A stretch of 64,000 nt of DNA from Spirochaetae bacterium HGW-Spirochaetae-4. GTDB lineage: Bacteria > Spirochaetota > Spirochaetia > Sphaerochaetales > Sphaerochaetaceae. Shown here piece by piece: positions 1 to 64,000 of the stretch (position 1 is the stretch's first letter; every line of letters begins with the position of its first letter). The translations under genes and the position numbers were made by a program. Where the stretch lies: positions 1-64,000 of the forward strand of contig PGXU01000007.1 of assembly GCA_002839335.1 (NCBI GenBank), written 5' to 3'. The notes under the pieces were generated by a model. That model was not told the DNA's origin. It made no database searches and saw only the letters and a program-made list of their open reading frames with translations.

Positions 1-105
1 GGGCGTAGGAGAATCGGTGGTGTGACCGGGGACCTGTTGGGGGCGACTGTAGAGTTGTCCGAGACCCTTATGTTCGTCGCGGCCGTTCTGGTGCCCTTGC
101 CATAG
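1..105 (+). CDS. cobS: Adenosylcobinamide-GDP ribazoletransferase, C-terminal end only (partial)
   Basis: This open frame enters from the left edge and stops with TAG at 103-105, giving the last 34 residues of a protein. The segment GGVTGDLLGATVELSE matches the C-terminal GG-x-[TN]-GD-x-LGA-x-x-E signature of CobS, the membrane enzyme that joins alpha-ribazole to adenosylcobinamide-GDP in the last steps of cobalamin assembly. It is followed by a hydrophobic tail (FVAAVLVPLP), as expected for the final membrane helix. The rest of the gene and any cobalamin neighbours lie outside the window. The identification rests on one short motif, but that motif is distinctive. Confidence 0.75.
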   Translation, partial: GRRRIGGVTGDLLGATVELSETLMFVAAVLVPLP

Positions 106-163
106 TGTCGATTTATGGGCAATATGGGGAGAATTGGAAAATCGTTGGACCAGGAGGAAATTC

Positions 164-1162
164 ATGAGGAAAAGTAGATGGGGAATACTGGGAGCCGCAG
201 GTATCGCGCGCAAGCAGTTGATACCTTCCCTGCATGCCAGCGAGCATTGCGAATTGGTTGCCGTGGCATCCCGTGATGCGGCAAAAGCCGCCACATATGC
301 GAAGGAGAACGGCATTCCCGTTTCCTATGGATCATACGAGGAACTGCTGGCCGATCCAACCATAGATATAATCTACAACCCGTTGCCGAACCATTTGCAC
401 GTGCAGTGGACCCGCAAGGCCATTGAGGCGGGCAAGCATGTGTTGTGTGAGAAGCCCCTTGCGCTGTCGGTCCAGGATGTCGAGGATCTTATCCGATTGC
501 GCGAGTCATCGGGCAAGCTTATCGGCGAGGCCTACGCAATGTTCCACCAACCGCGGTTGCAATCGTTGAAAACACAATTCGAGAGTCGAAAGTATGGGAA
601 GCTGGAAAGCGCCCACGGTTGCTTTTACGTGACGAATACCGATCCGAACAATATCCGCAATGCCTACCAGGAGGGTGGTGGAGCGCTTTGGGACATTGGA
701 GTCTACCCGATCACCGTTGCCCGGTGGATGTTCGGCGAGGAACCTGTCGAGGTGGCGTGTACGATGGACTTGGATCCCCAATTCCAGGTCGACCACCATA
801 CGACCGGAATCCTGAGGTTCCCTTCAGGAGGACAGATGAGTTTCGCCTGCGGCATGAGGCACCCCTTCCACACAGCCATGACCTTCTACACCGATACCCA
901 CAGGATGGAGGTCGGAAAAACCTTCCATAGCGATACGAAGGGCCAGATGATTTATGAAGTATTCACAGGAGCCCAACCTCCTGCCGTAAAGACCTATAGT
1001 TTCGAACCGGTGGACCAATACATGTTGGAGTGTGAGAATTTCGCCGAAGCTGCCCTGGAAGGGAAACCGTTCGCGGGGTCGCTTGAACAGACCTTGGCCA
1101 ATACCAAGGTGTTGCTCGCCCTATTCAAGGCTGCCGACAGCCACAAATTCGAGAGTGTGTGA
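164..1162 (+). CDS. Gfo/Idh/MocA family NAD(P)-dependent oxidoreductase
   Basis: A 332-residue cytoplasmic dehydrogenase. The N-terminal Rossmann fold has the dinucleotide loop GILGAAGIARK (residues 7-17) and the family motif CEKPLAL near residue 100. The C-terminal alpha/beta domain carries GGGALWDIGVYPI, which helps shape the sugar or polyol site. I chose the ATG at 164 because AGGAGG lies 6 bases upstream; a TTG at 134 is in frame but has no such site. thrH follows after one base, so the two are probably co-transcribed. Family members oxidise sugars, inositols or related substrates (dihydrodiol-dehydrogenase-like members are also known), so the substrate cannot be named from sequence. Confidence 0.9.
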   Translation: MRKSRWGILGAAGIARKQLIPSLHASEHCELVAVASRDAAKAATYAKENGIPVSYGSYEELLADPTIDIIYNPLPNHLHVQWTRKAIEAGKHVLCEKPLALSVQDVEDLIRLRESSGKLIGEAYAMFHQPRLQSLKTQFESRKYGKLESAHGCFYVTNTDPNNIRNAYQEGGGALWDIGVYPITVARWMFGEEPVEVACTMDLDPQFQVDHHTTGILRFPSGGQMSFACGMRHPFHTAMTFYTDTHRMEVGKTFHSDTKGQMIYEVFTGAQPPAVKTYSFEPVDQYMLECENFAEAALEGKPFAGSLEQTLANTKVLLALFKAADSHKFESV

Positions 1163-1163
1163 T

Positions 1164-1775
1164 ATGCATATGGTATGTTTGGACCTCGAAGGGGTCCTGG
1201 TTCCCGAGATTTGGATCAACTTCGCTGAAAAGACTGGAATCGAGGAACTGCGGCTGACTACCCGGGAGGTTCCCGATTACGATGTGCTCATGAAAGGCCG
1301 GCTTGCGATTCTCAAGGAACGCGGACTGACCTTGTCCGATATCCAGGGTGTTATCGGAACATTGTCGCCGCTGGAAGGTGCATTGGAATTCCTCAATACC
1401 CTGAGGCAGAAGACGCAGGTGGTGATTCTGAGCGATACTTTCACGGAATTCGCGAAACCGTTGATGGAAAAATTGGGTTGGCCCTCGATCTTCTGCAATA
1501 GTCTTGTGGTTGACGATGCCGACATGATTGTCGGCTATACGCTGAGGCAACAGGATGGGAAGCGGAAGGCTGTCCAGGCTTTGCAGGGTATTGGATTCAC
1601 TGTATTCGCCGCAGGCGATTCGTATAATGACCTGACCATGATAAAGACCGCCGACAGTGGAGCCTTGTTCCGTGCACCCGATAGAATACGGAAAGAAGAG
1701 CCGCAGTTGCCACATGCCGTGACTTATGCTGATTTTGGTTCGATCATTGACAAATTTCTGGAAAATCAGCATTGA
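1164..1775 (+). CDS. thrH: Phosphoserine phosphatase / homoserine phosphotransferase (HAD family)
   Basis: A 203-residue HAD-superfamily protein very like ThrH of Pseudomonas, which dephosphorylates phosphoserine and can transfer the phosphate to homoserine. The nucleophile loop is CLDLEGVLVPE (Asp7, with Glu at +2 as in ThrH). Motif II is VVILSDTFTEF and the metal-binding motif is AAGDSYNDLTM near residues 149-159. The length equals ThrH and is shorter than SerB. The start MHMVCLD begins one base after the stop of the upstream oxidoreductase. It probably serves serine synthesis or bypasses homoserine kinase. I cannot tell from sequence which activity dominates. Confidence 0.88.
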   Translation: MHMVCLDLEGVLVPEIWINFAEKTGIEELRLTTREVPDYDVLMKGRLAILKERGLTLSDIQGVIGTLSPLEGALEFLNTLRQKTQVVILSDTFTEFAKPLMEKLGWPSIFCNSLVVDDADMIVGYTLRQQDGKRKAVQALQGIGFTVFAAGDSYNDLTMIKTADSGALFRAPDRIRKEEPQLPHAVTYADFGSIIDKFLENQH

Positions 1776-1858
1776 AATTAAGATTTCTCTTGACGGATTG
1801 GCAAAACGCATCCATCTTTATTGATACTGTTTGAAGTACAATTGCTGAGGTGCCTGGT

Positions 1859-2224
1859 ATGAGTGAACAATTTAACGCAGAGATGGAGCAACTCCTATTG
1901 GAATTGCGCAAGGAGATTCTCGAAAGCATTGCTGCTGAAGATGAGGATTTCCGTGGAATGATCCATGCCATGGGAATCAAGGATCTGGGCGATATTGCTG
2001 CAGATGATATTGCAAGCAAGAAGATGGAGGCCCTGAATCAACATGCCGCCAATCGCTTGAAGAGCGTTGAGGCAGCACTGACAAGACTGAAGAATGGAAG
2101 GTATGGAGTTTGCCTGCAGTGCGGAGCAAAAATCCCTGAGGAACGTTTGCGAGCGATTCCGTATGCGGTGTTGTGTGTAGCTTGCAAGAGTGGGGAGGAA
2201 GGGCCGAAACGTCGGTCTTGGTAA
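1859..2224 (+). CDS. TraR/DksA family zinc-finger regulator
   Basis: A 121-residue protein with a long alpha-helical N-terminal part (residues about 5-80, coiled-coil character) and a C4 zinc finger, Cys85-x2-Cys88 and Cys106-x2-Cys109, in the sequence CLQCGAKIPEERLRAIPY. This is the arrangement of DksA/TraR proteins, which enter the RNA polymerase secondary channel and alter initiation, usually with ppGpp. I prefer the ATG at 1859, which has GCTGAGG 8 bases upstream, over an in-frame GTG at 1850. The gene stands alone and is followed by a good terminator. Whether it is the housekeeping DksA or a paralogue cannot be told here. Confidence 0.88.
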   Translation: MSEQFNAEMEQLLLELRKEILESIAAEDEDFRGMIHAMGIKDLGDIAADDIASKKMEALNQHAANRLKSVEAALTRLKNGRYGVCLQCGAKIPEERLRAIPYAVLCVACKSGEEGPKRRSW

Positions 2225-2250
2225 TCCGTATCGTCTTTTATTGATGCATG

Positions 2251-2280
2251 CCCCTGGTTACAGCCAGGGGTTTCCCTTTT
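2251..2280 (+). terminator. Intrinsic terminator after the DksA-like gene
   Basis: A perfect 7-bp stem, CCCCTGG (2251-2257) with CCAGGGG (2264-2270), has a 6-base loop and is followed on the plus strand by a T-rich run (TTTCCCTTTT). It lies 27 bases after the upstream stop and overlaps the last codons of the convergent MBL-hydrolase gene. On the minus strand there is no equal U tract, so it mainly serves the plus-strand gene. Confidence 0.75.
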
Positions 2281-2908
2281 CCCGAAGGATCGTGGTCGAC
2301 CTTCCGTGACCCGGGTATACGGTTGTATTGCCGGGAAGCGTCATTAGTTTTGACTTGATCGCGGGAACGATAGCCTGCGGGTCGCTGTCCGGCAAATCGG
2401 TGCGGCCGATCGACCCTGCGAACAGGGTGTCACCTGAAAACAACAGATTGTCCTCATGACGGTACAGGGCCACCGACCCGGGTGTGTGTCCGCCTATATG
2501 CAGCACACGCAAACCGCATCCGACTATGGTTTCCCGATCGACAAACACGTGGGTAGGCTCAGGCAACGATTCCCAAAGGGAGTTGGGGACACCACTTTGT
2601 GAAGGGTCGAGCGAAATCGCCAGTTGTCTCAACCGGCGACCCCCCTCTTTTCCCAAGTATGGTGCATCCAGGGCATGCACAAATACAGGAATGTTCCTGT
2701 CCTGTGCCAGGAATCCGGGTATGCCGAGTACGTGATCCCAATGGGAGTGGGTAAGGATCACTGCTTCCGCTTTCCATCCCTTGGAAGTGATATGGCGGAA
2801 TATGGACGCTCCATCGAATCCGGGATCGATGATCCAAACCGAACTATCATTATGCAAAAGATAACAATTGGTCTGGTATGGACCGAGCTGGAGCGTTTCG
2901 ACTTCCAT
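2258..2908 (-). CDS. MBL-fold metallohydrolase (glyoxalase II-like)
   Basis: A 216-residue soluble metallo-beta-lactamase-fold hydrolase. The metal ligands are visible in order: THSHWDH (His54, His56, Asp58, His59), GGHTPGS, FSGDTLF and the C-terminal YPGHG. The size and motif spacing fit the compact YcbL/glyoxalase II-like group, which hydrolyse thioesters such as S-lactoylglutathione analogues; the C-terminal substrate-binding domain of classical GloB is missing. It begins two bases after the stop of the pseudo-helicase gene, so both are transcribed from the promoter upstream of that gene. The actual substrate is unknown. Confidence 0.85.
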   Translation of the reverse strand: MEVETLQLGPYQTNCYLLHNDSSVWIIDPGFDGASIFRHITSKGWKAEAVILTHSHWDHVLGIPGFLAQDRNIPVFVHALDAPYLGKEGGRRLRQLAISLDPSQSGVPNSLWESLPEPTHVFVDRETIVGCGLRVLHIGGHTPGSVALYRHEDNLLFSGDTLFAGSIGRTDLPDSDPQAIVPAIKSKLMTLPGNTTVYPGHGRSTTILREKGNPWL

Positions 2909-2910
2909 CG

Positions 2911-4506
2911 CTATTCCTTGTTCGAGTAGCTGATTGCGGCGATCCTGCCGCGGATATCCATGCCATTCATCTTTTCAATAGCCTTTTCCGCATGTTCCTG
3001 GGACAAGGTTATGAAGGAATACTTGTCGTGGACGCGAATGGAGAAAATGTCCTCGCGGGAAATGGACAGCTGGTCCTGCAGGATCTGCGAGAGTTCCTTC
3101 GCGTATAGCCGTCGCATCTTGCCGATATTGAGATACAACGTTCTCGCACCTTCGGGGATGGGAGCGTCGTTCTGTTCCTTCTCGCGGGGTTCGCGTGACT
3201 CCCGAGGTTCCCGAGGAGCCTTTGCCGTAGCCTTTCGTGCCGCTGGTGCCGGCTTTTCAGTTGCTTGGGCAGCTGCGGCCCTCGGCTTGCCTACGGTCCG
3301 CTTTTCAGGACCTCCGAGCAATTCCCGCAGGATGTATGCGGTGAAATAACCGCGACGGAAGAATGGTACGTTTTTCTTTATGATCTTTTTCAATGTCTCA
3401 AGTTCCTCGGGATTGGAATCGATATTGAGTTTGGCGACAAGCATCTGGATCTTTCCGGCGAGTACTTCGTTGTTTTCTGGGCTAGGTTTCGTTTCATTGT
3501 TCATGAGCAGGGTCTCCTTGGATGTGGTGATTTCTTTTGCCTCTTCGGCTGTGGCAATACAAACGAAGCGTGGAAGGACATTCTTCCATTCACACATATG
3601 TCGTATCACCGAGAGCAATTCCCCGCTGTTCAGACCGATTGCGACGAGGGTCCCGACTTGTATCGCGTCGGATTCCTTCAATGAGGTCAATCGATCGAAA
3701 CCAATTCCAATTGCTGGAATAGGGGGTTTGGATTCGCGCAACCGCTTGTCCAGGGCTTTCCACAGGATCTCGGTCCTATGGATTACCAGGTATCGCTGCC
3801 CCTGGAGGGCATACAATGTATCCAGGATACGGGCGGTCGCAAGTCTGGGGATGGTGTAACATTCCAATAGATGCGCAGGCAGCTCCCATTCGGACTGCAG
3901 CACCATAACGGGATGTTCCACCAGCTCCTGTGGGGTTCTGGCGAGATGGGAAAGGGTGTCGGCAAACAATTCGATCTGGACAGTGGAATTCAATTTGGTG
4001 AATACAAACCGACAATCATCCAGAAACGCGAACTCCCTCACTTTCAACTGTTCTTCAGTCTCCTCAGCTTCTTGGATGAAACTGTAGGCAAGAACAACCG
4101 ACGTTGTCGACGAAAGAAAGATGTTGTCTCTTCGGATATGGTCTATCGCCCGTTGGGGGGTCGTCGCCAGTATCCTCGACTTGTCGCTGAGAGCCGACAG
4201 GTCGGCCCGTGGGGATTGTGTTTCGGATAGACAAGTAAACGTGTTGCAGAATGAACTTTCAGGACGTTCCAACCAATATTCGAGCTGTTCTTGCGAAAGG
4301 AGCAACAAAATGTTGGGTTCGCTAGCCAGTGGAGCATTCGGTGATCGTCCCGGGATCTTATGCTGTTTCGCCAACTGTATAGACCGGTTCAACGCGATGG
4401 GCACAACTCCATCACCCACTTCTATAAAAAGCGGTGAGTGTGTGCCGGTGGATTCCAGTTCTTGCAGTTTGCCTAGAAGCAGGGAGGGGATCGCCAGATC
4501 AGTCAT
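2911..4506 (-). CDS. Degenerate DEAD-box helicase-like protein with C-terminal DbpA-type RNA-binding domain
   Basis: A 531-residue protein. The C-terminal about 75 residues (GARTLYLNIGKMRRLYAKEL to the end) form a DbpA-type RRM-like RNA-binding domain. In the rest, a DEAD-box scaffold is recognisable but eroded. TPQR at 116-119 matches the TPGR motif. SVVLAYSF at 136-143 sits where the DEAD box should be. FLDDCRFVF followed by FADTL at 181-185 stands for the SAT region. A second RecA-like half follows (RYLVIHRTEILWKAL, IPAIGIGFDRL). No Walker A loop is visible. A K/A/P/R-rich linker (about 400-450) precedes the RNA-binding domain. The start is supported by GGAGGTGG just upstream of the ATG. 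I infer an RNA-binding protein without ATPase activity, perhaps for ribosome or mRNA handling. Confidence 0.75.
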   Translation of the reverse strand: MTDLAIPSLLLGKLQELESTGTHSPLFIEVGDGVVPIALNRSIQLAKQHKIPGRSPNAPLASEPNILLLLSQEQLEYWLERPESSFCNTFTCLSETQSPRADLSALSDKSRILATTPQRAIDHIRRDNIFLSSTTSVVLAYSFIQEAEETEEQLKVREFAFLDDCRFVFTKLNSTVQIELFADTLSHLARTPQELVEHPVMVLQSEWELPAHLLECYTIPRLATARILDTLYALQGQRYLVIHRTEILWKALDKRLRESKPPIPAIGIGFDRLTSLKESDAIQVGTLVAIGLNSGELLSVIRHMCEWKNVLPRFVCIATAEEAKEITTSKETLLMNNETKPSPENNEVLAGKIQMLVAKLNIDSNPEELETLKKIIKKNVPFFRRGYFTAYILRELLGGPEKRTVGKPRAAAAQATEKPAPAARKATAKAPREPRESREPREKEQNDAPIPEGARTLYLNIGKMRRLYAKELSQILQDQLSISREDIFSIRVHDKYSFITLSQEHAEKAIEKMNGMDIRGRIAAISYSNKE

Positions 4507-4583
4507 TCCACCTCCACGGAGAATTCATTCATACGATGCTCTTTTCCATCATCTGGATTTTAGGATATAGAGTGATGCTTGCT

Positions 4584-4612
4584 TTGTCAAGGAAGTACCG
4601 ATATGGTACTAT
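4584..4612 (+). promoter_or_regulatory. Sigma-70 type promoter with overlapping inverted repeat
   Basis: TTGTCA (4584-4589) and TACTAT (4607-4612) are separated by exactly 17 bases, placed 30 bases before the coiled-coil gene. A perfect inverted repeat, GTACC (4595-4599), five bases, GGTAC (4605-4609), covers the spacer and the start of the -10 box, as a repressor operator would. The operator role is inference. Confidence 0.65.
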
Positions 4613-4641
4613 ACGACTACATTGGTAGGTAAGGAGCACTC

Positions 4642-5781
4642 ATGGGGCGGCAACGGAGCCAAATTGAAGTAGTGGAGAGGCAAATATCGGTCGTTGACCA
4701 TGATATGGAAGTCCTCCTTGCGGAACTGGGTATGCATGTCCTCTCTCTTCGACAACCGGTGGTCACCGGGGATTCCGCAACTGCCTATCAACCTCTGGTC
4801 AGGGAAAAGTCCGTGTTGGATGATTTGGATGCCCGTATCCTGCACCTGCAGCAGATCGGGCAGAGTCTGCAGGACGCCAACACCAGTATAGGCACAATCC
4901 GGGGCAAGTTGTCGATGCATGAACAGTCGTTGCGCGTCTCCTATGGGCGTATTGGTGTCATCGCTTGGGAAGAGGCATCGTCCGGTGTCCTTTCGGAGGC
5001 GATTCGGGGAATCCTTCCGAAAATCAACGAGATGCAGGAGAAGGTCGCCGCGCTCAGGGCCGAGAAGGATAGTGCGAACCGCCGTTCCCGTGAATCGGGT
5101 TCCTTGTTCCGGATTCCATTCAAGATGCACGAGTACCTCGTTTCAAAACGGTTGGACAAGTATGCTCGGGGGCATGAGGAGTTTTTTGTCGATACGGGGA
5201 AAGCTATCGCCGAAGCTCTGGCTATCAGGCATCTCGCTAGTTCCTCGGCGGTCGCCTTGGATACGGAATATCACGGGCTTTCCCAACAGATCGCCGCTTG
5301 GAAAGAGGAATTGTCGCTGTTGCAACAACAGATATCGGAAGACAAGAGCCGTTTGGAGGAAGTCGGAGTTGCCGGTTCGGTCGAACGAAAGGTCATCGAA
5401 CTGCAGAACAGTCGAAAGGAGCAGGCTTCTTTGGTATCGAAGCTTGCCGTGGCGTATGCAAAGACGATTTGTCTCCAGGAGAATCCGTGGAAGATGGTGG
5501 AGGTGAATGCGGAGACACTCCGATGTTACGATCAGATTCGTCGACACGAACGTATCCGGGGACAACTGGAGAAACGGATCGATGAATTGCGTATCGAAAG
5601 CACGATCGGCGAGTTGGTGCTCCTGATCGAACAGGACGAGGAGCGGATCATGCATATCCGGCAGATGATCGACCAGTACAATCGGCAGATTGAGGAAATC
5701 CAGCGTTCCATCATACAGAATCGTGAGAAGATCGGCGAGATGAAAAGAAGCTTGGCTTCCAGTCTGGAGCGGGAGGAATAG
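4642..5781 (+). CDS. Cytoplasmic coiled-coil protein of unknown function
   Basis: A 379-residue protein with no signal peptide or membrane segment. It is mostly charged heptad-like helix with Glu, Lys, Arg, Gln and Leu throughout: residues about 1-100, 125-150, and the whole second half from about 190, including SLLQQQISEDKSRLEE and the C-terminal RQIEEIQRSIIQNREKI. A less helical section with SGSLFRIPFKMHEYLVSKR lies near 150-168. The start is supported by AAGGAGC upstream. mltG begins five bases after its stop, so the two share one transcript and probably one process at the cell envelope. I do not recognise the family. Confidence 0.7.
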   Translation: MGRQRSQIEVVERQISVVDHDMEVLLAELGMHVLSLRQPVVTGDSATAYQPLVREKSVLDDLDARILHLQQIGQSLQDANTSIGTIRGKLSMHEQSLRVSYGRIGVIAWEEASSGVLSEAIRGILPKINEMQEKVAALRAEKDSANRRSRESGSLFRIPFKMHEYLVSKRLDKYARGHEEFFVDTGKAIAEALAIRHLASSSAVALDTEYHGLSQQIAAWKEELSLLQQQISEDKSRLEEVGVAGSVERKVIELQNSRKEQASLVSKLAVAYAKTICLQENPWKMVEVNAETLRCYDQIRRHERIRGQLEKRIDELRIESTIGELVLLIEQDEERIMHIRQMIDQYNRQIEEIQRSIIQNREKIGEMKRSLASSLEREE

Positions 5782-5786
5782 GGCCC

Positions 5787-7220
5787 ATGTCTGGACGAAG
5801 GGAGCATACGGACCGGTCTCTTGCCGAAGCGCGGGCGAGGGAGCGCCGTTATGAGAAATTGCAGGAACAGACTTCCCGGGAACCCAAGCAGATGGCATTG
5901 GGATTCGATGCCCCGCCACCTTCGCGAACCGATGCACAGCATCTTGTAGACGAGCGGCATAAGCAAAAGGCCTCGGAATCGAAAGCGAAGGCAAAGGTGG
6001 TTGCGACCGCCTCGACAAAAAATCAAACGAAGGCGACCCCGGACCCGAGCAACAAGAGCACGACTGTCCATCATGCCAAGTCGACGAAAACCTCCACACA
6101 GGCCGGAAAGGCCAAGACGAAGATTCCGCGGAAAACCTCCGACAAAGATGTCGCAAGGAAGAAACCCGGGAAAAAGGGAAGCAAGAAGAAAGCCAAAAGG
6201 AAGGAGTCGTTCAAGATCCAGATTTCCCTTCCGGTTTTCATTGTCTTGGTTGTAGTGTTCGCGCTGTTGGCAGGTTCCTTTATTGCCTTTCAACTGTTGG
6301 GAATCAAGAATTCACAGCTTTTTGTGCGGGAGGCGAATAGTCCGACCGCCGTCACCTTGACCGTCGAGCCGGGAATGTCCGCACGGCGGATCTCCCGCAT
6401 GCTCGAGGACTCCGGAGTGGTTGCCGATGCCAAGGTATTCGAACGGTACCTGGAAGTGGAGGGGAGTACCACCAATCTGCAACCGGGGACATATCTGTTC
6501 GAGCCTGGTCTATCGCATGCCATGATTGCCGAGAAGCTGGTAAATCCTCCCCGGGTTGCTACCGGCCAATCGGTGTTGGTGTATGATGGTTTTACCTTGG
6601 AGGAGATCGACGCCCAGCTCGTCTCGAGGGGCTTGGCCGACGAAGGGGATTTTCTATTGGCTGCCAAAACCTTGGCCTTCGAGCGGGGACTGCCGTTTGC
6701 GGAAGGGTGGTTTCTCAGCGGCACCTATATGGTACCTCCAAACGGAGATGTCCCGATTGGACTTGCCATAGCGATGCAGGATGCGTTGAACGAGGCCATT
6801 CGTCCATACCTTATCGCTTTGGAAGACCTCGATCTCTCTGTTGCCCAAGTAGTCGTCATCGCATCCCTGATCCAACGCGAGACGAAGGATGTCATCCAGA
6901 TGCCATTGATTTCGGGTGTCATCCACAACCGACTCGAGGCAAACATGCCCCTCGGTATTGATGCCGCACTCAGGTATGGGTTGGATGCTTGGGATCGTGA
7001 TTTGACCGAAGCCGAGTACACGGCGAACAACCCGTACAATATGAGGAATCGGGAGGGGTTGCCTCCTACTGGTGTGGGGGCCCCAAGCCCTTCGGCATTG
7101 GATGCGGCAATGAATCCTGCCTCCCACAAGTGGTATTACTATATCCACGATGCCAAGGGTGATATCCATTTTGCCCAGACCTACGATGGGCATAAGGAAA
7201 ATATCGACGAGTATCTCTGA
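5787..7220 (+). CDS. mltG: Endolytic peptidoglycan transglycosylase MltG with long basic cytoplasmic N-terminus
   Basis: A 477-residue single-pass membrane protein. Residues 148-171 form the membrane helix (LPVFIVLVVVFALL). The periplasmic part is an MltG/YceG domain with the LysM-like front (TLTVEPGMSARRISRML) and the catalytic segment SLIQRETK, in which Glu365 matches the catalytic Glu of E. coli MltG. The closing signature YNMRNREGLPPTGVGAPS is intact. MltG cuts nascent glycan strands and so sets their length. The unusual part is residues 1-147, a low-complexity Lys/Ala/Thr/Ser-rich cytoplasmic extension with blocks such as KKPGKKGSKKKAKRK. It is co-transcribed with the upstream coiled-coil gene. 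Confidence 0.92.
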   Translation: MSGRREHTDRSLAEARARERRYEKLQEQTSREPKQMALGFDAPPPSRTDAQHLVDERHKQKASESKAKAKVVATASTKNQTKATPDPSNKSTTVHHAKSTKTSTQAGKAKTKIPRKTSDKDVARKKPGKKGSKKKAKRKESFKIQISLPVFIVLVVVFALLAGSFIAFQLLGIKNSQLFVREANSPTAVTLTVEPGMSARRISRMLEDSGVVADAKVFERYLEVEGSTTNLQPGTYLFEPGLSHAMIAEKLVNPPRVATGQSVLVYDGFTLEEIDAQLVSRGLADEGDFLLAAKTLAFERGLPFAEGWFLSGTYMVPPNGDVPIGLAIAMQDALNEAIRPYLIALEDLDLSVAQVVVIASLIQRETKDVIQMPLISGVIHNRLEANMPLGIDAALRYGLDAWDRDLTEAEYTANNPYNMRNREGLPPTGVGAPSPSALDAAMNPASHKWYYYIHDAKGDIHFAQTYDGHKENIDEYL

Positions 7221-7391
7221 TGGTCGTGGTTATAACAGAACACGATTGTATGCACGGGTTACGTCAGCTGATTATAATTCGAAGCATCGGTTGGGGATAC
7301 GATATAAAGGTGTAAATTGTTCGCCACGTGATATTGAGTTTTTTTTTCCGATAGTGTAAGGTGGTCATCGTTCGTACAGGGCATGGATCAT

Positions 7392-7475
7392 GCCGGCGTG
7401 GTGAAATTGGTAGACACGATAGACTCAAAATCTATTGGGGGCAACTCTGTATCGGTTCGAGTCCGATCGCCGGTA
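7392..7475 (+). tRNA. tRNA-Leu (anticodon CAA)
   Basis: A class II tRNA of 84 bases. The acceptor stem is GCCGGCG with CGCCGGT, closing with a G-U pair. The anticodon arm ATAGA/CTCAAAA/TCTAT presents CAA, which reads UUG. A long variable arm follows (TGGGGGCAACTCTGT region), then the T arm ATCGG/TTCGAGT/CCGAT and discriminator A. The 3' CCA is not encoded and must be added by enzyme. Confidence 0.93.
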
Positions 7476-7484
7476 AACAACAAC

Positions 7485-7524
7485 AAGCCGATTCGTTTTT
7501 CAACGGATCGGCTTACTTTTTTTT
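7485..7524 (+). terminator. Intrinsic terminator after tRNA-Leu
   Basis: AAGCCGATTCG (7485-7495) pairs with CGGATCGGCTT (7504-7514) over 11 positions with one G-U pair, has a short T/A-rich loop, and is followed by ACTTTTTTTT. It lies nine bases after the tRNA and separates it from the actin array. Confidence 0.88.
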
Positions 7525-7626
7525 CAAACTATCTTTCTTTCCTAACACAATATACCTCGAATTTGTCAAAAATTGCCTGAATCTGGTTGTCATAAGTCAA
7601 TCAGTTTTTGTGCATTGAGATAACAT

Positions 7627-7656
7627 TTGACATACATTTAATGTAAACAGTAAAAA
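7627..7656 (+). promoter_or_regulatory. Candidate distal promoter with palindrome in the spacer
   Basis: TTGACA (7627-7632) is followed after 18 bases by TAAAAA (7651-7656), a partial -10 match. Directly after the -35 box lies the perfect palindrome TACATT-T-AATGTA (7633-7645), well placed to be an operator. The -10 match is weak. Confidence 0.4.
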
Positions 7657-7774
7657 AATGTAATTGTATTACGATTAGGTAACTCTTTCAGAGAGTTGGA
7701 GTAACAACAGCTTCATACACAAACCACAGGAGAAAACTTCGTGGATATGTATGGAAGTGATTTGGTACAAAACA

Positions 7775-7822
7775 TTGTGCTATGTCACAACAGGTAAATT
7801 TATGTTTCATACTATGTCACAA
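7775..7822 (+). repeat. Repeated CTATGTCACAA elements upstream of the actin array
   Basis: The 11-mer CTATGTCACAA occurs at 7780-7790 and again at 7812-7822, 32 bases apart, close to three helical turns. The first copy is also the right half of an inverted repeat, TTGTG (7775-7779), six bases, CACAA (7786-7790). They lie just upstream of the proximal promoter and could bind a regulator. TGTG/CACA spacing differs from a CRP site. Confidence 0.45.
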
Positions 7823-7856
7823 GATGTACATAAGTACAAATAATTACAGATTTTGC

Positions 7857-7885
7857 TTGACACCGTTTCTGCCCCATGGTTGAAT
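7857..7885 (+). promoter_or_regulatory. Candidate proximal promoter of the actin array
   Basis: TTGACA (7857-7862) is a perfect -35 box. Seventeen bases later TTGAAT (7880-7885) gives four of six -10 matches. It leaves an approximately 80-base leader before the first actin gene at 7971. Confidence 0.5.
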
Positions 7886-7970
7886 GGTGCTTGGAATAAC
7901 AGAATTCAAAGCACATGCGATGGGATCTTCCCAGACTATGTAGAAGGCTCTGTAACTGAAGGAGAGAAAC

Positions 7971-8996
7971 ATGAAGGATAAAACGAACTTGTCCGTAGGT
8001 GTGGATCTTGGCACCTCCAATCTACTCATCTATGTTGAAGGCCAAGGAACACTTTTCAATGAGCCCTCAATCATCGCGATCGACAAAGCTACACAGAAAG
8101 TGGTTTCTGTCGGCTATGAAGCGGCGAAACTGGTCGGCAAGACCCACGACAAGGTCCAGGTCGTGCGACCCCTCCAAGGTGGAGTCATCTCGGATATCCA
8201 GCTGATCAGGGAAATCCTGTTGTTCACATTGGACAAGATCTTCCTTTCCAACCTGGACTCGATCAACAAGATGCTCATCTGTATTCCCTCGGAAATCACC
8301 AATACCGAGAAAGAGGCGATTGTCGAACTCGGACATAGCCTGGGTATCAGGAACACCGAGATCGAGGAAGAGATCAAAGCTGCCGCCCTGGGTTCCGGTG
8401 TCGATATCTTCGCTCCGAAGGGCCATATGGTGATCGACAGCGGTGGCGGGACAACCGATTTTGGAATCCTCTCCCTTGGCGATGTGGTCCTCTCCAAATC
8501 CATCAAGATTGCCGGAGACTTTTTTGACAAACAGATAATCGACCATGTGAAGATCGTCCATAAATTGGAAATCGGTAATCAGACCGCGGAACGGATCAAG
8601 ATTTCGCTCGCCTCGCTGACCGGGCCGTACCCCTTGGATGAGGATGGTCAGCCGGTAGTGTTCGAAGCCATGGGCCGCGATCTCGTTTCCGGCTTGCCCA
8701 GGAGGGTTGTGCTGGGGACCGAAGAAATCCGGGAAGTCCTGCTGAACGCATTTGAGGCGATCAAGTCCATACTACTCACGACTCTTGAGGAAACACCGCC
8801 GGAACTGGCTGGAGATCTCGTCGATTCCGGAATCCTTCTCACCGGAGGATGCTCGCAGATTCCAGGTATCAAGGAATATATCGCTGAAATCGCGCAAGTG
8901 CCCGTGTATTTGTCCGAGGTTCCGTTGACCGCGGTTATCGACGGATGCAAGAAGATGCTCAAGATGACAAACAGACACTTCTACAGTGAAGTATAG
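7971..8996 (+). CDS. MreB-like actin homologue, copy 1
   Basis: A 341-residue actin-fold protein of MreB length. Nucleotide-site motifs are all present: phosphate 1 DLGTSNLLIYVEG (from Asp12), phosphate 2 DSGGGTTDFGILSLG, and adenosine motif GILLTGGCSQIPGI. The helix that carries the catalytic glutamate in MreB (IEEP-MAAAIGAG) reads IEEEIKAAALGSG, so the conserved proline is lost. The best start has GAAGGAG nearby. Two further paralogues follow at 14- and 12-base gaps, in place of the usual mreC and mreD. I infer a filament-forming cytoskeletal ATPase. Whether it is the housekeeping MreB or a specialised filament is open. Confidence 0.82.
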   Translation: MKDKTNLSVGVDLGTSNLLIYVEGQGTLFNEPSIIAIDKATQKVVSVGYEAAKLVGKTHDKVQVVRPLQGGVISDIQLIREILLFTLDKIFLSNLDSINKMLICIPSEITNTEKEAIVELGHSLGIRNTEIEEEIKAAALGSGVDIFAPKGHMVIDSGGGTTDFGILSLGDVVLSKSIKIAGDFFDKQIIDHVKIVHKLEIGNQTAERIKISLASLTGPYPLDEDGQPVVFEAMGRDLVSGLPRRVVLGTEEIREVLLNAFEAIKSILLTTLEETPPELAGDLVDSGILLTGGCSQIPGIKEYIAEIAQVPVYLSEVPLTAVIDGCKKMLKMTNRHFYSEV

Positions 8997-9010
8997 GGAA
9001 GGTGGAGACG

Positions 9011-10039
9011 ATGAGTGCAGCTGCAATGAATGAAAAATTGGGCCTGGGTATAGACCTTGGCACTGCGAACCTGTTGGTGTATTTGGAGAGGAAGGGAATC
9101 ATTTTCAACGAACCTTCCGTAATCGCCTTTGACCGAGAATCGGGAAGGATCGTTGCTGCCGGCGAGGATGCCCATAAGATGTTGGGAAAAGTCCACAGCA
9201 AGATATCGGTGGTCAAGCCACTGCGCAGTGGTGTCATCTCGGATATGCGGGCAGCCAAGGCTTTGCTGACCTATGTGCTGGGAAAAGTTGAGAACTTGAC
9301 GGAAAAGAACCTTACCAAGACTACCTGCGTCATCTGCTGTCCTTCCGAGGTGACGAAGATCGAGCGGGATGTCATGATCGATCTTGCCGCAAAGATGAGT
9401 ATCACGGATGTCTTCATCGAAGAGGAGATCAAGTCCGGTGCCTTGGGTTCCGGAGTTGATATCTTCAAGTCGAAGGGAGTCATGGTTGTGGATATCGGCG
9501 GTGGAACCACCGATGTCGGAGTGATTTCCTTCGGTGATATCGTCCTTTCCCGTACGATCCGTAAAGCGGGAAGCTTCATGGACGATGAGATAGCCAAGTA
9601 TGTGAAGAAGACCCAAAGTGTCGAAATCGGTGAACTGACATCGGAACGGGTGAAGATGGAACTCGGGGATCTCCACTCGTCGGCAAAATCGGTGACCAAC
9701 AAGTACGCCGGACGCGACATGGTCAAGGGTATTCCCAAATGGGTGAACCTGACAACCGAAGAGATTCAGGGCGTCCTGGTTCCCGTCTTTGATGAGATAG
9801 TGAAATTGATTGCCGCTGTACTCAAGGATACACCGCCGGAACTTTCCGCCGATATCTTCCAACATGGGATTCTGCTTACCGGTGGATGTTCTCTCATGAG
9901 GGGAATCGAAGAGTACATTGGAGATCGCATACAGGTGCCGGTGCATGTTGTCCACAATCCGCTCACTTGTGTCGCTGAAGGTACGAAATATCTGCTAAAG
10001 AACCGCGGTGACTATCTGGTCAATCCGCTTCAGCTGTAG
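9011..10039 (+). CDS. MreB-like actin homologue, copy 2
   Basis: A 342-residue paralogue of the neighbouring genes. It has DLGTANLLVYLERKG (from Asp15), DIGGGTTDVGVISFG and GILLTGGCSLMRGIEEY, so the ATP site looks complete. The catalytic-helix segment is IEEEIKSGALGSG, again without the MreB proline. I chose the ATG at 9011, which has GGAAGG 8 bases upstream; a GTG at 9002 is also in frame. Its sequence differs clearly from copies 1 and 3 outside the motifs (for example LTYVLGKVENLTEKN), so the copies are old and have diverged rather than being a recent duplication. It is co-transcribed with both neighbours. Confidence 0.82.
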   Translation: MSAAAMNEKLGLGIDLGTANLLVYLERKGIIFNEPSVIAFDRESGRIVAAGEDAHKMLGKVHSKISVVKPLRSGVISDMRAAKALLTYVLGKVENLTEKNLTKTTCVICCPSEVTKIERDVMIDLAAKMSITDVFIEEEIKSGALGSGVDIFKSKGVMVVDIGGGTTDVGVISFGDIVLSRTIRKAGSFMDDEIAKYVKKTQSVEIGELTSERVKMELGDLHSSAKSVTNKYAGRDMVKGIPKWVNLTTEEIQGVLVPVFDEIVKLIAAVLKDTPPELSADIFQHGILLTGGCSLMRGIEEYIGDRIQVPVHVVHNPLTCVAEGTKYLLKNRGDYLVNPLQL

Positions 10040-10051
10040 GAGGCTTGCATC

Positions 10052-11098
10052 ATGGCGTTGACAATTGGCAAACAAGAGAAGGCTAAGACTGCTGCGGGGA
10101 AGAATATCGGTATCGATCTTGGAACCGCAAATATCCTGGTTTATGTGGAAGGCGAGGGAATCATCACCAACGAGCCTTCGGTAATCGCATTCGATTACGA
10201 GACGAACGAAGTGATCGCAACCGGCCAGATGGCCGCGAACATGATTGGCAAAGGGCACCATGGAATCAAGATTGTGAGCCCTTTGAATCAAGGTGTCATC
10301 TCGGATATCGATGCGACCAAAAAATTGATCGAGATTTCCTTGCAAAAGGTGGAGAACATCAATATCGACATCTCGTTGTCCACCCTGTTGCTCTGCTGTC
10401 CTTCCGAGGTCACACAACTGGAACGGGATGCCTTCATGGCATTGGGCACCAAGCTGGGGGTCAAGGATATATTCATCGAGCAGGAAGTGAAGGCCGGTGC
10501 GATCGGATCGGGGCTGGACATCTTCAGCAGCAACGGATCCATGATGATCGATATCGGTGGGGGGTCTACGGATATCGGAGTCCTCTCGCTTGGAGATATC
10601 GTGGTTTCCGAATCGAACCGCATCGCTGGAAATTATTTCGACAACGAGATCATGAACCACATGCAGTATGTCCATGGGTTGTTGATTGGAAAAAAGACAG
10701 CCGAGCGGATCAAGATGGAAATAGGCTCCTTGCGTGAGAAGATCGAAAATCCACGCCAGACCTATGCCAATGGACGCGATGTGGTCTCCGGATTGCCTAG
10801 GAAGATCATGGTAAACGAGAACGAGATCAGGAATGTCCTGGCGACTCCGTTCGAATCGATCGCGACCATGGTTCTGAAAGTATTGCAGAATACACCGGCC
10901 GAGCTGTCCGCGGATATCATAGTCAACGGAATCTATATCAGCGGCGGTGGCGCGTTGATCGATGGAGTGGACGAGTTCCTCCACAAGAGGATCGGAATGG
11001 ATTTCTATATTTCGCGACGTCCTTTGACCGCGGTGGTCGACGGCACGAAATTATTGTTGAAGAATAGGGGCAGCTATTTTGTGAAACCTACAGATTGA
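10052..11098 (+). CDS. MreB-like actin homologue, copy 3
   Basis: A 348-residue actin-fold protein with an N-terminal extension of about ten residues relative to copy 1 (MALTIGKQEKAKTAAGKNIG). Motifs: DLGTANILVYVEGEG (from Asp22), DIGGGSTDIGVLSLG and GIYISGGGALIDGV. The catalytic-helix segment reads IEQEVKAGAIGSG, so one of the two acidic residues conserved in MreB and in copies 1 and 2 is Gln here; hydrolysis may be slower or absent. It lies 12 bases after copy 2 and 124 bases before the gene for a degenerate EAL protein. A protein mixing with the other two in one filament is plausible but not shown. Confidence 0.8.
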   Translation: MALTIGKQEKAKTAAGKNIGIDLGTANILVYVEGEGIITNEPSVIAFDYETNEVIATGQMAANMIGKGHHGIKIVSPLNQGVISDIDATKKLIEISLQKVENINIDISLSTLLLCCPSEVTQLERDAFMALGTKLGVKDIFIEQEVKAGAIGSGLDIFSSNGSMMIDIGGGSTDIGVLSLGDIVVSESNRIAGNYFDNEIMNHMQYVHGLLIGKKTAERIKMEIGSLREKIENPRQTYANGRDVVSGLPRKIMVNENEIRNVLATPFESIATMVLKVLQNTPAELSADIIVNGIYISGGGALIDGVDEFLHKRIGMDFYISRRPLTAVVDGTKLLLKNRGSYFVKPTD

Positions 11099-11222
11099 GC
11101 TTCTGCTGTCCCTTGACGATATTGTTCGGATCCTTCATTCCCCCATACAGGTTATGGAGGGAATGGAGGGTTCGGCTTTGACTCACATGTGCCTGTCTTG
11201 GATGGTTTCGAGGAGTGGTGGA

Positions 11223-12710
11223 ATGAAAAATTGCAGGAGAGTTTGGCTGAAGTTTGGAATTGCTTGTCTCATGCTGTTATTGTTCGGACTCTGGCAATCG
11301 GCATCCATCATTGTCGTTACCACCGCATCCCTTCTGTTTTTTTGTATGGTCATGGCATATTTTCAAGAGGATGGGGAAACCCCGTATACCCTTCCCAAAT
11401 CCATACGCAAATGGCTGATCGCCAATGAAGATGAGATGGAATCGCTATTCTGCATTTTTGTTGAATCCTCCCCGAAAGGATTGTTCCATTCTGTCTTGGA
11501 CCATGAGAATTTGGATGATTTGTACCAGAATATCCTTTCTGAGATGCAGAACTATTTCGGTTGTGCCCATGTACGCCGGATTTCGCGCGACCAATATGTC
11601 GTACTGAAGGAATTCCCTTCCGCCCAAAGTATCGAAGAAGAGCAGAAGACCCAATACCAACGGAAGGTGACCCACCATATTTCCGAACAGATACAGAATA
11701 TCATCTCTTCGTACGATGAACGGGCTATGCAACTAGTCGAAATATCGATCGGGTGTGCCGCATCGGGAATCCGCTATCGTGTGGGAAGGATTGAAGAATT
11801 GTTGGAGTTGGCTTATTTCACCATGAAATCGGCACAAGAGGATAACCAACCGTTCATCGTTGCCAACGAATCCATCCGTGCGAGAAAATTCGACATCGAG
11901 GAATGCAAGGTCGGATTCCTGAAAAAACATTGGGAACAGGAATTCAACCCCTTTTTCCAACCGATTGTCGATCCGATTTCATTTCGGGTCGTCGGGTTGG
12001 AGAGCCTTGCCCGCTGGCAGCTGGGTGGTTTCAGGATCCTCAGTGCACAGGTTTTCAAGGATTTGGCATATGAGATGCACCGGATCAGCACGATCGATAC
12101 CACAATCATCAGAAAAACATTCGCGGCTGTGAAGGAACTCAAGGACGAAGGTCTCGTTCCCTATGGATTCAGGGTCGTAATAAACGTCAGTGCGGTAAGT
12201 CTGACAAAAGGTTCGGTCGAACGGTTGTGCGATTGGGTCGCGGAGTACGAATTGCATCCGGAACATATCGAATTCGATATCAAGGACACGATTCTCAGCG
12301 ATCCCGAGGTGAGCGATTCAATCAGCGCCTTGCGTACAAAGGGTTTCCGTATAGCTCTGGATGCATTCGATGAGGAAGCTTTCGACCTCAAGGCCTTTTT
12401 CCAGAACAATTTCGATATCATCAAGTTGAATTTCTCCCTCTATGGAGTCAAGAATTGGAATTCCGACCACCAGGGACCACGGGTATTCGACTCGCTCATG
12501 GACATGGCCCAACATCTTCAAATCGAGACATTGGCGAAAGGAATCGAATCGCGGATGCAACTCGATGCGGCGAAGGAACTCGGTGCCGCCTACTTGCAGG
12601 GCAACTATTTCACCCCTCCGATTCCCTTGTCCGATTTCAGGAACTTCATGCAAAAGTATCGCGAAGGGTTGTATCTTGATGCCTATATCGGTGCCTCCGA
12701 ACTGGCTTGA
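11223..12710 (+). CDS. Membrane protein with degenerate GGDEF and EAL domains
   Basis: A 495-residue protein. Two close membrane helices occupy about residues 9-48 (IACLMLLLFGLW and IIVVTTASLLFFCMVMAYF). Residues about 70-230 look like a worn GGDEF domain with no GGDEF signature. Residues about 240-480 form an EAL fold: FFQPIVDPISFRVVGLESLARW starts it, with EAL changed to ESL. NVS is kept, but ELTES reads DIKDT, DDFGTG reads DAFDEE, KID reads KLN and AEGVE reads AKGIE. Phosphodiesterase activity is therefore unlikely; binding of cyclic di-GMP or a purely structural role is possible. The ATG at 11223 has AGGAG 7 bases upstream. It follows the actin genes, so a link between membrane, nucleotide signal and filament is a fair inference. 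Its 3' end overlaps the convergent purDN by 28 bases. Confidence 0.78.
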   Translation: MKNCRRVWLKFGIACLMLLLFGLWQSASIIVVTTASLLFFCMVMAYFQEDGETPYTLPKSIRKWLIANEDEMESLFCIFVESSPKGLFHSVLDHENLDDLYQNILSEMQNYFGCAHVRRISRDQYVVLKEFPSAQSIEEEQKTQYQRKVTHHISEQIQNIISSYDERAMQLVEISIGCAASGIRYRVGRIEELLELAYFTMKSAQEDNQPFIVANESIRARKFDIEECKVGFLKKHWEQEFNPFFQPIVDPISFRVVGLESLARWQLGGFRILSAQVFKDLAYEMHRISTIDTTIIRKTFAAVKELKDEGLVPYGFRVVINVSAVSLTKGSVERLCDWVAEYELHPEHIEFDIKDTILSDPEVSDSISALRTKGFRIALDAFDEEAFDLKAFFQNNFDIIKLNFSLYGVKNWNSDHQGPRVFDSLMDMAQHLQIETLAKGIESRMQLDAAKELGAAYLQGNYFTPPIPLSDFRNFMQKYREGLYLDAYIGASELA

Positions 12711-14644
12711 CAACAGGTAAGATCGTCCCGGGAGGCATATGCCCTGGAAAGACACTCGCACAGCGCCTCCCCCTCCAGCTGTTGTATACGTTTTTTGAGT
12801 GTTCCCGGGGTATCGTCTGGTGAGATCAAGCAGGTTTTTTGTTTGAGGATCGGGCCGGCATCAACCGTCGAAGTGACCAAATGGACTGTACATCCTGTTT
12901 TGGCATTTCCCGTCTCGTGCATCCGCTCGATTGCCAACGCGTGCGTGTCGGTATCCTTGGTTCCGGCAAATTCAGGCAACAACGACGGGTGGACATTCAT
13001 GACCCTATTGTTCCAACGTTCGCAAAATTCCGCACCGAGAATCCGCATATATCCTATAAGCACGATCGTTTCGACCTTCGCATCCTCACACAGCCTCGTA
13101 ATCTCATGGTCCCGGGCCGCTCCCTTGCTGGCGATCCAAGCGTTCGGAATCCCATGGACCCGTGCCTTGTGCAGTATGCCGGCATCCTCGCGATCGGAGA
13201 GCACCAACTCTATGGAAGCGGGCAAAGTTCCCCGACCGATCTGTTCTACTATGGCTTCCATGTCGGTACCGTTCGTGGAACCGATGATCGCGATGCGAAG
13301 CGGATTGCGCAACTGCCGCATATGGTTGATCCGCTTCTCCAGCAGCTGCTTGCTGCCGATATCCGACCGATACCGCAGCTTTCCCTTGATCGAGGAGATC
13401 GCGTCCATGACGTCATTGCGGGCTTCTCCGATTGTCTCTCCCAAAGCCACTAGGGCCAAGGTCCTAGAGCCGGCGGTGACCAGTGAGCTTTCCGTCTCTT
13501 CGACCGAGCCGAGGCATACGGATATTCCGTGGGGAAGCACGCCGATATGAACCGGTTCCCCTTTCGCTTGTCCCATCGGGTAGGATTGCGGGACCAGGTA
13601 CACACACACCGAAGCAGCTTCGGAGAGCTCCAGTGTGTAGTCTGCCAATGTGCCGTTTGCGGTGCGTTCGAACATCTCCAATACATCGCTTTGGATCAAC
13701 AGCATGAGGTTCAAACACTCCGGATCACCGAATCTCGCATTGTACTCGATGATTTGGATTCCATTGGCTGTAGCCATGAATCCACCATACAGGATTCCAC
13801 GGTAAGGAGAGCCGGTAGTCGCTTCCAACTCACGTATGACGGTTTCGTTATAGCTTTTGGCGGTTTCGAGATCACGTGGGGTGAGGAAAGGCAATGAAGA
13901 CATCCGATCGCTGTAACTGCCCATACCTCCGGTATTCGGACCTGTGTCGCCATCGAACGCACGCTTGTGGTCTTGGACAGGAGGAAGATGTAGGAAGGTC
14001 TTTCCATCGGTGACGGTCATGAGGGAAAATTCCTCGCCTTCGAGCTTTTCCTCGATCACACAGCGCGGTTGCTGCACAGTATCGGGAACGGGCTTCAGCA
14101 GACTTCTGCAATAGGCGATCGCCTCCTCGTCGGAATGCAGGTGTTCTCCCGCGACCAGTACTCCCTTGCCTCCCGTCAGACCATCCGCCTTTATCACATA
14201 GGCGCCATGCAGGTCTCGCACCCGGACTGTTGCCTCATCGATATCGTGGACGACATGGAAACGCGGGCAAGCCTGGGGAAGGATGGACCGAAGGAATTCC
14301 CGTGCGAAAGACTTGCTCGTCTCGATTCGTGCAAGAGCCTTGTCAGGCCCGACAACAGGGATTCCAGCCTGTCTCAACGCATCGGCGACACCGGTTTCCA
14401 GCGGAGCTTCGGGCCCGATGATTGCCAGGGAAGCCTCGATCGAGCGCGCAATATCCACCATCATGTCGGGATCGGTGATGGATCCTTTGCTATAAGTCCC
14501 CCCGCTGGCCTTGCAGATTTCGGCGATTCCCGGGTTGTCCGTAGTTCCGACGCAATGGATGCACCATGGCGTACGGGAACTGGCAAGCCGTTGGGCCATG
14601 GCATGTTCCCGAGCACCAGAGCCGATCAGGAGAAGATGCTTCAT
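12683..14644 (-). CDS. purDN: Phosphoribosylamine-glycine ligase fused to phosphoribosylglycinamide formyltransferase
   Basis: A 653-residue fusion of two purine enzymes. Residues 1 to about 430 are PurD (GAR synthetase, ATP-grasp), starting LLLIGSGAREHAMAQRL and containing KADGLTGGKGV and NARFGDPE. Residues from about 449 are PurN (GAR transformylase, using 10-formyl-tetrahydrofolate), with the catalytic triad visible as Asn550 and His552 in NVHPSLLPEF and Asp595 in STVDAGPIL. The two catalyse consecutive-but-one uses of glycine: ligation, then formylation. The start MKHLLL has AAGGAG upstream, and its ATG overlaps the purF stop (ATGA). It is the last gene of the operon. Its 3' end overlaps the convergent EAL-protein gene. 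Confidence 0.92.
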   Translation of the reverse strand: MKHLLLIGSGAREHAMAQRLASSRTPWCIHCVGTTDNPGIAEICKASGGTYSKGSITDPDMMVDIARSIEASLAIIGPEAPLETGVADALRQAGIPVVGPDKALARIETSKSFAREFLRSILPQACPRFHVVHDIDEATVRVRDLHGAYVIKADGLTGGKGVLVAGEHLHSDEEAIAYCRSLLKPVPDTVQQPRCVIEEKLEGEEFSLMTVTDGKTFLHLPPVQDHKRAFDGDTGPNTGGMGSYSDRMSSLPFLTPRDLETAKSYNETVIRELEATTGSPYRGILYGGFMATANGIQIIEYNARFGDPECLNLMLLIQSDVLEMFERTANGTLADYTLELSEAASVCVYLVPQSYPMGQAKGEPVHIGVLPHGISVCLGSVEETESSLVTAGSRTLALVALGETIGEARNDVMDAISSIKGKLRYRSDIGSKQLLEKRINHMRQLRNPLRIAIIGSTNGTDMEAIVEQIGRGTLPASIELVLSDREDAGILHKARVHGIPNAWIASKGAARDHEITRLCEDAKVETIVLIGYMRILGAEFCERWNNRVMNVHPSLLPEFAGTKDTDTHALAIERMHETGNAKTGCTVHLVTSTVDAGPILKQKTCLISPDDTPGTLKKRIQQLEGEALCECLSRAYASRDDLTCCQASSEAPI

Positions 14645-16080
14645 GAGGGGACTCCTTGAATATAGGGACCACCCAGGCAAGCGTGGCACGGTTCGTCGAT
14701 ATGGTGTTCGCCCTTTCTTGTAACGGCCTCTATCAAATCCTCCAGTTCCTGGAACAGCAGGATCTCGACTCCCAGGAACGTTCGGATATCCTCGATCGGG
14801 TTGTTCGCCGCGATCAATTCTTCCTTCGTGGGTATATCTATTCCGTAGAAGCAGGGTTGGATGACAGGAGGGCAGGCACTGATGAAGTATATCTCCTTGG
14901 CGCCAAAATTCCGGATCATCGAGACGATTTCCTTGCTGGTGGTTCCCCGAACGATACTATCGTCCACCACCATGACCACCTTGTTGCGGATCTCCAACTG
15001 TTGTGGCACCAGCTTGTAGCGTACCGACTGTCGCCGCTCTTCCTGGTTGGGCATGATGAAGGTCCGACCGATGAACGGATTCTTGTACAGGCCATCGGAA
15101 TAGTTGGTCTGCAATTCCTTCGCCATCGCGAGAGCCATGGTATTCGCGGTCGAAGGTGCGGGAATGATCACATCCGGCCTGAGTTCCCCGTACAGTTGCT
15201 TCCACCGTTTGCCCAGGTTTTGTCCCATGCGCAATCTCGCCCTATAGACGCTTACGGAATTCATCATGGCGTCGGGACGGGAAAAATACACGTATTCGAA
15301 GATACACGGATTGAAGGCGTCCGTCACGATCCGTTTGGAAAAGAGCTTTCCCTGTGGTGTGATGTAGACCGCTTCTCCAGGGAGTATATCCCTCACCAGC
15401 GTGTACCCAAGCATGTAGAACATGGTGTTCTCGCTTGCGACGATATACTCCTTGGCTCCGTCGGTTCCCATCCGTTCTCCCAACACAAGGGGTCTGATAC
15501 CATGCGGATCCCTGAATGCCACCAGACCGCGGTCTTTGATGATGCTGACAGCCGAGATCGATCCACGGGTGAGGGTGAACACCTCGTTGACGGACTTCTC
15601 GATATGGGAGAAGAACTCCTCGTCGGACAGGGCGAGCGATTCACAGCCGTCCAGCCGTTTCTCAAGGACCGAGGAGAACAGTTGCATGAGCATCTCGGAA
15701 TCGCTTGTCGTATTGAGATATCGTCTCCTGTTTTGGATCACCTCGTGCGTAAGCTCCTTGTGGTTCACGATATTTCCGTTGTGTGCGAATGCGATTCCGT
15801 TGGGTACGCTGGTCCAAAACGGTTGCACTTCGTCGTTTCCAGCCTTGTCGCCGCTGGTCGGATACCTGGTGTGGCCGATACCCATGGTTCCCTGCAAGCG
15901 CCGGATATGCCGTTCTTCGAAGATATCGCGGACAAAACCTGTTCCGGTCTTGAAATGCAACCTGCTGTCGCATGTTATGATTCCCGCCGCATCCTGACCG
16001 CGATGTTGCAGTTGGATCAAGCTGTCATACAGTTGCATCGCGACCGGCGTCCTGCCGATGATCCCCACTATTCCGCACAT
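14641..16080 (-). CDS. purF: Amidophosphoribosyltransferase
   Basis: A 479-residue enzyme of the first committed purine step: glutamine plus PRPP to phosphoribosylamine. The chosen start puts Cys2 (MCGIVGIIG) at the N-terminus after Met removal, as needed for the Ntn-type glutaminase; the upstream in-frame ATG at 16104 would block this. RGQDAAGI and FAHNGN of the glutaminase half are present. The phosphoribosyltransferase signature VVMVVDDSIVRGTTS lies near residue 355. There is no cysteine set typical of the iron-sulfur form that I can confirm. It overlaps purE by 13 bases at its start and purDN by 4 at its end, so it is translationally coupled. Confidence 0.94.
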   Translation of the reverse strand: MCGIVGIIGRTPVAMQLYDSLIQLQHRGQDAAGIITCDSRLHFKTGTGFVRDIFEERHIRRLQGTMGIGHTRYPTSGDKAGNDEVQPFWTSVPNGIAFAHNGNIVNHKELTHEVIQNRRRYLNTTSDSEMLMQLFSSVLEKRLDGCESLALSDEEFFSHIEKSVNEVFTLTRGSISAVSIIKDRGLVAFRDPHGIRPLVLGERMGTDGAKEYIVASENTMFYMLGYTLVRDILPGEAVYITPQGKLFSKRIVTDAFNPCIFEYVYFSRPDAMMNSVSVYRARLRMGQNLGKRWKQLYGELRPDVIIPAPSTANTMALAMAKELQTNYSDGLYKNPFIGRTFIMPNQEERRQSVRYKLVPQQLEIRNKVVMVVDDSIVRGTTSKEIVSMIRNFGAKEIYFISACPPVIQPCFYGIDIPTKEELIAANNPIEDIRTFLGVEILLFQELEDLIEAVTRKGEHHIDEPCHACLGGPYIQGVPS

Positions 16081-16487
16081 GGTTGGGATTCCTGTGGATT
16101 GCACATGCCGAAAATCCTCTGTACCGCCAACGCGGCGTTGGCGGGGTCGAGGATGGTGAGTACAGGAACCTGCGATGGCATTTGCAATGTGGAGTGGATA
16201 TTCACCAGCATGTCGATCTTATCCGCGAAGGGAGGACAGGCAATGACCGGAAAAGTACAATTTGCGGCGACAAAGCCGGAAAGGGCATTCGATCTGCCGG
16301 CGATAGTGATATACACCACCTGGCGTTCCTTGCTATACCGCTTCAGGATATCCAGTACTTCGAGCGGTTGCTTGTGTGCGGATGCTACATGCACCTGTAC
16401 TGCGATTCCGCTTCCTTCCATAGCCGAGACGATGGAATCGGCATGCTTCCTATCCGATTCCGAGCCCATGATGATTATTGCATGCAT
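16068..16487 (-). CDS. purE: AIR carboxylase, class II type
   Basis: A 139-residue PurE with GSESDRKHA at the N-terminus and the diagnostic loop VASAHKQP (residues 34-41). Class I PurE (N5-CAIR mutase) has SAHRTP here and needs PurK. The HK form marks class II enzymes, which use CO2 directly, as characterised for Treponema denticola. No purK is in this operon, which agrees. GRSNALSGFVAANCTFPVI and the short C-terminus also fit the class II group; the length is somewhat under the usual about 160. The start has GGAGGAATAGGA directly upstream. It is two bases after purC. Confidence 0.88.
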   Translation of the reverse strand: MHAIIIMGSESDRKHADSIVSAMEGSGIAVQVHVASAHKQPLEVLDILKRYSKERQVVYITIAGRSNALSGFVAANCTFPVIACPPFADKIDMLVNIHSTLQMPSQVPVLTILDPANAALAVQRIFGMCNPQESQPCAE

Positions 16488-16489
16488 TC

Positions 16490-17503
16490 CTATTCCTCCC
16501 TGCTTCCTTGTAGGCGCAACCTGTCCACGATACGTACCAATTCCTCGGCGGACGACTTTTCCCTGTCCGTGATTTCATCGAACGGAAACTGTTGGCCGGT
16601 GATCATCTCATACAGACGGATATAGCGGAGCGATAGCTCCACCACCAATTCCTCCGGTGCCTTCGGAAGGACCTCGTCGTGATACGGGTCGCACACCTTC
16701 CTGAACCAGAGCCGCAGAAATTCCTTGTCGATATTTTCCGGCTCCTCCCCCCGTGAGAGACGTTCGGCATAGGTGTCGGCGATCCAGTAGCGGCTGGAAT
16801 CGGGAGTATGCAATTCATCGATGATACGGATAGTCCCATCGCTGTCCCTCCCGAATTCATATTTGGTGTCCACCAGTATGAGGCCATTCTTCGCAGCCTG
16901 CTCCTGTCCGAACTCGAACAGCTCCAAGGCTTTTTGGGAGACGATTTTCCAATCGGCTTCGGTCATCCAACCCTCGGAAACGATCTCTGCGGGACTGATC
17001 GGCCGATCATGGACTGCTTCTTTGGTTGTCGGAGTCAGCAACGGTTGCTCGAGTTTCTGGTTCTTGCGCAGACCTTCGGGCAAGTCGTTCCCACAATAGG
17101 TACGCACACCCTTCTCGTAGTGGGTCCACAACGAAGTGTCTGTCGTACCGGTGATATATCCCCGTACGACCATTTCGATGGGGAATACGTCACAGGACAA
17201 CACCAACGATGCGTTGGGGTGGGGGACCGACACCAGATGGTTCTTCACGATATGTCCGGTTTTTCCGAACCACCAGGCGCTGGTCAGGTTCAACACCGCA
17301 CCTTTGAAGGGGATTGCGGCCAGTACGCGATCGAAGGCGCTTTGCCTGTCTGTGGTGACCAGAAGCAGGTGTCCGTCATCCCAACGGTAGGAATCGCGGA
17401 CCTTGCCGACCTTCTTGTCTTCCAACGGAAGGTTCGTTTCCTGCATGGTATGGGCGAGTTGCGATGCAATGCGTTCCCGGTATTCCTTGTAGGCATCATG
17501 CAT
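16490..17503 (-). CDS. purC: SAICAR synthetase
   Basis: A 337-residue enzyme that joins aspartate to CAIR with ATP to give SAICAR. Visible signatures include VGKVRDSYRW, TDRQSAFDRVLAAIPFKG, EMVVRGYITGTTDTSLW and LVDTKYEFG followed by IIDELHTPDSSRYW. It is about 100 residues longer than the short bacterial form such as E. coli PurC and resembles the longer group (about 300-340). It overlaps the purQS end by 8 bases and precedes purE by 2, within the minus-strand purine operon. Assignment is secure. Confidence 0.94.
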   Translation of the reverse strand: MHDAYKEYRERIASQLAHTMQETNLPLEDKKVGKVRDSYRWDDGHLLLVTTDRQSAFDRVLAAIPFKGAVLNLTSAWWFGKTGHIVKNHLVSVPHPNASLVLSCDVFPIEMVVRGYITGTTDTSLWTHYEKGVRTYCGNDLPEGLRKNQKLEQPLLTPTTKEAVHDRPISPAEIVSEGWMTEADWKIVSQKALELFEFGQEQAAKNGLILVDTKYEFGRDSDGTIRIIDELHTPDSSRYWIADTYAERLSRGEEPENIDKEFLRLWFRKVCDPYHDEVLPKAPEELVVELSLRYIRLYEMITGQQFPFDEITDREKSSAEELVRIVDRLRLQGSREE

Positions 17504-18782
17504 ATGTGTATCTCCTATGGCTGAATGGATTGTTGAAGATGTTGGTATGCAAACACTCTTCGATCATATGTTCGCTCTGTGTCCCTTGATCCGGATCCAC
17601 GGTGATCATCCAGAGGATTCCATGGCGAATTTCCACGATAGACGGTAGGCCGAACCAATTCATCAGCACATGCTTGGCATGCAATCCGATACAATCATCC
17701 TCAGCATCGGTGCGGACCAAGATCGTCCGGTCGGTAGCTGGAAGGTCCTCCACGGGGTATTCCTTGTTCGAGTTGAACAATTCGCCGCTCTTGCAGGCAG
17801 TGGCGAAGTCCTGTTCGAACTGGTGTTCCGTCGCATCGGGTGCGGGTGTCAACTCCCAATGCACGGCGCGGCGTACGGAAACCGGAAAACCAAGCTGTCG
17901 CAGTGCCTGTTCAACGGAGACAGCCGTATTGTCGGTGATGATTGAGGAGATTACCAATTCCCGGCTCTTCACTCCAGGAGTATAGACCCCGGAGAGTTCC
18001 TCTTTTTGTGAAAAATCCAAGTCGATGCTTTCGCGGTACAATCCTTGGGAGAGGTAGGTGCGCATGGAAGCGAACATGCAATCCCCTTCGTTCGTCCGTT
18101 CGGGATGTGGCATGATACCCAAGGCATTTCCCCGGAGATTTCCCAACGCCGCGATATTGTCCACCGAGCCGTTCGGATTGCAGGGGAATTGGGGGTTCTC
18201 GTTGCCCGCTACGTCACAGTATCTGAATATGGTTGCACCCGAGGCATACAGGTGCTCCAGCAACCCGCGGGGAATCACGAACCTTCCCTCGGCATGTGCC
18301 GCGGGGATTCTCATGACGGTATCGGTGGAAATCCCCCTGACAAATGCATGGGAACCGCTTCCTTCGGAAAGCCGTACGTGGACCCATGCGTTGTAGAAAC
18401 CGGTTCCAATGATCTTTCCATCGACAAACTGTTTGTTTTGGGCCAGTGCTCCGCCGAGCCGGTGGTCGGACAAACCAGGGATTATGCCCGATTCGAGTAG
18501 AATCTGGGCTCCGTTGCATATGCCGAGTATCGGTTTTCCCTTCTTGTCCTCAACGCGCAATCTTCTCATGATCGGATCGAGTGCGGCGATTATGCCCGAG
18601 CGGCTCCTGTCCTCGTATGAGAACCCTCCTCCTATGACGTACCCATCGCAGGAAGCGAGTATGGCGGGGTCGTCGTTCCATTTGAAGCGTATCGGGTCCA
18701 TATCGGCACGTTGGACAGCCCTGGCTGTTTCCCGCTCGCAATTGGTCCCGGGAAATTCAATGACCGCTATACGATAATTCAC
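17496..18782 (-). CDS. purQS: FGAM synthase glutaminase PurQ fused to two PurS-like modules
   Basis: A 428-residue protein. Residues 1 to about 265 are the PurQ class I glutamine amidotransferase, with nucleophile Cys89 in GICNGAQ and His226/Glu228 in MPHPE. The remaining 160 residues look like two PurS modules in tandem. Module 1 (about 275-345) has ELVISSIITDNTAVSVEQAL, LGFPVSVRRAVHWEL and LFNSNKEYPVE. Module 2 (about 354-424) has ILVRTDAEDDCIGLHAKHVL, FGLPSIVEIRHGILW and IFNNPFSHR. PurS normally is a separate 80-residue dimer that joins PurQ to small PurL. I chose the GTG at 18782: GAGGGGG precedes it and it overlaps the purM stop (GTGA). The PurS reading is by pattern, so somewhat less certain than PurQ. 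Confidence 0.87.
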   Translation of the reverse strand: MNYRIAVIEFPGTNCERETARAVQRADMDPIRFKWNDDPAILASCDGYVIGGGFSYEDRSRSGIIAALDPIMRRLRVEDKKGKPILGICNGAQILLESGIIPGLSDHRLGGALAQNKQFVDGKIIGTGFYNAWVHVRLSEGSGSHAFVRGISTDTVMRIPAAHAEGRFVIPRGLLEHLYASGATIFRYCDVAGNENPQFPCNPNGSVDNIAALGNLRGNALGIMPHPERTNEGDCMFASMRTYLSQGLYRESIDLDFSQKEELSGVYTPGVKSRELVISSIITDNTAVSVEQALRQLGFPVSVRRAVHWELTPAPDATEHQFEQDFATACKSGELFNSNKEYPVEDLPATDRTILVRTDAEDDCIGLHAKHVLMNWFGLPSIVEIRHGILWMITVDPDQGTQSEHMIEECLHTNIFNNPFSHRRYTYA

Positions 18783-19852
18783 GGGCGTACCCCCTCGATC
18801 CACGTTCCCTCGACTCCCTTTCCAATGGAACCTACTTCCCAGACCGGTTGGGAAAAGATCTGGCGCATCTGTGCCAATACGGATTGGGCTTCGCTTGCCG
18901 GGACAACCACCGTCAAACCGATTCCCATATTGAAGGTCCTGTACATCTCATGGTCCGAGACATTGCCCAATCGCTGGATTGCCTCGAATATCGGCATTCG
19001 GGTCCATGCTTGCGGATGGAATCGGGGCCGCAATCCCTTCGGTATTACCCGGGGAACGTTCTCGATCAATCCGCCACCGGTGATATGGGCCATGCTTCGA
19101 ACAGGTGCCCCGGTTGCGAGCAAGGCTTCGATTCCATTGGAATAGTTCACATGGGGAGCGAGCAATGCCTTGCCGACACTTGTGCCTTCGGTTCCGGGCA
19201 ACATGTCGGTCACCCTCAGGCCCGCATGGGCGAACAATACCTTCCTGGCCAGCGAATAGCCGTTGGTGTGCAATCCCGAGGATCCGACTGCGAGGATCAC
19301 ATCGCCCTCCTGCACTGTCTTTCCGGTGACAATCGCATCACGCTCGACAATCCCCGTCACCAAACCGACCAGGTCGTGCTCCCCGGGGAGGTATACGCCC
19401 GGCATCTCGGCTGTCTCACCACCGACCAGGCTTACCGAGGATTCCCGGCAGGCAACGGCCAGACCCTTGACGATTGCTGCGACAATCTCGGGTTCGAGTA
19501 CGTCGTTCGCGATGTAATCGAGAAAGGTCAAAGGTTTCGCGCCGTGTACGGCGATATCGTTTGTGCATGCATTGAACAGGTCCTGGCCGATCGTAGAGTA
19601 ATCGTTGGCCATCCTGGCGATCGAAATCTTTGTGCCCACGCCATCGACACTTTGGACGAGGACAGGGTTCCGGTACGTTCCGGAAATCCAGGAGAGGTCG
19701 TACATGGAGGCAAAACTCCCGATTTTCGCCAACACATGCTTGTCGAAGGTACTTGCCGCTTCATCCTTGATCAGCTCCACCGCGCGATTTCCGGCAGTGA
19801 TATCCACTCCGGCCGACTGGTAGTCGAGATTGGTGCTTCCCGTTTGTTTCAT
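18779..19852 (-). CDS. purM: Phosphoribosylformylglycinamidine cyclo-ligase (AIR synthetase)
   Basis: A 357-residue PurM that closes the imidazole ring of FGAM with ATP to give AIR. The N-terminus LDYQSAGVDITAGNRAV is the standard PurM opening. VQSVDGVGTKI, DCI-like ACTNDIAVHGAKPLTFLDY, VGGETAEMPGVY and TGGGLIENVPRV are conserved. I place the start at 19852 (MKQTGS), matching the usual N-terminal length; an ATG six codons upstream at 19870 is also possible, and neither has an ideal ribosome-binding site. It sits between purL and purQS and overlaps the latter by 4 bases. Confidence 0.93.
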   Translation of the reverse strand: MKQTGSTNLDYQSAGVDITAGNRAVELIKDEAASTFDKHVLAKIGSFASMYDLSWISGTYRNPVLVQSVDGVGTKISIARMANDYSTIGQDLFNACTNDIAVHGAKPLTFLDYIANDVLEPEIVAAIVKGLAVACRESSVSLVGGETAEMPGVYLPGEHDLVGLVTGIVERDAIVTGKTVQEGDVILAVGSSGLHTNGYSLARKVLFAHAGLRVTDMLPGTEGTSVGKALLAPHVNYSNGIEALLATGAPVRSMAHITGGGLIENVPRVIPKGLRPRFHPQAWTRMPIFEAIQRLGNVSDHEMYRTFNMGIGLTVVVPASEAQSVLAQMRQIFSQPVWEVGSIGKGVEGTWIEGVRP

Positions 19853-19871
19853 TGGTGGTATTCTCTCCATT

Positions 19872-22184
19872 TCAGGTTGTTTTTTCCCGCAGTCCCGACA
19901 CCCATGCTTGGGTCGCCGATTCCAAGGGGATGGAAACGATATCGTTGAAGGCGATCACCGGCTGTGTGCAGGTTTCGCCGATAGTCCGGCACCATATCCC
20001 GAGTGCCTCGAAGCGTGCCAATACCTGTGCGGCCTCCGAATCGGGGACCTCCAGCACGAAACCGGGAGTTTCGGAGAACAACAGGAAATCGCTCCTGAGC
20101 TCCGATTCGATGGCGATGCGGCACCCGATTTGGGCTGCCATGGCCATTTCCGAGACCGCTACAGCCAAGCCCCCATCGGAGATATCGTGGCAGGCAAGGA
20201 TACGTGCCTCTTGTGCCAGTTCCCGTAGCAGAGCTCCAATTGCCTTGAACTCGTCCAGGTCGGGTGAAGGAAGGCTGTTGCCGAGTGAGCCGAGCATGGA
20301 ATAGTAGATGCTGCCACCGCATTCGGCCTTCCGCTGTCCGACGAGGAGGAGACTGGAGTCTTTCTGCTTGAATCGCATGGAAAGGGCTTTTCCGGCATCT
20401 TCCAACCGGCCGAGCATGGAAATCATGGGACTGGGCGGGATCGAGCCATGCTCCGATTCGTTGTACAACGAGACATTCCCGGCGATTACCGGAAGCCCCA
20501 GGACTGTCGCCGCGTGGGCCACGCCCCGGCAACCCTCTGCGAATTGCCGCATGCTGTCGGGATATTCGGGGTTGCCGTAACACAGGCAATCGGAGATTGC
20601 GATCGGCTGTGCTCCCGAGGCAACCGTATTGGCATACGATTCGAGAACGGCAAGGACCGCTCCCCGATAGGGGTCGATGGTGTTGAATCGGGGGTTCTGG
20701 TCACAGGTCAGCGATATTCCCAGGTCCTTGAGTTCTTCGGGATAGCCGATGTCATCGAACGGCCTGATGATTCCCGCATCGGAGGCTCCTGCTTCGATCT
20801 CGACGAGGGCCTGCACCTGTTTGTCGTAGGAGTTGAATACCATGGCCCTGCTGGCGATATTCTCATGTGCCAACATCGACAGCCAAAGCGATTGCAAGTC
20901 CTGGGGGACGGGAAACGAGGGCTCTTGTGGCAGGGGAGGAAGTTCGCCCACAGGCCGGAGGTACAGGAATCCTTTGGTGACATCGGAGGCTTTCGCATGC
21001 ACCAACGTCTCTCCCTTCGCGGTCACGACGAAATCGGGAAGGGCTGTGATGGAACCGATTACGGTCGCACGGGCATTGTGGGAGACTTCAGGTAGTGCGA
21101 ATGTGTCGTTGAAGTGGTTGAGGATCAAAGGTGTGATCTCGCGTGGTGAGACCCACAGGTACCGTTCTTGCGTCTCTGCACAGAGGATCACATGGGGGGG
21201 AAGGGTTGGATCGGCGGTATGCACGGCATCGATATCGACGATCGCACCGTATCCGCCGCCATCGGCCAGCTCGACGCTGGCACAGGCGATTCCTCCCGCT
21301 CCCAGGTCTTTGCACGCGACCTTGTCGATCAGCTGCTTTTCACGAAGTATTCCCACCAGTTCGTCGGTGGCATGGATCAGATGTCTACCCAGGAAAGCAT
21401 TCGGTTCCTGTACAGCACCCTTGTTGGCTTCGACTGCTCCTTCCGACAAGTTGAAGCTTGCGAAACTGGCTCCTCCGAAACCGCTGTTGTCGGTAGGTTT
21501 TCCCACGAGGATCAAATCGTAGCCATCGGCACCCTTTGGTGCATGGGAGTGCAGTATGTCGTCTTCCCGCATGGCTCCCAATGTAACTACTGTAACCAGG
21601 CAGTTCCCGTTGTATCCGGGGTCGAACTGGAGTCCGCCTCCGATATTCGGAACCCCCACAGGGTTCCCGTACCCGGCTATTCCCGCCACCACTTGTTCCA
21701 GCAACCATTTGTTGCGCGTATCGCGGATGTCGCCGAACCGAAGGTCGTCCGCAAGTGCGACAACCCGTGCACCCATGCAGCAGACATCGCGGATATTGCC
21801 CCCGATTCCAGTTGCAGCACCTTCATACGGTACTATCTGGGAAGGGTGGTTGTGCGATTCGTGGCTGAGTACTATGGCATAGCCGTTTCCCTCGTTGTCC
21901 CGTGCCACGCGTATGATCCCGGCATCCTCCTTCGCACCAATGATGACCTCCGGTCCGTCGGTGGGAAAGAGTTTGAGATACGGACGACTACTTTTATAGG
22001 AGCAGTGTTCGGATCCCTCTATACCGAAGAGGATCAACTCGGCGAGCGTTGGCTTCCTGCCAAGGATACGCTCCTGCAAGTCCCTGGCTTCCGAGACGGT
22101 CAATCCCGTACGCAGCCGCTGCATCAGCCGTTCGACCTCCGCATTGTCCATTCCATTGATATCGAATTGCTCGGTTCCTTCCAT
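19872..22184 (-). CDS. purL: FGAM synthase, small-type synthetase subunit
   Basis: A 770-residue PurL of the small type, which lacks a built-in glutaminase and needs PurQ and PurS; both are supplied by the fused protein two genes downstream. ATP- and substrate-site segments are clear: LSHESHNHPSQIVPYEGAAT, RDVCCMGARVVALAD, CKDLGAGGIACASVELAD and GLPVIAGNVSLYNES. It is the first gene of the purine operon and is preceded by a structured leader ending in a terminator hairpin, so its transcription is probably controlled by attenuation. Confidence 0.94.
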   Translation of the reverse strand: MEGTEQFDINGMDNAEVERLMQRLRTGLTVSEARDLQERILGRKPTLAELILFGIEGSEHCSYKSSRPYLKLFPTDGPEVIIGAKEDAGIIRVARDNEGNGYAIVLSHESHNHPSQIVPYEGAATGIGGNIRDVCCMGARVVALADDLRFGDIRDTRNKWLLEQVVAGIAGYGNPVGVPNIGGGLQFDPGYNGNCLVTVVTLGAMREDDILHSHAPKGADGYDLILVGKPTDNSGFGGASFASFNLSEGAVEANKGAVQEPNAFLGRHLIHATDELVGILREKQLIDKVACKDLGAGGIACASVELADGGGYGAIVDIDAVHTADPTLPPHVILCAETQERYLWVSPREITPLILNHFNDTFALPEVSHNARATVIGSITALPDFVVTAKGETLVHAKASDVTKGFLYLRPVGELPPLPQEPSFPVPQDLQSLWLSMLAHENIASRAMVFNSYDKQVQALVEIEAGASDAGIIRPFDDIGYPEELKDLGISLTCDQNPRFNTIDPYRGAVLAVLESYANTVASGAQPIAISDCLCYGNPEYPDSMRQFAEGCRGVAHAATVLGLPVIAGNVSLYNESEHGSIPPSPMISMLGRLEDAGKALSMRFKQKDSSLLLVGQRKAECGGSIYYSMLGSLGNSLPSPDLDEFKAIGALLRELAQEARILACHDISDGGLAVAVSEMAMAAQIGCRIAIESELRSDFLLFSETPGFVLEVPDSEAAQVLARFEALGIWCRTIGETCTQPVIAFNDIVSIPLESATQAWVSGLREKTT

Positions 22185-22260
22185 GTATCGGTTCCTTTTT
22201 ATGGTGGTCTATACTATTCAAATCTTTACTTTCCCCGTGCCTATCGGGCAGTTTGCCAGG

Positions 22261-22299
22261 AAAAAAAAACGAGCACTCCGGAAGACACCGGAATGCTCG
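22261..22299 (-). terminator. Attenuator-type terminator in the purL leader
   Basis: On the minus strand CGAGCATTCCGG pairs with CCGGAGTGCTCG over 12 positions (one G-U), with loop TGTCTT (hairpin 22270-22299), followed directly by nine U (22261-22269). It stands about 75 bases before the purL ATG and downstream of the candidate promoter, so it is inside the leader and would stop transcription unless its formation is prevented. Confidence 0.88.
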
Positions 22300-22407
22300 G
22301 CAAGCACACGCAGACGACGCGATACATCGCGGCCATACAAGATTCCCCCATGGAAACTTGTACATCATGGCCCCGATAGTTGTTATGCAACATGAAATCC
22401 CCTTTGT
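22300..22407 (-). promoter_or_regulatory. Structured purL leader, candidate riboswitch of unrecognised class
   Basis: Between the candidate promoter and the attenuator lies about 105 bases of foldable RNA. One long hairpin (22331-22372) pairs GGCCA with UGGCC, then UACAAG with CUUGUA, then UUCC with GGAA, leaving UGAUG as a bulge on the 5' side. It is followed by a perfect small hairpin GCGAU-GU-AUCGC (22319-22330). I looked for guanine, PRPP and ZTP riboswitch cores and found none. The position before a purine operon and a strong terminator suggests a ligand-sensing or protein-bound attenuator. Confidence 0.5.
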
Positions 22408-22413
22408 TGCGTC

Positions 22414-22442
22414 ATACGAGACATATATACATTTTTTGTCAA
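22414..22442 (-). promoter_or_regulatory. Candidate promoter of the pur operon
   Basis: On the minus strand TTGACA (22442 down to 22437) is followed after 17 bases by TCGTAT (22419-22414), a weak -10 box. The spacer is A/T-rich. Copies of GCAACA(A) occur near it: two just downstream (around 22387 and 22405) and two upstream (around 22449 and 22489), and could be regulator sites. Confidence 0.45.
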
Positions 22443-22530
22443 AAATTGCAACAAAGCGAGAGTGGAATACAGTGATAATTTGAAGAATGCAACAAAACGG
22501 TTCTATCCGGTTGTATTGCCTTCAGTCATA

Positions 22531-22563
22531 AAAACAGCTGGTTCCCTCAAGGAAGCCAGCTGT
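22531..22563 (-). terminator. Intrinsic terminator after hcp
   Basis: On the minus strand ACAGCTGGCTTCC and GGGAACCAGCTGT form a long stem with loop TTGA (hairpin 22534-22563), followed by UUUUAU. It lies about 28 bases after the hcp stop and separates that operon from the pur promoter region. Confidence 0.85.
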
Positions 22564-22590
22564 CGTGGAAAATTTTACCTAATTCATCGG

Positions 22591-24150
22591 TTAGGCGAGA
22601 AGTTTGTCCAGATCTTCTTGTGCGGTCGAAATCGGGGTGATTCCGAAGTTGTCCACCAGAATTCTCAAGACATTGGGAGAAACGAATGCGGGAAGCGTAG
22701 GTCCGAGATGGATGTTCTTCACCCCGAGGTGGAGGAGGGTCAGCAATACGCATACCGCCTTTTGTTCATACCATGAAAGCACGAAGCTCAAAGGAAGCTC
22801 GTTCACCGAACACTCGAACGCATTCGCCAACGCCAACGCGACTTGGATCGCACCGTACGAGTCGTTGCACTGTCCCATGTCGAGCATTCTCGGAATTCCA
22901 CCGATCTCACCGATCTTCATATCGTTGAACCGGAACTTTCCGCAGGCGAGGGTGAGGATCACCGTGTCGTCGGGAGATTTTTCCACGAACTCGGTGTAGT
23001 AGTTCCTTCCGACCCTTGCGCCATCGCACCCACCGACGAGGAAAAAGTGCTTTATGTCGCCCGATTTCACAGCGTCGATAACTTTTCCAGCGACGGAGAG
23101 GACTGTAGCACGGCCATAGCCGGTGGTCATGCTGGTACCGCCATTGATACCGACCATCTTCTTCTCTTCGGCATATCCACCCAACTCGAGTGCCTTTTCA
23201 ATGACAGGAGTGAAATCCTTATCCTCCCCGATGTGTACAAGACCGGGGAACGAGACTACCTCGGTGGTGAATATCCTATCCTTGTAATTGTCCTTGGGGG
23301 GCATGAGGCAGTTGGTGGTGAACAGTACGGCTCCAGGCATATCCAGGAATTCCTTCTGCTGGTTTTGCCAGGCGGTTCCGAAGTTTCCCTTCAAATGCTT
23401 GAACGCCTTGAGCTTCGGATATCCGTGGGCGGGGAGCATTTCGCCGTGCGTATAGATATTGATGCCCTTGCCCTCTGTCTGCTTGAGCAATGCATGCAGG
23501 TCGAACAGATCGTGTCCGCTGACTACAATGAACGGACCCTTTTCGATGGCGAGCGGGACTTCCACGGGGACCGGATCCCCGTAGGATGAGGTATTGGCGG
23601 TATCCAACAGTTCCATGCACTTCAGGTTCACTTCACCGGTCTTCAGGACCAAGGGAAGCAACTCCGAGGCATCCATACCGCTGCCGATGGCCCGCATACC
23701 TGTGAAGAAGAATTCATTCACCAGGTCATCGGAGTATCCGAGCACCCACGCATGGTAGGCATACGCGCCCATGCCGCGCAATCCGAGCAGGATCAGGGAT
23801 TTGAGCGAGCGGATATCCTCGTCCCCTCCCCAAATGTCTCCCATGGGATATGCGGCGGTATCGCCACCGAGCGAAGCAGTGAGCGTATCGATCCGCTTGA
23901 TCAGTTCCTGCAGTACCGGATCGTTGAAGTTGACGTTCGTGATCGCGGTGAACATACCTTCCATCATGATATGGACAACTTCCTTGGAAAGGGATTTTCC
24001 TTCCGCTGCCCTTGCCAGGGCGACCAGCGCTCCGGTCATTTCATCTTGCAGGTTGGAGGTGTCGGCCATTTTGCCGCACGTACCTTTCTTGCCGGTGCAA
24101 GCCTTGCCGCCTACCGTTTGTTCGCATTGAAAACAGAACATGTCTGACAT
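22591..24150 (-). CDS. hcp: Hybrid-cluster protein (hydroxylamine reductase)
   Basis: A 519-residue cytoplasmic Hcp. The N-terminal cubane-cluster cysteines are seen in CFQCEQTVGG and the following CTGKKGTCG. Later cysteine and histidine/glutamate ligands of the hybrid cluster fall in VVSGHDLFDLHALL, HGEMLPAHGYP, TTNCLMPP, GGCDG and ILTLACGKFRFN. Hcp proteins reduce hydroxylamine in vitro and act in nitric-oxide and nitrosative stress defence in anaerobes. The length (about 520) and the compact cysteine pattern fit the class typical of strict anaerobes. It closes a minus-strand operon after a cupin and a flavin-binding protein and has its own terminator. Confidence 0.94.
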   Translation of the reverse strand: MSDMFCFQCEQTVGGKACTGKKGTCGKMADTSNLQDEMTGALVALARAAEGKSLSKEVVHIMMEGMFTAITNVNFNDPVLQELIKRIDTLTASLGGDTAAYPMGDIWGGDEDIRSLKSLILLGLRGMGAYAYHAWVLGYSDDLVNEFFFTGMRAIGSGMDASELLPLVLKTGEVNLKCMELLDTANTSSYGDPVPVEVPLAIEKGPFIVVSGHDLFDLHALLKQTEGKGINIYTHGEMLPAHGYPKLKAFKHLKGNFGTAWQNQQKEFLDMPGAVLFTTNCLMPPKDNYKDRIFTTEVVSFPGLVHIGEDKDFTPVIEKALELGGYAEEKKMVGINGGTSMTTGYGRATVLSVAGKVIDAVKSGDIKHFFLVGGCDGARVGRNYYTEFVEKSPDDTVILTLACGKFRFNDMKIGEIGGIPRMLDMGQCNDSYGAIQVALALANAFECSVNELPLSFVLSWYEQKAVCVLLTLLHLGVKNIHLGPTLPAFVSPNVLRILVDNFGITPISTAQEDLDKLLA

Positions 24151-24167
24151 TGTCTTCTCCTAGAAAA

Positions 24168-24470
24168 TTATAGTGTCTTGATTACGAAGAGATGCATGGT
24201 GACATCTCCACTATTGGCTATTCCGAGCATGGTGTTCGCCGGGATCGCGACGATCGAACCTTCGCCATAGCGATGCTGCTCCTGGTCATTCAACGTAATG
24301 CCCAATACGCCACGGGTGACGATCATGTGGGCGGCTTCCGGGGTAGGGTGCGGATCCAACGACTCCCCAGCGGCCAGACTCAAATGGTTGATCCGGACAT
24401 CGGGTCCTCCGACAATCCGTTCCACAGCCGTAGCATCCGCTACACTGTACGAATATACTTTCTCTATCAT
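24168..24470 (-). CDS. Small cupin-domain protein
   Basis: A 100-residue single-domain cupin. The two cupin motifs are partly visible: GESLDPHPTPEAAHMIVTRG, with a His-x-His-like and Glu pair, and GEGSIVAIPANTMLGIANSG. These proteins bind a metal or small ligand in a beta-barrel, and the function of such stand-alone forms is rarely known. I chose the ATG at 24470 with AAGGAG upstream. An in-frame ATG at 24488 overlaps the stop of the preceding gene as ATGA but has no ribosome-binding site. Location between a flavin-binding oxidase-like protein and hcp suggests a redox-stress or metabolite-sensing job, which is inference. Confidence 0.78.
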   Translation of the reverse strand: MIEKVYSYSVADATAVERIVGGPDVRINHLSLAAGESLDPHPTPEAAHMIVTRGVLGITLNDQEQHRYGEGSIVAIPANTMLGIANSGDVTMHLFVIKTL

Positions 24471-24484
24471 CTCGACTCCTTGTG

Positions 24485-24991
24485 TCATGGTTTTGGCATG
24501 TTCTTGGGCAGTTTTGCCTTTGCCGTCATTTCCTCTATGGTGATGCGCACCACCACTGTCTGGTGCAACGCCCTTCCGATATAGGCAACCGCCTCTTCGG
24601 TGAATTGCGGCGAATACTTCCTGGCGATCGCCAACAGGGCCTCGGTCTTCTCGCCATCATCCTCGACAATCGTCGCCGTTCCATATGCGATCGTCGATTC
24701 GTACTCCGTGGAGAACTCGCCGGGTAGAAGTCGGGTCTTGCCGACACACACCAGGCACACCTTGCTGTTGTTCTCGATAACAGTCAGTTTCTTTCCCTCT
24801 GTCGCTCCATGGATATAGAAGGTATCCCCGACCAGTGCTGGAGACACGGGGATAGCATAGGGTGTGTTGTCCTTATCCACCATGGAAAGCACCCCATATT
24901 CGGCGGTCCTGATAACTGATCGGGCGAATTCTGTATCCTGTTGTCGGTCTTTTCTTCTCATCATGTCCATATGATACACCAACGGTATCAT
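24485..24991 (-). CDS. Pyridoxamine 5'-phosphate oxidase-like flavin-binding protein (NimA type)
   Basis: A protein of up to 168 residues with the split-barrel FMN-binding fold. The segment MMRRKDRQ followed by GVLSMVDKDNTPYAIPVSPALVGDTFYIHGA resembles NimA/nitroimidazole-resistance-type proteins, as does GKKLTVIENNSKVCLVCVG. The reaction is unknown; relatives reduce nitro groups or bind flavin, haem or F420. The start is uncertain: the first in-frame ATG is given, but M8, M10 or M11 (24970, 24964, 24961) fit the family better and no site has a clear ribosome-binding sequence. It heads the operon with the cupin and hcp. Confidence 0.75.
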   Translation of the reverse strand: MIPLVYHMDMMRRKDRQQDTEFARSVIRTAEYGVLSMVDKDNTPYAIPVSPALVGDTFYIHGATEGKKLTVIENNSKVCLVCVGKTRLLPGEFSTEYESTIAYGTATIVEDDGEKTEALLAIARKYSPQFTEEAVAYIGRALHQTVVVRITIEEMTAKAKLPKNMPKP

Positions 24992-25009
24992 AATTCAACG
25001 AAAGTTGTT

Positions 25010-25023
25010 GTTGCAAATGCAAC
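25010..25023. promoter_or_regulatory. Perfect palindrome GTTGCA-AA-TGCAAC before argC
   Basis: A 6-bp perfect inverted repeat with a two-base centre lies in the 208-base space between the divergent NimA-like gene and argC. The GCAAC element also recurs in the hcp-purL interval. It may bind a regulator of either gene; no regulator can be named. Confidence 0.4.
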
Positions 25024-25100
25024 TTGTAATGGTTCACAATTGCATACACGTTCGGAATGTTCGACTAATCTGGGCGCATGGGGGTATATTCAAGAAATAA

Positions 25101-25174
25101 TGTATAAATATACAAAACTACCCCTATACAAACGGACAAAAAGAATATATATACAAAGAACTGGGTGTGTATAC
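25101..25174 (+). promoter_or_regulatory. TGTATA/TATACA operator-like elements before argC
   Basis: TGTATA-AA-TATACA (25101-25114) is a perfect inverted repeat. ATATATATACA follows near 25144 and GTATAC at 25169-25174, the last 26 bases before the argC ATG. Several copies close together suggest cooperative binding by a repressor such as an ArgR-type hexamer, though the sequence is not the standard ARG box (TGAAT-N4-ATTCA). Confidence 0.4.
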
Positions 25175-25199
25175 CTACGAAGTGAAAAGGAGTGGACGA

Positions 25200-26258
25200 A
25201 TGGTTACAGTTGGTGTCATCGGAGCAACAGGATATGCCGGAGCGGAACTCATGCGGCTGCTCTGTCGTCATCCGAACGTCGAGAAGATATTGGCCGGATC
25301 GCATAGCCACGTCGGCGAGTCGTATGCCGGCATCTACCCGAATTTCAAGAAGGTCTTCGACTTTCCTTGCCATGATGCCGATATCTCTGCGTTTGCGAAG
25401 AAATGCGATGTGGTGTTCGTCTCCCTTCCGCACGGCATCGCTTCCCAACATGTCACCGAGGCCCTGCTCTCGGAATGTGTGGTAATCGATCTGGGAGCCG
25501 ACTTCCGGTTGAGCGATTGCAGTGTCTACGAGACCTGGTACAAGACCAAACATGGGAATCCCCAGCTGTTGGGAAAGGCCGTGTACGGTCTATGCGAATT
25601 GCACCGGCAACAGATACGTGCCGCGCGGTTGATCGCCAATCCGGGATGCTATACGACCTGTTCGATCCTCACCATATATCCATTGCTTGCGGAAGGTCTG
25701 ATCGATCCCGATACCTTGGTGATCGATGCCAAATCCGGTGTTTCCGGAGCCGGTCGGGGCGAGAAGCTCGGCTCGCTGTTCTGTGAATGCGATGAATCGG
25801 TGAAGCCCTATGGAGTCGCCAGCCACCGGCACACACCGGAAATCGAGGAGCAACTGTCGTTGGCACTCTCCCATGGTACGTCGACTTCGGGTGTGGTCCT
25901 TTCATTCACACCACACTTGATTCCCATGAACCGTGGTATACTCTCGACAGTGTATGCCAAGCTGAAACCGGGGGTAACCAAAGGCGAGATCGAGGAAGCC
26001 TATGCAAACAAATATGCACAGGAACAATTTGTCCGCGTACTCCCCTACGGTACCTTCCCGGAAACCCGTTGGGTCAAGGGATCGAACTACTGCGATATCG
26101 GATTCACCATCGACCAACGCACCGGACGGATCGTAGCCTGTGGTTCGTTGGACAACCTGGTGAAAGGTGCTGCCGGTCAGGCAGTGCAGAATATGAATAT
26201 CGTATTCGGACTTGATGAACAGGCTGGGATCGACGCATTGCCTGCTTTTCCCCTGTAA
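25200..26258 (+). CDS. argC: N-acetyl-gamma-glutamyl-phosphate reductase
   Basis: A 352-residue NADPH-dependent reductase, third step of arginine synthesis. The nucleotide loop VGVIGATGYAGAELMRLL is at residues 4-21. The active-site cysteine lies in ANPGCYTT near residue 150, and VDAKSGVSGAGR-like DAKSGVSGAGRGEK follows. PYGVASHRHTPEIEEQL near 205 holds the catalytic His. I chose the ATG at 25200, with AAAAGGAG upstream, over a more distant ATG at 25167. It opens the argCJBD operon, with argJ 15 bases downstream. Confidence 0.94.
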   Translation: MVTVGVIGATGYAGAELMRLLCRHPNVEKILAGSHSHVGESYAGIYPNFKKVFDFPCHDADISAFAKKCDVVFVSLPHGIASQHVTEALLSECVVIDLGADFRLSDCSVYETWYKTKHGNPQLLGKAVYGLCELHRQQIRAARLIANPGCYTTCSILTIYPLLAEGLIDPDTLVIDAKSGVSGAGRGEKLGSLFCECDESVKPYGVASHRHTPEIEEQLSLALSHGTSTSGVVLSFTPHLIPMNRGILSTVYAKLKPGVTKGEIEEAYANKYAQEQFVRVLPYGTFPETRWVKGSNYCDIGFTIDQRTGRIVACGSLDNLVKGAAGQAVQNMNIVFGLDEQAGIDALPAFPL

Positions 26259-26273
26259 AGAAGGAGCTGGAAC

Positions 26274-27494
26274 ATGAATAGGATTGATGGTGGGGTCCTT
26301 GCCCCGAATGGGTTCCGGGCCGGCTCTGTCGCCGCCGGAATCAAAAAGAAGAAATTGGATATGACGGTCTTGACCTCCGATGTGCCGGCGGCTGTCGCAG
26401 GTGCTTTTACCACGAATGTCGTCAAGGCTGCCCCGGTCGTATGGGACCAGAACATAGTCTCCGGAAAACATGCCGTACGCGCCTTGGTGGTGAATAGCGG
26501 GAATGCGAATGCATGTACCGGAACCCAAGGGGATGAAGACGTGCAAAAAATGGCCCAGTTGGTCGCCGACGGCCTTGATGTGGAATCGCGGGAGGTGCTG
26601 GTCTGTTCGACGGGAGTGATCGGAGTCCCTCTTCCCATGGAGAAGGTTGCCACCGGCATAGCCTCATGCCTTTCGCTGCTGGACGATTCGATCGATGCGG
26701 CGAAGGATTCTGCCGCCGCCATATGCACGACCGATACCTTCAGCAAGGAAATCGCGGTGGAGGTCGAGATCGACGGCAAAGCGATCCGGATAGGGGGTAT
26801 GGCCAAGGGATCGGGGATGATCCATCCGAACATGGCTACCATGCTTTCGTTCATTACCACGGACGCGCAGGTCGAGGCCTCCTATTTGCAGAACCTCTTG
26901 GGTTCGACGGTGATCGATTCCTACAACATGATCAGTGTCGACGGCGATACCAGCACGAACGACACCGTGTTGGTACTTGCGAATGGAACGTCCGCGGCTC
27001 CTGCGGTGGCTCCCGGATCGGTATCGGAAGAGCAATTCATCGAAGCCTTCAAGTTCGTCCACACCGAATTGGCAAAGTTGATCGTATTGGATGGAGAAGG
27101 TGCGGGAAAATTCATAGAGGTCACCGTTTGTGGTGCCCGGACCAAGGATGATGCCCGCCTTATGGCGAAATCGGTCATTTCGAGCAATCTGGTGAAGACC
27201 GCATTCTTTGGAGCCGATGCCAATTGGGGACGGATGCTGTGTGCTATGGGATATTCGGGGGCTTCCTTCGATCCTTTGGCTGTCAGCATCAGCTATGCCA
27301 GCAAGGCGGGATTGATCGCGGTTATGAAAAATGGTGTTCCCATAGCTTTCGACGAGACGCTCGCCAAGAAGATCCTGCAGGAGAAGATCATCCAAGTATC
27401 CGCAACTGTCGGTGATGGAACAGAAGAGGCTACCGCATGGGGATGTGACTTGTCGTACGAGTATGTCCGCATAAATGGAGATTACAGAAGTTGA
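26274..27494 (+). CDS. argJ: Glutamate N-acetyltransferase (ornithine acetyltransferase)
   Basis: A 406-residue Ntn-type enzyme that moves the acetyl group from N-acetylornithine to glutamate and thereby recycles it. The autocleavage site is seen in HPNMATMLSF: the bond before the Thr is cut to give the alpha and beta chains, and that Thr becomes the nucleophile. Upstream, CSTGVIGVPLPM matches the oxyanion segment. The beta chain ends with GCDLSYEYVRINGDYRS, a normal ArgJ terminus. With argJ here, no argE is needed. Whether it also makes acetylglutamate from acetyl-CoA (bifunctional form) cannot be read from sequence; no argA is in the window. Confidence 0.94.
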   Translation: MNRIDGGVLAPNGFRAGSVAAGIKKKKLDMTVLTSDVPAAVAGAFTTNVVKAAPVVWDQNIVSGKHAVRALVVNSGNANACTGTQGDEDVQKMAQLVADGLDVESREVLVCSTGVIGVPLPMEKVATGIASCLSLLDDSIDAAKDSAAAICTTDTFSKEIAVEVEIDGKAIRIGGMAKGSGMIHPNMATMLSFITTDAQVEASYLQNLLGSTVIDSYNMISVDGDTSTNDTVLVLANGTSAAPAVAPGSVSEEQFIEAFKFVHTELAKLIVLDGEGAGKFIEVTVCGARTKDDARLMAKSVISSNLVKTAFFGADANWGRMLCAMGYSGASFDPLAVSISYASKAGLIAVMKNGVPIAFDETLAKKILQEKIIQVSATVGDGTEEATAWGCDLSYEYVRINGDYRS

Positions 27495-27496
27495 CC

Positions 27497-28357
27497 ATGA
27501 AAAAAGAGATCGAGAAAGCCAGTGTGTTGATCGAGGCGCTACCGTATATCAGACGGTTCGCGGGCAGCATAGTGGTGGTGAAATATGGTGGCAGTGCCAT
27601 GGTGGATGAAGAGATCAAGACCTCCGTCATTCAGGATATCGCCATGATGAAACGGATAGGTATGCGTCCCGTCGTAGTCCATGGTGGTGGAAACTCCATT
27701 ACCAGTCTCCTCGACCGGTTGGGCAAGAAGACTACCTTTGTCGATGGTTTGCGCATCACCGATGCGGAGACGGCCCAAATAGCCGAGATGGTCCTTTCCG
27801 GTTCCATCTCCAAGGAGTTGGTCCAGTGTCTCCAGGGGCAGGGGATCAACGCCGTGGGAATCAACGGCAAGGATGGGGATACGCTGATCGCACGCAAGAA
27901 ACTGAACGACGGGAAGGATCTCGGGTTTGTCGGTGAAGTCGTGCGGGTCAATACAGCCCTGTTGGATTCACTCATGGCCAACGATTTCGTACCCGTGGTG
28001 GCTCCTGTAGGTACCGATTTCGAGGGGAATACCTACAATATCAATGCGGATTATGCCGCAAGCGCGATTGCCGGGGCATTGCATGCGCAGAAGCTGGTGT
28101 TCCTGACCGATGTCGAGGGTATCCTCCGTGACAAGGACGACCCGTCTACCATCCTTCGCCAACTCACACTCACCGAGGCGGAGAATTACATCGCGGACGG
28201 AACCATCAGCGGTGGTATGATACCAAAGGCCCACTGTTGTATGGATGGTATACGCCAAGGCGTACAGAGCGTCCACATTCTGGACGGTAGGATACCGCAC
28301 TCGTTGTTGCTGGAAATATTCACCAACGAGGGAATCGGTACCATGATGACCCGATAG
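27497..28357 (+). CDS. argB: Acetylglutamate kinase
   Basis: A 286-residue amino-acid kinase that phosphorylates N-acetylglutamate, the second step of arginine synthesis. VVVKYGGSAM near the N-terminus, VVHGGGNSITSLLDRLG, the glutamate-site FVDGLRITDAET, NINADYAASAIAG and FLTDVEGIL are conserved. An N-terminal helix of about 25 residues (KKEIEKASVLIEALPYIRRF) precedes the fold; this helix is typical of hexameric, arginine-inhibited enzymes, so feedback inhibition is likely. The ATG at 27497 follows the argJ stop by two bases. Confidence 0.94.
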   Translation: MKKEIEKASVLIEALPYIRRFAGSIVVVKYGGSAMVDEEIKTSVIQDIAMMKRIGMRPVVVHGGGNSITSLLDRLGKKTTFVDGLRITDAETAQIAEMVLSGSISKELVQCLQGQGINAVGINGKDGDTLIARKKLNDGKDLGFVGEVVRVNTALLDSLMANDFVPVVAPVGTDFEGNTYNINADYAASAIAGALHAQKLVFLTDVEGILRDKDDPSTILRQLTLTEAENYIADGTISGGMIPKAHCCMDGIRQGVQSVHILDGRIPHSLLLEIFTNEGIGTMMTR

Positions 28358-28366
28358 GAGGAATAT

Positions 28367-29563
28367 ATGGCCACTAATATCATAGAAAAGGGCAAGTCGG
28401 TTTTTATGGATACGTATGCACAGTATCCCATAGTCCTGGCCAATGGTGAGGGACGGCATGTCTACGACACCGATGGCAACAGGTATCTGGATATGGTCGC
28501 GGGTATCGCCGTGAATATCCTTGGCTACAAGGACCCAGGTCTTAGCGCGACTCTCGGCAAGGTGGTTGCGGATGGTCTGTTGCATTGTTCGAATCTGTAC
28601 TGGAATTCCTATGCGGTGCAAGCCGCTATCCGGTTGTCACGCTTGAGTGGCATGGAGCGGGTATTCTTCTGCAATAGCGGAACGGAAGCAAACGAGGCTG
28701 CATTGAAACTGGTGCGAAAGTACGGATCCTCCAAGAAGGATGGCAAGACCGATATCATCACTATGATGCAGTCGTTCCATGGCAGGACCTACGGGTCCAT
28801 GACGGCGACCGGACAGGTGAAATACCAGAAGGCCTTCCATCCCTTGGTTCCCGGCTTCACGTATGCCGCATTCAACGACTACAACGCAGTGGAAAGTCTT
28901 GTCACAGAAAACACCTGTGCGATATTCGTGGAACCGGTACAGGGTGAAGGCGGTGTTGTTCCTGCCCAAAAGCAGTTCCTGCAACAACTGCGCAAGCTCT
29001 GCGACGAACGGGACATCCTGTTGGTGTTCGATGAAGTGCAATGCGGTCTCGGCAGGACAGCCCATGCCTTCGCATGGCAAGCCTCGCAGGTAAAGCCCGA
29101 TGTCATGACGTTGGCAAAAGCTCTTGGTGGGGGCGTGCCTATCGGAGCAATGGTCGCCGACGGCAAGGCAGCGAAAGTCCTGGTACCTGGGGACCACGCC
29201 GCGACATTTGGTGGCAATCTCCTCTCTGCCGCCGCTGCGGATTGCATATTGGAACGGTTGGAGGAGGGCTCGCTGCTCGAGAATGTGAAAGCGACCTCGG
29301 CACTTTTGCGATCCGCTCTCACCGACTTGCAGAAACAGTATTCCCAGATCATAGAAATCCGTGGAGTAGGCCTCATGCTTGGAGTGGAGATGACGATTCC
29401 CGTCAAACCGTTGATCGAGGCATGTATGGCAGAGGGTATGCTCATTGCGAATGCAGGTCCGAATGTGCTGCGTTTCGTGCCGCCCCTGACCATCACCGAA
29501 GCTGAGATCGACGAGGCTGTCGGAATCCTCAAGTCCGTATTTTCCAAGATCTTGCGTGGCTGA
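28367..29563 (+). CDS. argD: Acetylornithine aminotransferase
   Basis: A 398-residue PLP-dependent class III aminotransferase. It converts N-acetylglutamate semialdehyde to N-acetylornithine and may also serve lysine synthesis. Visible: FCNSGTEANEAALKLVRKYG, the FHGRT segment, VEPVQGEGGV, LVFDEVQCGLGRTA and the PLP lysine in MTLAKALGGGVPIGAM. RPxL-type C-terminal FVPPLTITEAEID is normal. AGGAGGAATAT precedes the ATG. It ends the arg operon; 89 bases separate it from the next gene with no clear terminator. Confidence 0.93.
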   Translation: MATNIIEKGKSVFMDTYAQYPIVLANGEGRHVYDTDGNRYLDMVAGIAVNILGYKDPGLSATLGKVVADGLLHCSNLYWNSYAVQAAIRLSRLSGMERVFFCNSGTEANEAALKLVRKYGSSKKDGKTDIITMMQSFHGRTYGSMTATGQVKYQKAFHPLVPGFTYAAFNDYNAVESLVTENTCAIFVEPVQGEGGVVPAQKQFLQQLRKLCDERDILLVFDEVQCGLGRTAHAFAWQASQVKPDVMTLAKALGGGVPIGAMVADGKAAKVLVPGDHAATFGGNLLSAAAADCILERLEEGSLLENVKATSALLRSALTDLQKQYSQIIEIRGVGLMLGVEMTIPVKPLIEACMAEGMLIANAGPNVLRFVPPLTITEAEIDEAVGILKSVFSKILRG

Positions 29564-29652
29564 CCGGTTGTCGGCCGCCAAGATTTCTTGCCTGCCAAAG
29601 ATATATCCGTTATGATGGGGCAACTGGCGTCCTTGCGCCAACGGAGGTATCG

Positions 29653-31671
29653 ATGAACCGGGTTTTACAACGACGATTGTTGGCGCTCATACTCCTCTTG
29701 TGCATGTTCGGTACCTTAGGTGCCAATATCGGTATCGATCCGGCTGTCTTGAACAATTCCAACGACCTGTTCTCGGCGACTGTTCCCATTTCCTATGGTG
29801 AACAGTCTTTTCGCGAGCGGGTCCTCGCCAGGACGCAGGGAGAACGCGATCCGATCGGACTGGTGCTTTCCGGGGGTTCTGCAAGGGCGTTCGCCCATAT
29901 CGGAGTCCTGCAGTACATCGAAGAACTGGGCATTGTTCCCGATTTCATCATCTCCAATTCGATGGGCTCTATTGTGGGTATCCTCTATGCGGCCGGATTG
30001 TCACCCGAGCAAATAGATACACTTTCTTCCCAGATCGATATAACCCAGCTTTTCGACATCTCGTTTCCCATCAGGGGAGGGTTGCTCGATACATCCCGAT
30101 TCCTTTCCCTTGTCGCGCAATACCTTGGTGCCGATTTGCAATTGGAACATCTGCCGATTCCGATCATGATTGTCAGCGAGGATATCGCAACCAGACGGCA
30201 GGTGAGGATAATGGAAGGGGACCTGCTCACAGTCCTTGGGGCGGCGTTTGCCCTTCCGGTCTATTTCAACCCTGTCGAGTACAACGGGCATCTGCTGGTC
30301 GACGGCGGGGTGACGAACCTGGTCCCCCTCGATATCGCGTACGAGTATACCGATACCACGATAGTCTCCACGACATTCTACGATGCCAAGGGGATCAACT
30401 TGCGCAACCCGCTCTCCATACTCAATGTCTCGATAGACCTTGGCAAGCGGCGCGACGGTGTGGCGGCGTTGTTGGGGCATACGGATGCCATATGGATCCG
30501 CTGCGATGTCGAGGATTTCTCCTTCATGGATTTCGGGGCGATAGAGGAACTCGCACAGCGGGGCTACCGGTCGGCTGCATTGCAGGAAGAGCGGTTGAGC
30601 AGCCTGGATGCCCGCGGGACCACCAAGGAAATGCGCGATTTCAGGGCTGCTTTCTCGGCACGGCAAGACAAGGTGCTCAGCGACTACCGGTTGTACAAGC
30701 GGTTTCCCCACCATGGTGTCTCACACCAGATGTTTTTTGGGCTACGCTCCTTTATCCAGGAGAACGACCATTGGTATCTGCGCGATGAAGTGCTTGCCGG
30801 CCTCATGTATCATCTCCGTTGGAAATCGATGTGGTTCTCACTGTATGGCGGTGCCGGTTGGGAGTCCTTTTCTCCTATGGCGGTGTATCCAAGCCTGACG
30901 GCCAGCCTTTCCTACCAAGTGGCCGCCCCCCTGCTGTTGGAGGCCGATGTCTCGATTTCCGCGCAAGAGAGCTGGTTGCCCTCATGGTACCACCGATTGG
31001 GGATGCAACTACGCAAGGGATTCGTTTCCGACTCGCTGATGACTTCCGCGCAATTCTGGTGGGAACACCAGATTACACATGAATTTGAACTTGAGGCCAT
31101 GTTGCTACATGCGGGATTGGATTTCGCGTGGAGTCCACATAGGACTTCCCGTTTGCGATTGAGCGGTGAGGGTGCGTGGCAACTGGCAGGGGATTGGGAC
31201 CGCCAGTTCCTGCATACCCGTTTCAATGCGACGTTCCCGCTCCCATCCGATTTCCGACTGGAGGTCGGATATACCGGCAGATACGCCTTGGACGGTGCGG
31301 GTAATGTCCCCCTGTATCTTGGTGATGGGTTCAAGACCAGCGATCCGTCGCTCCGCACGCAAGGAAGTCTCGATGCACTTGCACCTTCATCCGCGAATTT
31401 CGTCATAATCGGAAGATTCGGCCTCGATTGGCAACCGCAATCATTCAAGCCGACGATGGGGGAATTGCTGATTTTCGACAATTCGTCGATCGGTATATTC
31501 GGCGACTTGTTATGGAACGTCGAGAGCCAGATTGTTCCCGAACTCTCGTTCGGAACACGATTGACCACCACAATTTCACTTTTGGGGTTGAACTCCATGC
31601 CCACTTCATTGTATGTCGGGTACGATGGTCCTGCGGACGGTATTGTCTGGGGATTCATCTTTGGACGGTGA
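29653..31671 (+). CDS. Patatin-like phospholipase with C-terminal outer-membrane barrel (type Vd secretion-like)
   Basis: A 672-residue exported protein. Residues 1-24 are a signal peptide. Residues about 65-330 are a patatin domain: the oxyanion loop is GGSARAFAHIG (73-83, where most have GGGARG), the nucleophile Ser103 lies in SNSMGS (the family norm is G-x-S-x-G, so the first glycine is Ser), and the dyad Asp217 lies in VDGG. Residues from about 370 to the end show alternating beta strands with aromatic residues (VWFSLYGGAGWES-like, LRLSGEGAWQL, LYVGYDGPADGIVWGFIFGR), as in 16-strand barrels of PlpD-type proteins. I infer a surface or secreted lipase. The stop overlaps the GTG of the next gene. 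Confidence 0.82.
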   Translation: MNRVLQRRLLALILLLCMFGTLGANIGIDPAVLNNSNDLFSATVPISYGEQSFRERVLARTQGERDPIGLVLSGGSARAFAHIGVLQYIEELGIVPDFIISNSMGSIVGILYAAGLSPEQIDTLSSQIDITQLFDISFPIRGGLLDTSRFLSLVAQYLGADLQLEHLPIPIMIVSEDIATRRQVRIMEGDLLTVLGAAFALPVYFNPVEYNGHLLVDGGVTNLVPLDIAYEYTDTTIVSTTFYDAKGINLRNPLSILNVSIDLGKRRDGVAALLGHTDAIWIRCDVEDFSFMDFGAIEELAQRGYRSAALQEERLSSLDARGTTKEMRDFRAAFSARQDKVLSDYRLYKRFPHHGVSHQMFFGLRSFIQENDHWYLRDEVLAGLMYHLRWKSMWFSLYGGAGWESFSPMAVYPSLTASLSYQVAAPLLLEADVSISAQESWLPSWYHRLGMQLRKGFVSDSLMTSAQFWWEHQITHEFELEAMLLHAGLDFAWSPHRTSRLRLSGEGAWQLAGDWDRQFLHTRFNATFPLPSDFRLEVGYTGRYALDGAGNVPLYLGDGFKTSDPSLRTQGSLDALAPSSANFVIIGRFGLDWQPQSFKPTMGELLIFDNSSIGIFGDLLWNVESQIVPELSFGTRLTTTISLLGLNSMPTSLYVGYDGPADGIVWGFIFGR

Positions 31672-32105
31672 AAGTGGAAAAAGAACTGGATATACTCCCA
31701 TGGCTTGCCTCTCGCGAACTACCGGGTACGGTCTCCCTGCAGATTTTGGATTATGAACAGAGGGTCGTCTTCTCGAGTACCGGCAAATGGTTGCACCCGT
31801 TGTTGGCCGCAGAAGAATTCCTGTCCGGTTCATCCCTGGATCCGGCAAGCCTTGTCCTGCACGACAGGATAGCTGGACGGGCTGCCGCGGCCTTGACCGT
31901 CCGCATGGGTTTCAAGACAGTCAAGGCGTGCATGATGAGTCGGCTGGCCGAGGCTGTCTATTTGCGCCATGACGTAGCCTATTGTGCGGATACGTTCGTC
32001 GAACGTATTGCTTGCCAGACCGAGGACATCATACACGAGGACATGGGACTCGACGAAGTCCATGCGCTCATCCACCAGCGGGCAATCGCAGCCAAGGCAA
32101 ACTAG
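31668..32105 (+). CDS. DUF1893-type small cytoplasmic protein
   Basis: A 145-residue protein with the DUF1893 pattern: SLQILDYEQRVVFSSTGKWLHPLL, then LHDRIAGRAAAALTVRMG and a region with Cys residues (AYCADTFVERIACQTED). The fold is cytidine-deaminase-like, and the biochemical role is unknown. I take the GTG at 31668 as start because it overlaps the patatin stop (GTGA) and the pattern begins soon after; a second GTG at 31674 is also possible. Longer in-frame openings upstream lie antisense-free inside the patatin gene and are not credible. Stop-start coupling suggests co-expression with the lipase. Confidence 0.68.
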   Translation: MKVEKELDILPWLASRELPGTVSLQILDYEQRVVFSSTGKWLHPLLAAEEFLSGSSLDPASLVLHDRIAGRAAAALTVRMGFKTVKACMMSRLAEAVYLRHDVAYCADTFVERIACQTEDIIHEDMGLDEVHALIHQRAIAAKAN

Positions 32106-32117
32106 CTTTTTGTTAGT

Positions 32118-32984
32118 GTGGCCAAACATATCCGATTGACAGGCTTTATCGATATTGGGTATCGTTTGCCCATGAATCCGGGAACAGTAGCAACCGCACT
32201 GGCTCTTACACTTTTTGCAGGTCTCTCCACGGGAATCGGCGGTTTGCTGAGTATGTTCCAGAAACGCAGCAGTTCACGTTTCCTGTGTACCTCGTTGGGT
32301 TTCTCAGCTGGCGTCATGGTCTATCTGTCGTTCATGGAGATCCTCCCGGAAGCCTTGCATTACCTGCACCAGTTCTTCCCGTCCAACCAGGCGCGGCTGG
32401 CGAGTGTCCTGACCTTCTTCACCGGCATATTGGTTATCGGTCTCATCGACCGTTTCGTTCCATCGCGGGACAATCCCCATGAAATTCCCGATGTGGTACA
32501 TCTTGCCATTGAACGGCAGATCACAACCGATCCACATCTTTTGCGTATGGGTGTGCTATCGGCGCTTGCGATTGCGATCCACAATCTCCCCGAGGGTTTG
32601 GCGACATTCACCAGTTACATGGCCGATCCCCAAATCGGTATCAGCATTGCCGTAGCTATAGCTATCCACAATATTCCGGAAGGGATAGCTGTGGCCGTCC
32701 CCATCTATTTTGCGACGGGAGACCGAGCCAAAAGCCTGATCATCGCACTGCTTTCCGGGTTGTCCGAGATGTTGGGAGCTTTGCTTGGATTGGTGTTGTT
32801 CTCTGTCTCGAACACCGACCTCATGCTCGGATTCGTCTTGGCATCGACTGCTGGAGTCATGATCTATATCTCTTTCGACGAACTGTTGCCGACCGCCGAA
32901 CGCTACGGCGAGCACCACCTTGCTATCTATGGAGTCCTCGGTGGCATGGCTGTCATGGCAGCAAGCCTACTCCTGTTGGCGTGA
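32118..32984 (+). CDS. zupT: ZIP-family zinc/divalent metal transporter
   Basis: An integral membrane protein of 270-288 residues with eight predicted helices. The two ZIP signature helices are clear: IHNLPEGLATFTSY and IHNIPEGIAVAVPIYF, whose His/Asn/Glu residues bind the metal. SLGFSAGVMVYLSFMEILPEAL and SFDELLP also match E. coli ZupT, a broad uptake transporter for Zn, Fe and Mn. The start may be the GTG at 32118 or, closer to the family length, the ATG at 32172; neither has a strong ribosome-binding site. The 3' end overlaps the convergent queH by 18 bases. Confidence 0.9.
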   Translation: MAKHIRLTGFIDIGYRLPMNPGTVATALALTLFAGLSTGIGGLLSMFQKRSSSRFLCTSLGFSAGVMVYLSFMEILPEALHYLHQFFPSNQARLASVLTFFTGILVIGLIDRFVPSRDNPHEIPDVVHLAIERQITTDPHLLRMGVLSALAIAIHNLPEGLATFTSYMADPQIGISIAVAIAIHNIPEGIAVAVPIYFATGDRAKSLIIALLSGLSEMLGALLGLVLFSVSNTDLMLGFVLASTAGVMIYISFDELLPTAERYGEHHLAIYGVLGGMAVMAASLLLLA

Positions 32985-33509
32985 TGGACGCATCGAGAAC
33001 TCGCAACCGCAATAATCCTGCCGGTACAATTCGAGCAATCGCGACAGTTCCAGGCTCCTTTGATAACCACCCTTCTTCTTGAAATCGACTGCCACAAATT
33101 CATCCCATGTATCGCCGATGGTGAATATGAGAGGTGAACTCTTGTGGGGGCTGACGGTAAGGGTGGTGGTGAAGTAGGGAATTCCCTGGCGCAGGGCTTC
33201 CTGGGCTGCTTCCCGTAGATTGTAAGCGAAACAAATGGCGCAACGTTCCCCTTTCTCAGCATCCTGCTCATGTCCGGCGATTTCTTTTCGCCATGCCTCG
33301 TGGTTGTATTCCTTATGGATGAGGCGCAGGGAAAAATGATCGGCGACGACTTTCAGCGCGGTGAATCTCCGCAGGGCCTCATCCTCGGGAAAAATATTGC
33401 TGTTGCCGAAAAAAAGGACCGGTTCGTATCCCAACTCCTGCAACCGTTCAATCGAACTGGTTGAACAAGGCCCACAACAGCAATGGAGAAGCAAAGGTTT
33501 CGCATCCAT
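32967..33509 (-). CDS. queH: Epoxyqueuosine reductase QueH
   Basis: A 180-residue iron-sulfur protein of the QueH (formerly DUF208) family, which removes the epoxide from epoxyqueuosine in tRNA, replacing QueG in many anaerobes. The N-terminal LLHCCCGPCSTSSIERL and the pair ERCAICFAYNL supply the cysteines, and a further pair is seen in YCGCEFSMR near the C-terminus. FFGNSNIFPEDEALRRF and TTTLTVSPHKSS are also conserved. It is a single gene on the minus strand, overlapping zupT tail to tail. Confidence 0.92.
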   Translation of the reverse strand: MDAKPLLLHCCCGPCSTSSIERLQELGYEPVLFFGNSNIFPEDEALRRFTALKVVADHFSLRLIHKEYNHEAWRKEIAGHEQDAEKGERCAICFAYNLREAAQEALRQGIPYFTTTLTVSPHKSSPLIFTIGDTWDEFVAVDFKKKGGYQRSLELSRLLELYRQDYCGCEFSMRPSRQQE

Positions 33510-33586
33510 GCAGTTACTCTATCGTGCAACTCGGATTGTGGCAAGGACTCCCGATTGTCGGCCGTGCGATTCTTTCTGGCCTCCGG

Positions 33587-34141
33587 TTATCTTTTGCGTA
33601 TCGAATAACGCAATTCGACCATACCTTCACCCATTTGTCGCACGTCGGTCAGGCGTAGGACAGGGCTCAGGACCCTTCGGGGGAACAACGGCTTGCCTTG
33701 TCCGAGTGTGACAGACCCGACCTGGATGATCAGTTCATCGAGCAAACCGGCGTCATGGAACTGTCCGGCAAGGTCCCCACCCCCGACAATCCAGATATTT
33801 TTGGTGCCGGCTGCCGAACGCATGTCGGCGTGCACAGGACGTACGTCCCCCTGTACAAACCTGATATCGGTCCCCTCGATTATCGGAAGCTCGCGTCTGG
33901 AGAATATCCATGCCGGCTGGGAATATGGCCAAGCCGAACCAGTCTCCGCAGATACCATCTCCGCGTTGCGGACCATCCATTCGTAGGTGGACGAGCCCAT
34001 TGCCAATGCTCCCACTCCGGAAAGGAACTCCGGGTAGCTGCTGTTGTCCAGATCCCCAAGGGGAAACAACCAATCCAAGGAGTCGTCTTCAGTCGCAAGA
34101 TAGCCGTCGAGGCTCGTCGCCGTGTAATATTGGGTCTTCAT
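33587..34141 (-). CDS. Dihydrofolate reductase / RibD C-terminal-like protein
   Basis: A 184-residue protein with the DHFR-like fold of the RibD C-terminal family. The start region YYTATSLDGYLATEDDSLDWL is the common opening, followed by ALAMGSSTYEWM, IWIVGGGDLAGQF and a C-terminal strand pair. Members bind NADPH, but most stand-alone ones have no proven substrate. They are not the essential folate enzyme by default. I chose ATG 34141 (MKTQYY), which starts directly at the first strand. No strong ribosome-binding site is seen. It is isolated from operons, with 245 bases upstream before the next gene on the other strand in which I see no feature of note. Confidence 0.82.
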   Translation of the reverse strand: MKTQYYTATSLDGYLATEDDSLDWLFPLGDLDNSSYPEFLSGVGALAMGSSTYEWMVRNAEMVSAETGSAWPYSQPAWIFSRRELPIIEGTDIRFVQGDVRPVHADMRSAAGTKNIWIVGGGDLAGQFHDAGLLDELIIQVGSVTLGQGKPLFPRRVLSPVLRLTDVRQMGEGMVELRYSIRKR

Positions 34142-34400
34142 TTTTGCACGCGCCAAGCGGAAGGGGACCCTTGCGATGGAACCCTAGGCGAACGGGTACC
34201 GGAAACGTAAGGTGAAAAACCGAAATCGTTCATTTGTGTATCGACCTCCCCGAGACGACGTCGTTTGTATGGGATCCAAACAACTCATCCTGACCATACC
34301 GATTGTACCCAATGATTCCCGGCTTTACAACAACAGGTGCACTGGCAATCTGCGGTGAAATGTGGCATGATGGGGACAAACCACTGTGGAGGCTCGAACC

Positions 34401-35498
34401 ATGAAAAATCCTACGTTGCTGGTGGTTGTCGCCGCAATACTAGGTGTAATGTTGTTGCCTGTTCCCCAATCGGGAAAACTTGCATTGATATTCCTACTTC
34501 TGCTTATCGTTATCTATGTGAAACGTGGATACGTATATGTCGCACTGGCCTCACGCATGCTCAATGCAAAGGTTCCGAATGAGGCCAGGGCTTGGCGCCT
34601 CTACGAGCAGGGGTGGAAGGCGGGGTTGCCATCCCACTACACGGTCATGCTCGGCAATTTGTTCGTCCAACGCGGAGATGCCGCGACAGCCCTGCAGATA
34701 TTCGACTCGGTCATTGCCAAAGAACAGAACAAGCGGCAAAGTGATGGTGAGATCATAGCCAGTGCCAGAGTCTCCCGGTCCATGGCGCTGTGGGTGCTTG
34801 GTCAGGAGGACGAGGCGATAGCCTCGTTGTTGACGCTTAGGGAGGAGGGCCGGCTCGATAAGAACCTGGTGATAAATCTCGGAAGTTATCTTCTGGACAA
34901 GGGAAGATTGGAGGAAGCCGGGGCGCTGATCGAAGAAGCTGCCGCAGGATTACCCGAGAGCCCTGGAATGACCGATAACCGAGGTCTCCACCTGTTGCTC
35001 ACCGGAGCGTTGCTCGATGCCCAGTCGCTGTATGACAAACTACTTACCGAGGGAACACCTCGCTTCCCGGAAGCCTATGTGCATGCGGCACGTGTGAAAA
35101 TGGCTTTGGGAAAGAACTCGCAGGCGGTGCAATTGTTGAAATCCGCATTGGAACGCCCATTTTACCAGACCTCCACCGTATCGAAAGCCGATGTGGAAAC
35201 CCTCTTGCGTGACCTATCCAACCGTCCCGACAGCAACGAATCCGACGAGGATGCCATGGACGGATCGTTGGAGTCGGCGCTGTATGAAGAAGACCTTTTC
35301 GATGACGAATCACCCAACACCGAGTTGGATGACGATGACAATACCGAACCGAACATCGAGTTGGATCCGGAGGATTATGACGACGAGGAAGAAGATCCGG
35401 TCGTTGAAATCGAAACGGACGATGTCTCCGAATTGGAATCCGAACTCTTCGAAGACGAATATGAAGATGAGGAAGAAGAGGAAAGTCAAAAGAAGTAG
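34401..35498 (+). CDS. Membrane-anchored TPR-like protein with very acidic tail
   Basis: A 365-residue protein. Two hydrophobic segments at about 5-20 and 27-44 (LALIFLLLLIVIYV) anchor it. Residues about 60-275 form alpha-helical, TPR-like repeats (for example YTVMLGNLFVQRGDAATALQ, SRSMALWVLGQEDEAIASL, INLGSYLLDKGRLEEAGAL). From about 285 to the end it is dominated by Asp and Glu (NTELDDDDNTEPNIELDPED, EYEDEEEEES). The ATG has GGAGG 8 bases upstream. TPR domains bind proteins, and the acidic tail may bind cations or basic partners. It precedes the cardiolipin synthase gene by six bases, so it may act at the same membrane. The function is not known. Confidence 0.72.
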   Translation: MKNPTLLVVVAAILGVMLLPVPQSGKLALIFLLLLIVIYVKRGYVYVALASRMLNAKVPNEARAWRLYEQGWKAGLPSHYTVMLGNLFVQRGDAATALQIFDSVIAKEQNKRQSDGEIIASARVSRSMALWVLGQEDEAIASLLTLREEGRLDKNLVINLGSYLLDKGRLEEAGALIEEAAAGLPESPGMTDNRGLHLLLTGALLDAQSLYDKLLTEGTPRFPEAYVHAARVKMALGKNSQAVQLLKSALERPFYQTSTVSKADVETLLRDLSNRPDSNESDEDAMDGSLESALYEEDLFDDESPNTELDDDDNTEPNIELDPEDYDDEEEDPVVEIETDDVSELESELFEDEYEDEEEEESQKK

Positions 35499-35504
35499 CA
35501 TGCC

Positions 35505-37043
35505 ATGAAAAAGTTTCTCAAGCTCCTGACCGGGAGACTGTTTACTTTTCTCACATTGTTGGCCCTCCAGATTGCCGCTTTGGTATGGCTGACATTGAAC
35601 TTCATGAATGCGAGCGCGTATTATATCCCGATCGTCTATACCATGGCCTTTATCAGCGTATTCTTCATAGTGAGCCGTGACGATAATCCGGTGTTCAAGA
35701 TATCCTGGATCCTGGTTATCCTGGTGGCTCCGATTTTCGGGGTTCCCTTCTACATGATCTTCGGCAACAAACGGGTGGGACGTCAGGTCTACCGGCAGAT
35801 AGCGAAATATCAGGAGCACTACGAGAAGGAGATGCGCGCGGTCCTGCCGGAACCCGTACCTTCCGTACGTACCGAGTTGCTGGATTATTCGGCGAATCTG
35901 TGCAGACAGTCCGATTACATCAGGAATCTTACCGGTTCTCCTGCTTGGGACAATACAGCTGTCGAGTATTTTCCGCTGGGTGAGGATGCCTTCGCACGAA
36001 TTCTCCAGGAGGTTGGGAAGGCCACCCGATTTATCCTGTTCGAATACTTCATCGTAGAAGAGGGCGAAATGTGGACCGCCATGCTCGCTGCGCTTCGGGA
36101 AAAACTCGATGAGGGGGTTTCCGTCCGTATCATGTACGACGATTTGGGAAGCATCCAGACCTTGCCGGTAGGATACGAGAAGGCGTTGCAGAACATGGGT
36201 TTCAAGACGGGAGTGTTCAATCGGATCAAGCCGCACCTGAACGCGAAACTCAATTATCGGGACCACCGGAAGATTCTCATTATCGATGGCGATGTAGGCT
36301 TCACCGGCGGCATCAACTTTGCCGACGAGTATATCAATAGGAAAATCAGGTTCGGACATTGGAAGGATTCGACGGTCATGCTCAAAGGGGATGCGGTCTG
36401 GAACCTCACGCTCATGTTCTTCCAGCAATGGATGTTCACTACCGGCGAGGATGTCGACCTGACGGAATTCACTCCCCGCAGATCCTTCCCCTCGGACGGA
36501 TTCGTACAACCGTTTGGAGACAGTCCGTTGGATGGCGAGAATATATCGGAAAACGCCTATATCCAAATCATCAACCATGCCCGTCGTTATGTCTGGATAA
36601 CTACCCCGTATCTGATCATAGATACGCAGATGGCCACTGCCCTCATCATCGCAGCGCAAAGCGGCGTCGATGTCCGCATCGTCACACCAAATTTTCCGGA
36701 CAAGTGGTACGTGCACCCGGTGACCCGATCCAACTACCTGCAATTGCTACAGGCTGGCGTGAGGATTTTCGAATACACCCCTGGATTCATCCATGCAAAG
36801 ATGTTCGTTTCAGACGATGAGGTTTCGATTGTGGGTTCGACCAATATGGACTACCGCAGTTTCTACATGCACTTCGAATGTGGTGTCGCGTTCTTCCGCT
36901 CGTCTATCGCGACGCATGTCCGCAACGATATCGCCAAATCCCTGGATCTCTGTACCGAGATCAATCTGCTGGACGAGGAATCCATTTCCCTACCGGTCAG
37001 GCTTGGCCGGAATATTCTGAAGCTATTCAGTCCCTTGATGTAG
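35505..37043 (+). CDS. cls: Cardiolipin synthase (phospholipase D family)
   Basis: A 512-residue membrane enzyme. Two N-terminal helices (about 13-32 and 38-60) are followed by a linker and two phospholipase-D catalytic motifs: HRKILIIDG (first HKD) near residue 255 and HAKMFVSDDE (second HKD) near 434, each with the His-x-Lys-x4-Asp pattern. The Cls signature PIFGVPFYMIFGNKRVGRQ is present in the N-terminal part. It condenses two phosphatidylglycerols (or uses phosphatidylethanolamine) to make cardiolipin. It is transcribed with the TPR-like gene. Confidence 0.92.
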   Translation: MKKFLKLLTGRLFTFLTLLALQIAALVWLTLNFMNASAYYIPIVYTMAFISVFFIVSRDDNPVFKISWILVILVAPIFGVPFYMIFGNKRVGRQVYRQIAKYQEHYEKEMRAVLPEPVPSVRTELLDYSANLCRQSDYIRNLTGSPAWDNTAVEYFPLGEDAFARILQEVGKATRFILFEYFIVEEGEMWTAMLAALREKLDEGVSVRIMYDDLGSIQTLPVGYEKALQNMGFKTGVFNRIKPHLNAKLNYRDHRKILIIDGDVGFTGGINFADEYINRKIRFGHWKDSTVMLKGDAVWNLTLMFFQQWMFTTGEDVDLTEFTPRRSFPSDGFVQPFGDSPLDGENISENAYIQIINHARRYVWITTPYLIIDTQMATALIIAAQSGVDVRIVTPNFPDKWYVHPVTRSNYLQLLQAGVRIFEYTPGFIHAKMFVSDDEVSIVGSTNMDYRSFYMHFECGVAFFRSSIATHVRNDIAKSLDLCTEINLLDEESISLPVRLGRNILKLFSPLM

Positions 37044-37076
37044 GCCCAAGAAAAGTACCGGTTGGGGTGTTACAGC

Positions 37077-38375
37077 TCACTGGCCATCCATAACCCGCAA
37101 CATCCCCTGGGCACATCGGATTCCGCTAGCCCAGGCGGCGGTTATGCCACGGCTGGTACCCGCTCCATCACCAGCCAGGAAAACCGATCCGGTCACACGG
37201 AAATGGTCGTCGAGGTAGACCGGTTTGTTGGCGTAGAGCTTTATCTCAGGATAATACATGATAGTCGAGGGGTGCAGTACACCGGGCACTATGGTGTCCA
37301 GGTTCTTCATCGCTTTCCAGATTACGCGTAGGATCTTCGCCGGCATCGCAAGCGATATGTCACCAGGACAACAATCCTTCAGACTTGGTGGGAAATCGTA
37401 GAGGTCGGTGTTGAAGCTGTCGGCCTTGCTGCGGGAACCGAGGCGGAAATCACCAACCCGTTGCATGAGTGGTCGGCCGCCACCCATAAGCGCCGCCTGC
37501 ATACCCAGGTTCTCGGCATATGCTTGTCCACTGGCCAAGGGAGCGGTGAACTTCACGGTCTTGAGGATAGCGAAATTCACCAGACCATTCGCCTCATGCG
37601 TATCGGCCGAATAGGCGTGCCCATTCACCGAAAACCATGTATCGCCACGGGCTGTGGTATATTTTTCCTTGACCACATGCGCATCCCCACTGTTCGTGCA
37701 GAAGGTCCTGACTTTCTCGGGAAAGTAGAACTTCGGATCATAGTAATCCTTGACGATAGGGTAGTGTTCCAATCTGGTCTCGACCCTGATCCCGATATCG
37801 ACGATATTGTCGAGAAACGGTACCCCGAGACTCTGCAACATCATCTGCAGGAAGTGGAATCCTTTGCGCCCCGGAGCCAGGAGCAAAGTCTTGTACCCGA
37901 TGTCCCGCTTGTCGGTTTGGATATACTTCAACGTATCGTCGACCGAGAGCATGGTTTCTCCCAATGCCAAGTCGACGCCCAGGGCATTCAATTCGGCAAG
38001 GAGACGCTTGATGAGAAGGAGTCCCCCGTCGGTACCCAGGTGGGATTGCCGTATTTCCAGGAGCCTGCATCCGAGCCTTTGTGCCCGTTGTTGGTAGATA
38101 CCGATATTGCTCTTGTGCAGGATGTCCGGCTTGAGGAAGCGGGTGACCTCCTCCATGTACCTGTTGGCTTGTTCCTTCGTCCAGTATTCTTCGGGAAATC
38201 CAATGGGATAGGTGAAGTTCATCTTGCAATCGTTTCGCATTCCACCAGTCGAGAACCGTTCCTGGTCGAGCATCAATATCGAAACATCGGGTTGTTTTGC
38301 GGCTATTTCGAATGCCGCGCCCATACCAGCAGGTCCAGAACCAACAATCACCACATCGTAGAAATCCACTGCCAA
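37077..38375 (-). CDS. FAD-dependent oxidoreductase of uncharacterised COG2509-like family
   Basis: A 432-residue flavoprotein. The N-terminal FAD loop is VVIVGSGPAGMGAAFEIA (residues 8-25), followed by a second GG-type motif and a typical DILHKSNIGIY region. The closing FAD motif is VFLAGDGAGTSRGITAAWASG near the C-terminus. Conserved cysteines occur in RNDCKMNF and KDCCPGD. The overall plan resembles the uncharacterised FAD-dependent dehydrogenases (COG2509), related to flavin-containing protein families that act on unknown substrates. It is monocistronic and divergent from the D-aminoacylase gene. Confidence 0.78.
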   Translation of the reverse strand: MAVDFYDVVIVGSGPAGMGAAFEIAAKQPDVSILMLDQERFSTGGMRNDCKMNFTYPIGFPEEYWTKEQANRYMEEVTRFLKPDILHKSNIGIYQQRAQRLGCRLLEIRQSHLGTDGGLLLIKRLLAELNALGVDLALGETMLSVDDTLKYIQTDKRDIGYKTLLLAPGRKGFHFLQMMLQSLGVPFLDNIVDIGIRVETRLEHYPIVKDYYDPKFYFPEKVRTFCTNSGDAHVVKEKYTTARGDTWFSVNGHAYSADTHEANGLVNFAILKTVKFTAPLASGQAYAENLGMQAALMGGGRPLMQRVGDFRLGSRSKADSFNTDLYDFPPSLKDCCPGDISLAMPAKILRVIWKAMKNLDTIVPGVLHPSTIMYYPEIKLYANKPVYLDDHFRVTGSVFLAGDGAGTSRGITAAWASGIRCAQGMLRVMDGQ

Positions 38376-38417
38376 TCTCCTTCAGGACGTTTTCCGCTTG
38401 CCAGTATACACAATCGT

Positions 38418-38437
38418 GCGATGTTGGAGAACATCGC
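38418..38437. promoter_or_regulatory. Inverted repeat between divergent genes
   Basis: GCGATGTT (38418-38425) and AACATCGC (38430-38437) form a perfect 8-bp inverted repeat around GGAG. It is in the 104-base space between the divergent FAD-protein and D-aminoacylase genes, a natural place for an operator shared by both. Confidence 0.4.
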
Positions 38438-38479
38438 GCGATACTTCTCCATTCGATTTGAAAAGAGTAGGATGGGGAC

Positions 38480-40063
38480 ATGCGAGTTTCTATCACTATC
38501 GACAATGTCACGATAATCGACGGCACGGGTAATGGATGCTTCGAGGGGATGGTTGCCATCCAAGACGATAGCATCGTCTATGTCGGACCACAAACAGCAG
38601 GATTCACCGCTCTGCGCAGTATCGATGGGAAAGGAAAGATCCTTACCCCCGGATTCATCGATATGCATGGGCATAGCGATCTGCAGTTGCTGCGCGATCC
38701 CTATATGGCCCCGAAGATTTCCCAAGGAATTGTTACCGAAGTTATCGGCAATTGTGGCATGGGTGCATATCCGGTGGACGAGACTAGTGGCAAACGGCGG
38801 CTGTTGGGCGAAATGGCTTCCGATATCCTGGGTGATTACGCCGATACCTGGCCATGGAAGGACTTCGAAACCTTCACTGCTACCCTGGAACGCCATGGTA
38901 GCGGAACCAATGTAGTCGGTCTGCAGGCGCACACACCTTTGAGGATAGCGGCCATGCAGGGGAACCCGAACCGCATCGCGACGGCCCAAGAGATTGTTGG
39001 GATGGAACGGCTGCTCAGATTGTCCTATGAACAAGGTGCGGCCGGTTTTTCCAGTGGATTGTATTATGCTCCCTGTCTATTCGCATCTCGTGAAGAGTTG
39101 CTTGCACTGCTGCATCTTACGGCGGAATACGACCGGCTGTTCGCCGTGCACCACCGCTGCGAAGGCGACGGAGTCGTCGAGTCGTTGCGCGAAGTGCTCG
39201 AATTGGCTCGCCAAACCGGGGTGAGGATAGAAGTCTCCCACTTGAAGGCGATTGGGCGACGGAACCAACAGTATGTGCCGCAGATGTTGGCACTGATAGA
39301 CGACTACGTCGCAAAAGGTGTGCGGGTGACCTTCGACCAATATCCCTACACCTACGGCTCAACCTCGTTGTACAGCCTGTTGCCGCCCGAATACCTGCGA
39401 TTGGATCGCGGGGAATTGCTTCCGAAGCTTGCGGCACCGGAAGAACGTGAACGCATGCGCTGCTTGATGCTTGCTCCCGATGGCTGGGACAGTATCGCAT
39501 CCCTCTGCGGATGGGAAGATATTTCGGTGATGCACGTCGATGGACAGCCCGAGCTGAAAGGCAGGTCCTTCGCCTCCCTGGCCCAGGAAAGGGGCACAGA
39601 TCCGTTCGATGTGTTCTTCGATATGTTGGCACGTGGTCCTGCGATTGCGGTCATGAGCGATGTCACACAATCCGACGCAATGCTTGAACGCATACTGGCG
39701 CATCCCCTCGGATACTTCGGAACCGATTCCCTCTATAGCGGAACTGTGAACCACCCTCGTTCCACACAGGCGACGCGGCACCTGTTCTCCACATACTTCA
39801 AGGAAAAGCACCTGATGCCCTTGGAACAGCTGGTAAGACGCATGACAAGCGCACCGGCGCAGTGCCTGCGGCTGGATGACAGGGGGGTGGTACGTTGCGG
39901 GTACAAGGCGGATATCGTGCTGCTCGACCTGGAGGCGCTCACCGACGAGGAGGGGGACGACCGCGGAATTTCGCTGGTCATGTCGAATGGGGAAGTGGTG
40001 TGGGAACAGGGGCGTATGACCGGTGTGGTCGCGGGCAAGGTGCTCAGGAGCCGAAACGGTTGA
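38480..40063 (+). CDS. N-acyl-D-amino-acid deacylase (D-aminoacylase) family amidohydrolase
   Basis: A 527-residue amidohydrolase-superfamily enzyme. The first metal-binding motif is [14 protein letters not shown] near residue 58, and [13 protein letters not shown] near 88 carries the cysteine ligand characteristic of D-aminoacylases. VEVSHLKA-like [19 protein letters not shown] and the late [10 protein letters not shown] give further His/Asp ligands. It hydrolyses N-acyl-D-amino acids to D-amino acid and carboxylate, or is a related dihydroorotase-like hydrolase. It is convergent with a polar amino-acid ABC transporter and overlaps its ATPase gene by 20 bases. Confidence 0.83.
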
Positions 40064-40805
40064 GGAACCTCTTGGTACGTTCGTTTTGTGTCTTGGCGAA
40101 CACATCCTCCGGTGATCCCTGCTCCACTATGAGCCCGTCGTCCATGAAGATGACACGATTGGAAATATCGCGTGCGAATGCCATTTCGTGGGTAACGACC
40201 ATCATGGTCATATGCTCGCTTGCCAATTCCTTTATGACAGCAAGGATCTCGCCGGTGAGTTCGGGATCCAACGCACTTGTCGGCTCGTCGAAACACAATA
40301 CCTGCGGTTTCAAGGCCAATGCCCTGGCTATGGAGACCCGTTGTTGCTGTCCTCCGGACAGCTGGTACGGATAGGCTGTGGCCTTGTCTGCCAATCCCAT
40401 TTTCACCAACAGCTCGTTGGCGACTTGCCGGGCTTCATCCTTGGGTGTCTTCAAGACATGGATTTGTGCTTCGGTGAGGTTGCGTATGACCGAAAAATGG
40501 GGGAACAGGTTGAAATTCTGGAACACGAGGCCGACCCGGAGACGGATGCGTGAAATCGTGTGCTTGTCCGCATAGACTGCATTTCCCTGATCTGTCGTGG
40601 TGACAAGGGTATCACCTCCGATGGTGATGGTACCGCTGTCCACTGTTTCCAGATTGGTGATGCAACGCAGCAAGGTGGATTTTCCCGATCCCGAAGGACC
40701 GATAATGGAGAGGACCTCACCCTTTTCCAAAGAGAAGGAGATGTCCTTGAGCACTTCCAAGGTAGAGAAGGATTTTTTCACCTGTTCGACTGTGATGACT
40801 GCCAT
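40044..40805 (-). CDS. glnQ: Polar amino-acid ABC transporter ATP-binding protein
   Basis: A 253-residue ABC ATPase of the polar amino-acid uptake family. Walker A is GPSGSGKST (about residue 36), the signature [15 protein letters not shown] (about 146) and Walker [13 protein letters not shown] (about 167); the H-loop is VVTHEMAFA. It energises import with the permease and binding protein upstream in the same minus-strand operon. The glnQ label is by family; the substrate could be glutamine, glutamate, arginine or a D-amino acid. Confidence 0.92.
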
Positions 40806-40817
40806 ATTGGTTCCTTC

Positions 40818-41453
40818 CTACCGGTAATAGTCGAGCTTCCGTTCGATACGGTCGAAACTTTTCGAGACGATAGCGTTCATGACAAAATAGAATACGCCGG
40901 CGATGAATATGGGCATGGTGGAGAATTCCCTGGCTGCCGCATTCTGGGCGACCCGGAACAGCTCCGCGACCCCGATCGTTTGTGCGAGAGCAGTATCCTT
41001 GACCAAGGTGATCACTTCGTTCCCCATTGCCGGCATGATCCGTTTCACCACTTGTGGCATGACGATATGGGAGAAGGTATGGACCTTCGAGAAGCCCAGG
41101 ACGGAGGATGCCTCCAATTGTCCCTGGGGGATACTCTGGATACCGCCACGATAGATTTCCGCAAAGTATGCCGCGTAGTTGATGACGTATGCGATGATGA
41201 CCGCGGTGAAACGATCGGCCGATGAGCCGAAAATGTAGTAGGGGGCGAAATACACGAAGATCAATTGGAGGATCAATGGGGTCCCCCGCATGATCATGAT
41301 GTAGCCGTTGACCAGGGAGCTGATGATGCGATGCCTGCTCATGCGTCCCTTGGCGACCAACAGGCCGAGTGGGAGCGCGAACAGGAGGGTGAGGAAGAAG
41401 ATACGCAACGAGGTGAATGTTCCCTCGAGCATCAGCATCAACAGTTTTCCCAT
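40818..41453 (-). CDS. Polar amino-acid ABC transporter permease
   Basis: A 211-residue inner-membrane permease with five predicted helices, of HisM/GlnP type. The cytoplasmic EAA-type loop that docks on the ATPase reads EASSVLGFSKVHTFSHIVMP. LVNGYIMIMRGTPLILQLIF and GNEVITLVKDTALAQTIGV are typical of this family. Only one permease gene is present, so the transporter would work as a homodimer, as is common for glutamine-type systems. It is 12 bases upstream of the ATPase gene. Confidence 0.9.
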   Translation of the reverse strand: MGKLLMLMLEGTFTSLRIFFLTLLFALPLGLLVAKGRMSRHRIISSLVNGYIMIMRGTPLILQLIFVYFAPYYIFGSSADRFTAVIIAYVINYAAYFAEIYRGGIQSIPQGQLEASSVLGFSKVHTFSHIVMPQVVKRIMPAMGNEVITLVKDTALAQTIGVAELFRVAQNAAAREFSTMPIFIAGVFYFVMNAIVSKSFDRIERKLDYYR

Positions 41454-41465
41454 GGTTCGGAAGCC

Positions 41466-42275
41466 TTATTTGCCTACGACAGTTATGTCGCCGCCGAACC
41501 AGTCGGTGGAGATCTTGGCCATGGCACCGTCGGCAGCCATTTCGTCCATGTGGCGCTGCACTTCATTGCGCAAGGCGTTGTCGTTCTTGCGGAAACCGAC
41601 ACCGTATTCCTCGGAAGAGAGGTGTTCGTCGAGAATCTTGAAGTTCTTGCCGCTGCGCTTGATATTGTCGTTGGCTACGAACAGGTCGAGCACGACCGCA
41701 TCGACTCCACCGATCTCAAGGTCCATGAGGGCGGTCAAGTTGTCCTTGACTTCAACAATCTGATCCAGGGAAGCGGCGAACGCTTCGTTACCGTATACGG
41801 CATCGGAAGCACTTGAACCGGCCTGGATGCCGACCTTCTTGCCAGCGAGGTCGGCGAGGGTCTTGACTGGACTGCCGGCCTTGACTACCGCGACCTGAGC
41901 GTTGTCGACATACGGATCTGTGAAGTTGATCACCTGCTTGCGCTCTTCGGTAATGGTGAAACCATTCCAGATACAATCGATATTACCGGTATTGAGTTCC
42001 TGCTCCTTGGCATTCCAATCGATCGGCTGGAGCTTGAGCTCCACACCCATGCGGCTGGTTACTTCCTTTGCCAGATCTATATCGAATCCGACAATCTCAT
42101 TGTTTTCGTTGCGATATCCCATGGGAGGAAACGAATCGTCGAGACCGAGTACAAATACCCCTTTGTCCAGGACCTTTTGCAATGACTGGTCGCCACCAAG
42201 TTCCTTGGCCCCTGCGGCGCCGAGCATCGAGACTGCGATACATGCGAGTGTGACAATCAACAGAATCTTTTTCAT
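41466..42275 (-). CDS. Polar amino-acid ABC transporter periplasmic binding protein
   Basis: A 269-residue binding protein. Residues 1-22 are a signal peptide (ILLIVTLACIAVSMLGAAGA) with no lipobox cysteine, so it should be free in the periplasm. FVLGLDDSFPPMGYRNENNE, IVGFDIDLAKEV and INFTDPYVDNAQVAVVK are the ligand-site segments of the SBP_bac_3 family. The Asp-rich first pocket (LDDSFPPMGY) is frequent in glutamine/glutamate/arginine binders. It is the first gene of the three-gene uptake operon. Confidence 0.9.
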   Translation of the reverse strand: MKKILLIVTLACIAVSMLGAAGAKELGGDQSLQKVLDKGVFVLGLDDSFPPMGYRNENNEIVGFDIDLAKEVTSRMGVELKLQPIDWNAKEQELNTGNIDCIWNGFTITEERKQVINFTDPYVDNAQVAVVKAGSPVKTLADLAGKKVGIQAGSSASDAVYGNEAFAASLDQIVEVKDNLTALMDLEIGGVDAVVLDLFVANDNIKRSGKNFKILDEHLSSEEYGVGFRKNDNALRNEVQRHMDEMAADGAMAKISTDWFGGDITVVGK

Positions 42276-42367
42276 CGTGATACCTCTTTCTGTGTATTGG
42301 GAATGGTTGCCCCGGTTCCCAGTGTGTTGGCATGATAGGATGTTTTGGTGGTTTTGGAAAGTCTTGC

Positions 42368-42394
42368 TTGCATGAAAATTGCATGATTATGCAC
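42368..42394. repeat. Helically spaced TTGCATGA repeats
   Basis: TTGCATGA at 42368 and again at 42379 (11-base spacing) is followed by a third partial ATGCAC at 42389. They lie in the 195-base space between the divergent amino-acid transporter and oadB genes. One-turn spacing of direct repeats often marks cooperative regulator binding; the regulated gene is unclear. Confidence 0.4.
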
Positions 42395-42470
42395 TAATTC
42401 CCCATAATCTATAACATTGACCGCACATAGCTCCCAATGATATATTCAGGATGCACTCCAAGGAGGAATC

Positions 42471-43610
42471 ATGGAATTCTTGTTGCAAGGCCTGTCTGCC
42501 ACCACCTGGCAGCAATTGGTCATGTATGTGATCGGTTCCACATTGATATATCTCGCCATATCCAAGAAACTCGAACCGGCATTGCTGCTTCCGATGGGTT
42601 TCGGAGCGATACTGGTCAATATCCCCTTTTCCGGCGCACTCAATGGAACCATGCCCGGCATCGGTGAAGTCGCAGGTATCCTGGAGTGGATGTTCGAGGT
42701 TGGCATCGAGGCTTCGGAGGCCATGCCGCTGCTGTTGTTTATCGGAATAGGCGCGATGATCGACTTCGGTCCACTATTGAGCAATCCGAAACTGGTCCTC
42801 TTCGGGGCAGCCGCGCAATTCGGTATCTTCGCGACAATCAGCATTGCCGCCCTCATGGGATTCCCGCTCAAGGATGCGGCATCGATCGGGATTATCGGAG
42901 CAGCCGACGGGCCTACCTCAATCCTTGTATCGCAGGTCCTGAACAGCGATTATGTCGGGGCTATCGCTGTGGCGGCATACTCCTATATGGCGTTGGTGCC
43001 GATTATCCAACCGTTCGCCATACGGCTGGTGACAACCAAAAAGGAACGGGCGATCCGCATGCCCTACAATCCCAAGAACGTCTCACGCATGTCGCGTCTG
43101 CTTTTCCCCATCGTCGTGACGATGTTCGCCGGATATGTCGCCCCGGCGTCGGTGAGTCTGGTCGGGCTGTTGATGTTCGGAAACCTTATCCGTGAGTCGG
43201 GTGTGTTGGGCAGCTTGTCCGAAACCGCTCAGAATGTTCTGGCGAACCTGATAACCCTGCTGCTCGGCATCACCATCTCCGTATCCATGCAAGCCGACAA
43301 GTTTGTCCGGTATGAGACCATGTTGATCATGTTGCTTGGACTGATAGCTTTCGTGTTCGATACGATCGCCGGTGTGCTGTTCGCAAAACTGCTCAACCTG
43401 TTCACCAAGAACAAGGTGAACCCCATGGTCGGTGCTGCCGGCATTTCCGCGTTTCCCATGTCCGCACGGGTTGTCCAACGAATGGGGCAGGCAGCCGATG
43501 CCCAGAACCATCTGCTCATGCATGCGGTAGGGGCGAATGTCGCCGGGCAGATAGCATCGGTTATCGCCGGTGGTGTCATACTTGGGCTTGTCCCGGGTAT
43601 GTTGGTCTAA
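42471..43610 (+). CDS. Sodium-ion-translocating decarboxylase, beta subunit
   Basis: A 379-residue integral membrane protein of the OadB/GcdB/MmdB family, which couples decarboxylation of a carboxybiotin carrier to sodium export. Characteristic segments: LLLPMGFGAILVNIPFSG, PLLLFIGIGAMIDFGPLLSNP, GAADGPTSILVS (Asp of the sodium path) and the late AAGISAFPMSARVVQRMGQ and NHLLMHAVGANVAGQIAS. AAGGAGGAATC precedes the ATG. The gamma subunit follows, but no alpha carboxyltransferase or biotin carrier is nearby. The substrate (oxaloacetate, methylmalonyl-CoA or glutaconyl-CoA) is therefore unknown. Confidence 0.92.
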   Translation: MEFLLQGLSATTWQQLVMYVIGSTLIYLAISKKLEPALLLPMGFGAILVNIPFSGALNGTMPGIGEVAGILEWMFEVGIEASEAMPLLLFIGIGAMIDFGPLLSNPKLVLFGAAAQFGIFATISIAALMGFPLKDAASIGIIGAADGPTSILVSQVLNSDYVGAIAVAAYSYMALVPIIQPFAIRLVTTKKERAIRMPYNPKNVSRMSRLLFPIVVTMFAGYVAPASVSLVGLLMFGNLIRESGVLGSLSETAQNVLANLITLLLGITISVSMQADKFVRYETMLIMLLGLIAFVFDTIAGVLFAKLLNLFTKNKVNPMVGAAGISAFPMSARVVQRMGQAADAQNHLLMHAVGANVAGQIASVIAGGVILGLVPGMLV

Positions 43611-43624
43611 GGGAGGAGTTTGGT

Positions 43625-43750
43625 ATGAATGAAGTGTTCAGGCAGTCTTTGACGCTCATGTGGCAGGGTATGTTGGCCATATTCGTGGTGATCCTCTCGA
43701 TATACCTGGTGTTGATGCTTTTCCCCAAAATATTCAAGAAAGGGAAATAG
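43625..43750 (+). CDS. Sodium-ion-translocating decarboxylase, gamma-type small subunit
   Basis: A 41-residue open frame with one membrane helix (residues about 16-34, MLAIFVVILSIYLVLMLF) preceded by SLTLMWQG, and ending in a basic tail, KIFKKGK. This is the size and order of the minimal OadG-type gamma subunit, which holds the complex together and often binds Zn. It follows the beta subunit by 14 bases, with GGGAGGAG at 7 bases before its ATG, so it is expressed together with it. Being short, it is easily missed in annotation. Confidence 0.8.
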   Translation: MNEVFRQSLTLMWQGMLAIFVVILSIYLVLMLFPKIFKKGK

Positions 43751-43788
43751 CATGGTAGAATACCGTAGCCTATGGCATGGAGGCTTGC

Positions 43789-44160
43789 ATGCGTGAATCC
43801 GGTGAGGATTATCTGGAAGCTGTATTGGAGCTTGAGCAGGAACATGGTTCGGTCCGGTTGACCGATGTCGCATTGAAGATCGGTGTGACCAAGCCGAGTG
43901 TGAGCCGGGCCATGAAGATTCTCCAGGCGGACGGATATATCCACCAGGAAACCTATGGAACCATCGAGTTGACTGCGAAGGGTAGGTTGAAAGCCTCCCA
44001 GGTATACAGCCGGCATAAGACTTTGACTACTTTTCTGGGTGATGTCTTGGGATTGGATCCGGTTACCGCCGAGGCGGATGCTTGCCGCATGGAGCATATC
44101 CTGAGTGCTGAGACCATGGAGCACCTCGCGGCGTTCGTTGAAGAGCACAAACAAAAATAG
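43789..44160 (+). CDS. DtxR/MntR-like metal-dependent transcriptional regulator, short form
   Basis: A 123-residue winged-helix regulator of the DtxR/MntR type. ESGEDYLEAVLELEQEHGSVRLTDVALKIGVTKPSVSRAMKIL is the usual N-terminal helix-turn-helix; given in parts, DYLEAVLEL opens it and TKPSVSRAMK is the recognition helix. The dimer and metal domain follows, with RHKTLTTFLGDVLGL and DACRMEHILS matching the H-x-x-x-x-x-F and CRMEH ligands of MntR. There is no C-terminal SH3-like FeoA domain, as in MntR. The ATG at 43789 has GGAGG five bases upstream. It probably represses metal uptake genes in response to Mn or Fe. Confidence 0.85.
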   Translation: MRESGEDYLEAVLELEQEHGSVRLTDVALKIGVTKPSVSRAMKILQADGYIHQETYGTIELTAKGRLKASQVYSRHKTLTTFLGDVLGLDPVTAEADACRMEHILSAETMEHLAAFVEEHKQK

Positions 44161-44246
44161 TCGAACAATAACAAAATAGTTGCATTGCATCCTCTGCCGC
44201 CACACCTCAGAATAGAGATATAGAAACACTATGCGGAGGTAGTGAA

Positions 44247-45542
44247 ATGAAAAAGAGTGTATTGATTTGTGTCGCTCTCATGCTGCTGGTAGCACCTTTG
44301 TTCGCACAAGGCGCACAAGAAGAGCAGGGACCGATTGTTTTGAAGTATTGGACCCACGAGGATCCGAACAGGACGAGGATCGAGGAACGCTATATCCAGG
44401 AGTTCCAGGCCGCCAACCCGAATATCACCATCGAAAGGACCACCCAGGCTTCGACAAAGATGATCGAATTGGTACAGACTGCATTTGCAGCCAATTCGGG
44501 CCCGGATATATTCAACCTCTCGATTGAAGACGAATACCAGTATATCGCCAATGGGCGTGTGGCTCCTGTGAATCCGCAAGCTGCGGGTTACAAGGACATG
44601 AAGGCTGTTGTCGACACCTACGCCGACGGTATCCTCGACCCCGTTACTGTCGATGGCAAAGCCTACGGTCTTCCGTTGGAACTCACCAACTGGACCATCT
44701 TCATCAACAAGAGTGTATTCCGTTCGGCAGGACTCGATCCTGAAAAGGATTACCCCAAGACTTGGGAAGAGATGGCCGACATTTCCGAGAAACTGGTCAT
44801 TCGCGATGGCGATATCCTCGTTCGTCGTGGATTCGACTTCCGCTACCCGTACTATTTGGTCGCAATGTTGCCGATGGTCGAGCAGTTGGGAGGACAGTTG
44901 ATCGGTGACGACGGAAAAACCGCTATCGTCGGTGAGGAAGCTTGGCTCAAGTTCCTGACCTATATGCAGCAGTGGGGACCCAGTGGTCGCAATCTCGGTT
45001 CACCAACCTACAAGAATGCCCGCTCCCTGTTCAACAAGAACAACAACGACATCGCCATGGCCAACACCGGTTTGTACCAGATCGGCAGAATCAAAGCCGA
45101 CAACCAGGCTTTCTATGACAGCAAGGAATGGATGATCGTACCGTTCCCGGTATTCGAGGACGCAGTCAAGGATGTCGCGGCTTCCTACTACGGGCACTAT
45201 CTCATGGTCAATGCCCAGAGCAACAAAGCGACCCAGGATGCGGCTTGGAAATTCATTGCCTATATGCTCAGCCATGCGGAGGAGTATTTGAAGGAAGTCA
45301 GTCTCGTACAGCCTACCAAAGCCTTGTTGAATTCCGAGACCTACAAGAATATTCCCTATTCCGATGTCTTCACCAAGGACATGGATCGTGGACATATTGT
45401 GTATTACGGAGCTGCGAGCGCAGAATTCCAGACACTGATCCGCAGTGCGGTCGAGTCTGTCATGCTCTCCGGGGAGACTCCTGAGAAGGCGCTTGCCACA
45501 CTCAAGCGTGCCGCCCAGGAACTGTTGGACGAGCAACTCTAG
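44247..45542 (+). CDS. Sugar ABC transporter periplasmic binding protein
   Basis: A 431-residue extracytoplasmic binding protein of the SBP_bac_1 (carbohydrate uptake CUT1) family. Residues 1-22 are a signal peptide with likely cleavage after LFA; no lipobox cysteine is seen. KYWTHEDPNRTRIEERYIQEF and DIFNLSIEDEYQYIANGRVAP are typical openings, with NWTIFINKSVFRSAGLDP and ETPEKALATLKRAAQELLDEQL near the end. AGGAGG-like GGAGGT lies upstream. It begins an operon with two permeases and a HAD phosphatase. No ATPase gene is nearby. The sugar is unknown. Confidence 0.92.
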   Translation: MKKSVLICVALMLLVAPLFAQGAQEEQGPIVLKYWTHEDPNRTRIEERYIQEFQAANPNITIERTTQASTKMIELVQTAFAANSGPDIFNLSIEDEYQYIANGRVAPVNPQAAGYKDMKAVVDTYADGILDPVTVDGKAYGLPLELTNWTIFINKSVFRSAGLDPEKDYPKTWEEMADISEKLVIRDGDILVRRGFDFRYPYYLVAMLPMVEQLGGQLIGDDGKTAIVGEEAWLKFLTYMQQWGPSGRNLGSPTYKNARSLFNKNNNDIAMANTGLYQIGRIKADNQAFYDSKEWMIVPFPVFEDAVKDVAASYYGHYLMVNAQSNKATQDAAWKFIAYMLSHAEEYLKEVSLVQPTKALLNSETYKNIPYSDVFTKDMDRGHIVYYGAASAEFQTLIRSAVESVMLSGETPEKALATLKRAAQELLDEQL

Positions 45543-45558
45543 GACTATCGATATCTTG

Positions 45559-45590
45559 CGAAGACCGGAGTCCCGCCGCTTCGGTCTTCG
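45559..45590 (+). other. Stem-loop between binding-protein and permease genes
   Basis: CGAAGACCG-type halves (45559-45567 and 45582-45590) pair over 9 bp around a 14-base loop, with no U tract. Such hairpins after a binding-protein gene often protect the upstream mRNA and lower expression of the permeases. That role is inferred from position. Confidence 0.6.
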
Positions 45591-45619
45591 ATTGTATCCA
45601 GTATGGAAAGGGAACCTGT

Positions 45620-46531
45620 ATGAAACGAAAATATATCGGAATAGAGCGCAAGGAAGCCCGCTGGGGATTCGCATTCACTGTCCCGGCCATACTCTTCTTC
45701 TCAGTATTCAGTTTCTATCCAATTCTGAATGCCCTGTATACGAGCATGTTCGATAAACGGGTCCTATCCCTGTTGCCTCCTGATTTCATGGGTCTTGGCA
45801 ACTACACCTACATATTCACCTCACCCGATTTCTGGAATTCAATCCGAGCGACGTTCGTGTTCACCTTGGGAACCTTCATCCCCATCGTCATCTTCTCGTT
45901 GATGGTCGCGACATTCATGGTGAATTTGAAGAGCAAACAGGCCAGAGGCTTCTTTCAGATAGCCTTTTACACGCCTGCCGTAATCTCATCCGTGGTCGCC
46001 GCCGCAATCTGGCTCTTGATATTCGATCCCCGCGGGTTGGGTAACCAATGGGTGAACGCATTGCTGAACACTCCGGGAGTCGACCAGAAATGGTTGGCTG
46101 ACAAGACCATGGTCCAGGTCTCCACCATGATCGTATACTTCTGGAAGTACATCGGCTATTTCGTCATCCTGTTCATTACCGGGCTTTCGGCGATCCCTCC
46201 CGCCATCTATGAGGCGGCGACTATCGACGGCTCGTCGAAGTGGCAGGCCTTCTGGCGGATAACCCTGCCGTTGTTGAAGCCGACAGTGGTGTTGGTTTCG
46301 ATCATGGCCATGCTGCAATGCCTCAAGACCTTCAGTACGCAGTACCTCTTCGTTCAGGGTGGAGCACCTCGGGCACCGATCAATGTCATTACACTGAATA
46401 TCTACACCACCGGTATCCGCAACCAGCGAATCGGTCGTGCGAGTGCCATGAGTATCGTGCTGTTCCTTATCATGCTCATCTTTACCTGGCTGCAATTCAG
46501 GTTCTCGAAGAGTGAAGAAGTGGAATACTAG
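45620..46531 (+). CDS. Sugar ABC transporter permease (first)
   Basis: A 303-residue membrane permease of the MalF/UgpA type. The six-helix core begins at about residue 15 (FAFTVPAILFFSVFSFYP). The cytoplasmic coupling loop is EAATIDGSSKWQAFWRITLPLL, the classic EAA motif. It precedes the second permease by 9 bases and follows the intergenic stem-loop. The two permeases form the channel fed by the upstream binding protein. A shared ATPase such as an MsiK/UgpC homologue must be encoded elsewhere. Confidence 0.93.
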   Translation: MKRKYIGIERKEARWGFAFTVPAILFFSVFSFYPILNALYTSMFDKRVLSLLPPDFMGLGNYTYIFTSPDFWNSIRATFVFTLGTFIPIVIFSLMVATFMVNLKSKQARGFFQIAFYTPAVISSVVAAAIWLLIFDPRGLGNQWVNALLNTPGVDQKWLADKTMVQVSTMIVYFWKYIGYFVILFITGLSAIPPAIYEAATIDGSSKWQAFWRITLPLLKPTVVLVSIMAMLQCLKTFSTQYLFVQGGAPRAPINVITLNIYTTGIRNQRIGRASAMSIVLFLIMLIFTWLQFRFSKSEEVEY

Positions 46532-46540
46532 GAGGACAGT

Positions 46541-47392
46541 ATGGAAATTTCAATCAAACGTATTCCATGGGCAAGCATATTCATTTGGACAGCTCTCATC
46601 CTGGTGTTCGTATTCACGGTTATGCCATTGGCTTTCATGCTCACCAGCTCGTTCATGACCAGCCGGCAGATTGTCCGCATGCCGTTCAGTTGGATTCCCG
46701 AGACCTTCCATTACGACAACTATATCAAGGCCCTCCAAGGTAATGACGGGTCCTGGATATTCCCACGGAATGTGTTCAATTCATTGTTCGTCTCGATTAC
46801 TGTGGCGATAACGACGATCCTGATCGCCTCGATCACCGGATATGGTATCGCAAAGTTCAACTTCAGGGGCAGGAACCTGATCTTCATGATGATCATGGCA
46901 ACCATGATGATTCCTTTCGAAGCGATTATGATTCCCCTGTATATGGTCGCAACCGGTCTGAGGATGCAGGACACGTATGCCGGGCTCATCGTGCCATTCC
47001 TTGTCAGCGCATTCGGTGTGTTCCAGATGCGCCAGTACCTCACCACCTTCCCTTCGGAATACCTGGACGCTTCCCGTGTCGACGGATTGGGCGAGTTCGG
47101 AATCTTCTGGAGAATCGTGTTCCCCAACTGTGCACCGGTTATCGCGACTCTCGGGATCCTCTCCTTCAGGGGCCAATGGGACAACCTGTTGTGGCCGCTG
47201 CTGGTGACCCAGTCCGAGAAGATGAAGACGATTCCCTTGTACATCTCCAAGTTCGCCGAGGAGAAGTTGACGGACGAAGGAGCCATGATGGCTGTCGCAG
47301 TGATAGCCAGCTTACCGATGTTCATCATGTTCGGTGCACTCTCGAAATACTTCATTGGTGGCTCTGCGGTCTACGAGTCACGAAAAGGCTGA
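46541..47392 (+). CDS. Sugar ABC transporter permease (second)
   Basis: A 283-residue membrane permease of the MalG/UgpE type. Its first helix is FIWTALILVFVFTVMPLAFML. The EAA loop reads EYLDASRVDGLGEFGIFWRIVFP. MIPFEAIMIPLYMVATGLRMQDTYAGLIVPF is a standard family stretch, here quoted in its parts (MIPFEAIMIPLYMV and DTYAGLIVPF). It is preceded by AGGAGGACAG and overlaps nothing; the HAD gene begins five bases after its stop. Confidence 0.93.
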   Translation: MEISIKRIPWASIFIWTALILVFVFTVMPLAFMLTSSFMTSRQIVRMPFSWIPETFHYDNYIKALQGNDGSWIFPRNVFNSLFVSITVAITTILIASITGYGIAKFNFRGRNLIFMMIMATMMIPFEAIMIPLYMVATGLRMQDTYAGLIVPFLVSAFGVFQMRQYLTTFPSEYLDASRVDGLGEFGIFWRIVFPNCAPVIATLGILSFRGQWDNLLWPLLVTQSEKMKTIPLYISKFAEEKLTDEGAMMAVAVIASLPMFIMFGALSKYFIGGSAVYESRKG

Positions 47393-47396
47393 ACAC

Positions 47397-47990
47397 ATGC
47401 GACACCCTCTTGATTACGATCTCTACATCTTCGATATGGGCAACGTGGTTATACGCGATATCACAACCCTGGAAGCGATTGCCCGGCACTATGGGTTCGA
47501 CTTCGACGAATTGCATGACGATTATTCCCACTATGCATTCCCCCTGATGGACGGCACCATCGATTCGGCGCTGTACTGGAAACATGTCGAGCACCAGTTG
47601 GGGATCCGGGTTTCCGGTGATCCCCTCGTCGAGTTTTTCCGTCCGCGCTGGAACCCTCCTGTGGTGGGAATCCTGGAAGCGCTCAGGGCGAAGGGCAAGC
47701 GGGTGGTGTGTGGATCGAACACCTATGCACCACATTGGGAATGGTTGCGCCAGCATGGGTTTTTGCACGTGTTCGACGCCTTGTACGCATCCCATGAAAT
47801 GGGAATCTCGAAACCATCGAAACGGTTCTTTACCCATATTCTCGAGAAGGAACAGGTTGCGGTACCAAACGTATTCTTCGTAGACGACTACGAGGAGAAT
47901 ATCGTGGCAGCCAAAGCTATCGGTATCGATTCCTACCAGTATTCCTTCGACGAGGGGCTGCCGAACTATTTTTCCGCCATCTTCACCTAA
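47397..47990 (+). CDS. HAD-family hydrolase (YihX/glucose-1-phosphatase-like)
   Basis: A 197-residue HAD subfamily IA phosphatase. The nucleophile loop is LYIFDMGNV, in which Asp is followed by Met-Gly-Asn, as in the YihX-like group rather than the usual D-x-D. VVCGSNTYAPHW is motif II and FFVDDYEENIVAAKAIG is the metal-binding motif. A cap region with MDGTIDSALYWKHVEHQLGI covers the site. It is the last gene of the sugar-uptake operon, so a sugar phosphate substrate is likely, though not shown. The start was chosen where the family begins; AAAAGG is upstream. Confidence 0.82.
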   Translation: MRHPLDYDLYIFDMGNVVIRDITTLEAIARHYGFDFDELHDDYSHYAFPLMDGTIDSALYWKHVEHQLGIRVSGDPLVEFFRPRWNPPVVGILEALRAKGKRVVCGSNTYAPHWEWLRQHGFLHVFDALYASHEMGISKPSKRFFTHILEKEQVAVPNVFFVDDYEENIVAAKAIGIDSYQYSFDEGLPNYFSAIFT

Positions 47991-48064
47991 TCTTTATCCA
48001 ATCATGATACTCCGCTTATGCACCCGGTGTAGGCTGGGTCATCTTGTGAAGGAAGGGGTTTCCC

Positions 48065-48919
48065 ATGAAACGGAAAAAAACGGGAACGCAGAGGATTCGG
48101 CTTGCTGTCCAAATCCTGTTCTTTGTAGTAGTGGCATTGGTTTCTGTCGCGCACACGCTTGAAGAACAGGGTGTGACGTTGCCTTTTGTGCAGGGAGCGA
48201 GTCTCCATGCGATTTGTCCATTCGGAGGGGTGGTGACGCTCTACCGATTGGTTACCGATGGTACCTATGTGCAGAAGATCCATGAATCGGCAGTATGGCT
48301 GTTGGGACTCGTTGCCATCACGACGTTGGCGCTCGGCCCGGTCTTCTGCGGTTGGGTATGTCCATTCGGATCCTTCCAGGAGTGGTTGGGCAAACTGGGC
48401 AAGAAGATCTTCAAGCGACGCTACAACACCTTTGTGCCGTCGGCTGTCGACAGGATACTTCGATACCTGCGCTATGTCGTGTTGATATGGGTGGTGGTCA
48501 TGACGGCCGTTACCGCAACGCTGGTGTTCTCCGACTATGATCCGTACTACGCTTTGTTCAACTTCTACACAGGCGAGGTTGCCGTCACCGGTTTTGTCGC
48601 GCTGGCCTTGGTCATGGTGCTTTCCCTGTTCGTGGAGCGTCCGTTCTGCAAATATGCCTGTCCGTATGGAGCGGTCCTTGGACTGGGGAATCTGCTCAGG
48701 GTCTTCAAACTGCGCCGCAATTCGATCACGTGCATAGATTGCCAGGCGTGTGACAAGGCCTGCCCCATGAATATCACCGTCAGTACTGCCTCTGTGGTCA
48801 ACGACCACCAATGCATCAGCTGTCTGAAATGTACGAGCGATTCGGCGTGTCCCATTCCGTCTACGGTCGAGTTCAATACCCATCGTCTGGAAAACGATAC
48901 CCAGGAGGTGGCAAAATGA
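48065..48919 (+). CDS. Membrane 4Fe-4S protein (NapH/YccM-like)
   Basis: A 284-residue membrane protein with about four or five helices and cytoplasmic iron-sulfur motifs. Two conserved CxxxCP loops at the membrane are FCGWVCPFGSFQEW and FCKYACPYGAVLG. The C-terminal ferredoxin part has CIDCQACDKACPMNI and CISCLKCTSDSACPIP, two four-cysteine clusters. The plan is that of NapH, NosR and YccM proteins, which carry electrons from quinol or flavin across or along the membrane. The ATG of the next gene overlaps its stop (ATGA). No nitrate reductase or other terminal reductase is near, so the electron acceptor is unknown. Confidence 0.88.
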   Translation: MKRKKTGTQRIRLAVQILFFVVVALVSVAHTLEEQGVTLPFVQGASLHAICPFGGVVTLYRLVTDGTYVQKIHESAVWLLGLVAITTLALGPVFCGWVCPFGSFQEWLGKLGKKIFKRRYNTFVPSAVDRILRYLRYVVLIWVVVMTAVTATLVFSDYDPYYALFNFYTGEVAVTGFVALALVMVLSLFVERPFCKYACPYGAVLGLGNLLRVFKLRRNSITCIDCQACDKACPMNITVSTASVVNDHQCISCLKCTSDSACPIPSTVEFNTHRLENDTQEVAK

Positions 48920-49659
48920 AGATTGGAGCAAAAGGTATTGCAGCCAGTGCTGTCGTGACCATTCTCGGTGGTGTTGTGCTTCTCATGGCCCTCGGTTCAT
49001 GGCAGACCGAGAGCGAGAAGATTCCTGTGAAGTTCTCGACCGGTGAGTTCGCGGGAATGGCGAATCCTGAGGATATCAGGGGTTCGTATAGTTTTGCCGA
49101 TGTGGAGAAGAACTTTCCTATCACAGCCGATACCCTTGCCGCCGCATTCGCCTTGGATGTGACGGTGAAACCTGCGCAAGATTATCTGGCCAAGGATTTG
49201 GAAGCACTCTATGGCGAGGTTGCCGATGGTGCGGGAGAGGTTGGTACGGACAGTCTCAAATGGTTCGTATCATTGTTCACGGGCTTGCCCTTCACTCCCG
49301 GTGAAGACACCTATGTACCACGGACAGTTATAGAGGTCCTGAGGGATTCCGGCAAGGTTGTGGATGCCGACACCTTGGCACAGTTGGAAGCCAAGTCCGT
49401 CGAGCCGCTTGTACCTGGGATTGTGCCCGATGTTGTCGATACGCATGTGGAAAGTACTACAGAACGCGTCATCAAGGGCAATACCACCTATGCCGATGTG
49501 ATTACCTGGGGTGTGACGCAAGCGGAGATAGAAGCGGTCCTGGGAGTTCCATTGAAGAGCAAGACGGACAAGATCCGAGACCATCTGCTTGCCAACAACC
49601 TGGAGTTTTCGGTGGTGAAAACCCAATTGCAAGCATTGGTGGATGCCTCAGCTCCTTGA
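48916..49659 (+). CDS. Exported protein with duplicated IxG-x-YADV repeat, partner of the membrane Fe-S protein
   Basis: A 247-residue protein with an N-terminal membrane anchor or uncleaved signal (IAASAVVTILGGVVLLMAL). The remainder should face the periplasm. It has two related segments: DIRGSYSFADVEKNFPITAD near 55-75, and VIKGNTTYADVITWGVTQAE near 187-207; both have I-[RK]-G-x-x-[ST]-[FY]-ADV and then a helix. It is translationally coupled to the Fe-S gene (ATGA), so the two likely form a complex in which this part sits on the outside. GGAGGTG lies upstream of the ATG. I do not recognise a named family. The 3' end overlaps the convergent response regulator by 12 bases. Confidence 0.72.
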   Translation: MKIGAKGIAASAVVTILGGVVLLMALGSWQTESEKIPVKFSTGEFAGMANPEDIRGSYSFADVEKNFPITADTLAAAFALDVTVKPAQDYLAKDLEALYGEVADGAGEVGTDSLKWFVSLFTGLPFTPGEDTYVPRTVIEVLRDSGKVVDADTLAQLEAKSVEPLVPGIVPDVVDTHVESTTERVIKGNTTYADVITWGVTQAEIEAVLGVPLKSKTDKIRDHLLANNLEFSVVKTQLQALVDASAP

Positions 49660-50415
49660 GAGGGTGGTATCGCGGAACTGTGAAGGGGTCATGCCGATAA
49701 ACCGTCGGAAGACCTTGGTGAAATAGCCCGGTGTCGGAAACCCGCACCGGGTGCATACCATGGTGATGTTCATGCGGGGATCCTTCAGCAGATCGATGGC
49801 CCTGTTCACCCGCCATGCATTCAGATACTGCAGGAAATTGATGCCGGTCTGTTCCTTGAAGAGCCGGCTCAAGTGGCCTTCCGAAACATGGAGCAACGCA
49901 GCGGTCTCCTGCAGGCCGATACACTTGTGGTACGTGTCGGAGACGATACGGATCGCACTGTTCACTATATGGTTGTCCACATGCATCGGCAGGGCGATCG
50001 CGGCATCGTCCGACCGGCTTTTGCCCAACTTGGCCATCTCCTCCTCCTCATCATGCAGTTTCCGCACAAGCGAGGCGAGGGCATCCTCCAATTCCGAATC
50101 GTCGAAGGGTTTGAGCAGGTAATCGAACACTCCCAACTTTATGGCGCTGCGCATATAGGAGAAGTCGCTGTGTCCGCTTAAAATAATAGCGTGGTCCACG
50201 GAACAATCGGCAAGCATCTTCAGTCCGTCTTGTCCAGGGAGTCGGATATCCGTGATTACGATATCGGGATTCAATTGACGGATCATGTCCATTCCGGACA
50301 ATCCGTCCGAGGCACTGCCCACGACGGTCAGACCAAGGTTCTCCCACGGCGTGCTTTGTTCGATTTCACTTCTGATAAGGTCTTCGTCTTCCACTATTAT
50401 CACGGTAAAAGCCAT
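49648..50415 (-). CDS. YesN-type response regulator with AraC-family output domain
   Basis: A 255-residue two-component regulator. The receiver domain has VEDEDLIR, the phospho-acceptor Asp in DIVITDIRLPG near residue 55, and the signalling Lys in YLLKPFDD. After a linker with charged residues, the C-terminal 100 residues form an AraC-type double helix-turn-helix (ETAALLHVSEGHLSRLFKEQTG and MVCTRCGFPTPGYFTKVFRR), quoted here in parts. It shares the operon with, and starts at, the last base of the histidine-kinase gene. Such pairs usually control sugar or glycan uptake genes; a target is not visible next to it. Confidence 0.92.
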   Translation of the reverse strand: MAFTVIIVEDEDLIRSEIEQSTPWENLGLTVVGSASDGLSGMDMIRQLNPDIVITDIRLPGQDGLKMLADCSVDHAIILSGHSDFSYMRSAIKLGVFDYLLKPFDDSELEDALASLVRKLHDEEEEMAKLGKSRSDDAAIALPMHVDNHIVNSAIRIVSDTYHKCIGLQETAALLHVSEGHLSRLFKEQTGINFLQYLNAWRVNRAIDLLKDPRMNITMVCTRCGFPTPGYFTKVFRRFIGMTPSQFRDTTLSRS

Positions 50416-52178
50416 TATTCAGTCTCCTTGGTGCTGGACGATACATCCTCCAGGGGGATTCGAATGGTTACGATGGTTCCTTCATCCTTCGCCGAATCGA
50501 TGACGAGTCCGGCACCGTCTCCGTATCGTAATTTCAGGCGCCTATGGATATTGTACAATCCGACATGGTTGTGTGACTCCGGTTCGAACAATGTATCATA
50601 CTGCAGGTGGTCGGGAAACCCTATGCCGTTGTCGGCAACGCTGATGACGATGTCCGAGAGGTCCCGATAGGCTTTGATCGTCAACCGCCAGTTCCCTATT
50701 TTCGGTTCCAGTCCATGGATCAGGGCATTTTCCACCAGGGGTTGGATTATGAGTTTCGGGGTCTTGGTCGTCGCGATCGAATCCTCCAACTCAACCACGG
50801 TATTGAGCTTGGCTCCAAATCGGATCTTCTGGATTGTCAAATAGCTGTCCACCAGGGCGAAGCTCTCCTGTAGGGAGGTTTCCGCATCGCGGTTGTCGAT
50901 CGCATTGCGGAGCAATTTCCCCAGCTTCGTGGTTATCAACAGGATATCCTCTTCGTGGTGCAGCTTGGCGATTGCTTTCACCGTATTGAGTGTATTGTAG
51001 AGGAAATGTGGGTTCAGTTGTGCTTCCAATGCCTTGCGCTCGGCTTCCTGCAACTTCGCCTCCTCCTCACGGGTCAAGTCCATGAGGGTGGTGATCTGTT
51101 TGACCATGGTATTGAACGAACGTTCCAGTTGGCTGATTTCCCAGATATCCGATTCTGCCACACGCGTTTCCAAATTTCCTGTCTCTACCTTGTGCATGGA
51201 CCGGGCAAGGCTGTCGATCGGACGAGCTATCGAGCGGCTGAAGAAGTAGGCGAGGACTCCCGCCAGGATAGTGCCCATCGCGAGCACGAGGAGTATCATG
51301 GCCACATAGCCGTCGATATTCCGTTGGTACATGGTGGTGTCGGTTACTCCGGCGAGAAACAATTGGGTGTTGGCGATGGGGATGAGTGATACGATATTGC
51401 TTTCGCTGACATAGCTGCCCGCTTCGAGGGGGAAGGTGATGGAGCCCAATTCGGGGAAATGGGAAAAGTCTCCATGCATATCCATATGGATAAGCGAGTA
51501 TGCCGCATAGTTTTCCGTATCGATAAGCAGCAGGTCCGAGAATCCGAGCCCTCGGGGAAGCGCGCTTATGCTATCCTGGAAAATATCTACGGCCACATAT
51601 CCCAGCACATCCCCCGAATTGTTGCGGACTTTCCGGAGGATATTGAGAAAAACGAACACATTGTTTTGTGTGACATACCTGTTGCGCATGGTTATGGTCG
51701 ATGCCGTATCGACTCCTGCCCTGGACAAGTCGAAGAAGGGATTCGTATCATTACCCTGGTAGCGAAGGTCGTATTGGTCGGGAAACAGATGTGTGGAAAG
51801 TCGGACACGTCCGGTAGCGCTCACGATCGAGGCTGTCGCCAGATAGGTGTCGCCTTTCATGATGGAGAACAGCTGTTCGTAGATCCTGGTCATGCCTTGC
51901 TGCATCGATTGGGGCTCGTCATTCTCCAATACGGCGATGATGTCTTCGTTCGTGCTGATGGTGTAGGCTTTGTGCCTATATCCTTCGATGAGTTGCGTGA
52001 GCCTGAGTGCCGCCCGTTCAAGATTGGTCTCGCTTTGTCCGCTCAGGTTGTTGATGATCGCATGCCGTCCGGTCGTGAGATACGAGAATCCCAGCACGGA
52101 GACGGGTATGAGCATCACCACTAGGAAGAAGAACATGAGGCGTGAGAAAAGGGAGGTGAAGATGGGTGAGCGGCTCAT
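50415..52178 (-). CDS. YesM-type sensor histidine kinase
   Basis: A 587-residue membrane kinase. A first helix lies at about 12-30 (LMFFFLVVMLIPVSVLGF), followed by an extracytoplasmic sensor of roughly 240 residues, a second helix near 285-310 (AMILLVLAMGTILAGVLAYFF) and a HAMP region. The kinase core is of the YesM/LytS class: AQLNPHFLYNTLNTVKAIAK with the phosphorylated His, then the ATP-binding segments VENALIHGLEPK and VADNGIGFP, ending with GIG. GTP-type motifs are absent. AGGGAGGAG precedes the ATG on the minus strand. It feeds the response regulator encoded next to it. Confidence 0.92.
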   Translation of the reverse strand: MSRSPIFTSLFSRLMFFFLVVMLIPVSVLGFSYLTTGRHAIINNLSGQSETNLERAALRLTQLIEGYRHKAYTISTNEDIIAVLENDEPQSMQQGMTRIYEQLFSIMKGDTYLATASIVSATGRVRLSTHLFPDQYDLRYQGNDTNPFFDLSRAGVDTASTITMRNRYVTQNNVFVFLNILRKVRNNSGDVLGYVAVDIFQDSISALPRGLGFSDLLLIDTENYAAYSLIHMDMHGDFSHFPELGSITFPLEAGSYVSESNIVSLIPIANTQLFLAGVTDTTMYQRNIDGYVAMILLVLAMGTILAGVLAYFFSRSIARPIDSLARSMHKVETGNLETRVAESDIWEISQLERSFNTMVKQITTLMDLTREEEAKLQEAERKALEAQLNPHFLYNTLNTVKAIAKLHHEEDILLITTKLGKLLRNAIDNRDAETSLQESFALVDSYLTIQKIRFGAKLNTVVELEDSIATTKTPKLIIQPLVENALIHGLEPKIGNWRLTIKAYRDLSDIVISVADNGIGFPDHLQYDTLFEPESHNHVGLYNIHRRLKLRYGDGAGLVIDSAKDEGTIVTIRIPLEDVSSSTKETE

Positions 52179-52214
52179 AGGGAGGAGTTTACTCTACGAA
52201 TTCCCTTTCGGGAA

Positions 52215-52227
52215 GGTGCCAGGTACC
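52215..52227. repeat. GGTGCC-A-GGTACC element, copy 1
   Basis: Two 6-mers around one base; GGTACC at 52222-52227 is itself palindromic. It lies upstream of the kinase gene and recurs in variant form at 52333-52345, 54375-54387, and perhaps 52447. Confidence 0.4.
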
Positions 52228-52332
52228 GGTTTTTAAATTTGTATACAGTTTCGGGTTTGGAATACCCCGCACCACCATTTGAAGACGATTTTTTCGTACT
52301 GTTTAAGATTTTTGTATACAAAATAGAAATTT

Positions 52333-52345
52333 CGTACCAGGTACC
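52333..52345. repeat. CGTACC-A-GGTACC element, copy 2
   Basis: A near-identical copy of the element at 52215, placed 118 bases further on, with the central base A and the right half GGTACC identical. Both flank the TGTATACA elements of this interval. Confidence 0.4.
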
Positions 52346-52395
52346 ATGTGAATGCATAAAAATTGCATAAATATTGAAGAAAATATTTCAGGGAG

Positions 52396-52422
52396 TTGAC
52401 ATTTTCGGAAGACCTGTATACA
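52396..52422 (+). promoter_or_regulatory. Candidate promoter of the ilv operon
   Basis: TTGACA (52396-52401) and TATACA (52417-52422) are separated by 15 bases, shorter than the usual 17. The -10 overlaps one of three TGTATACA elements of this interval (GTATAC at 52241, 52314 and 52416). It leaves a leader of about 30 bases before the leader peptide. Confidence 0.45.
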
Positions 52423-52456
52423 ACAAGAAGCAATCTTCTTGAATGAGGTGCCAGTC

Positions 52457-52660
52457 ATGATAACGGCAGGGAAACAACATTTTTCCTCGACACAACCAAG
52501 ACCTAGGCGCATAGCGGTGAAAACCGCATGTCCATCCACCGCCATGTCCCAATCCACATCCGTGTCCGCTTTGATTCCCACCCTCCTTATCACCTCCAAC
52601 CTCCTACCTATCGCCATCCTATCTGCGATTATTATTCTTGTAAGCCTTATTATTCTCTAA
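52457..52660 (+). CDS. Leader peptide of the ilv-leu operon, rich in Ile, Leu and Val codons
   Basis: A 67-codon open frame ends 134 bases before ilvH. Its last 25 codons read LLPIAILSAIIILVSLIIL in part, with three ATT in a row, CTT, GTA, then CTT ATT ATT CTC before TAA. This density of branched-chain codons just upstream of pairable RNA is the hallmark of an attenuation leader peptide such as ilvL. GAGGTG six bases before the ATG supports translation. The N-terminal half (GKQHFSSTQPRPRRIAV) has no bias and is long for a leader. An internal ATG at 52544 would give a 38-residue version. It is not a conserved protein that I recognise. Confidence 0.72.
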   Translation: MITAGKQHFSSTQPRPRRIAVKTACPSTAMSQSTSVSALIPTLLITSNLLPIAILSAIIILVSLIIL

Positions 52661-52722
52661 TCCACGGCTAGCCGATTCAGGTGCAACCGTGGAGAACCCC
52701 TCCACGGCGAATCGGTGTAGCC
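52661..52722 (+). promoter_or_regulatory. Mutually exclusive RNA stems after the leader peptide
   Basis: Stem A pairs GGCTA (52666-52670) and CCGATTC (52672-52678) with GAATCGG (52709-52715) and TAGCC (52718-52722), enclosing the perfect hairpin CCGTGGAG/CTCCACGG (52687-52707). Alternatively TCCACGG (52661-52667) pairs with CCGTGGA (52687-52693). The two cannot coexist. A ribosome stalled on the Ile/Leu codons would favour one. No U tract follows, so the block may act on translation or through Rho. Confidence 0.6.
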
Positions 52723-52794
52723 AAATTATCGGCATCGACCTACCATAGGGAACGTCGGGCAACAGCACACATCTTCCGAAGGGGGAAATGACAT

Positions 52795-53307
52795 ATGGAA
52801 CGGTATACATTGGGAATTCTGGTCAACAACCATCCTGGCGTCCTCAGCAGGGTCGTCGGATTGTTCAGCCGTCGGGGCTACAATATCGACAGCTTGTCCG
52901 TTGGTGAGACCGAGAATCCGGAAATCAGCCGGATCACCATCGTGGTGACCGGGGACCGGTCTATCGTGGAGCAGATCGAAAAGCAGGTCGCGAAATTGAT
53001 CGATGTCATTACAGTCGTGGAGCTGACGTTGCAGGGAAGCATCCAATGTGAACTCCTTTTGGTGAAAGTGACGACCACGGAGAAGACACGCGCCGCGGTG
53101 GTCGAGCTTTCGGAAATCTTCAAGGCCAAGATCATGGACGTCACGGAGACGACCATCACCATGCAGATCACAGGAAATATCGATAAGGTGGCTTCGTTCC
53201 TGCACCTGTTGCGTCCGTACGGAATCACCGAGCTGGTCCGTACCGGAACGACAGCCATGGAGCGGGGTAGCCAGGCCATGGTGAACCATGGCGATGACGA
53301 TGAATAG
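52795..53307 (+). CDS. ilvH: Acetolactate synthase, small regulatory subunit
   Basis: A 170-residue ACT-domain protein that activates the large subunit and confers feedback inhibition by valine. The N-terminal ACT domain reads YTLGILVNNHPGVLSRVVGLF and SVGETENPEISRITIVV; the C-terminal half (ELLLVKVTT, FKAKIMDVTETTITMQITG) is the standard ALS_ss_C part. GAAGGGGGAAAT precedes the ATG. It is the first structural gene of the operon, while the catalytic partner ilvB is last, about 10 kb downstream, which is unusual. Confidence 0.94.
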   Translation: MERYTLGILVNNHPGVLSRVVGLFSRRGYNIDSLSVGETENPEISRITIVVTGDRSIVEQIEKQVAKLIDVITVVELTLQGSIQCELLLVKVTTTEKTRAAVVELSEIFKAKIMDVTETTITMQITGNIDKVASFLHLLRPYGITELVRTGTTAMERGSQAMVNHGDDDE

Positions 53308-53381
53308 GGCTTTTCGTGGGGAATGAGTTCCCGAAGAATCATACGGAATACGACGCCCCACGGGGCAAAAGGAGAAGGTAG

Positions 53382-54374
<993 letters not shown>

Positions 54375-54387
54375 GGTACCTGGTACC
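54375..54387. repeat. GGTACC-T-GGTACC element, copy 3
   Basis: A perfect double GGTACC around T directly after the ilvC stop. It is the reverse-complement partner of the A-centred elements at 52215 and 52333. A hairpin of this size has no U tract, so it is not a normal terminator. Confidence 0.45.
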
Positions 54388-54430
54388 GTTTCGATGATAC
54401 CGGCGTCAGCCGGAACGAACAGAGAGGTAT

Positions 54431-56095
54431 ATGATGGCCGAACACATTGCGATTTTCGACACAACACTCCGGGATGGGGAGCAAGCACCTGGGTACAGCA
54501 TGAATCTGGAGGAGAAACTCAGATTTGCCAGGCAGCTTGAGGCCCTAGGGGTCGATGTGATAGAGGCAGGCTTTGCCATTGCTTCTCCTGGAGATTTTGC
54601 TTCTGTGCAGGCCATCGCCTCTGCAGTGAAAGAGAGCACGGTGGCCTCGTTGTCCCGTGCTCTGAAGAAGGATATCGATTCGGCATGGGATGCGGTGAAA
54701 GCGGCTGTGCGACCTCGGATACACACGTTCATCGCAACCAGCGACCTGCATCTCGAGTACAAGTTGAAGATGTCGCGGCAGCAGGCGTACGACCAGGCGG
54801 TCGCCATGGTAATCCATGCCCGAAACCTCTGTCCCGATATCGAATTCTCCGCGGAGGATGCGGCCCGCACGGACCGCGACTACCTGTGCAGAGTTGTCGA
54901 GGGTGTGATTGCTGCGGGAGCCACAGTCGTCAATATTCCGGATACGGTCGGTTACAGCATGCCGCAGGAGTTCGGCGATTTGATCGCATACCTCATGAAC
55001 AATGTCCCCAACATCGACAAGACGATTTTGTCGGTGCATTGCCACAACGACCTGGGCCTGGCGGTCGCCAATTCTCTGGCTGGCCTGAAAGCAGGGGCGA
55101 GGCAAGCTGAATGCACGGTCTGCGGGATAGGCGAGCGGGCGGGCAATGCGGCTGTCGAAGAGCTGGTCATGGCGATCAGGACCCGCAAGGACCTGTACGA
55201 CTACTCCTACAATCTCAAGACCGAGGAGTTGTACAAGACCAGCAGGTTGCTTTCAAGCATCACCGGTGTGGCGATCGCACCGAACAAGGCTGTGGTGGGG
55301 GCGAATGCCTTCGCCCACGAATCGGGGATCCACCAGCACGGGATGATGGCAAATGCCCGGACATACGAGATCATGACCCCCGAATCCATCGGGTTGAAAA
55401 AAACTACGATGGTCTTGGGCAAGCACTCGGGCCAACACGCGTTCGTGAAACGGATGGAGGAGTTGGGCTATTCCTTGAATTCCGAAATGGCCACCAAGCT
55501 CTTCGCCGACTTCAAGAATGTCGCCGACAAGAAGAAGGAAATAACCGACCGGGATTTGGTCGCACTCATGGAAAGCGGGACACATGCCGCCCCGAAGATC
55601 TACGAACTGGACACCTTTGTGGTCAACAGCGGCAACAACATGACTGCCACGGCTTGTGTGACCCTGCGTCGCGACGGAAAGAAGATGCAGGCGGTCGAAA
55701 TGGCCACCGGGCCCGTGTACGCCTGTTTCAAGGCTGTCGAGCGGATAATCAAACACTCCTATGTCTTGGAGGACTACCAATTGCGCGCGGTCACCGAGCA
55801 TAGGGATGCCTTGGGAGAAGTCCTGGTGAAGATCAGCGACAACCATGGCGTGTACCGGGGACGTGGAGTCAGTACCGACGTCATCGAAGCCAGTATGCAG
55901 AGCCTGTTGGCTGCGGTGAACCGCATGATCGAAGTCGAGGAACACACTGTCGTGGAGTCTGAGGAAAGCGATCATAGTGCCGGCAGGAAAGCCAAGGAAT
56001 GGATACGTCTCTCGGAGGAAGCGCTTTCCCGCGATATGAAAGTCTCGGGAACAGTCAAGGAAGATGTAAGCAAGGAGCATCGCCATGAAAAATAA
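54431..56095 (+). CDS. leuA: 2-isopropylmalate synthase
   Basis: A 554-residue acetyl-CoA-dependent aldol enzyme: the first leucine step. The HMGL-like barrel starts with IFDTTLRDGEQAPGYSMNL; HCHNDLGLAVANSLAGLKAG carries the metal-binding His pair; NAFAHESGIHQHGMMANART is conserved in leucine-type enzymes. The C-terminal LeuA_dimer domain (from about 400; SGNNMTATACVTL) is the allosteric leucine-binding part. A second ATG directly follows the first (54434). GAGAGG is upstream. It is followed by cimA with 11 bases of overlap. Confidence 0.93.
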   Translation: MMAEHIAIFDTTLRDGEQAPGYSMNLEEKLRFARQLEALGVDVIEAGFAIASPGDFASVQAIASAVKESTVASLSRALKKDIDSAWDAVKAAVRPRIHTFIATSDLHLEYKLKMSRQQAYDQAVAMVIHARNLCPDIEFSAEDAARTDRDYLCRVVEGVIAAGATVVNIPDTVGYSMPQEFGDLIAYLMNNVPNIDKTILSVHCHNDLGLAVANSLAGLKAGARQAECTVCGIGERAGNAAVEELVMAIRTRKDLYDYSYNLKTEELYKTSRLLSSITGVAIAPNKAVVGANAFAHESGIHQHGMMANARTYEIMTPESIGLKKTTMVLGKHSGQHAFVKRMEELGYSLNSEMATKLFADFKNVADKKKEITDRDLVALMESGTHAAPKIYELDTFVVNSGNNMTATACVTLRRDGKKMQAVEMATGPVYACFKAVERIIKHSYVLEDYQLRAVTEHRDALGEVLVKISDNHGVYRGRGVSTDVIEASMQSLLAAVNRMIEVEEHTVVESEESDHSAGRKAKEWIRLSEEALSRDMKVSGTVKEDVSKEHRHEK

Positions 56096-57719
56096 GATGG
56101 GGCGGGTATCGCTGTTCGACTCCACCCTGCGCGATGGAGCACAAGCCGAAGGGATTTCCTTTTCGGTCTTGGACAAGCTGAAGATCGTGAAGATGCTCGA
56201 TGACCTTGGTGTGGACTACGTGGAGGCGGGAAACCCTGGTTCCAATCCCAAGGATCTGGAGTTCTTCCAGGAAGTGTCTTCATTGGAGCTCTCCCATGTA
56301 CGGTTGGTCGCCTTCGGTGCCACCAGGAGGCGCGATATCCGTGTCGAGGATGATACGAATATCCAGTCGCTCCTCTCCGCCAACACTCCTGTCGTCTCGA
56401 TCTTCGGCAAAAGCTGGGACTTCCAGGTCACCGATATCATCCGGACCTCATTGGATGAGAATCTCGCCATGATCCGGGATACGGTGGGATACTTGGTCCA
56501 AAGCGGCAAGGAAGTGGTATTCGATGCGGAACACTTCTTCGACGGATACGAGGAGAATCGGCAATACGCCATGGATTCGGTCCTGGTGGCGGCGGAAGCT
56601 GGTGCCGCGTCGATCGTGCTGTGCGATACCCGTGGTGGTGCCGTGCCGTCCCTGATAGCCAGCGCCACTAGCGATGTCGTGGAATTCCTGGCCTCCCGGT
56701 TCCCGGATATCGTGGTGGGAATCCATACCCACAACGACGCTTCCTGTGCCGATGCGAACTCGATCGTGGCTGTCGAGGCAGGGGCCCGGCAGGTGCAGGG
56801 GACGTTGGTGGGATTCGGCGAGCGGTGTGGAAACGCATGCTTGGCAACTATTATCCCCACGCTCCAGCTCAAGATGGGATTCGAGGTCATCTCGGATGAT
56901 GCCTTATCGCACCTGACGTTGGTCTCGCATTCGGTCGCGGAGATAGCGAACGTGTCGATTCCCCATGGAACTCCCTATATCGGTCGAAGCGCGTTCACCC
57001 ACAAGGGTGGTATGCATATCGATGGAATCGGTAAGAATCCCCGTTCCTTCGAACATATCGACCCCGAATCGGTCGGAAACGAACGTCGGTTGCTGATGAG
57101 TGAAGTGGCTGGAAGGGCGAGCATCCTCAAGCGTATCAACCGGTATGCACCGCAATTGGGCAAGGAAGCCCCTGAGACGATACAGATCATCGATACACTC
57201 AAGCAGATGGAGATGAACGGCTATCAGTTCGAGGGTGCGGAGAGCTCCTTCGAGTTGGTGATCGCAAAGCATTTGGGCAAATACAAACCCTATTTCGAGC
57301 TCGACCACTACAAGACACTCGGTGAGAAACCATTGACCGGTGGTCCCGAGACGAGCCATACGGCGGTGGTGAAGGTGGCGGTCGACGGTGAGACAGCGAT
57401 TACCGCGGCCCAAGGCGATGGTCCCGTCCACGCATTGGACAAGGCCTTGCGGAAGGTGTTGGAGAACTTCTATCCATTGCTCTCGACTATCCACCTGACC
57501 GACTTCAAGGTTCGTGTGCTGGATTCGGAACAAGCCTCGGCGGCAAAGGTTCGGGTATTGATCGAGACCACCGATGGGGAATACTCTTGGTCCACCGTCG
57601 GTGTCTCCACAGACATAATCGAGGCAAGCTGGATGGCACTTGTCGATTCCATAGAATATAAATTGATGAAGGAGGGGGTTGTTCCTCCTACCGCTCATCC
57701 ACAAGGAGAAAATACATGA
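56085..57719 (+). CDS. cimA: Citramalate synthase
   Basis: A 544-residue relative of LeuA that makes (R)-citramalate from pyruvate and acetyl-CoA, the entry to isoleucine that avoids threonine deaminase. [20 protein letters not shown] is the CimA form of the active-site loop (AQAEGISF against GEQAPGYS of LeuA). [19 protein letters not shown] and [14 protein letters not shown] are typical of CimA, as is [18 protein letters not shown]. The C-terminal regulatory domain is present. Its overlap with leuA and the absence of ilvA agree with use of the citramalate route. Confidence 0.93.
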
Positions 57720-58984
57720 GCATGACCATGTCGCAGAAGATTCTGGCAGCCCACGCACAAGTCGATGAGGTTCGTCCAGGACAATTGATAATGGCAGATT
57801 TGGATCTGGTGCTGGGAAACGATATCACGTCCCCGGTCGCGATCAAGGAATTTGCCAAATTCGGGATCGATTCGGTCTTCGACAAATCGAAGGTAGCTTT
57901 GGTTCCGGACCATTTCACCCCGAACAAGGACATCAAGGCCGCCCACCAGTGCAAGATGCTGCGGGAATTCGCGACCGATATGGAGATAGAGAACTATTTC
58001 GAGATCGGCCAGATGGGTATCGAGCATGCGCTGCTCCCCGAGCAGGGATTGGTCGATGCCGGGGATCTTATCATTGGTGCGGACAGCCATACCTGTACGT
58101 ATGGTGCATTGGGAGCATTCTCCACCGGTGTCGGCAGTACCGATATGGCAGCTGCGATGGCTACCGGGAAAGCCTGGTTCAAGGTTCCCTCGGCATTGCG
58201 TTTCAACTTGACCGGAAAGTTCTCCCCGTGGGTCTCCGGCAAGGATCTGATCCTCCATATCATCGGTATGATCGGTGTCGACGGTGCCCTCTACAAATCC
58301 ATGGAGTTCACCGGAGTTGGGGTTGCCTCGTTGACTATCGACGATCGGTTCACCGTGTGCAACATGGCCATCGAAGCCGGTGCCAAGAATGGAATTTTCC
58401 CTGTGGACGAGGTCGCGTTGGCATATCTCGCCGACCATTGCAAGCGCAAGCCCGTGGTGTTCCAGGCGGATGCGGATGCCGAGTATGACCATACCTACGA
58501 GATCGATTTGTCCAAGCTCCGCCCGACTGTTTCGTTCCCGCATCTTCCGGACAATACCCGGACGATAGATGAAATCGGTGAAGTGAAGATCGACCAGGTA
58601 GTGATCGGGTCCTGCACAAACGGTCGTATCAGCGACTTGCGTGTTGCTGCCAAGATCCTGGACGGCAAGAAGGTCGATCCGCGGGTCCGTACAATCGTAT
58701 TCCCCGCAACGCAGGAGATATATCTCCAGGCGATGGATGAGGGTCTGTTGAGGATCTTCGTCAAGGCCGGCGCGGTGGTCAGCACCCCGACGTGCGGTCC
58801 TTGTCTCGGTGGACACATGGGAATCCTGGCGGAAGGTGAGCGTGCGGTCGCCACCACGAACCGGAATTTTGTCGGACGCATGGGACATGTGGAAAGCGAA
58901 GTCTATCTCGCCAGTCCCGCGGTCGCCGCAGCTTCAGCCTTGACCGGGTACATCTCGAATCCCGAAACCATTGAGGAGAACTAG
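57716..58984 (+). CDS. leuC: 3-isopropylmalate / citramalate dehydratase large subunit, archaeal-type
   Basis: A 422-residue aconitase-fold protein of the short HACN/LeuC2 type (the E. coli form is about 466). The three cluster cysteines are in [26 protein letters not shown] and [13 protein letters not shown]. It isomerises 2- to 3-isopropylmalate with LeuD, and, in organisms using citramalate, also citramalate to methylmalate; here it must serve both branches since only one pair is present. AAGGAGAAAATAC precedes the ATG, which overlaps the cimA stop by 4 bases. Confidence 0.94.
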
Positions 58985-58985
58985 T

Positions 58986-59480
58986 ATGAATGCCAAAGGA
59001 AAAGCCTTCCGCTACGGGGACAACGTCGATACCGATGTCATCATTCCCGCAAGATATTTGAACACCAGCGATGCCAAGGAATTGGCTAGCCACTGTATGG
59101 AAGATATTGATGGAACATTCGTGAAGAATGTACAGCAAGGCGACCTGATTGTCGCGGAACGGAATTTCGGGTGCGGTTCTTCACGTGAACACGCTCCACT
59201 TGCAATCAAGACTGCGGGTGTCAGTTGCGTGATAGCAGCCTCCTTCGCCCGGATATTCTACCGCAATTCCATCAACATCGGCTTGCCGATCCTCGAGTGT
59301 CCCGAGGCGGTGCAGGGAATAGATAGCGGCGATATTGTCAGCGTCGAATTCTCGACCGGAACCATCACCAACGAAACCACTGGGAAGAGTTGGGCCGCCG
59401 AGCCGTTCCCTCCCTTTATCCAGGAGATGATCGCCGCAGACGGGTTGATCAATTATCTGCGCAAGGGGGTGAAGGCATGA
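58986..59480 (+). CDS. leuD: 3-isopropylmalate / citramalate dehydratase small subunit, archaeal-type
   Basis: A 164-residue swivelling-domain subunit of the short type. The loop [18 protein letters not shown] holds the YL-N-T segment that contacts the substrate in isopropylmalate/citramalate enzymes. [21 protein letters not shown] is the conserved core with the Cys-Gly-Ser-Ser-Arg-Glu-His motif. I chose the ATG at 58986, with GAGGAG nine bases upstream, immediately after leuC; a more distant start at 58971 is inside leuC. The stop overlaps leuB as ATGA. Confidence 0.94.
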
Positions 59481-60541
59481 AGATGCGTATTGCTCTCATT
59501 CCGGGTGATGGGATCGGGCCGGATATCGTAGCTGAAGCAGTGAAGGTCATGGGTGTTGTCGGTACGAAATTCGGCCACAAGTTCGATTATTCCTTCTATC
59601 TTGCCGGCGGGGTTGCCATAGACACGGTAGGCCATCCCCTTCCCGAATCGACCATGTTGGGATGCCAGGATGCGGAGGCTGTCCTGCTGGGTGCCGTTGG
59701 CGGTCCCAAATGGGATCATCTCGGTGGTGAACAGCGGCCTGAGAAAGCATTGTTGGGTCTTCGGGGTGGTCTGGGACTGTTCTGCAACCTGCGGCCTGCG
59801 ATCCTGTACAGCCAACTTTCCGATGCCTGTCCCTTGAAACAGGAACTGATCGAAGGAGGTTTGGATATCATGGTTGTCCGGGAACTCACCGGAGGAATCT
59901 ATTTCGGGGAACGTGGACGCAACGAAGCGAAGGACCGGGCGTTCGATACCATGGCCTATAGCGTATCGGAAGTCGAGCGGATTGTACGTATGGCGTTCGA
60001 TATCGCCATGAAACGCAACAAACGGCTGACCAGTGTCGACAAGGCCAACATCCTGGAGACTTCCCGCCTGTGGCGTTCGGTGGTCGACAAGATGGCCAAG
60101 GACTATCCCGAGGTAGCGGTGAACCACATGTATGTGGACAACGCGGCCATGCAGTTGGTACGGAACCCACGGCAGTTCGATGTGATCGTCACCGAGAACA
60201 TGTTCGGCGATATCTTGAGCGACGAGGCGAGCATGATCACCGGGTCGATCGGCATGCTGCCATCCGCCAGCCTGCGGGCCGACAGTTTCGGGATGTACGA
60301 ACCTATCCACGGCTCCGCACCCGATATCGCGGGACAGGACAAGGCCAACCCGATCGCAACGATCCTCTCGGTCGCCATGATGCTTCGCTATACGTTCTCG
60401 CTCTCCAAGGAGGCGGATGCTATAGAAGCGGCGGTCGGAAAGGTTCTTGACGCGGGGTGGCGGACCACCGACATAATGAGCAAGGGCATGCGATTGGTGG
60501 GGACAAAGGAAATGGGTACATTGGTTGCCCAACAAATCTAG
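59477..60541 (+). CDS. leuB: 3-isopropylmalate dehydrogenase
   Basis: A 354-residue NAD-dependent beta-decarboxylating dehydrogenase. [19 protein letters not shown] opens it; [22 protein letters not shown] and [17 protein letters not shown] form the isopropylmalate site; [15 protein letters not shown] and the NAD-site [21 protein letters not shown] complete it. It probably also acts on the methylmalate of the citramalate route, giving 2-oxobutyrate. Its ATG overlaps the leuD stop. Confidence 0.94.
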
Positions 60542-60583
60542 TAGCTACAGCGGCTGCAAGCCGATTGGCAAGGAGTAAAGACG

Positions 60584-61468
60584 ATGAGTGAACAGACAGT
60601 GTATCTTGAAGGGGCGTATATTCCACTGAGTGAGGCGAAGATTCCCATAATGGATCATGGCTTGCTCTACGGTGATGGTATTTTTGAAGGTATCCGTGCG
60701 TATGGTGGCCGCGTATTCAAGCTTGACGACCATATGAAGCGGTTCCAATCCGCTGCCCGGGCCATCAACCTGCAACTCCCGCTGCCTCCGGATGAGATTG
60801 CTGAAATAATTCTCGAAACTTGCCGACGCAACAATATTGTCGATGGATATGTCCGTCTGGTCTGTACACGTGGAGCCGATGGTTTGGGCTTGTACCCGAA
60901 ACCGGAAGCGCATGCTCCCAGGCTTTTTTGCATAGCCGGCCAGGTGGCACTATATAGTGACGAGGCCTATCGCAGGGGCTTGAAGGTGATCACCAGCCAT
61001 TTTAGAAGAAACAAGGCCGCCATACTCGATCCGCAGATCAAGAGCCTGAACTATTTGAACAACATTTTGGCTTCGATCGAAGCGCACCGCTATGGTGCGG
61101 ACGAAGCTTTGATGCTCAATGAAGAGGGTGTGGTCACCGAGTGTACCGGGGACAATGTCTTCTTGGTAAAGAACGGGGTTATCCTCACTCCTCCGGTTTG
61201 GTTGGGTACCTTGGATGGCATCACCCGTCAGTCCGTCATCAAGATATGCAAGCAATTGGGTGTCGAGTTGCGGGAAGAGCCGTTCACCCATTATAACCTG
61301 GTCAATGCGGATGAAGCCTTCCTGACAGGTACTGCCGCGGAAATCATCGCCTTGACGGAGTTGGACGGGCATAAGATTGGAAGTGGAGTTGCCGGTGAAG
61401 TGACGTTGAAGCTGCTGGCGGCATTCCGGGAGTATGTGTTGCAACCGGAGAATGGAGCGAAGATATGA
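60584..61468 (+). CDS. ilvE: Branched-chain amino-acid aminotransferase
   Basis: A 294-residue class IV PLP aminotransferase, the last step of Ile, Leu and Val synthesis. [26 protein letters not shown], quoted here as [14 protein letters not shown], marks the N-terminal site; [27 protein letters not shown] holds the PLP lysine in [22 protein letters not shown] and [11 protein letters not shown] follow. AAGGAG precedes the ATG. It overlaps ilvD by 4 bases. D-amino-acid aminotransferases share this fold, but the operon context supports IlvE. Confidence 0.93.
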
Positions 61469-63135
61469 GAAGTGACCAGATGAAGAGCGGGAGCTCCCGT
61501 GCTCCCCACCGTTCCTTGATGAAAGCCTTGGGGCTCACCGATCGGGAGATCGCGGCACCCTTGATAGGTATCGTGAATTCGGCCAATGGTATCATACCGG
61601 GCCATGTGCATGTGAATAGGATTGTGGATGCGGTCAAGGCCGGTGTCCGCAACGCCGGCGGAACCCCGATCGATTTTTCTGTCATCGGTGTATGCGACGG
61701 TATCGCCATGGGCCACAAGGGAATGAAATATTCCTTGGCCAGTAGGGAATTGATCGCCGATTCGATCGAGATCATGGCTACTGCACATCCGTTCGATGCA
61801 TTGGTCATGGTTCCCAACTGCGACAAGATCGTCCCTGCCATGCTCATGGCGGCGGCCAGGATCAACATCCCTACGATCTTCGTATCGGGTGGGGCCATGT
61901 TGGCCGGGCATCTACCGGGCCAGAAGAGCGCCATCGATCTGACCAGCGTATTCGAGGCGGTCGGAGCCCATGCCGCGGGAACGATGAGCGACAGCGAGCT
62001 GCTGGCTTGCGAGAACTCGGCGTGTCCCACCTGCGGATCCTGTTCCGGCATGTTCACCGCCAACAGCATGAACTGCCTGACAGAGGCCTTGGGGATGGGT
62101 CTTCCCGGCAATGGTACGATTCCGGCTGTCTATGCCGAACGCGACCGTCTGGCGAAGGAAGCTGGTTATGCGGTCATGGAATTGTACAAGAAGCAGGTCA
62201 AACCGTCCGATATCATGACTCCCGAGGCTTTCGAGAATGCCCTTGCGGTCGATATGGCACTCGGTTGCAGTACCAACAGCATGTTGCATTTGCCCGCGAT
62301 AGCACATGAGGCGCATGTGGCCCTCGATATCTTCATGGCGAACGAAGTCAGCAAACGGACCCCGAACTTGTGCCATCTGGCCCCTGCCGGACCGTACCAT
62401 ATCGAAGACTTGTATCGTGCCGGTGGTGTGATGGCCGTGATGTCGGAGCTCCATAAGAAGCAGTTGATCCATTCGGACGTTCTGACGGTATCCGGACGAA
62501 CCATGGGAGCCCAGATCGCTGCCGCGGTGAATTATGACAAGGAAGTGATCCGACCTATCGACAAGCCGTACAGCGCGACCGGTGGTATCGCCGTACTGCG
62601 TGGCAACCTTGCTCCCAACGGAGCTGTAGTGAAACGTTCGGCTGTCGCTCCGGAGATGCTCAAGCATTCCGGGCCGGCGCGGGTATTCGAGTCGGAAGAG
62701 GAAGTGAGTCTGGCGATCCATCGCGGACATATCAAGAAGGGTGATGTGATCGTGATCCGCTATGAGGGACCCAAGGGTGGTCCCGGGATGCGCGAGATGT
62801 TGGGACCTACTTCGGCGATTGCAGGTATGGGTCTCGATAAGGATGTCGCGTTGATCACCGACGGCCGTTTCAGTGGCGCTACACGCGGTGCTTCGATTGG
62901 ACATGTTTCCCCCGAGGCCGCCGAAGGTGGACCGATTGCCTTTGTGAAGGAAGGGGATATCATCGAGATCGATATCGACAAGGGAACATTGACCTTGAAG
63001 GTCGACGAACAGGAACTGGAAAGCCGAAAAATCGGTTGGAAGGCACCTGAACCTCCGATAACCACAGGATACTTGGCTCGGTATGCCAAACAGGTCACGA
63101 GTGCCGCGACCGGTGCAGTGTTCGCAGACAGATAG
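61465..63135 (+). CDS. ilvD: Dihydroxyacid dehydratase
   Basis: A 556-residue iron-sulfur dehydratase that converts dihydroxyacids to 2-oxoacids. Cluster cysteines are in [36 protein letters not shown] (seen as [11 protein letters not shown]) and near VIGVCDG. The substrate-site segments [13 protein letters not shown]-type ([12 protein letters not shown]) and [21 protein letters not shown] (seen as [11 protein letters not shown]) are conserved. The length is normal. It follows ilvE with a 4-base overlap and precedes ilvB by 64 bases. Confidence 0.95.
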
Positions 63136-63199
63136 CAGGAACTTTGGTTTTTGCCTATGACAGCTGGTTCGCCGAGTTCTGGCTGAGGGAGATTGACAT

Positions 63200-64000
63200 A
63201 TGAAGTTGAATGGAGCTGAGATAATTATCGCTTGCCTCAAGGAACAGGGTGTCGATACCATTTTTGGGTTCCCCGGGGGTGCTGTACTCAACACTTACGA
63301 TGCTTTGTACAAGAACCGGGATTCGGTTCGCCATATCCTGACCAGCCATGAACAGGGCGCGTCGCATGCTGCGGACGGCTATGCCCGCTCGACGGGAAAA
63401 GTCGGCGTGGTGTTCGCCACCAGTGGTCCGGGAGCGACAAACCTGGTCACCGGCTTGGCTACCGCATACATGGATTCGATTCCCATGGTTGCCTTCACCG
63501 GGAACGTTCCTACCCAACTGTTGGGCAAGGATAGTTTCCAGGAGGTCGATATCAGCGGTATCACCATGCCGATCACCAAACACAACTATATTGTAAAGGA
63601 TGTCGAGAAATTGGCATCCACGATACGGGAGGCCTTCCATATCGCCCGAGAGGGGAGGCCCGGCCCGGTGCTGATCGATATTCCCAAGGATATCACTGCC
63701 GCCGAAGCCGAGTATACCAAAGTGGAGATCGAGCGGTATGTTCCCGACGACCTGCATGTCAAGACCAGTTCCCTGGAGAAGACGATCAAGTTGATCAAGG
63801 AATCCTCCAAGCCGATGTTGTATGTGGGTGGAGGAGTCATTCTTTCCAATGCCCAATCCGAGTTGGCCGAATTCCTGGAAAAGATCGACAGCCCGATGGG
63901 TGTCTCGTTGATGGGCCATGGTGCGGTCGATACGATGCACCCGCGGTTCACCGGAATGATCGGGATGCACGGAACGCGTGTGTCCAATATAGCCGTGAAC
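63200..64000 (+). CDS. ilvB: Acetolactate synthase, large catalytic subunit (partial, cut by window end)
   Basis: The frame runs to the end of the window, giving the first 267 residues. IFGFPGGAVLNTYDALY holds the cofactor-binding FPGG, SHEQGASHAADGYARSTGKVG contains the catalytic Glu (HEQGA), and FATSGPGATNLVTGLATAYMDS and QLLGKDSFQEVDI are the classic ThDP-enzyme segments. GPVLIDIPKDI ends the N-terminal domain. GGGAG about nine bases upstream supports the ATG at 63200. It is the catalytic partner of ilvH and appears to be the last gene of the operon within view. Confidence 0.93.
   Translation, partial: MKLNGAEIIIACLKEQGVDTIFGFPGGAVLNTYDALYKNRDSVRHILTSHEQGASHAADGYARSTGKVGVVFATSGPGATNLVTGLATAYMDSIPMVAFTGNVPTQLLGKDSFQEVDISGITMPITKHNYIVKDVEKLASTIREAFHIAREGRPGPVLIDIPKDITAAEAEYTKVEIERYVPDDLHVKTSSLEKTIKLIKESSKPMLYVGGGVILSNAQSELAEFLEKIDSPMGVSLMGHGAVDTMHPRFTGMIGMHGTRVSNIAVN

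Follow-up and report, generated by a model that had tools for sequence, protein, structure and literature searches.

MreB genes usually adjoin mreCD, and multi-MreB cytoskeletons operating in the absence of a rod complex have been regarded as an innovation of the wall-less Mollicutes lineage. Haloplasma carries seven MreBs in contractile, wall-less cells (PMC8432965), and two Spiroplasma MreBs suffice to confer helicity and swimming on a minimal cell (PMC9710875). Published relatives of the present host are coccoid, and the presence of mreB without mreC or rodA in Sphaerochaeta was noted in 2020 (PMC7738495). Here we describe a trio of MreB genes followed by a degenerate GGDEF-EAL gene in Spirochaetae bacterium HGW-Spirochaetae-4; the window, i.e. 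the whole stretch of DNA analysed, comprises 64,000 nucleotides of contig PGXU01000007.1. The locus contains the following features:

7391..7476, + strand: tRNA-Leu(caa), left boundary (ARAGORN)
7485..7514, + strand: terminator-like hairpin (13 bp + T8), between the tRNA and the trio leader
7775..7790, no strand assigned: TTGTG-N6-CACAA palindrome, CRP/FNR-like, in the trio leader
7971..8996, + strand: mreB-a, 341 aa, leading MreB gene (Pfam MreB_Mbl, 357 bits)
9002..10039, + strand: mreB-b, 345 aa, middle MreB (Pfam MreB_Mbl, 367 bits)
10052..11098, + strand: mreB-c, 348 aa, third MreB (Pfam MreB_Mbl, 368 bits)
11154..12710, + strand: degenerate GGDEF-EAL protein, membrane-anchored, 518 aa (Pfam EAL, 144 bits)

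The gene calls and Pfam scores bear out the initial annotation of three intact, full-length actin-fold genes 12–14 bases apart: an ATG at 9011 is a likelier start for mreB-b than 9002, leaving a 14-base gap after mreB-a, and 12 bases separate mreB-b from mreB-c. Homologues of the EAL protein point to 11223 instead of 11154 as its start, and no terminator was found between mreB-c and the EAL gene. The locus is chromosomal, with housekeeping genes alongside, and the mltG–tRNA-Leu junction is retained by synteny in trio-less relatives (G002, G003 and G017). PADLOC returned no match.

The three proteins (341–348 aa) share a pairwise identity of about 45%, and each retains complete phosphate-1, phosphate-2 and adenosine motifs, in agreement with the complete motifs and clear divergence first read from the DNA; by sequence, all three are intact, ATPase-type MreBs. 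Scores against the MreB/Mbl family (PF06723) are 357–368 bits, compared with a curated cut-off of 27, and the looser NF010539 model is also passed (322–336 bits; cut-off 293); scores for the MreB/Mrl cell-shape subfamily TIGR00904 fall below its cut-off (297–299 versus 365.75 bits). The initial annotation had reported the catalytic-helix segment EEP as changed to EEE, EEE and EQE. The motif is indeed altered, but the position was off by one: aligned with canonical MreBs, which read IEEP(M/K), the trio reads IEEEIK, IEEEIK and IEQEVK, such that the catalytic Glu (the second E of EEP) is retained in all three and the canonical Pro that follows becomes Ile, Ile and Val in a, b and c, respectively. 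This Glu, E143 in mreB-c, was equated with T. maritima E131 by counting. The same loss of Pro (EE[IV]K) occurs in Haloplasma-like copies and most Spiroplasma copies. At the C-terminus, mreB-b and mreB-c end in KNRGDYLVNP and KNRGSYFVKP, and mreB-a ends in FYSEV without the KNRG tail. The general form of this tail, N[RK]G.Y[LFR][VI].P, recurs in 6/7 copies from the related family f17 and in 29 of the 32 Haloplasma-like copies, compared with 0/46 canonical and 0/28 Spiroplasma MreBs.

The nearest solved structures are Spiroplasma MreB3 for mreB-a (7e1c, 1e-78) and Spiroplasma MreB5 for mreB-b and mreB-c (7bvy, 7e-81 and 4e-83). For phylogeny, Spiroplasma and Haloplasma-like genomes were collected by class-wide search, the Haloplasma-like Bacilli (5–7 MreB copies) being recognised by copy number and kinship alone. 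A branch with 100/100 support separates the trio, Spiroplasma and Haloplasma-like MreBs from all canonical MreBs, those of the same class among them. The kinship with Spiroplasma and Haloplasma is therefore real, beyond the analogy drawn at the outset, and the trio shares with this multi-MreB clade its tree placement, several diverged clustered copies and the loss of Pro. Within the clade, the trio interleaves with the Haloplasma-like paralogues, and its monophyly is rejected (AU test, p = 3e-63). Specifically, mreB-b groups with Haloplasma-like paralogue x, and one-to-one cross-phylum orthology was neither supported nor rejected for mreB-a with z (p = 0.16) and mreB-c with y (p = 0.30), the placement of mreB-a being uncertain because of its long branch. 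In f17, the three copies have separate partners among the Haloplasma-like paralogues, with identical gene order, which places the split of the paralogues ahead of an operon's transfer across phyla; the set probably moved between phyla as a unit.

Other origins of this pattern were considered. In-place duplication of a canonical spirochaete MreB is ruled out by the tree and the AU test on trio monophyly, and neither the C-terminal tail nor long branches cause the interleaving, as the pairings are unchanged with both removed. Contamination of the f17 bins by Haloplasma-like DNA is unlikely; the trio contigs have a GC content of 46–54%, like their flanks, compared with 28–34%. Among the papers searched, we found none tying Sphaerochaeta MreB to Spiroplasma MreB, although earlier MreB phylogenies may contain more.

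The Haloplasma-like sets thus resemble the trio in clade, interleaved paralogues, C-terminal NRGxYL tail, the three-gene order found in f17 spirochaetes, and a cluster followed by a membrane protein; they differ in copy number (5–7 versus three), GC content (28–34% versus 43–55%) and partner (c14/c15 proteins instead of the EAL protein). Spiroplasma SMreB1–5 are likewise clustered, diverged and devoid of the Pro, whereas the trio has no ATPase-dead MreB3-like copy and no basic C-terminus, and its host retains wall enzymes. Canonical MreB of the MreBCD–RodA–PBP2 complex shares the actin fold, Pfam family and ATPase motifs, but lies across the 100/100 branch, accompanies MreC, and possesses a bulky hydrophobic membrane loop that is not retained in the trio. 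Judged by tree and gene order, the trio consists of Haloplasma/Spiroplasma-clade MreBs inherited as a set, whose linkage with the EAL protein is obligate in two families. The reading that we favour, at roughly an even chance, is a heteromeric three-subunit membrane actin system of Haloplasma/Spiroplasma type that would influence cell shape independently of any elongasome, the EAL protein serving putatively as its anchor or as a c-di-GMP-sensing gate.

The host genome is consistent with the absence of an elongasome. The trio are its only MreBs, two other matches being DnaK-like and FtsA-like (55 and 47 bits), and MreC has no match genome-wide; an ordinary MreB with mreCD elsewhere is ruled out on both counts, and the check for a canonical mreBCD locus proposed in the initial annotation came out in its favour. 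MreC is likewise missing from all trio genomes of the sample, and present in 19/24 class members of other families. The MreD model also has no match in the host, although it misses a class member having mreBC as well, which makes this a weak negative. One SEDS protein and one transpeptidase are left, without the second SEDS protein and PBP2 of a rod complex, compared with mostly three SEDS matches and 3–5 transpeptidases in relatives with canonical mreB. The host, presumably a spirochaete of the Sphaerochaeta kind and probably round-celled, has thus lost the customary machinery for building rods. The surviving SEDS–transpeptidase pair, together with mltG upstream of the trio in two genomes and the peptidoglycan precursor genes reported for Sphaerochaeta (PMC7738495), could point to a rewired elongasome, in which the trio positions the single FtsW–transpeptidase pair and hydrolases (e.g. 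MltG) at division or patchy growth sites; this is somewhat unlikely, given that MreC is absent, that relatives without any MreB retain the same FtsW and transpeptidase, and that mltG does not adjoin the trio in genus g3.

The fourth gene encodes, as originally described, a two-helix membrane protein with a worn EAL domain in the same direction: two N-terminal helices precede a degenerate GGDEF-EAL region, the fold of which was recovered by Foldseek and VIA-align. Both active sites are broken alike in every homologue. In RocR numbering, E265D and D296A/V/L/I occur in 15/15 homologues and E352K in all 14 that have this column, which is at odds with an active EAL phosphodiesterase; E265, D296 and E352 of RocR are metal-binding and general-base residues. 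Several ligand-side residues are retained where catalytic ones are lost. FimX-type dead EAL proteins act as c-di-GMP receptors, and the present protein resembles FimX and LapD in its tandem degenerate GGDEF-EAL fold and retained ligand-side residues, with c-di-GMP binding putative, but differs in its two-helix anchor without a periplasmic domain and in its linkage to actin genes. The host genome has 41 GGDEF matches.

Among 395 genomes of the class, 18 possess the trio, with the three copies in one cluster and conserved order. The EAL protein is confined to, and present in all of, the 15 trio genomes from families f1 and f4, where its gene lies directly downstream of the trio in every case (55–124 bases after mreB-c) and other neighbours differ. 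Both the conserved four-gene order and the co-occurrence anticipated by the initial annotation are thus found. In f17, the trio occurs without an EAL homologue, indicating that the EAL protein is not intrinsic to the filament. Together with the gap after mreB-c, this would suit an EAL gene that is merely a neighbour signalling alone, beside an actin set that works without it; such independence is distinctly unlikely in view of the 15/15 adjacency despite non-conserved flanks, the lack of any homologue in the other 380 genomes and the absence of a terminator between mreB-c and the EAL gene. A MamK/ParM-like cytoskeleton positioning an inner body or DNA is very improbable: filaments of this fold, coupled to a membrane adaptor, could serve, and cells of the relative Bullifex have a compartment-like body (PMC7738495), but the trio scores far under the MamK (47–84 bits versus 400 for NF040964) and BeeR cut-offs, and no centromere-like repeats were found at this chromosomal locus with its housekeeping neighbours.

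In the favoured shape-acting system, a, b and c would co-assemble into mixed antiparallel filaments at the membrane, and their unequal subunits may make these filaments curved or stiff, in line with a proposal for pairs of Spiroplasma MreBs. The filaments would have a mechanical effect on the shape or deformability of the cell and would not guide wall elongation. Given that the bulky hydrophobic membrane loop of canonical MreB is missing from the trio, the EAL protein may serve as their anchor, and by analogy with FimX it may sense c-di-GMP and switch or tune them. A bolder version, which we regard as doubtful, is a heteromeric actin motor under c-di-GMP control, in which three MreBs of Haloplasma type, tethered by a catalytically dead EAL receptor and passed between phyla as an operon, would deform or move non-flagellated coccoid spirochaetes that still have an outer membrane and some peptidoglycan. 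Counting against the favoured system, Spiroplasma and Haloplasma are wall-less, whereas trio genomes retain FtsW and one transpeptidase; to our knowledge, neither motility nor helical shape has been reported for Sphaerochaeta; and f17 has the trio without the EAL protein. In addition, many family members carry no MreB at all, and the trio system is therefore dispensable in the lineage.

The occurrence of this set of paralogues in spirochaetes, one family of which also matches in gene order, places the system beyond the Bacillota and suggests a shape-changing machine common to different phyla. The diderm relatives, some of the cultivable Sphaerochaeta kind, offer a setting in which to study the function of these actins and whether force generation preceded wall loss, and the conserved dead c-di-GMP protein beside the trio represents a testable control input.

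Upstream, the TTGTG-N6-CACAA palindrome of the leader has one match within the window, compared with 0.07 expected, and is also retained in the sister genome G001. Between the host and G001, the trio shows 0–1 amino-acid changes per 1034 MreB residues, mreB-a being 100% identical, and the flanking proteins are 5–12% changed.

The window (contig C10 of genome G000) carries three complete MreB-family genes, mreB-a, mreB-b and mreB-c (the trio), and a gene for a membrane GGDEF-EAL protein (the EAL protein), all in the same direction. The three MreBs (341, 345 and 348 aa) are about 45% identical to one another and score 357–368 bits against Pfam MreB_Mbl. The initial annotation had described three full-length actin-fold genes 12–14 bases apart followed by a membrane EAL protein, and this layout is borne out: the gaps are 14 bases between a and b (taking ATG 9011 as the start of b) and 12 bases between b and c, and the EAL gene begins 55–124 bases past mreB-c, depending on the EAL start chosen, with no terminator found between the two. 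Upstream lie a tRNA-Leu, the tRNA terminator and a 450-base leader, of which the final 135 bases are nearly identical in the sister genome. Further features of the window are:

7775-7790, in the trio leader: perfect TTGTG-N6-CACAA palindrome (CRP/FNR-like; 0.07 expected in the window), present also in sister genome G001 and not found in the loci of genus g3
7780-7831, in the leader: two 20-base direct repeats (CTATGTCACAA...), 32 bases apart, possibly a tandem operator
12683-14689, minus strand, just downstream: 668-aa protein, apparently a PurD-PurN fusion

Of the 395 genomes sampled from the class, 18 have the trio: two of the three in the window's genus, 11 in genus g3 (which, like the window's genus, belongs to family f1), two from family f4 and three from family f17, one of which (G481) has two adjacent copies on a short contig, the third copy not being located. 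Between G000 and G001 the MreBs show 0, 1 and 0 amino-acid differences (a, b and c) versus 5–12% in flanking proteins, and differences at 9–16% of four-fold sites versus 27–33%; judged by these comparisons, the trio are working genes under extreme constraint. The mltG–tRNA-Leu junction is preserved in the trio-less sister G002, where no trio gene follows the tRNA within the stretch read, and also in G003 and G017, whose contigs stop at the tRNA. In the f4 genome G471 (L219 5850-9826), mreB-a has an in-frame stop, mreB-c is shortened, the EAL gene carries a TGA and only mreB-b is undamaged; this looks like joint decay of all four genes of the module, unless it is an assembly error.

The best solved relatives of all three proteins are Spiroplasma MreB5 and MreB3, above the Thermotoga, Geobacillus and Caulobacter MreBs. 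The trio was placed with the MreB clusters of Spiroplasma and of class-Bacilli genomes with 5–7 MreBs, termed Haloplasma-like on copy number and kinship, in a tree of 100 proteins (IQ-TREE, C20). A 100/100 branch separates all canonical MreBs, those of the same class included, from the rest; the copies of the trio and of the Haloplasma-like genomes cluster (96/91) with Spiroplasma beside them, in keeping with the likeness to multi-MreB sets proposed initially. Each of the f17 copies 1, 2 and 3 pairs with a different Haloplasma-like paralogue (100/98, 98/93 and 100/99), pairings that hold without Spiroplasma, without long branches and without the C-terminus, and the gene order z-x-y is identical in f17 and one Haloplasma-like genome. 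These pairings and the shared order indicate that the paralogues diverged before the set crossed between phyla, in one direction or the other and in one or more transfers. The middle gene, b, is placed with paralogue x (95/89 and 98/96); the position of mreB-a is unsure. Single groups of all trio copies (p 3e-63) or all f17 copies (p 1e-60) were rejected.

Motif columns were read from an alignment of 133 MreBs. The EEP segment had been thought changed to EEE, EEE and EQE; the motif is indeed altered (IEEEIK, IEEEIK and IEQEVK versus canonical xIEEP(M/K)), but all three keep the catalytic glutamate (E131 of T. maritima, by counting along the alignment) and have lost the proline that follows it; Haloplasma-like copies and the majority of Spiroplasma copies lack that proline too. 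The extra E and the K also occur in Bacilli MreBs, which read EEEPK, a hint that the trio/Haloplasma/Spiroplasma clade arose near Bacillota MreBs. Both b and c end in an N[RK]G.Y[LFR][VI].P tail, as do most copies from f17 and 29 of the 32 Haloplasma-like ones; it is found in 0 of 46 canonical (33 from a set with full C-termini, checked separately) and 0 of 28 Spiroplasma copies. The bulky hydrophobic pair of the canonical membrane loop is missing in the trio; conserved tail and weak loop would be consistent with a partner protein located at the membrane.

The EAL gene directly follows the trio in 15/15 f1/f4 arrays, so that the four-gene order is conserved in these relatives, while the remaining neighbours vary. 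An EAL profile search of the 395 genomes returned the same 15 trio genomes at >600 bits (next match in the class, 144 bits) and found no such protein in the f17 trio genomes; co-occurrence is thus exact in f1/f4 and does not extend to f17. In the predicted structure (mean pLDDT 65, EAL part about 85), two helices at the N-terminus precede a GGDEF-like part of low confidence and an EAL barrel. Tandem GGDEF-EAL proteins such as MorA match this fold, and the EAL domain aligns with PdeA (Z 26.5, 2.4 Å over 251 residues). The domain had been called worn. In RocR numbering, mapped via the alignment, E265 is replaced by D and D296 by a hydrophobic amino acid (15/15 each), and E352 by K (14/14), that is, in every homologue having those columns; E175, N233, D295, K316, E355 and Q372 are retained, and the GGDEF domain has lost its GG. 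Loss of catalytic residues alongside retention of others suggests a receptor rather than an enzyme. With 41 GGDEF matches in its genome, the host is likely to use c-di-GMP signalling. The relative G023 (2.2 Mb, one contig), which lacks MreB, has zero GGDEF proteins; 13 others tested have 8–41.

The partners mreC, mreD and pbp2 had initially been noted as absent beside the trio. No canonical mreBCD locus is found elsewhere: the G000 genome has no further MreB outside the trio and no MreC (the weak MreD model gives no match either, but it also misses a class member with mreBC). It has one transpeptidase and one SEDS protein, the latter on the FtsA-carrying contig; elsewhere in the class, genomes with a canonical MreB mostly carry MreC as well, along with 3 SEDS matches and 3–5 transpeptidases. 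Most genomes of the window's family have no MreB whatsoever. According to published work, rodA and mreC are missing from both Sphaerochaeta and Bullifex, and mreB, which Sphaerochaeta has, is missing from Bullifex and S. coccoides (PMC7738495). Traits of this kind suggest that the window comes from the Sphaerochaeta group. The main rival explanation is that the trio was rewired to position the last FtsW–transpeptidase pair. Kinship with the Spiroplasma and Haloplasma sets makes it most likely that the trio would instead form mixed membrane filaments that affect cell shape or stiffness where the rod complex is lacking, the EAL protein being their putative anchor and c-di-GMP gate. Multi-MreB cytoskeletons are a known kind: MreB pairs from Spiroplasma are enough for a helical, motile minimal cell, mixed protofilaments are a proposed source of curvature (PMC9710875), and Haloplasma, which has no fibril protein, contracts with its seven MreBs (PMC8432965). 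Three points are new so far in the openly readable literature: that such a set occurs in another phylum, that it matches Haloplasma-like bacteria at the level of the operon, and that it has a dead EAL protein as obligate partner.

Haloplasma-like clusters, in contrast, end in c14, which is unrelated to the EAL protein and has one C-terminal membrane helix in 4/5. Two conserved unannotated proteins were seen in these clusters, as in locus L181:

7322-9214: c15, about 625 aa, weak PIN-like match, located between MreBs
11606-13033: c14, about 440–525 aa in most, located after the MreBs

Most g3 loci (L224, L227-L230 and L223) encode, at about 3 kb upstream of the trio, a second EAL protein of about 640 aa that has five to six membrane helices and is 26–29% identical to the trio's partner.
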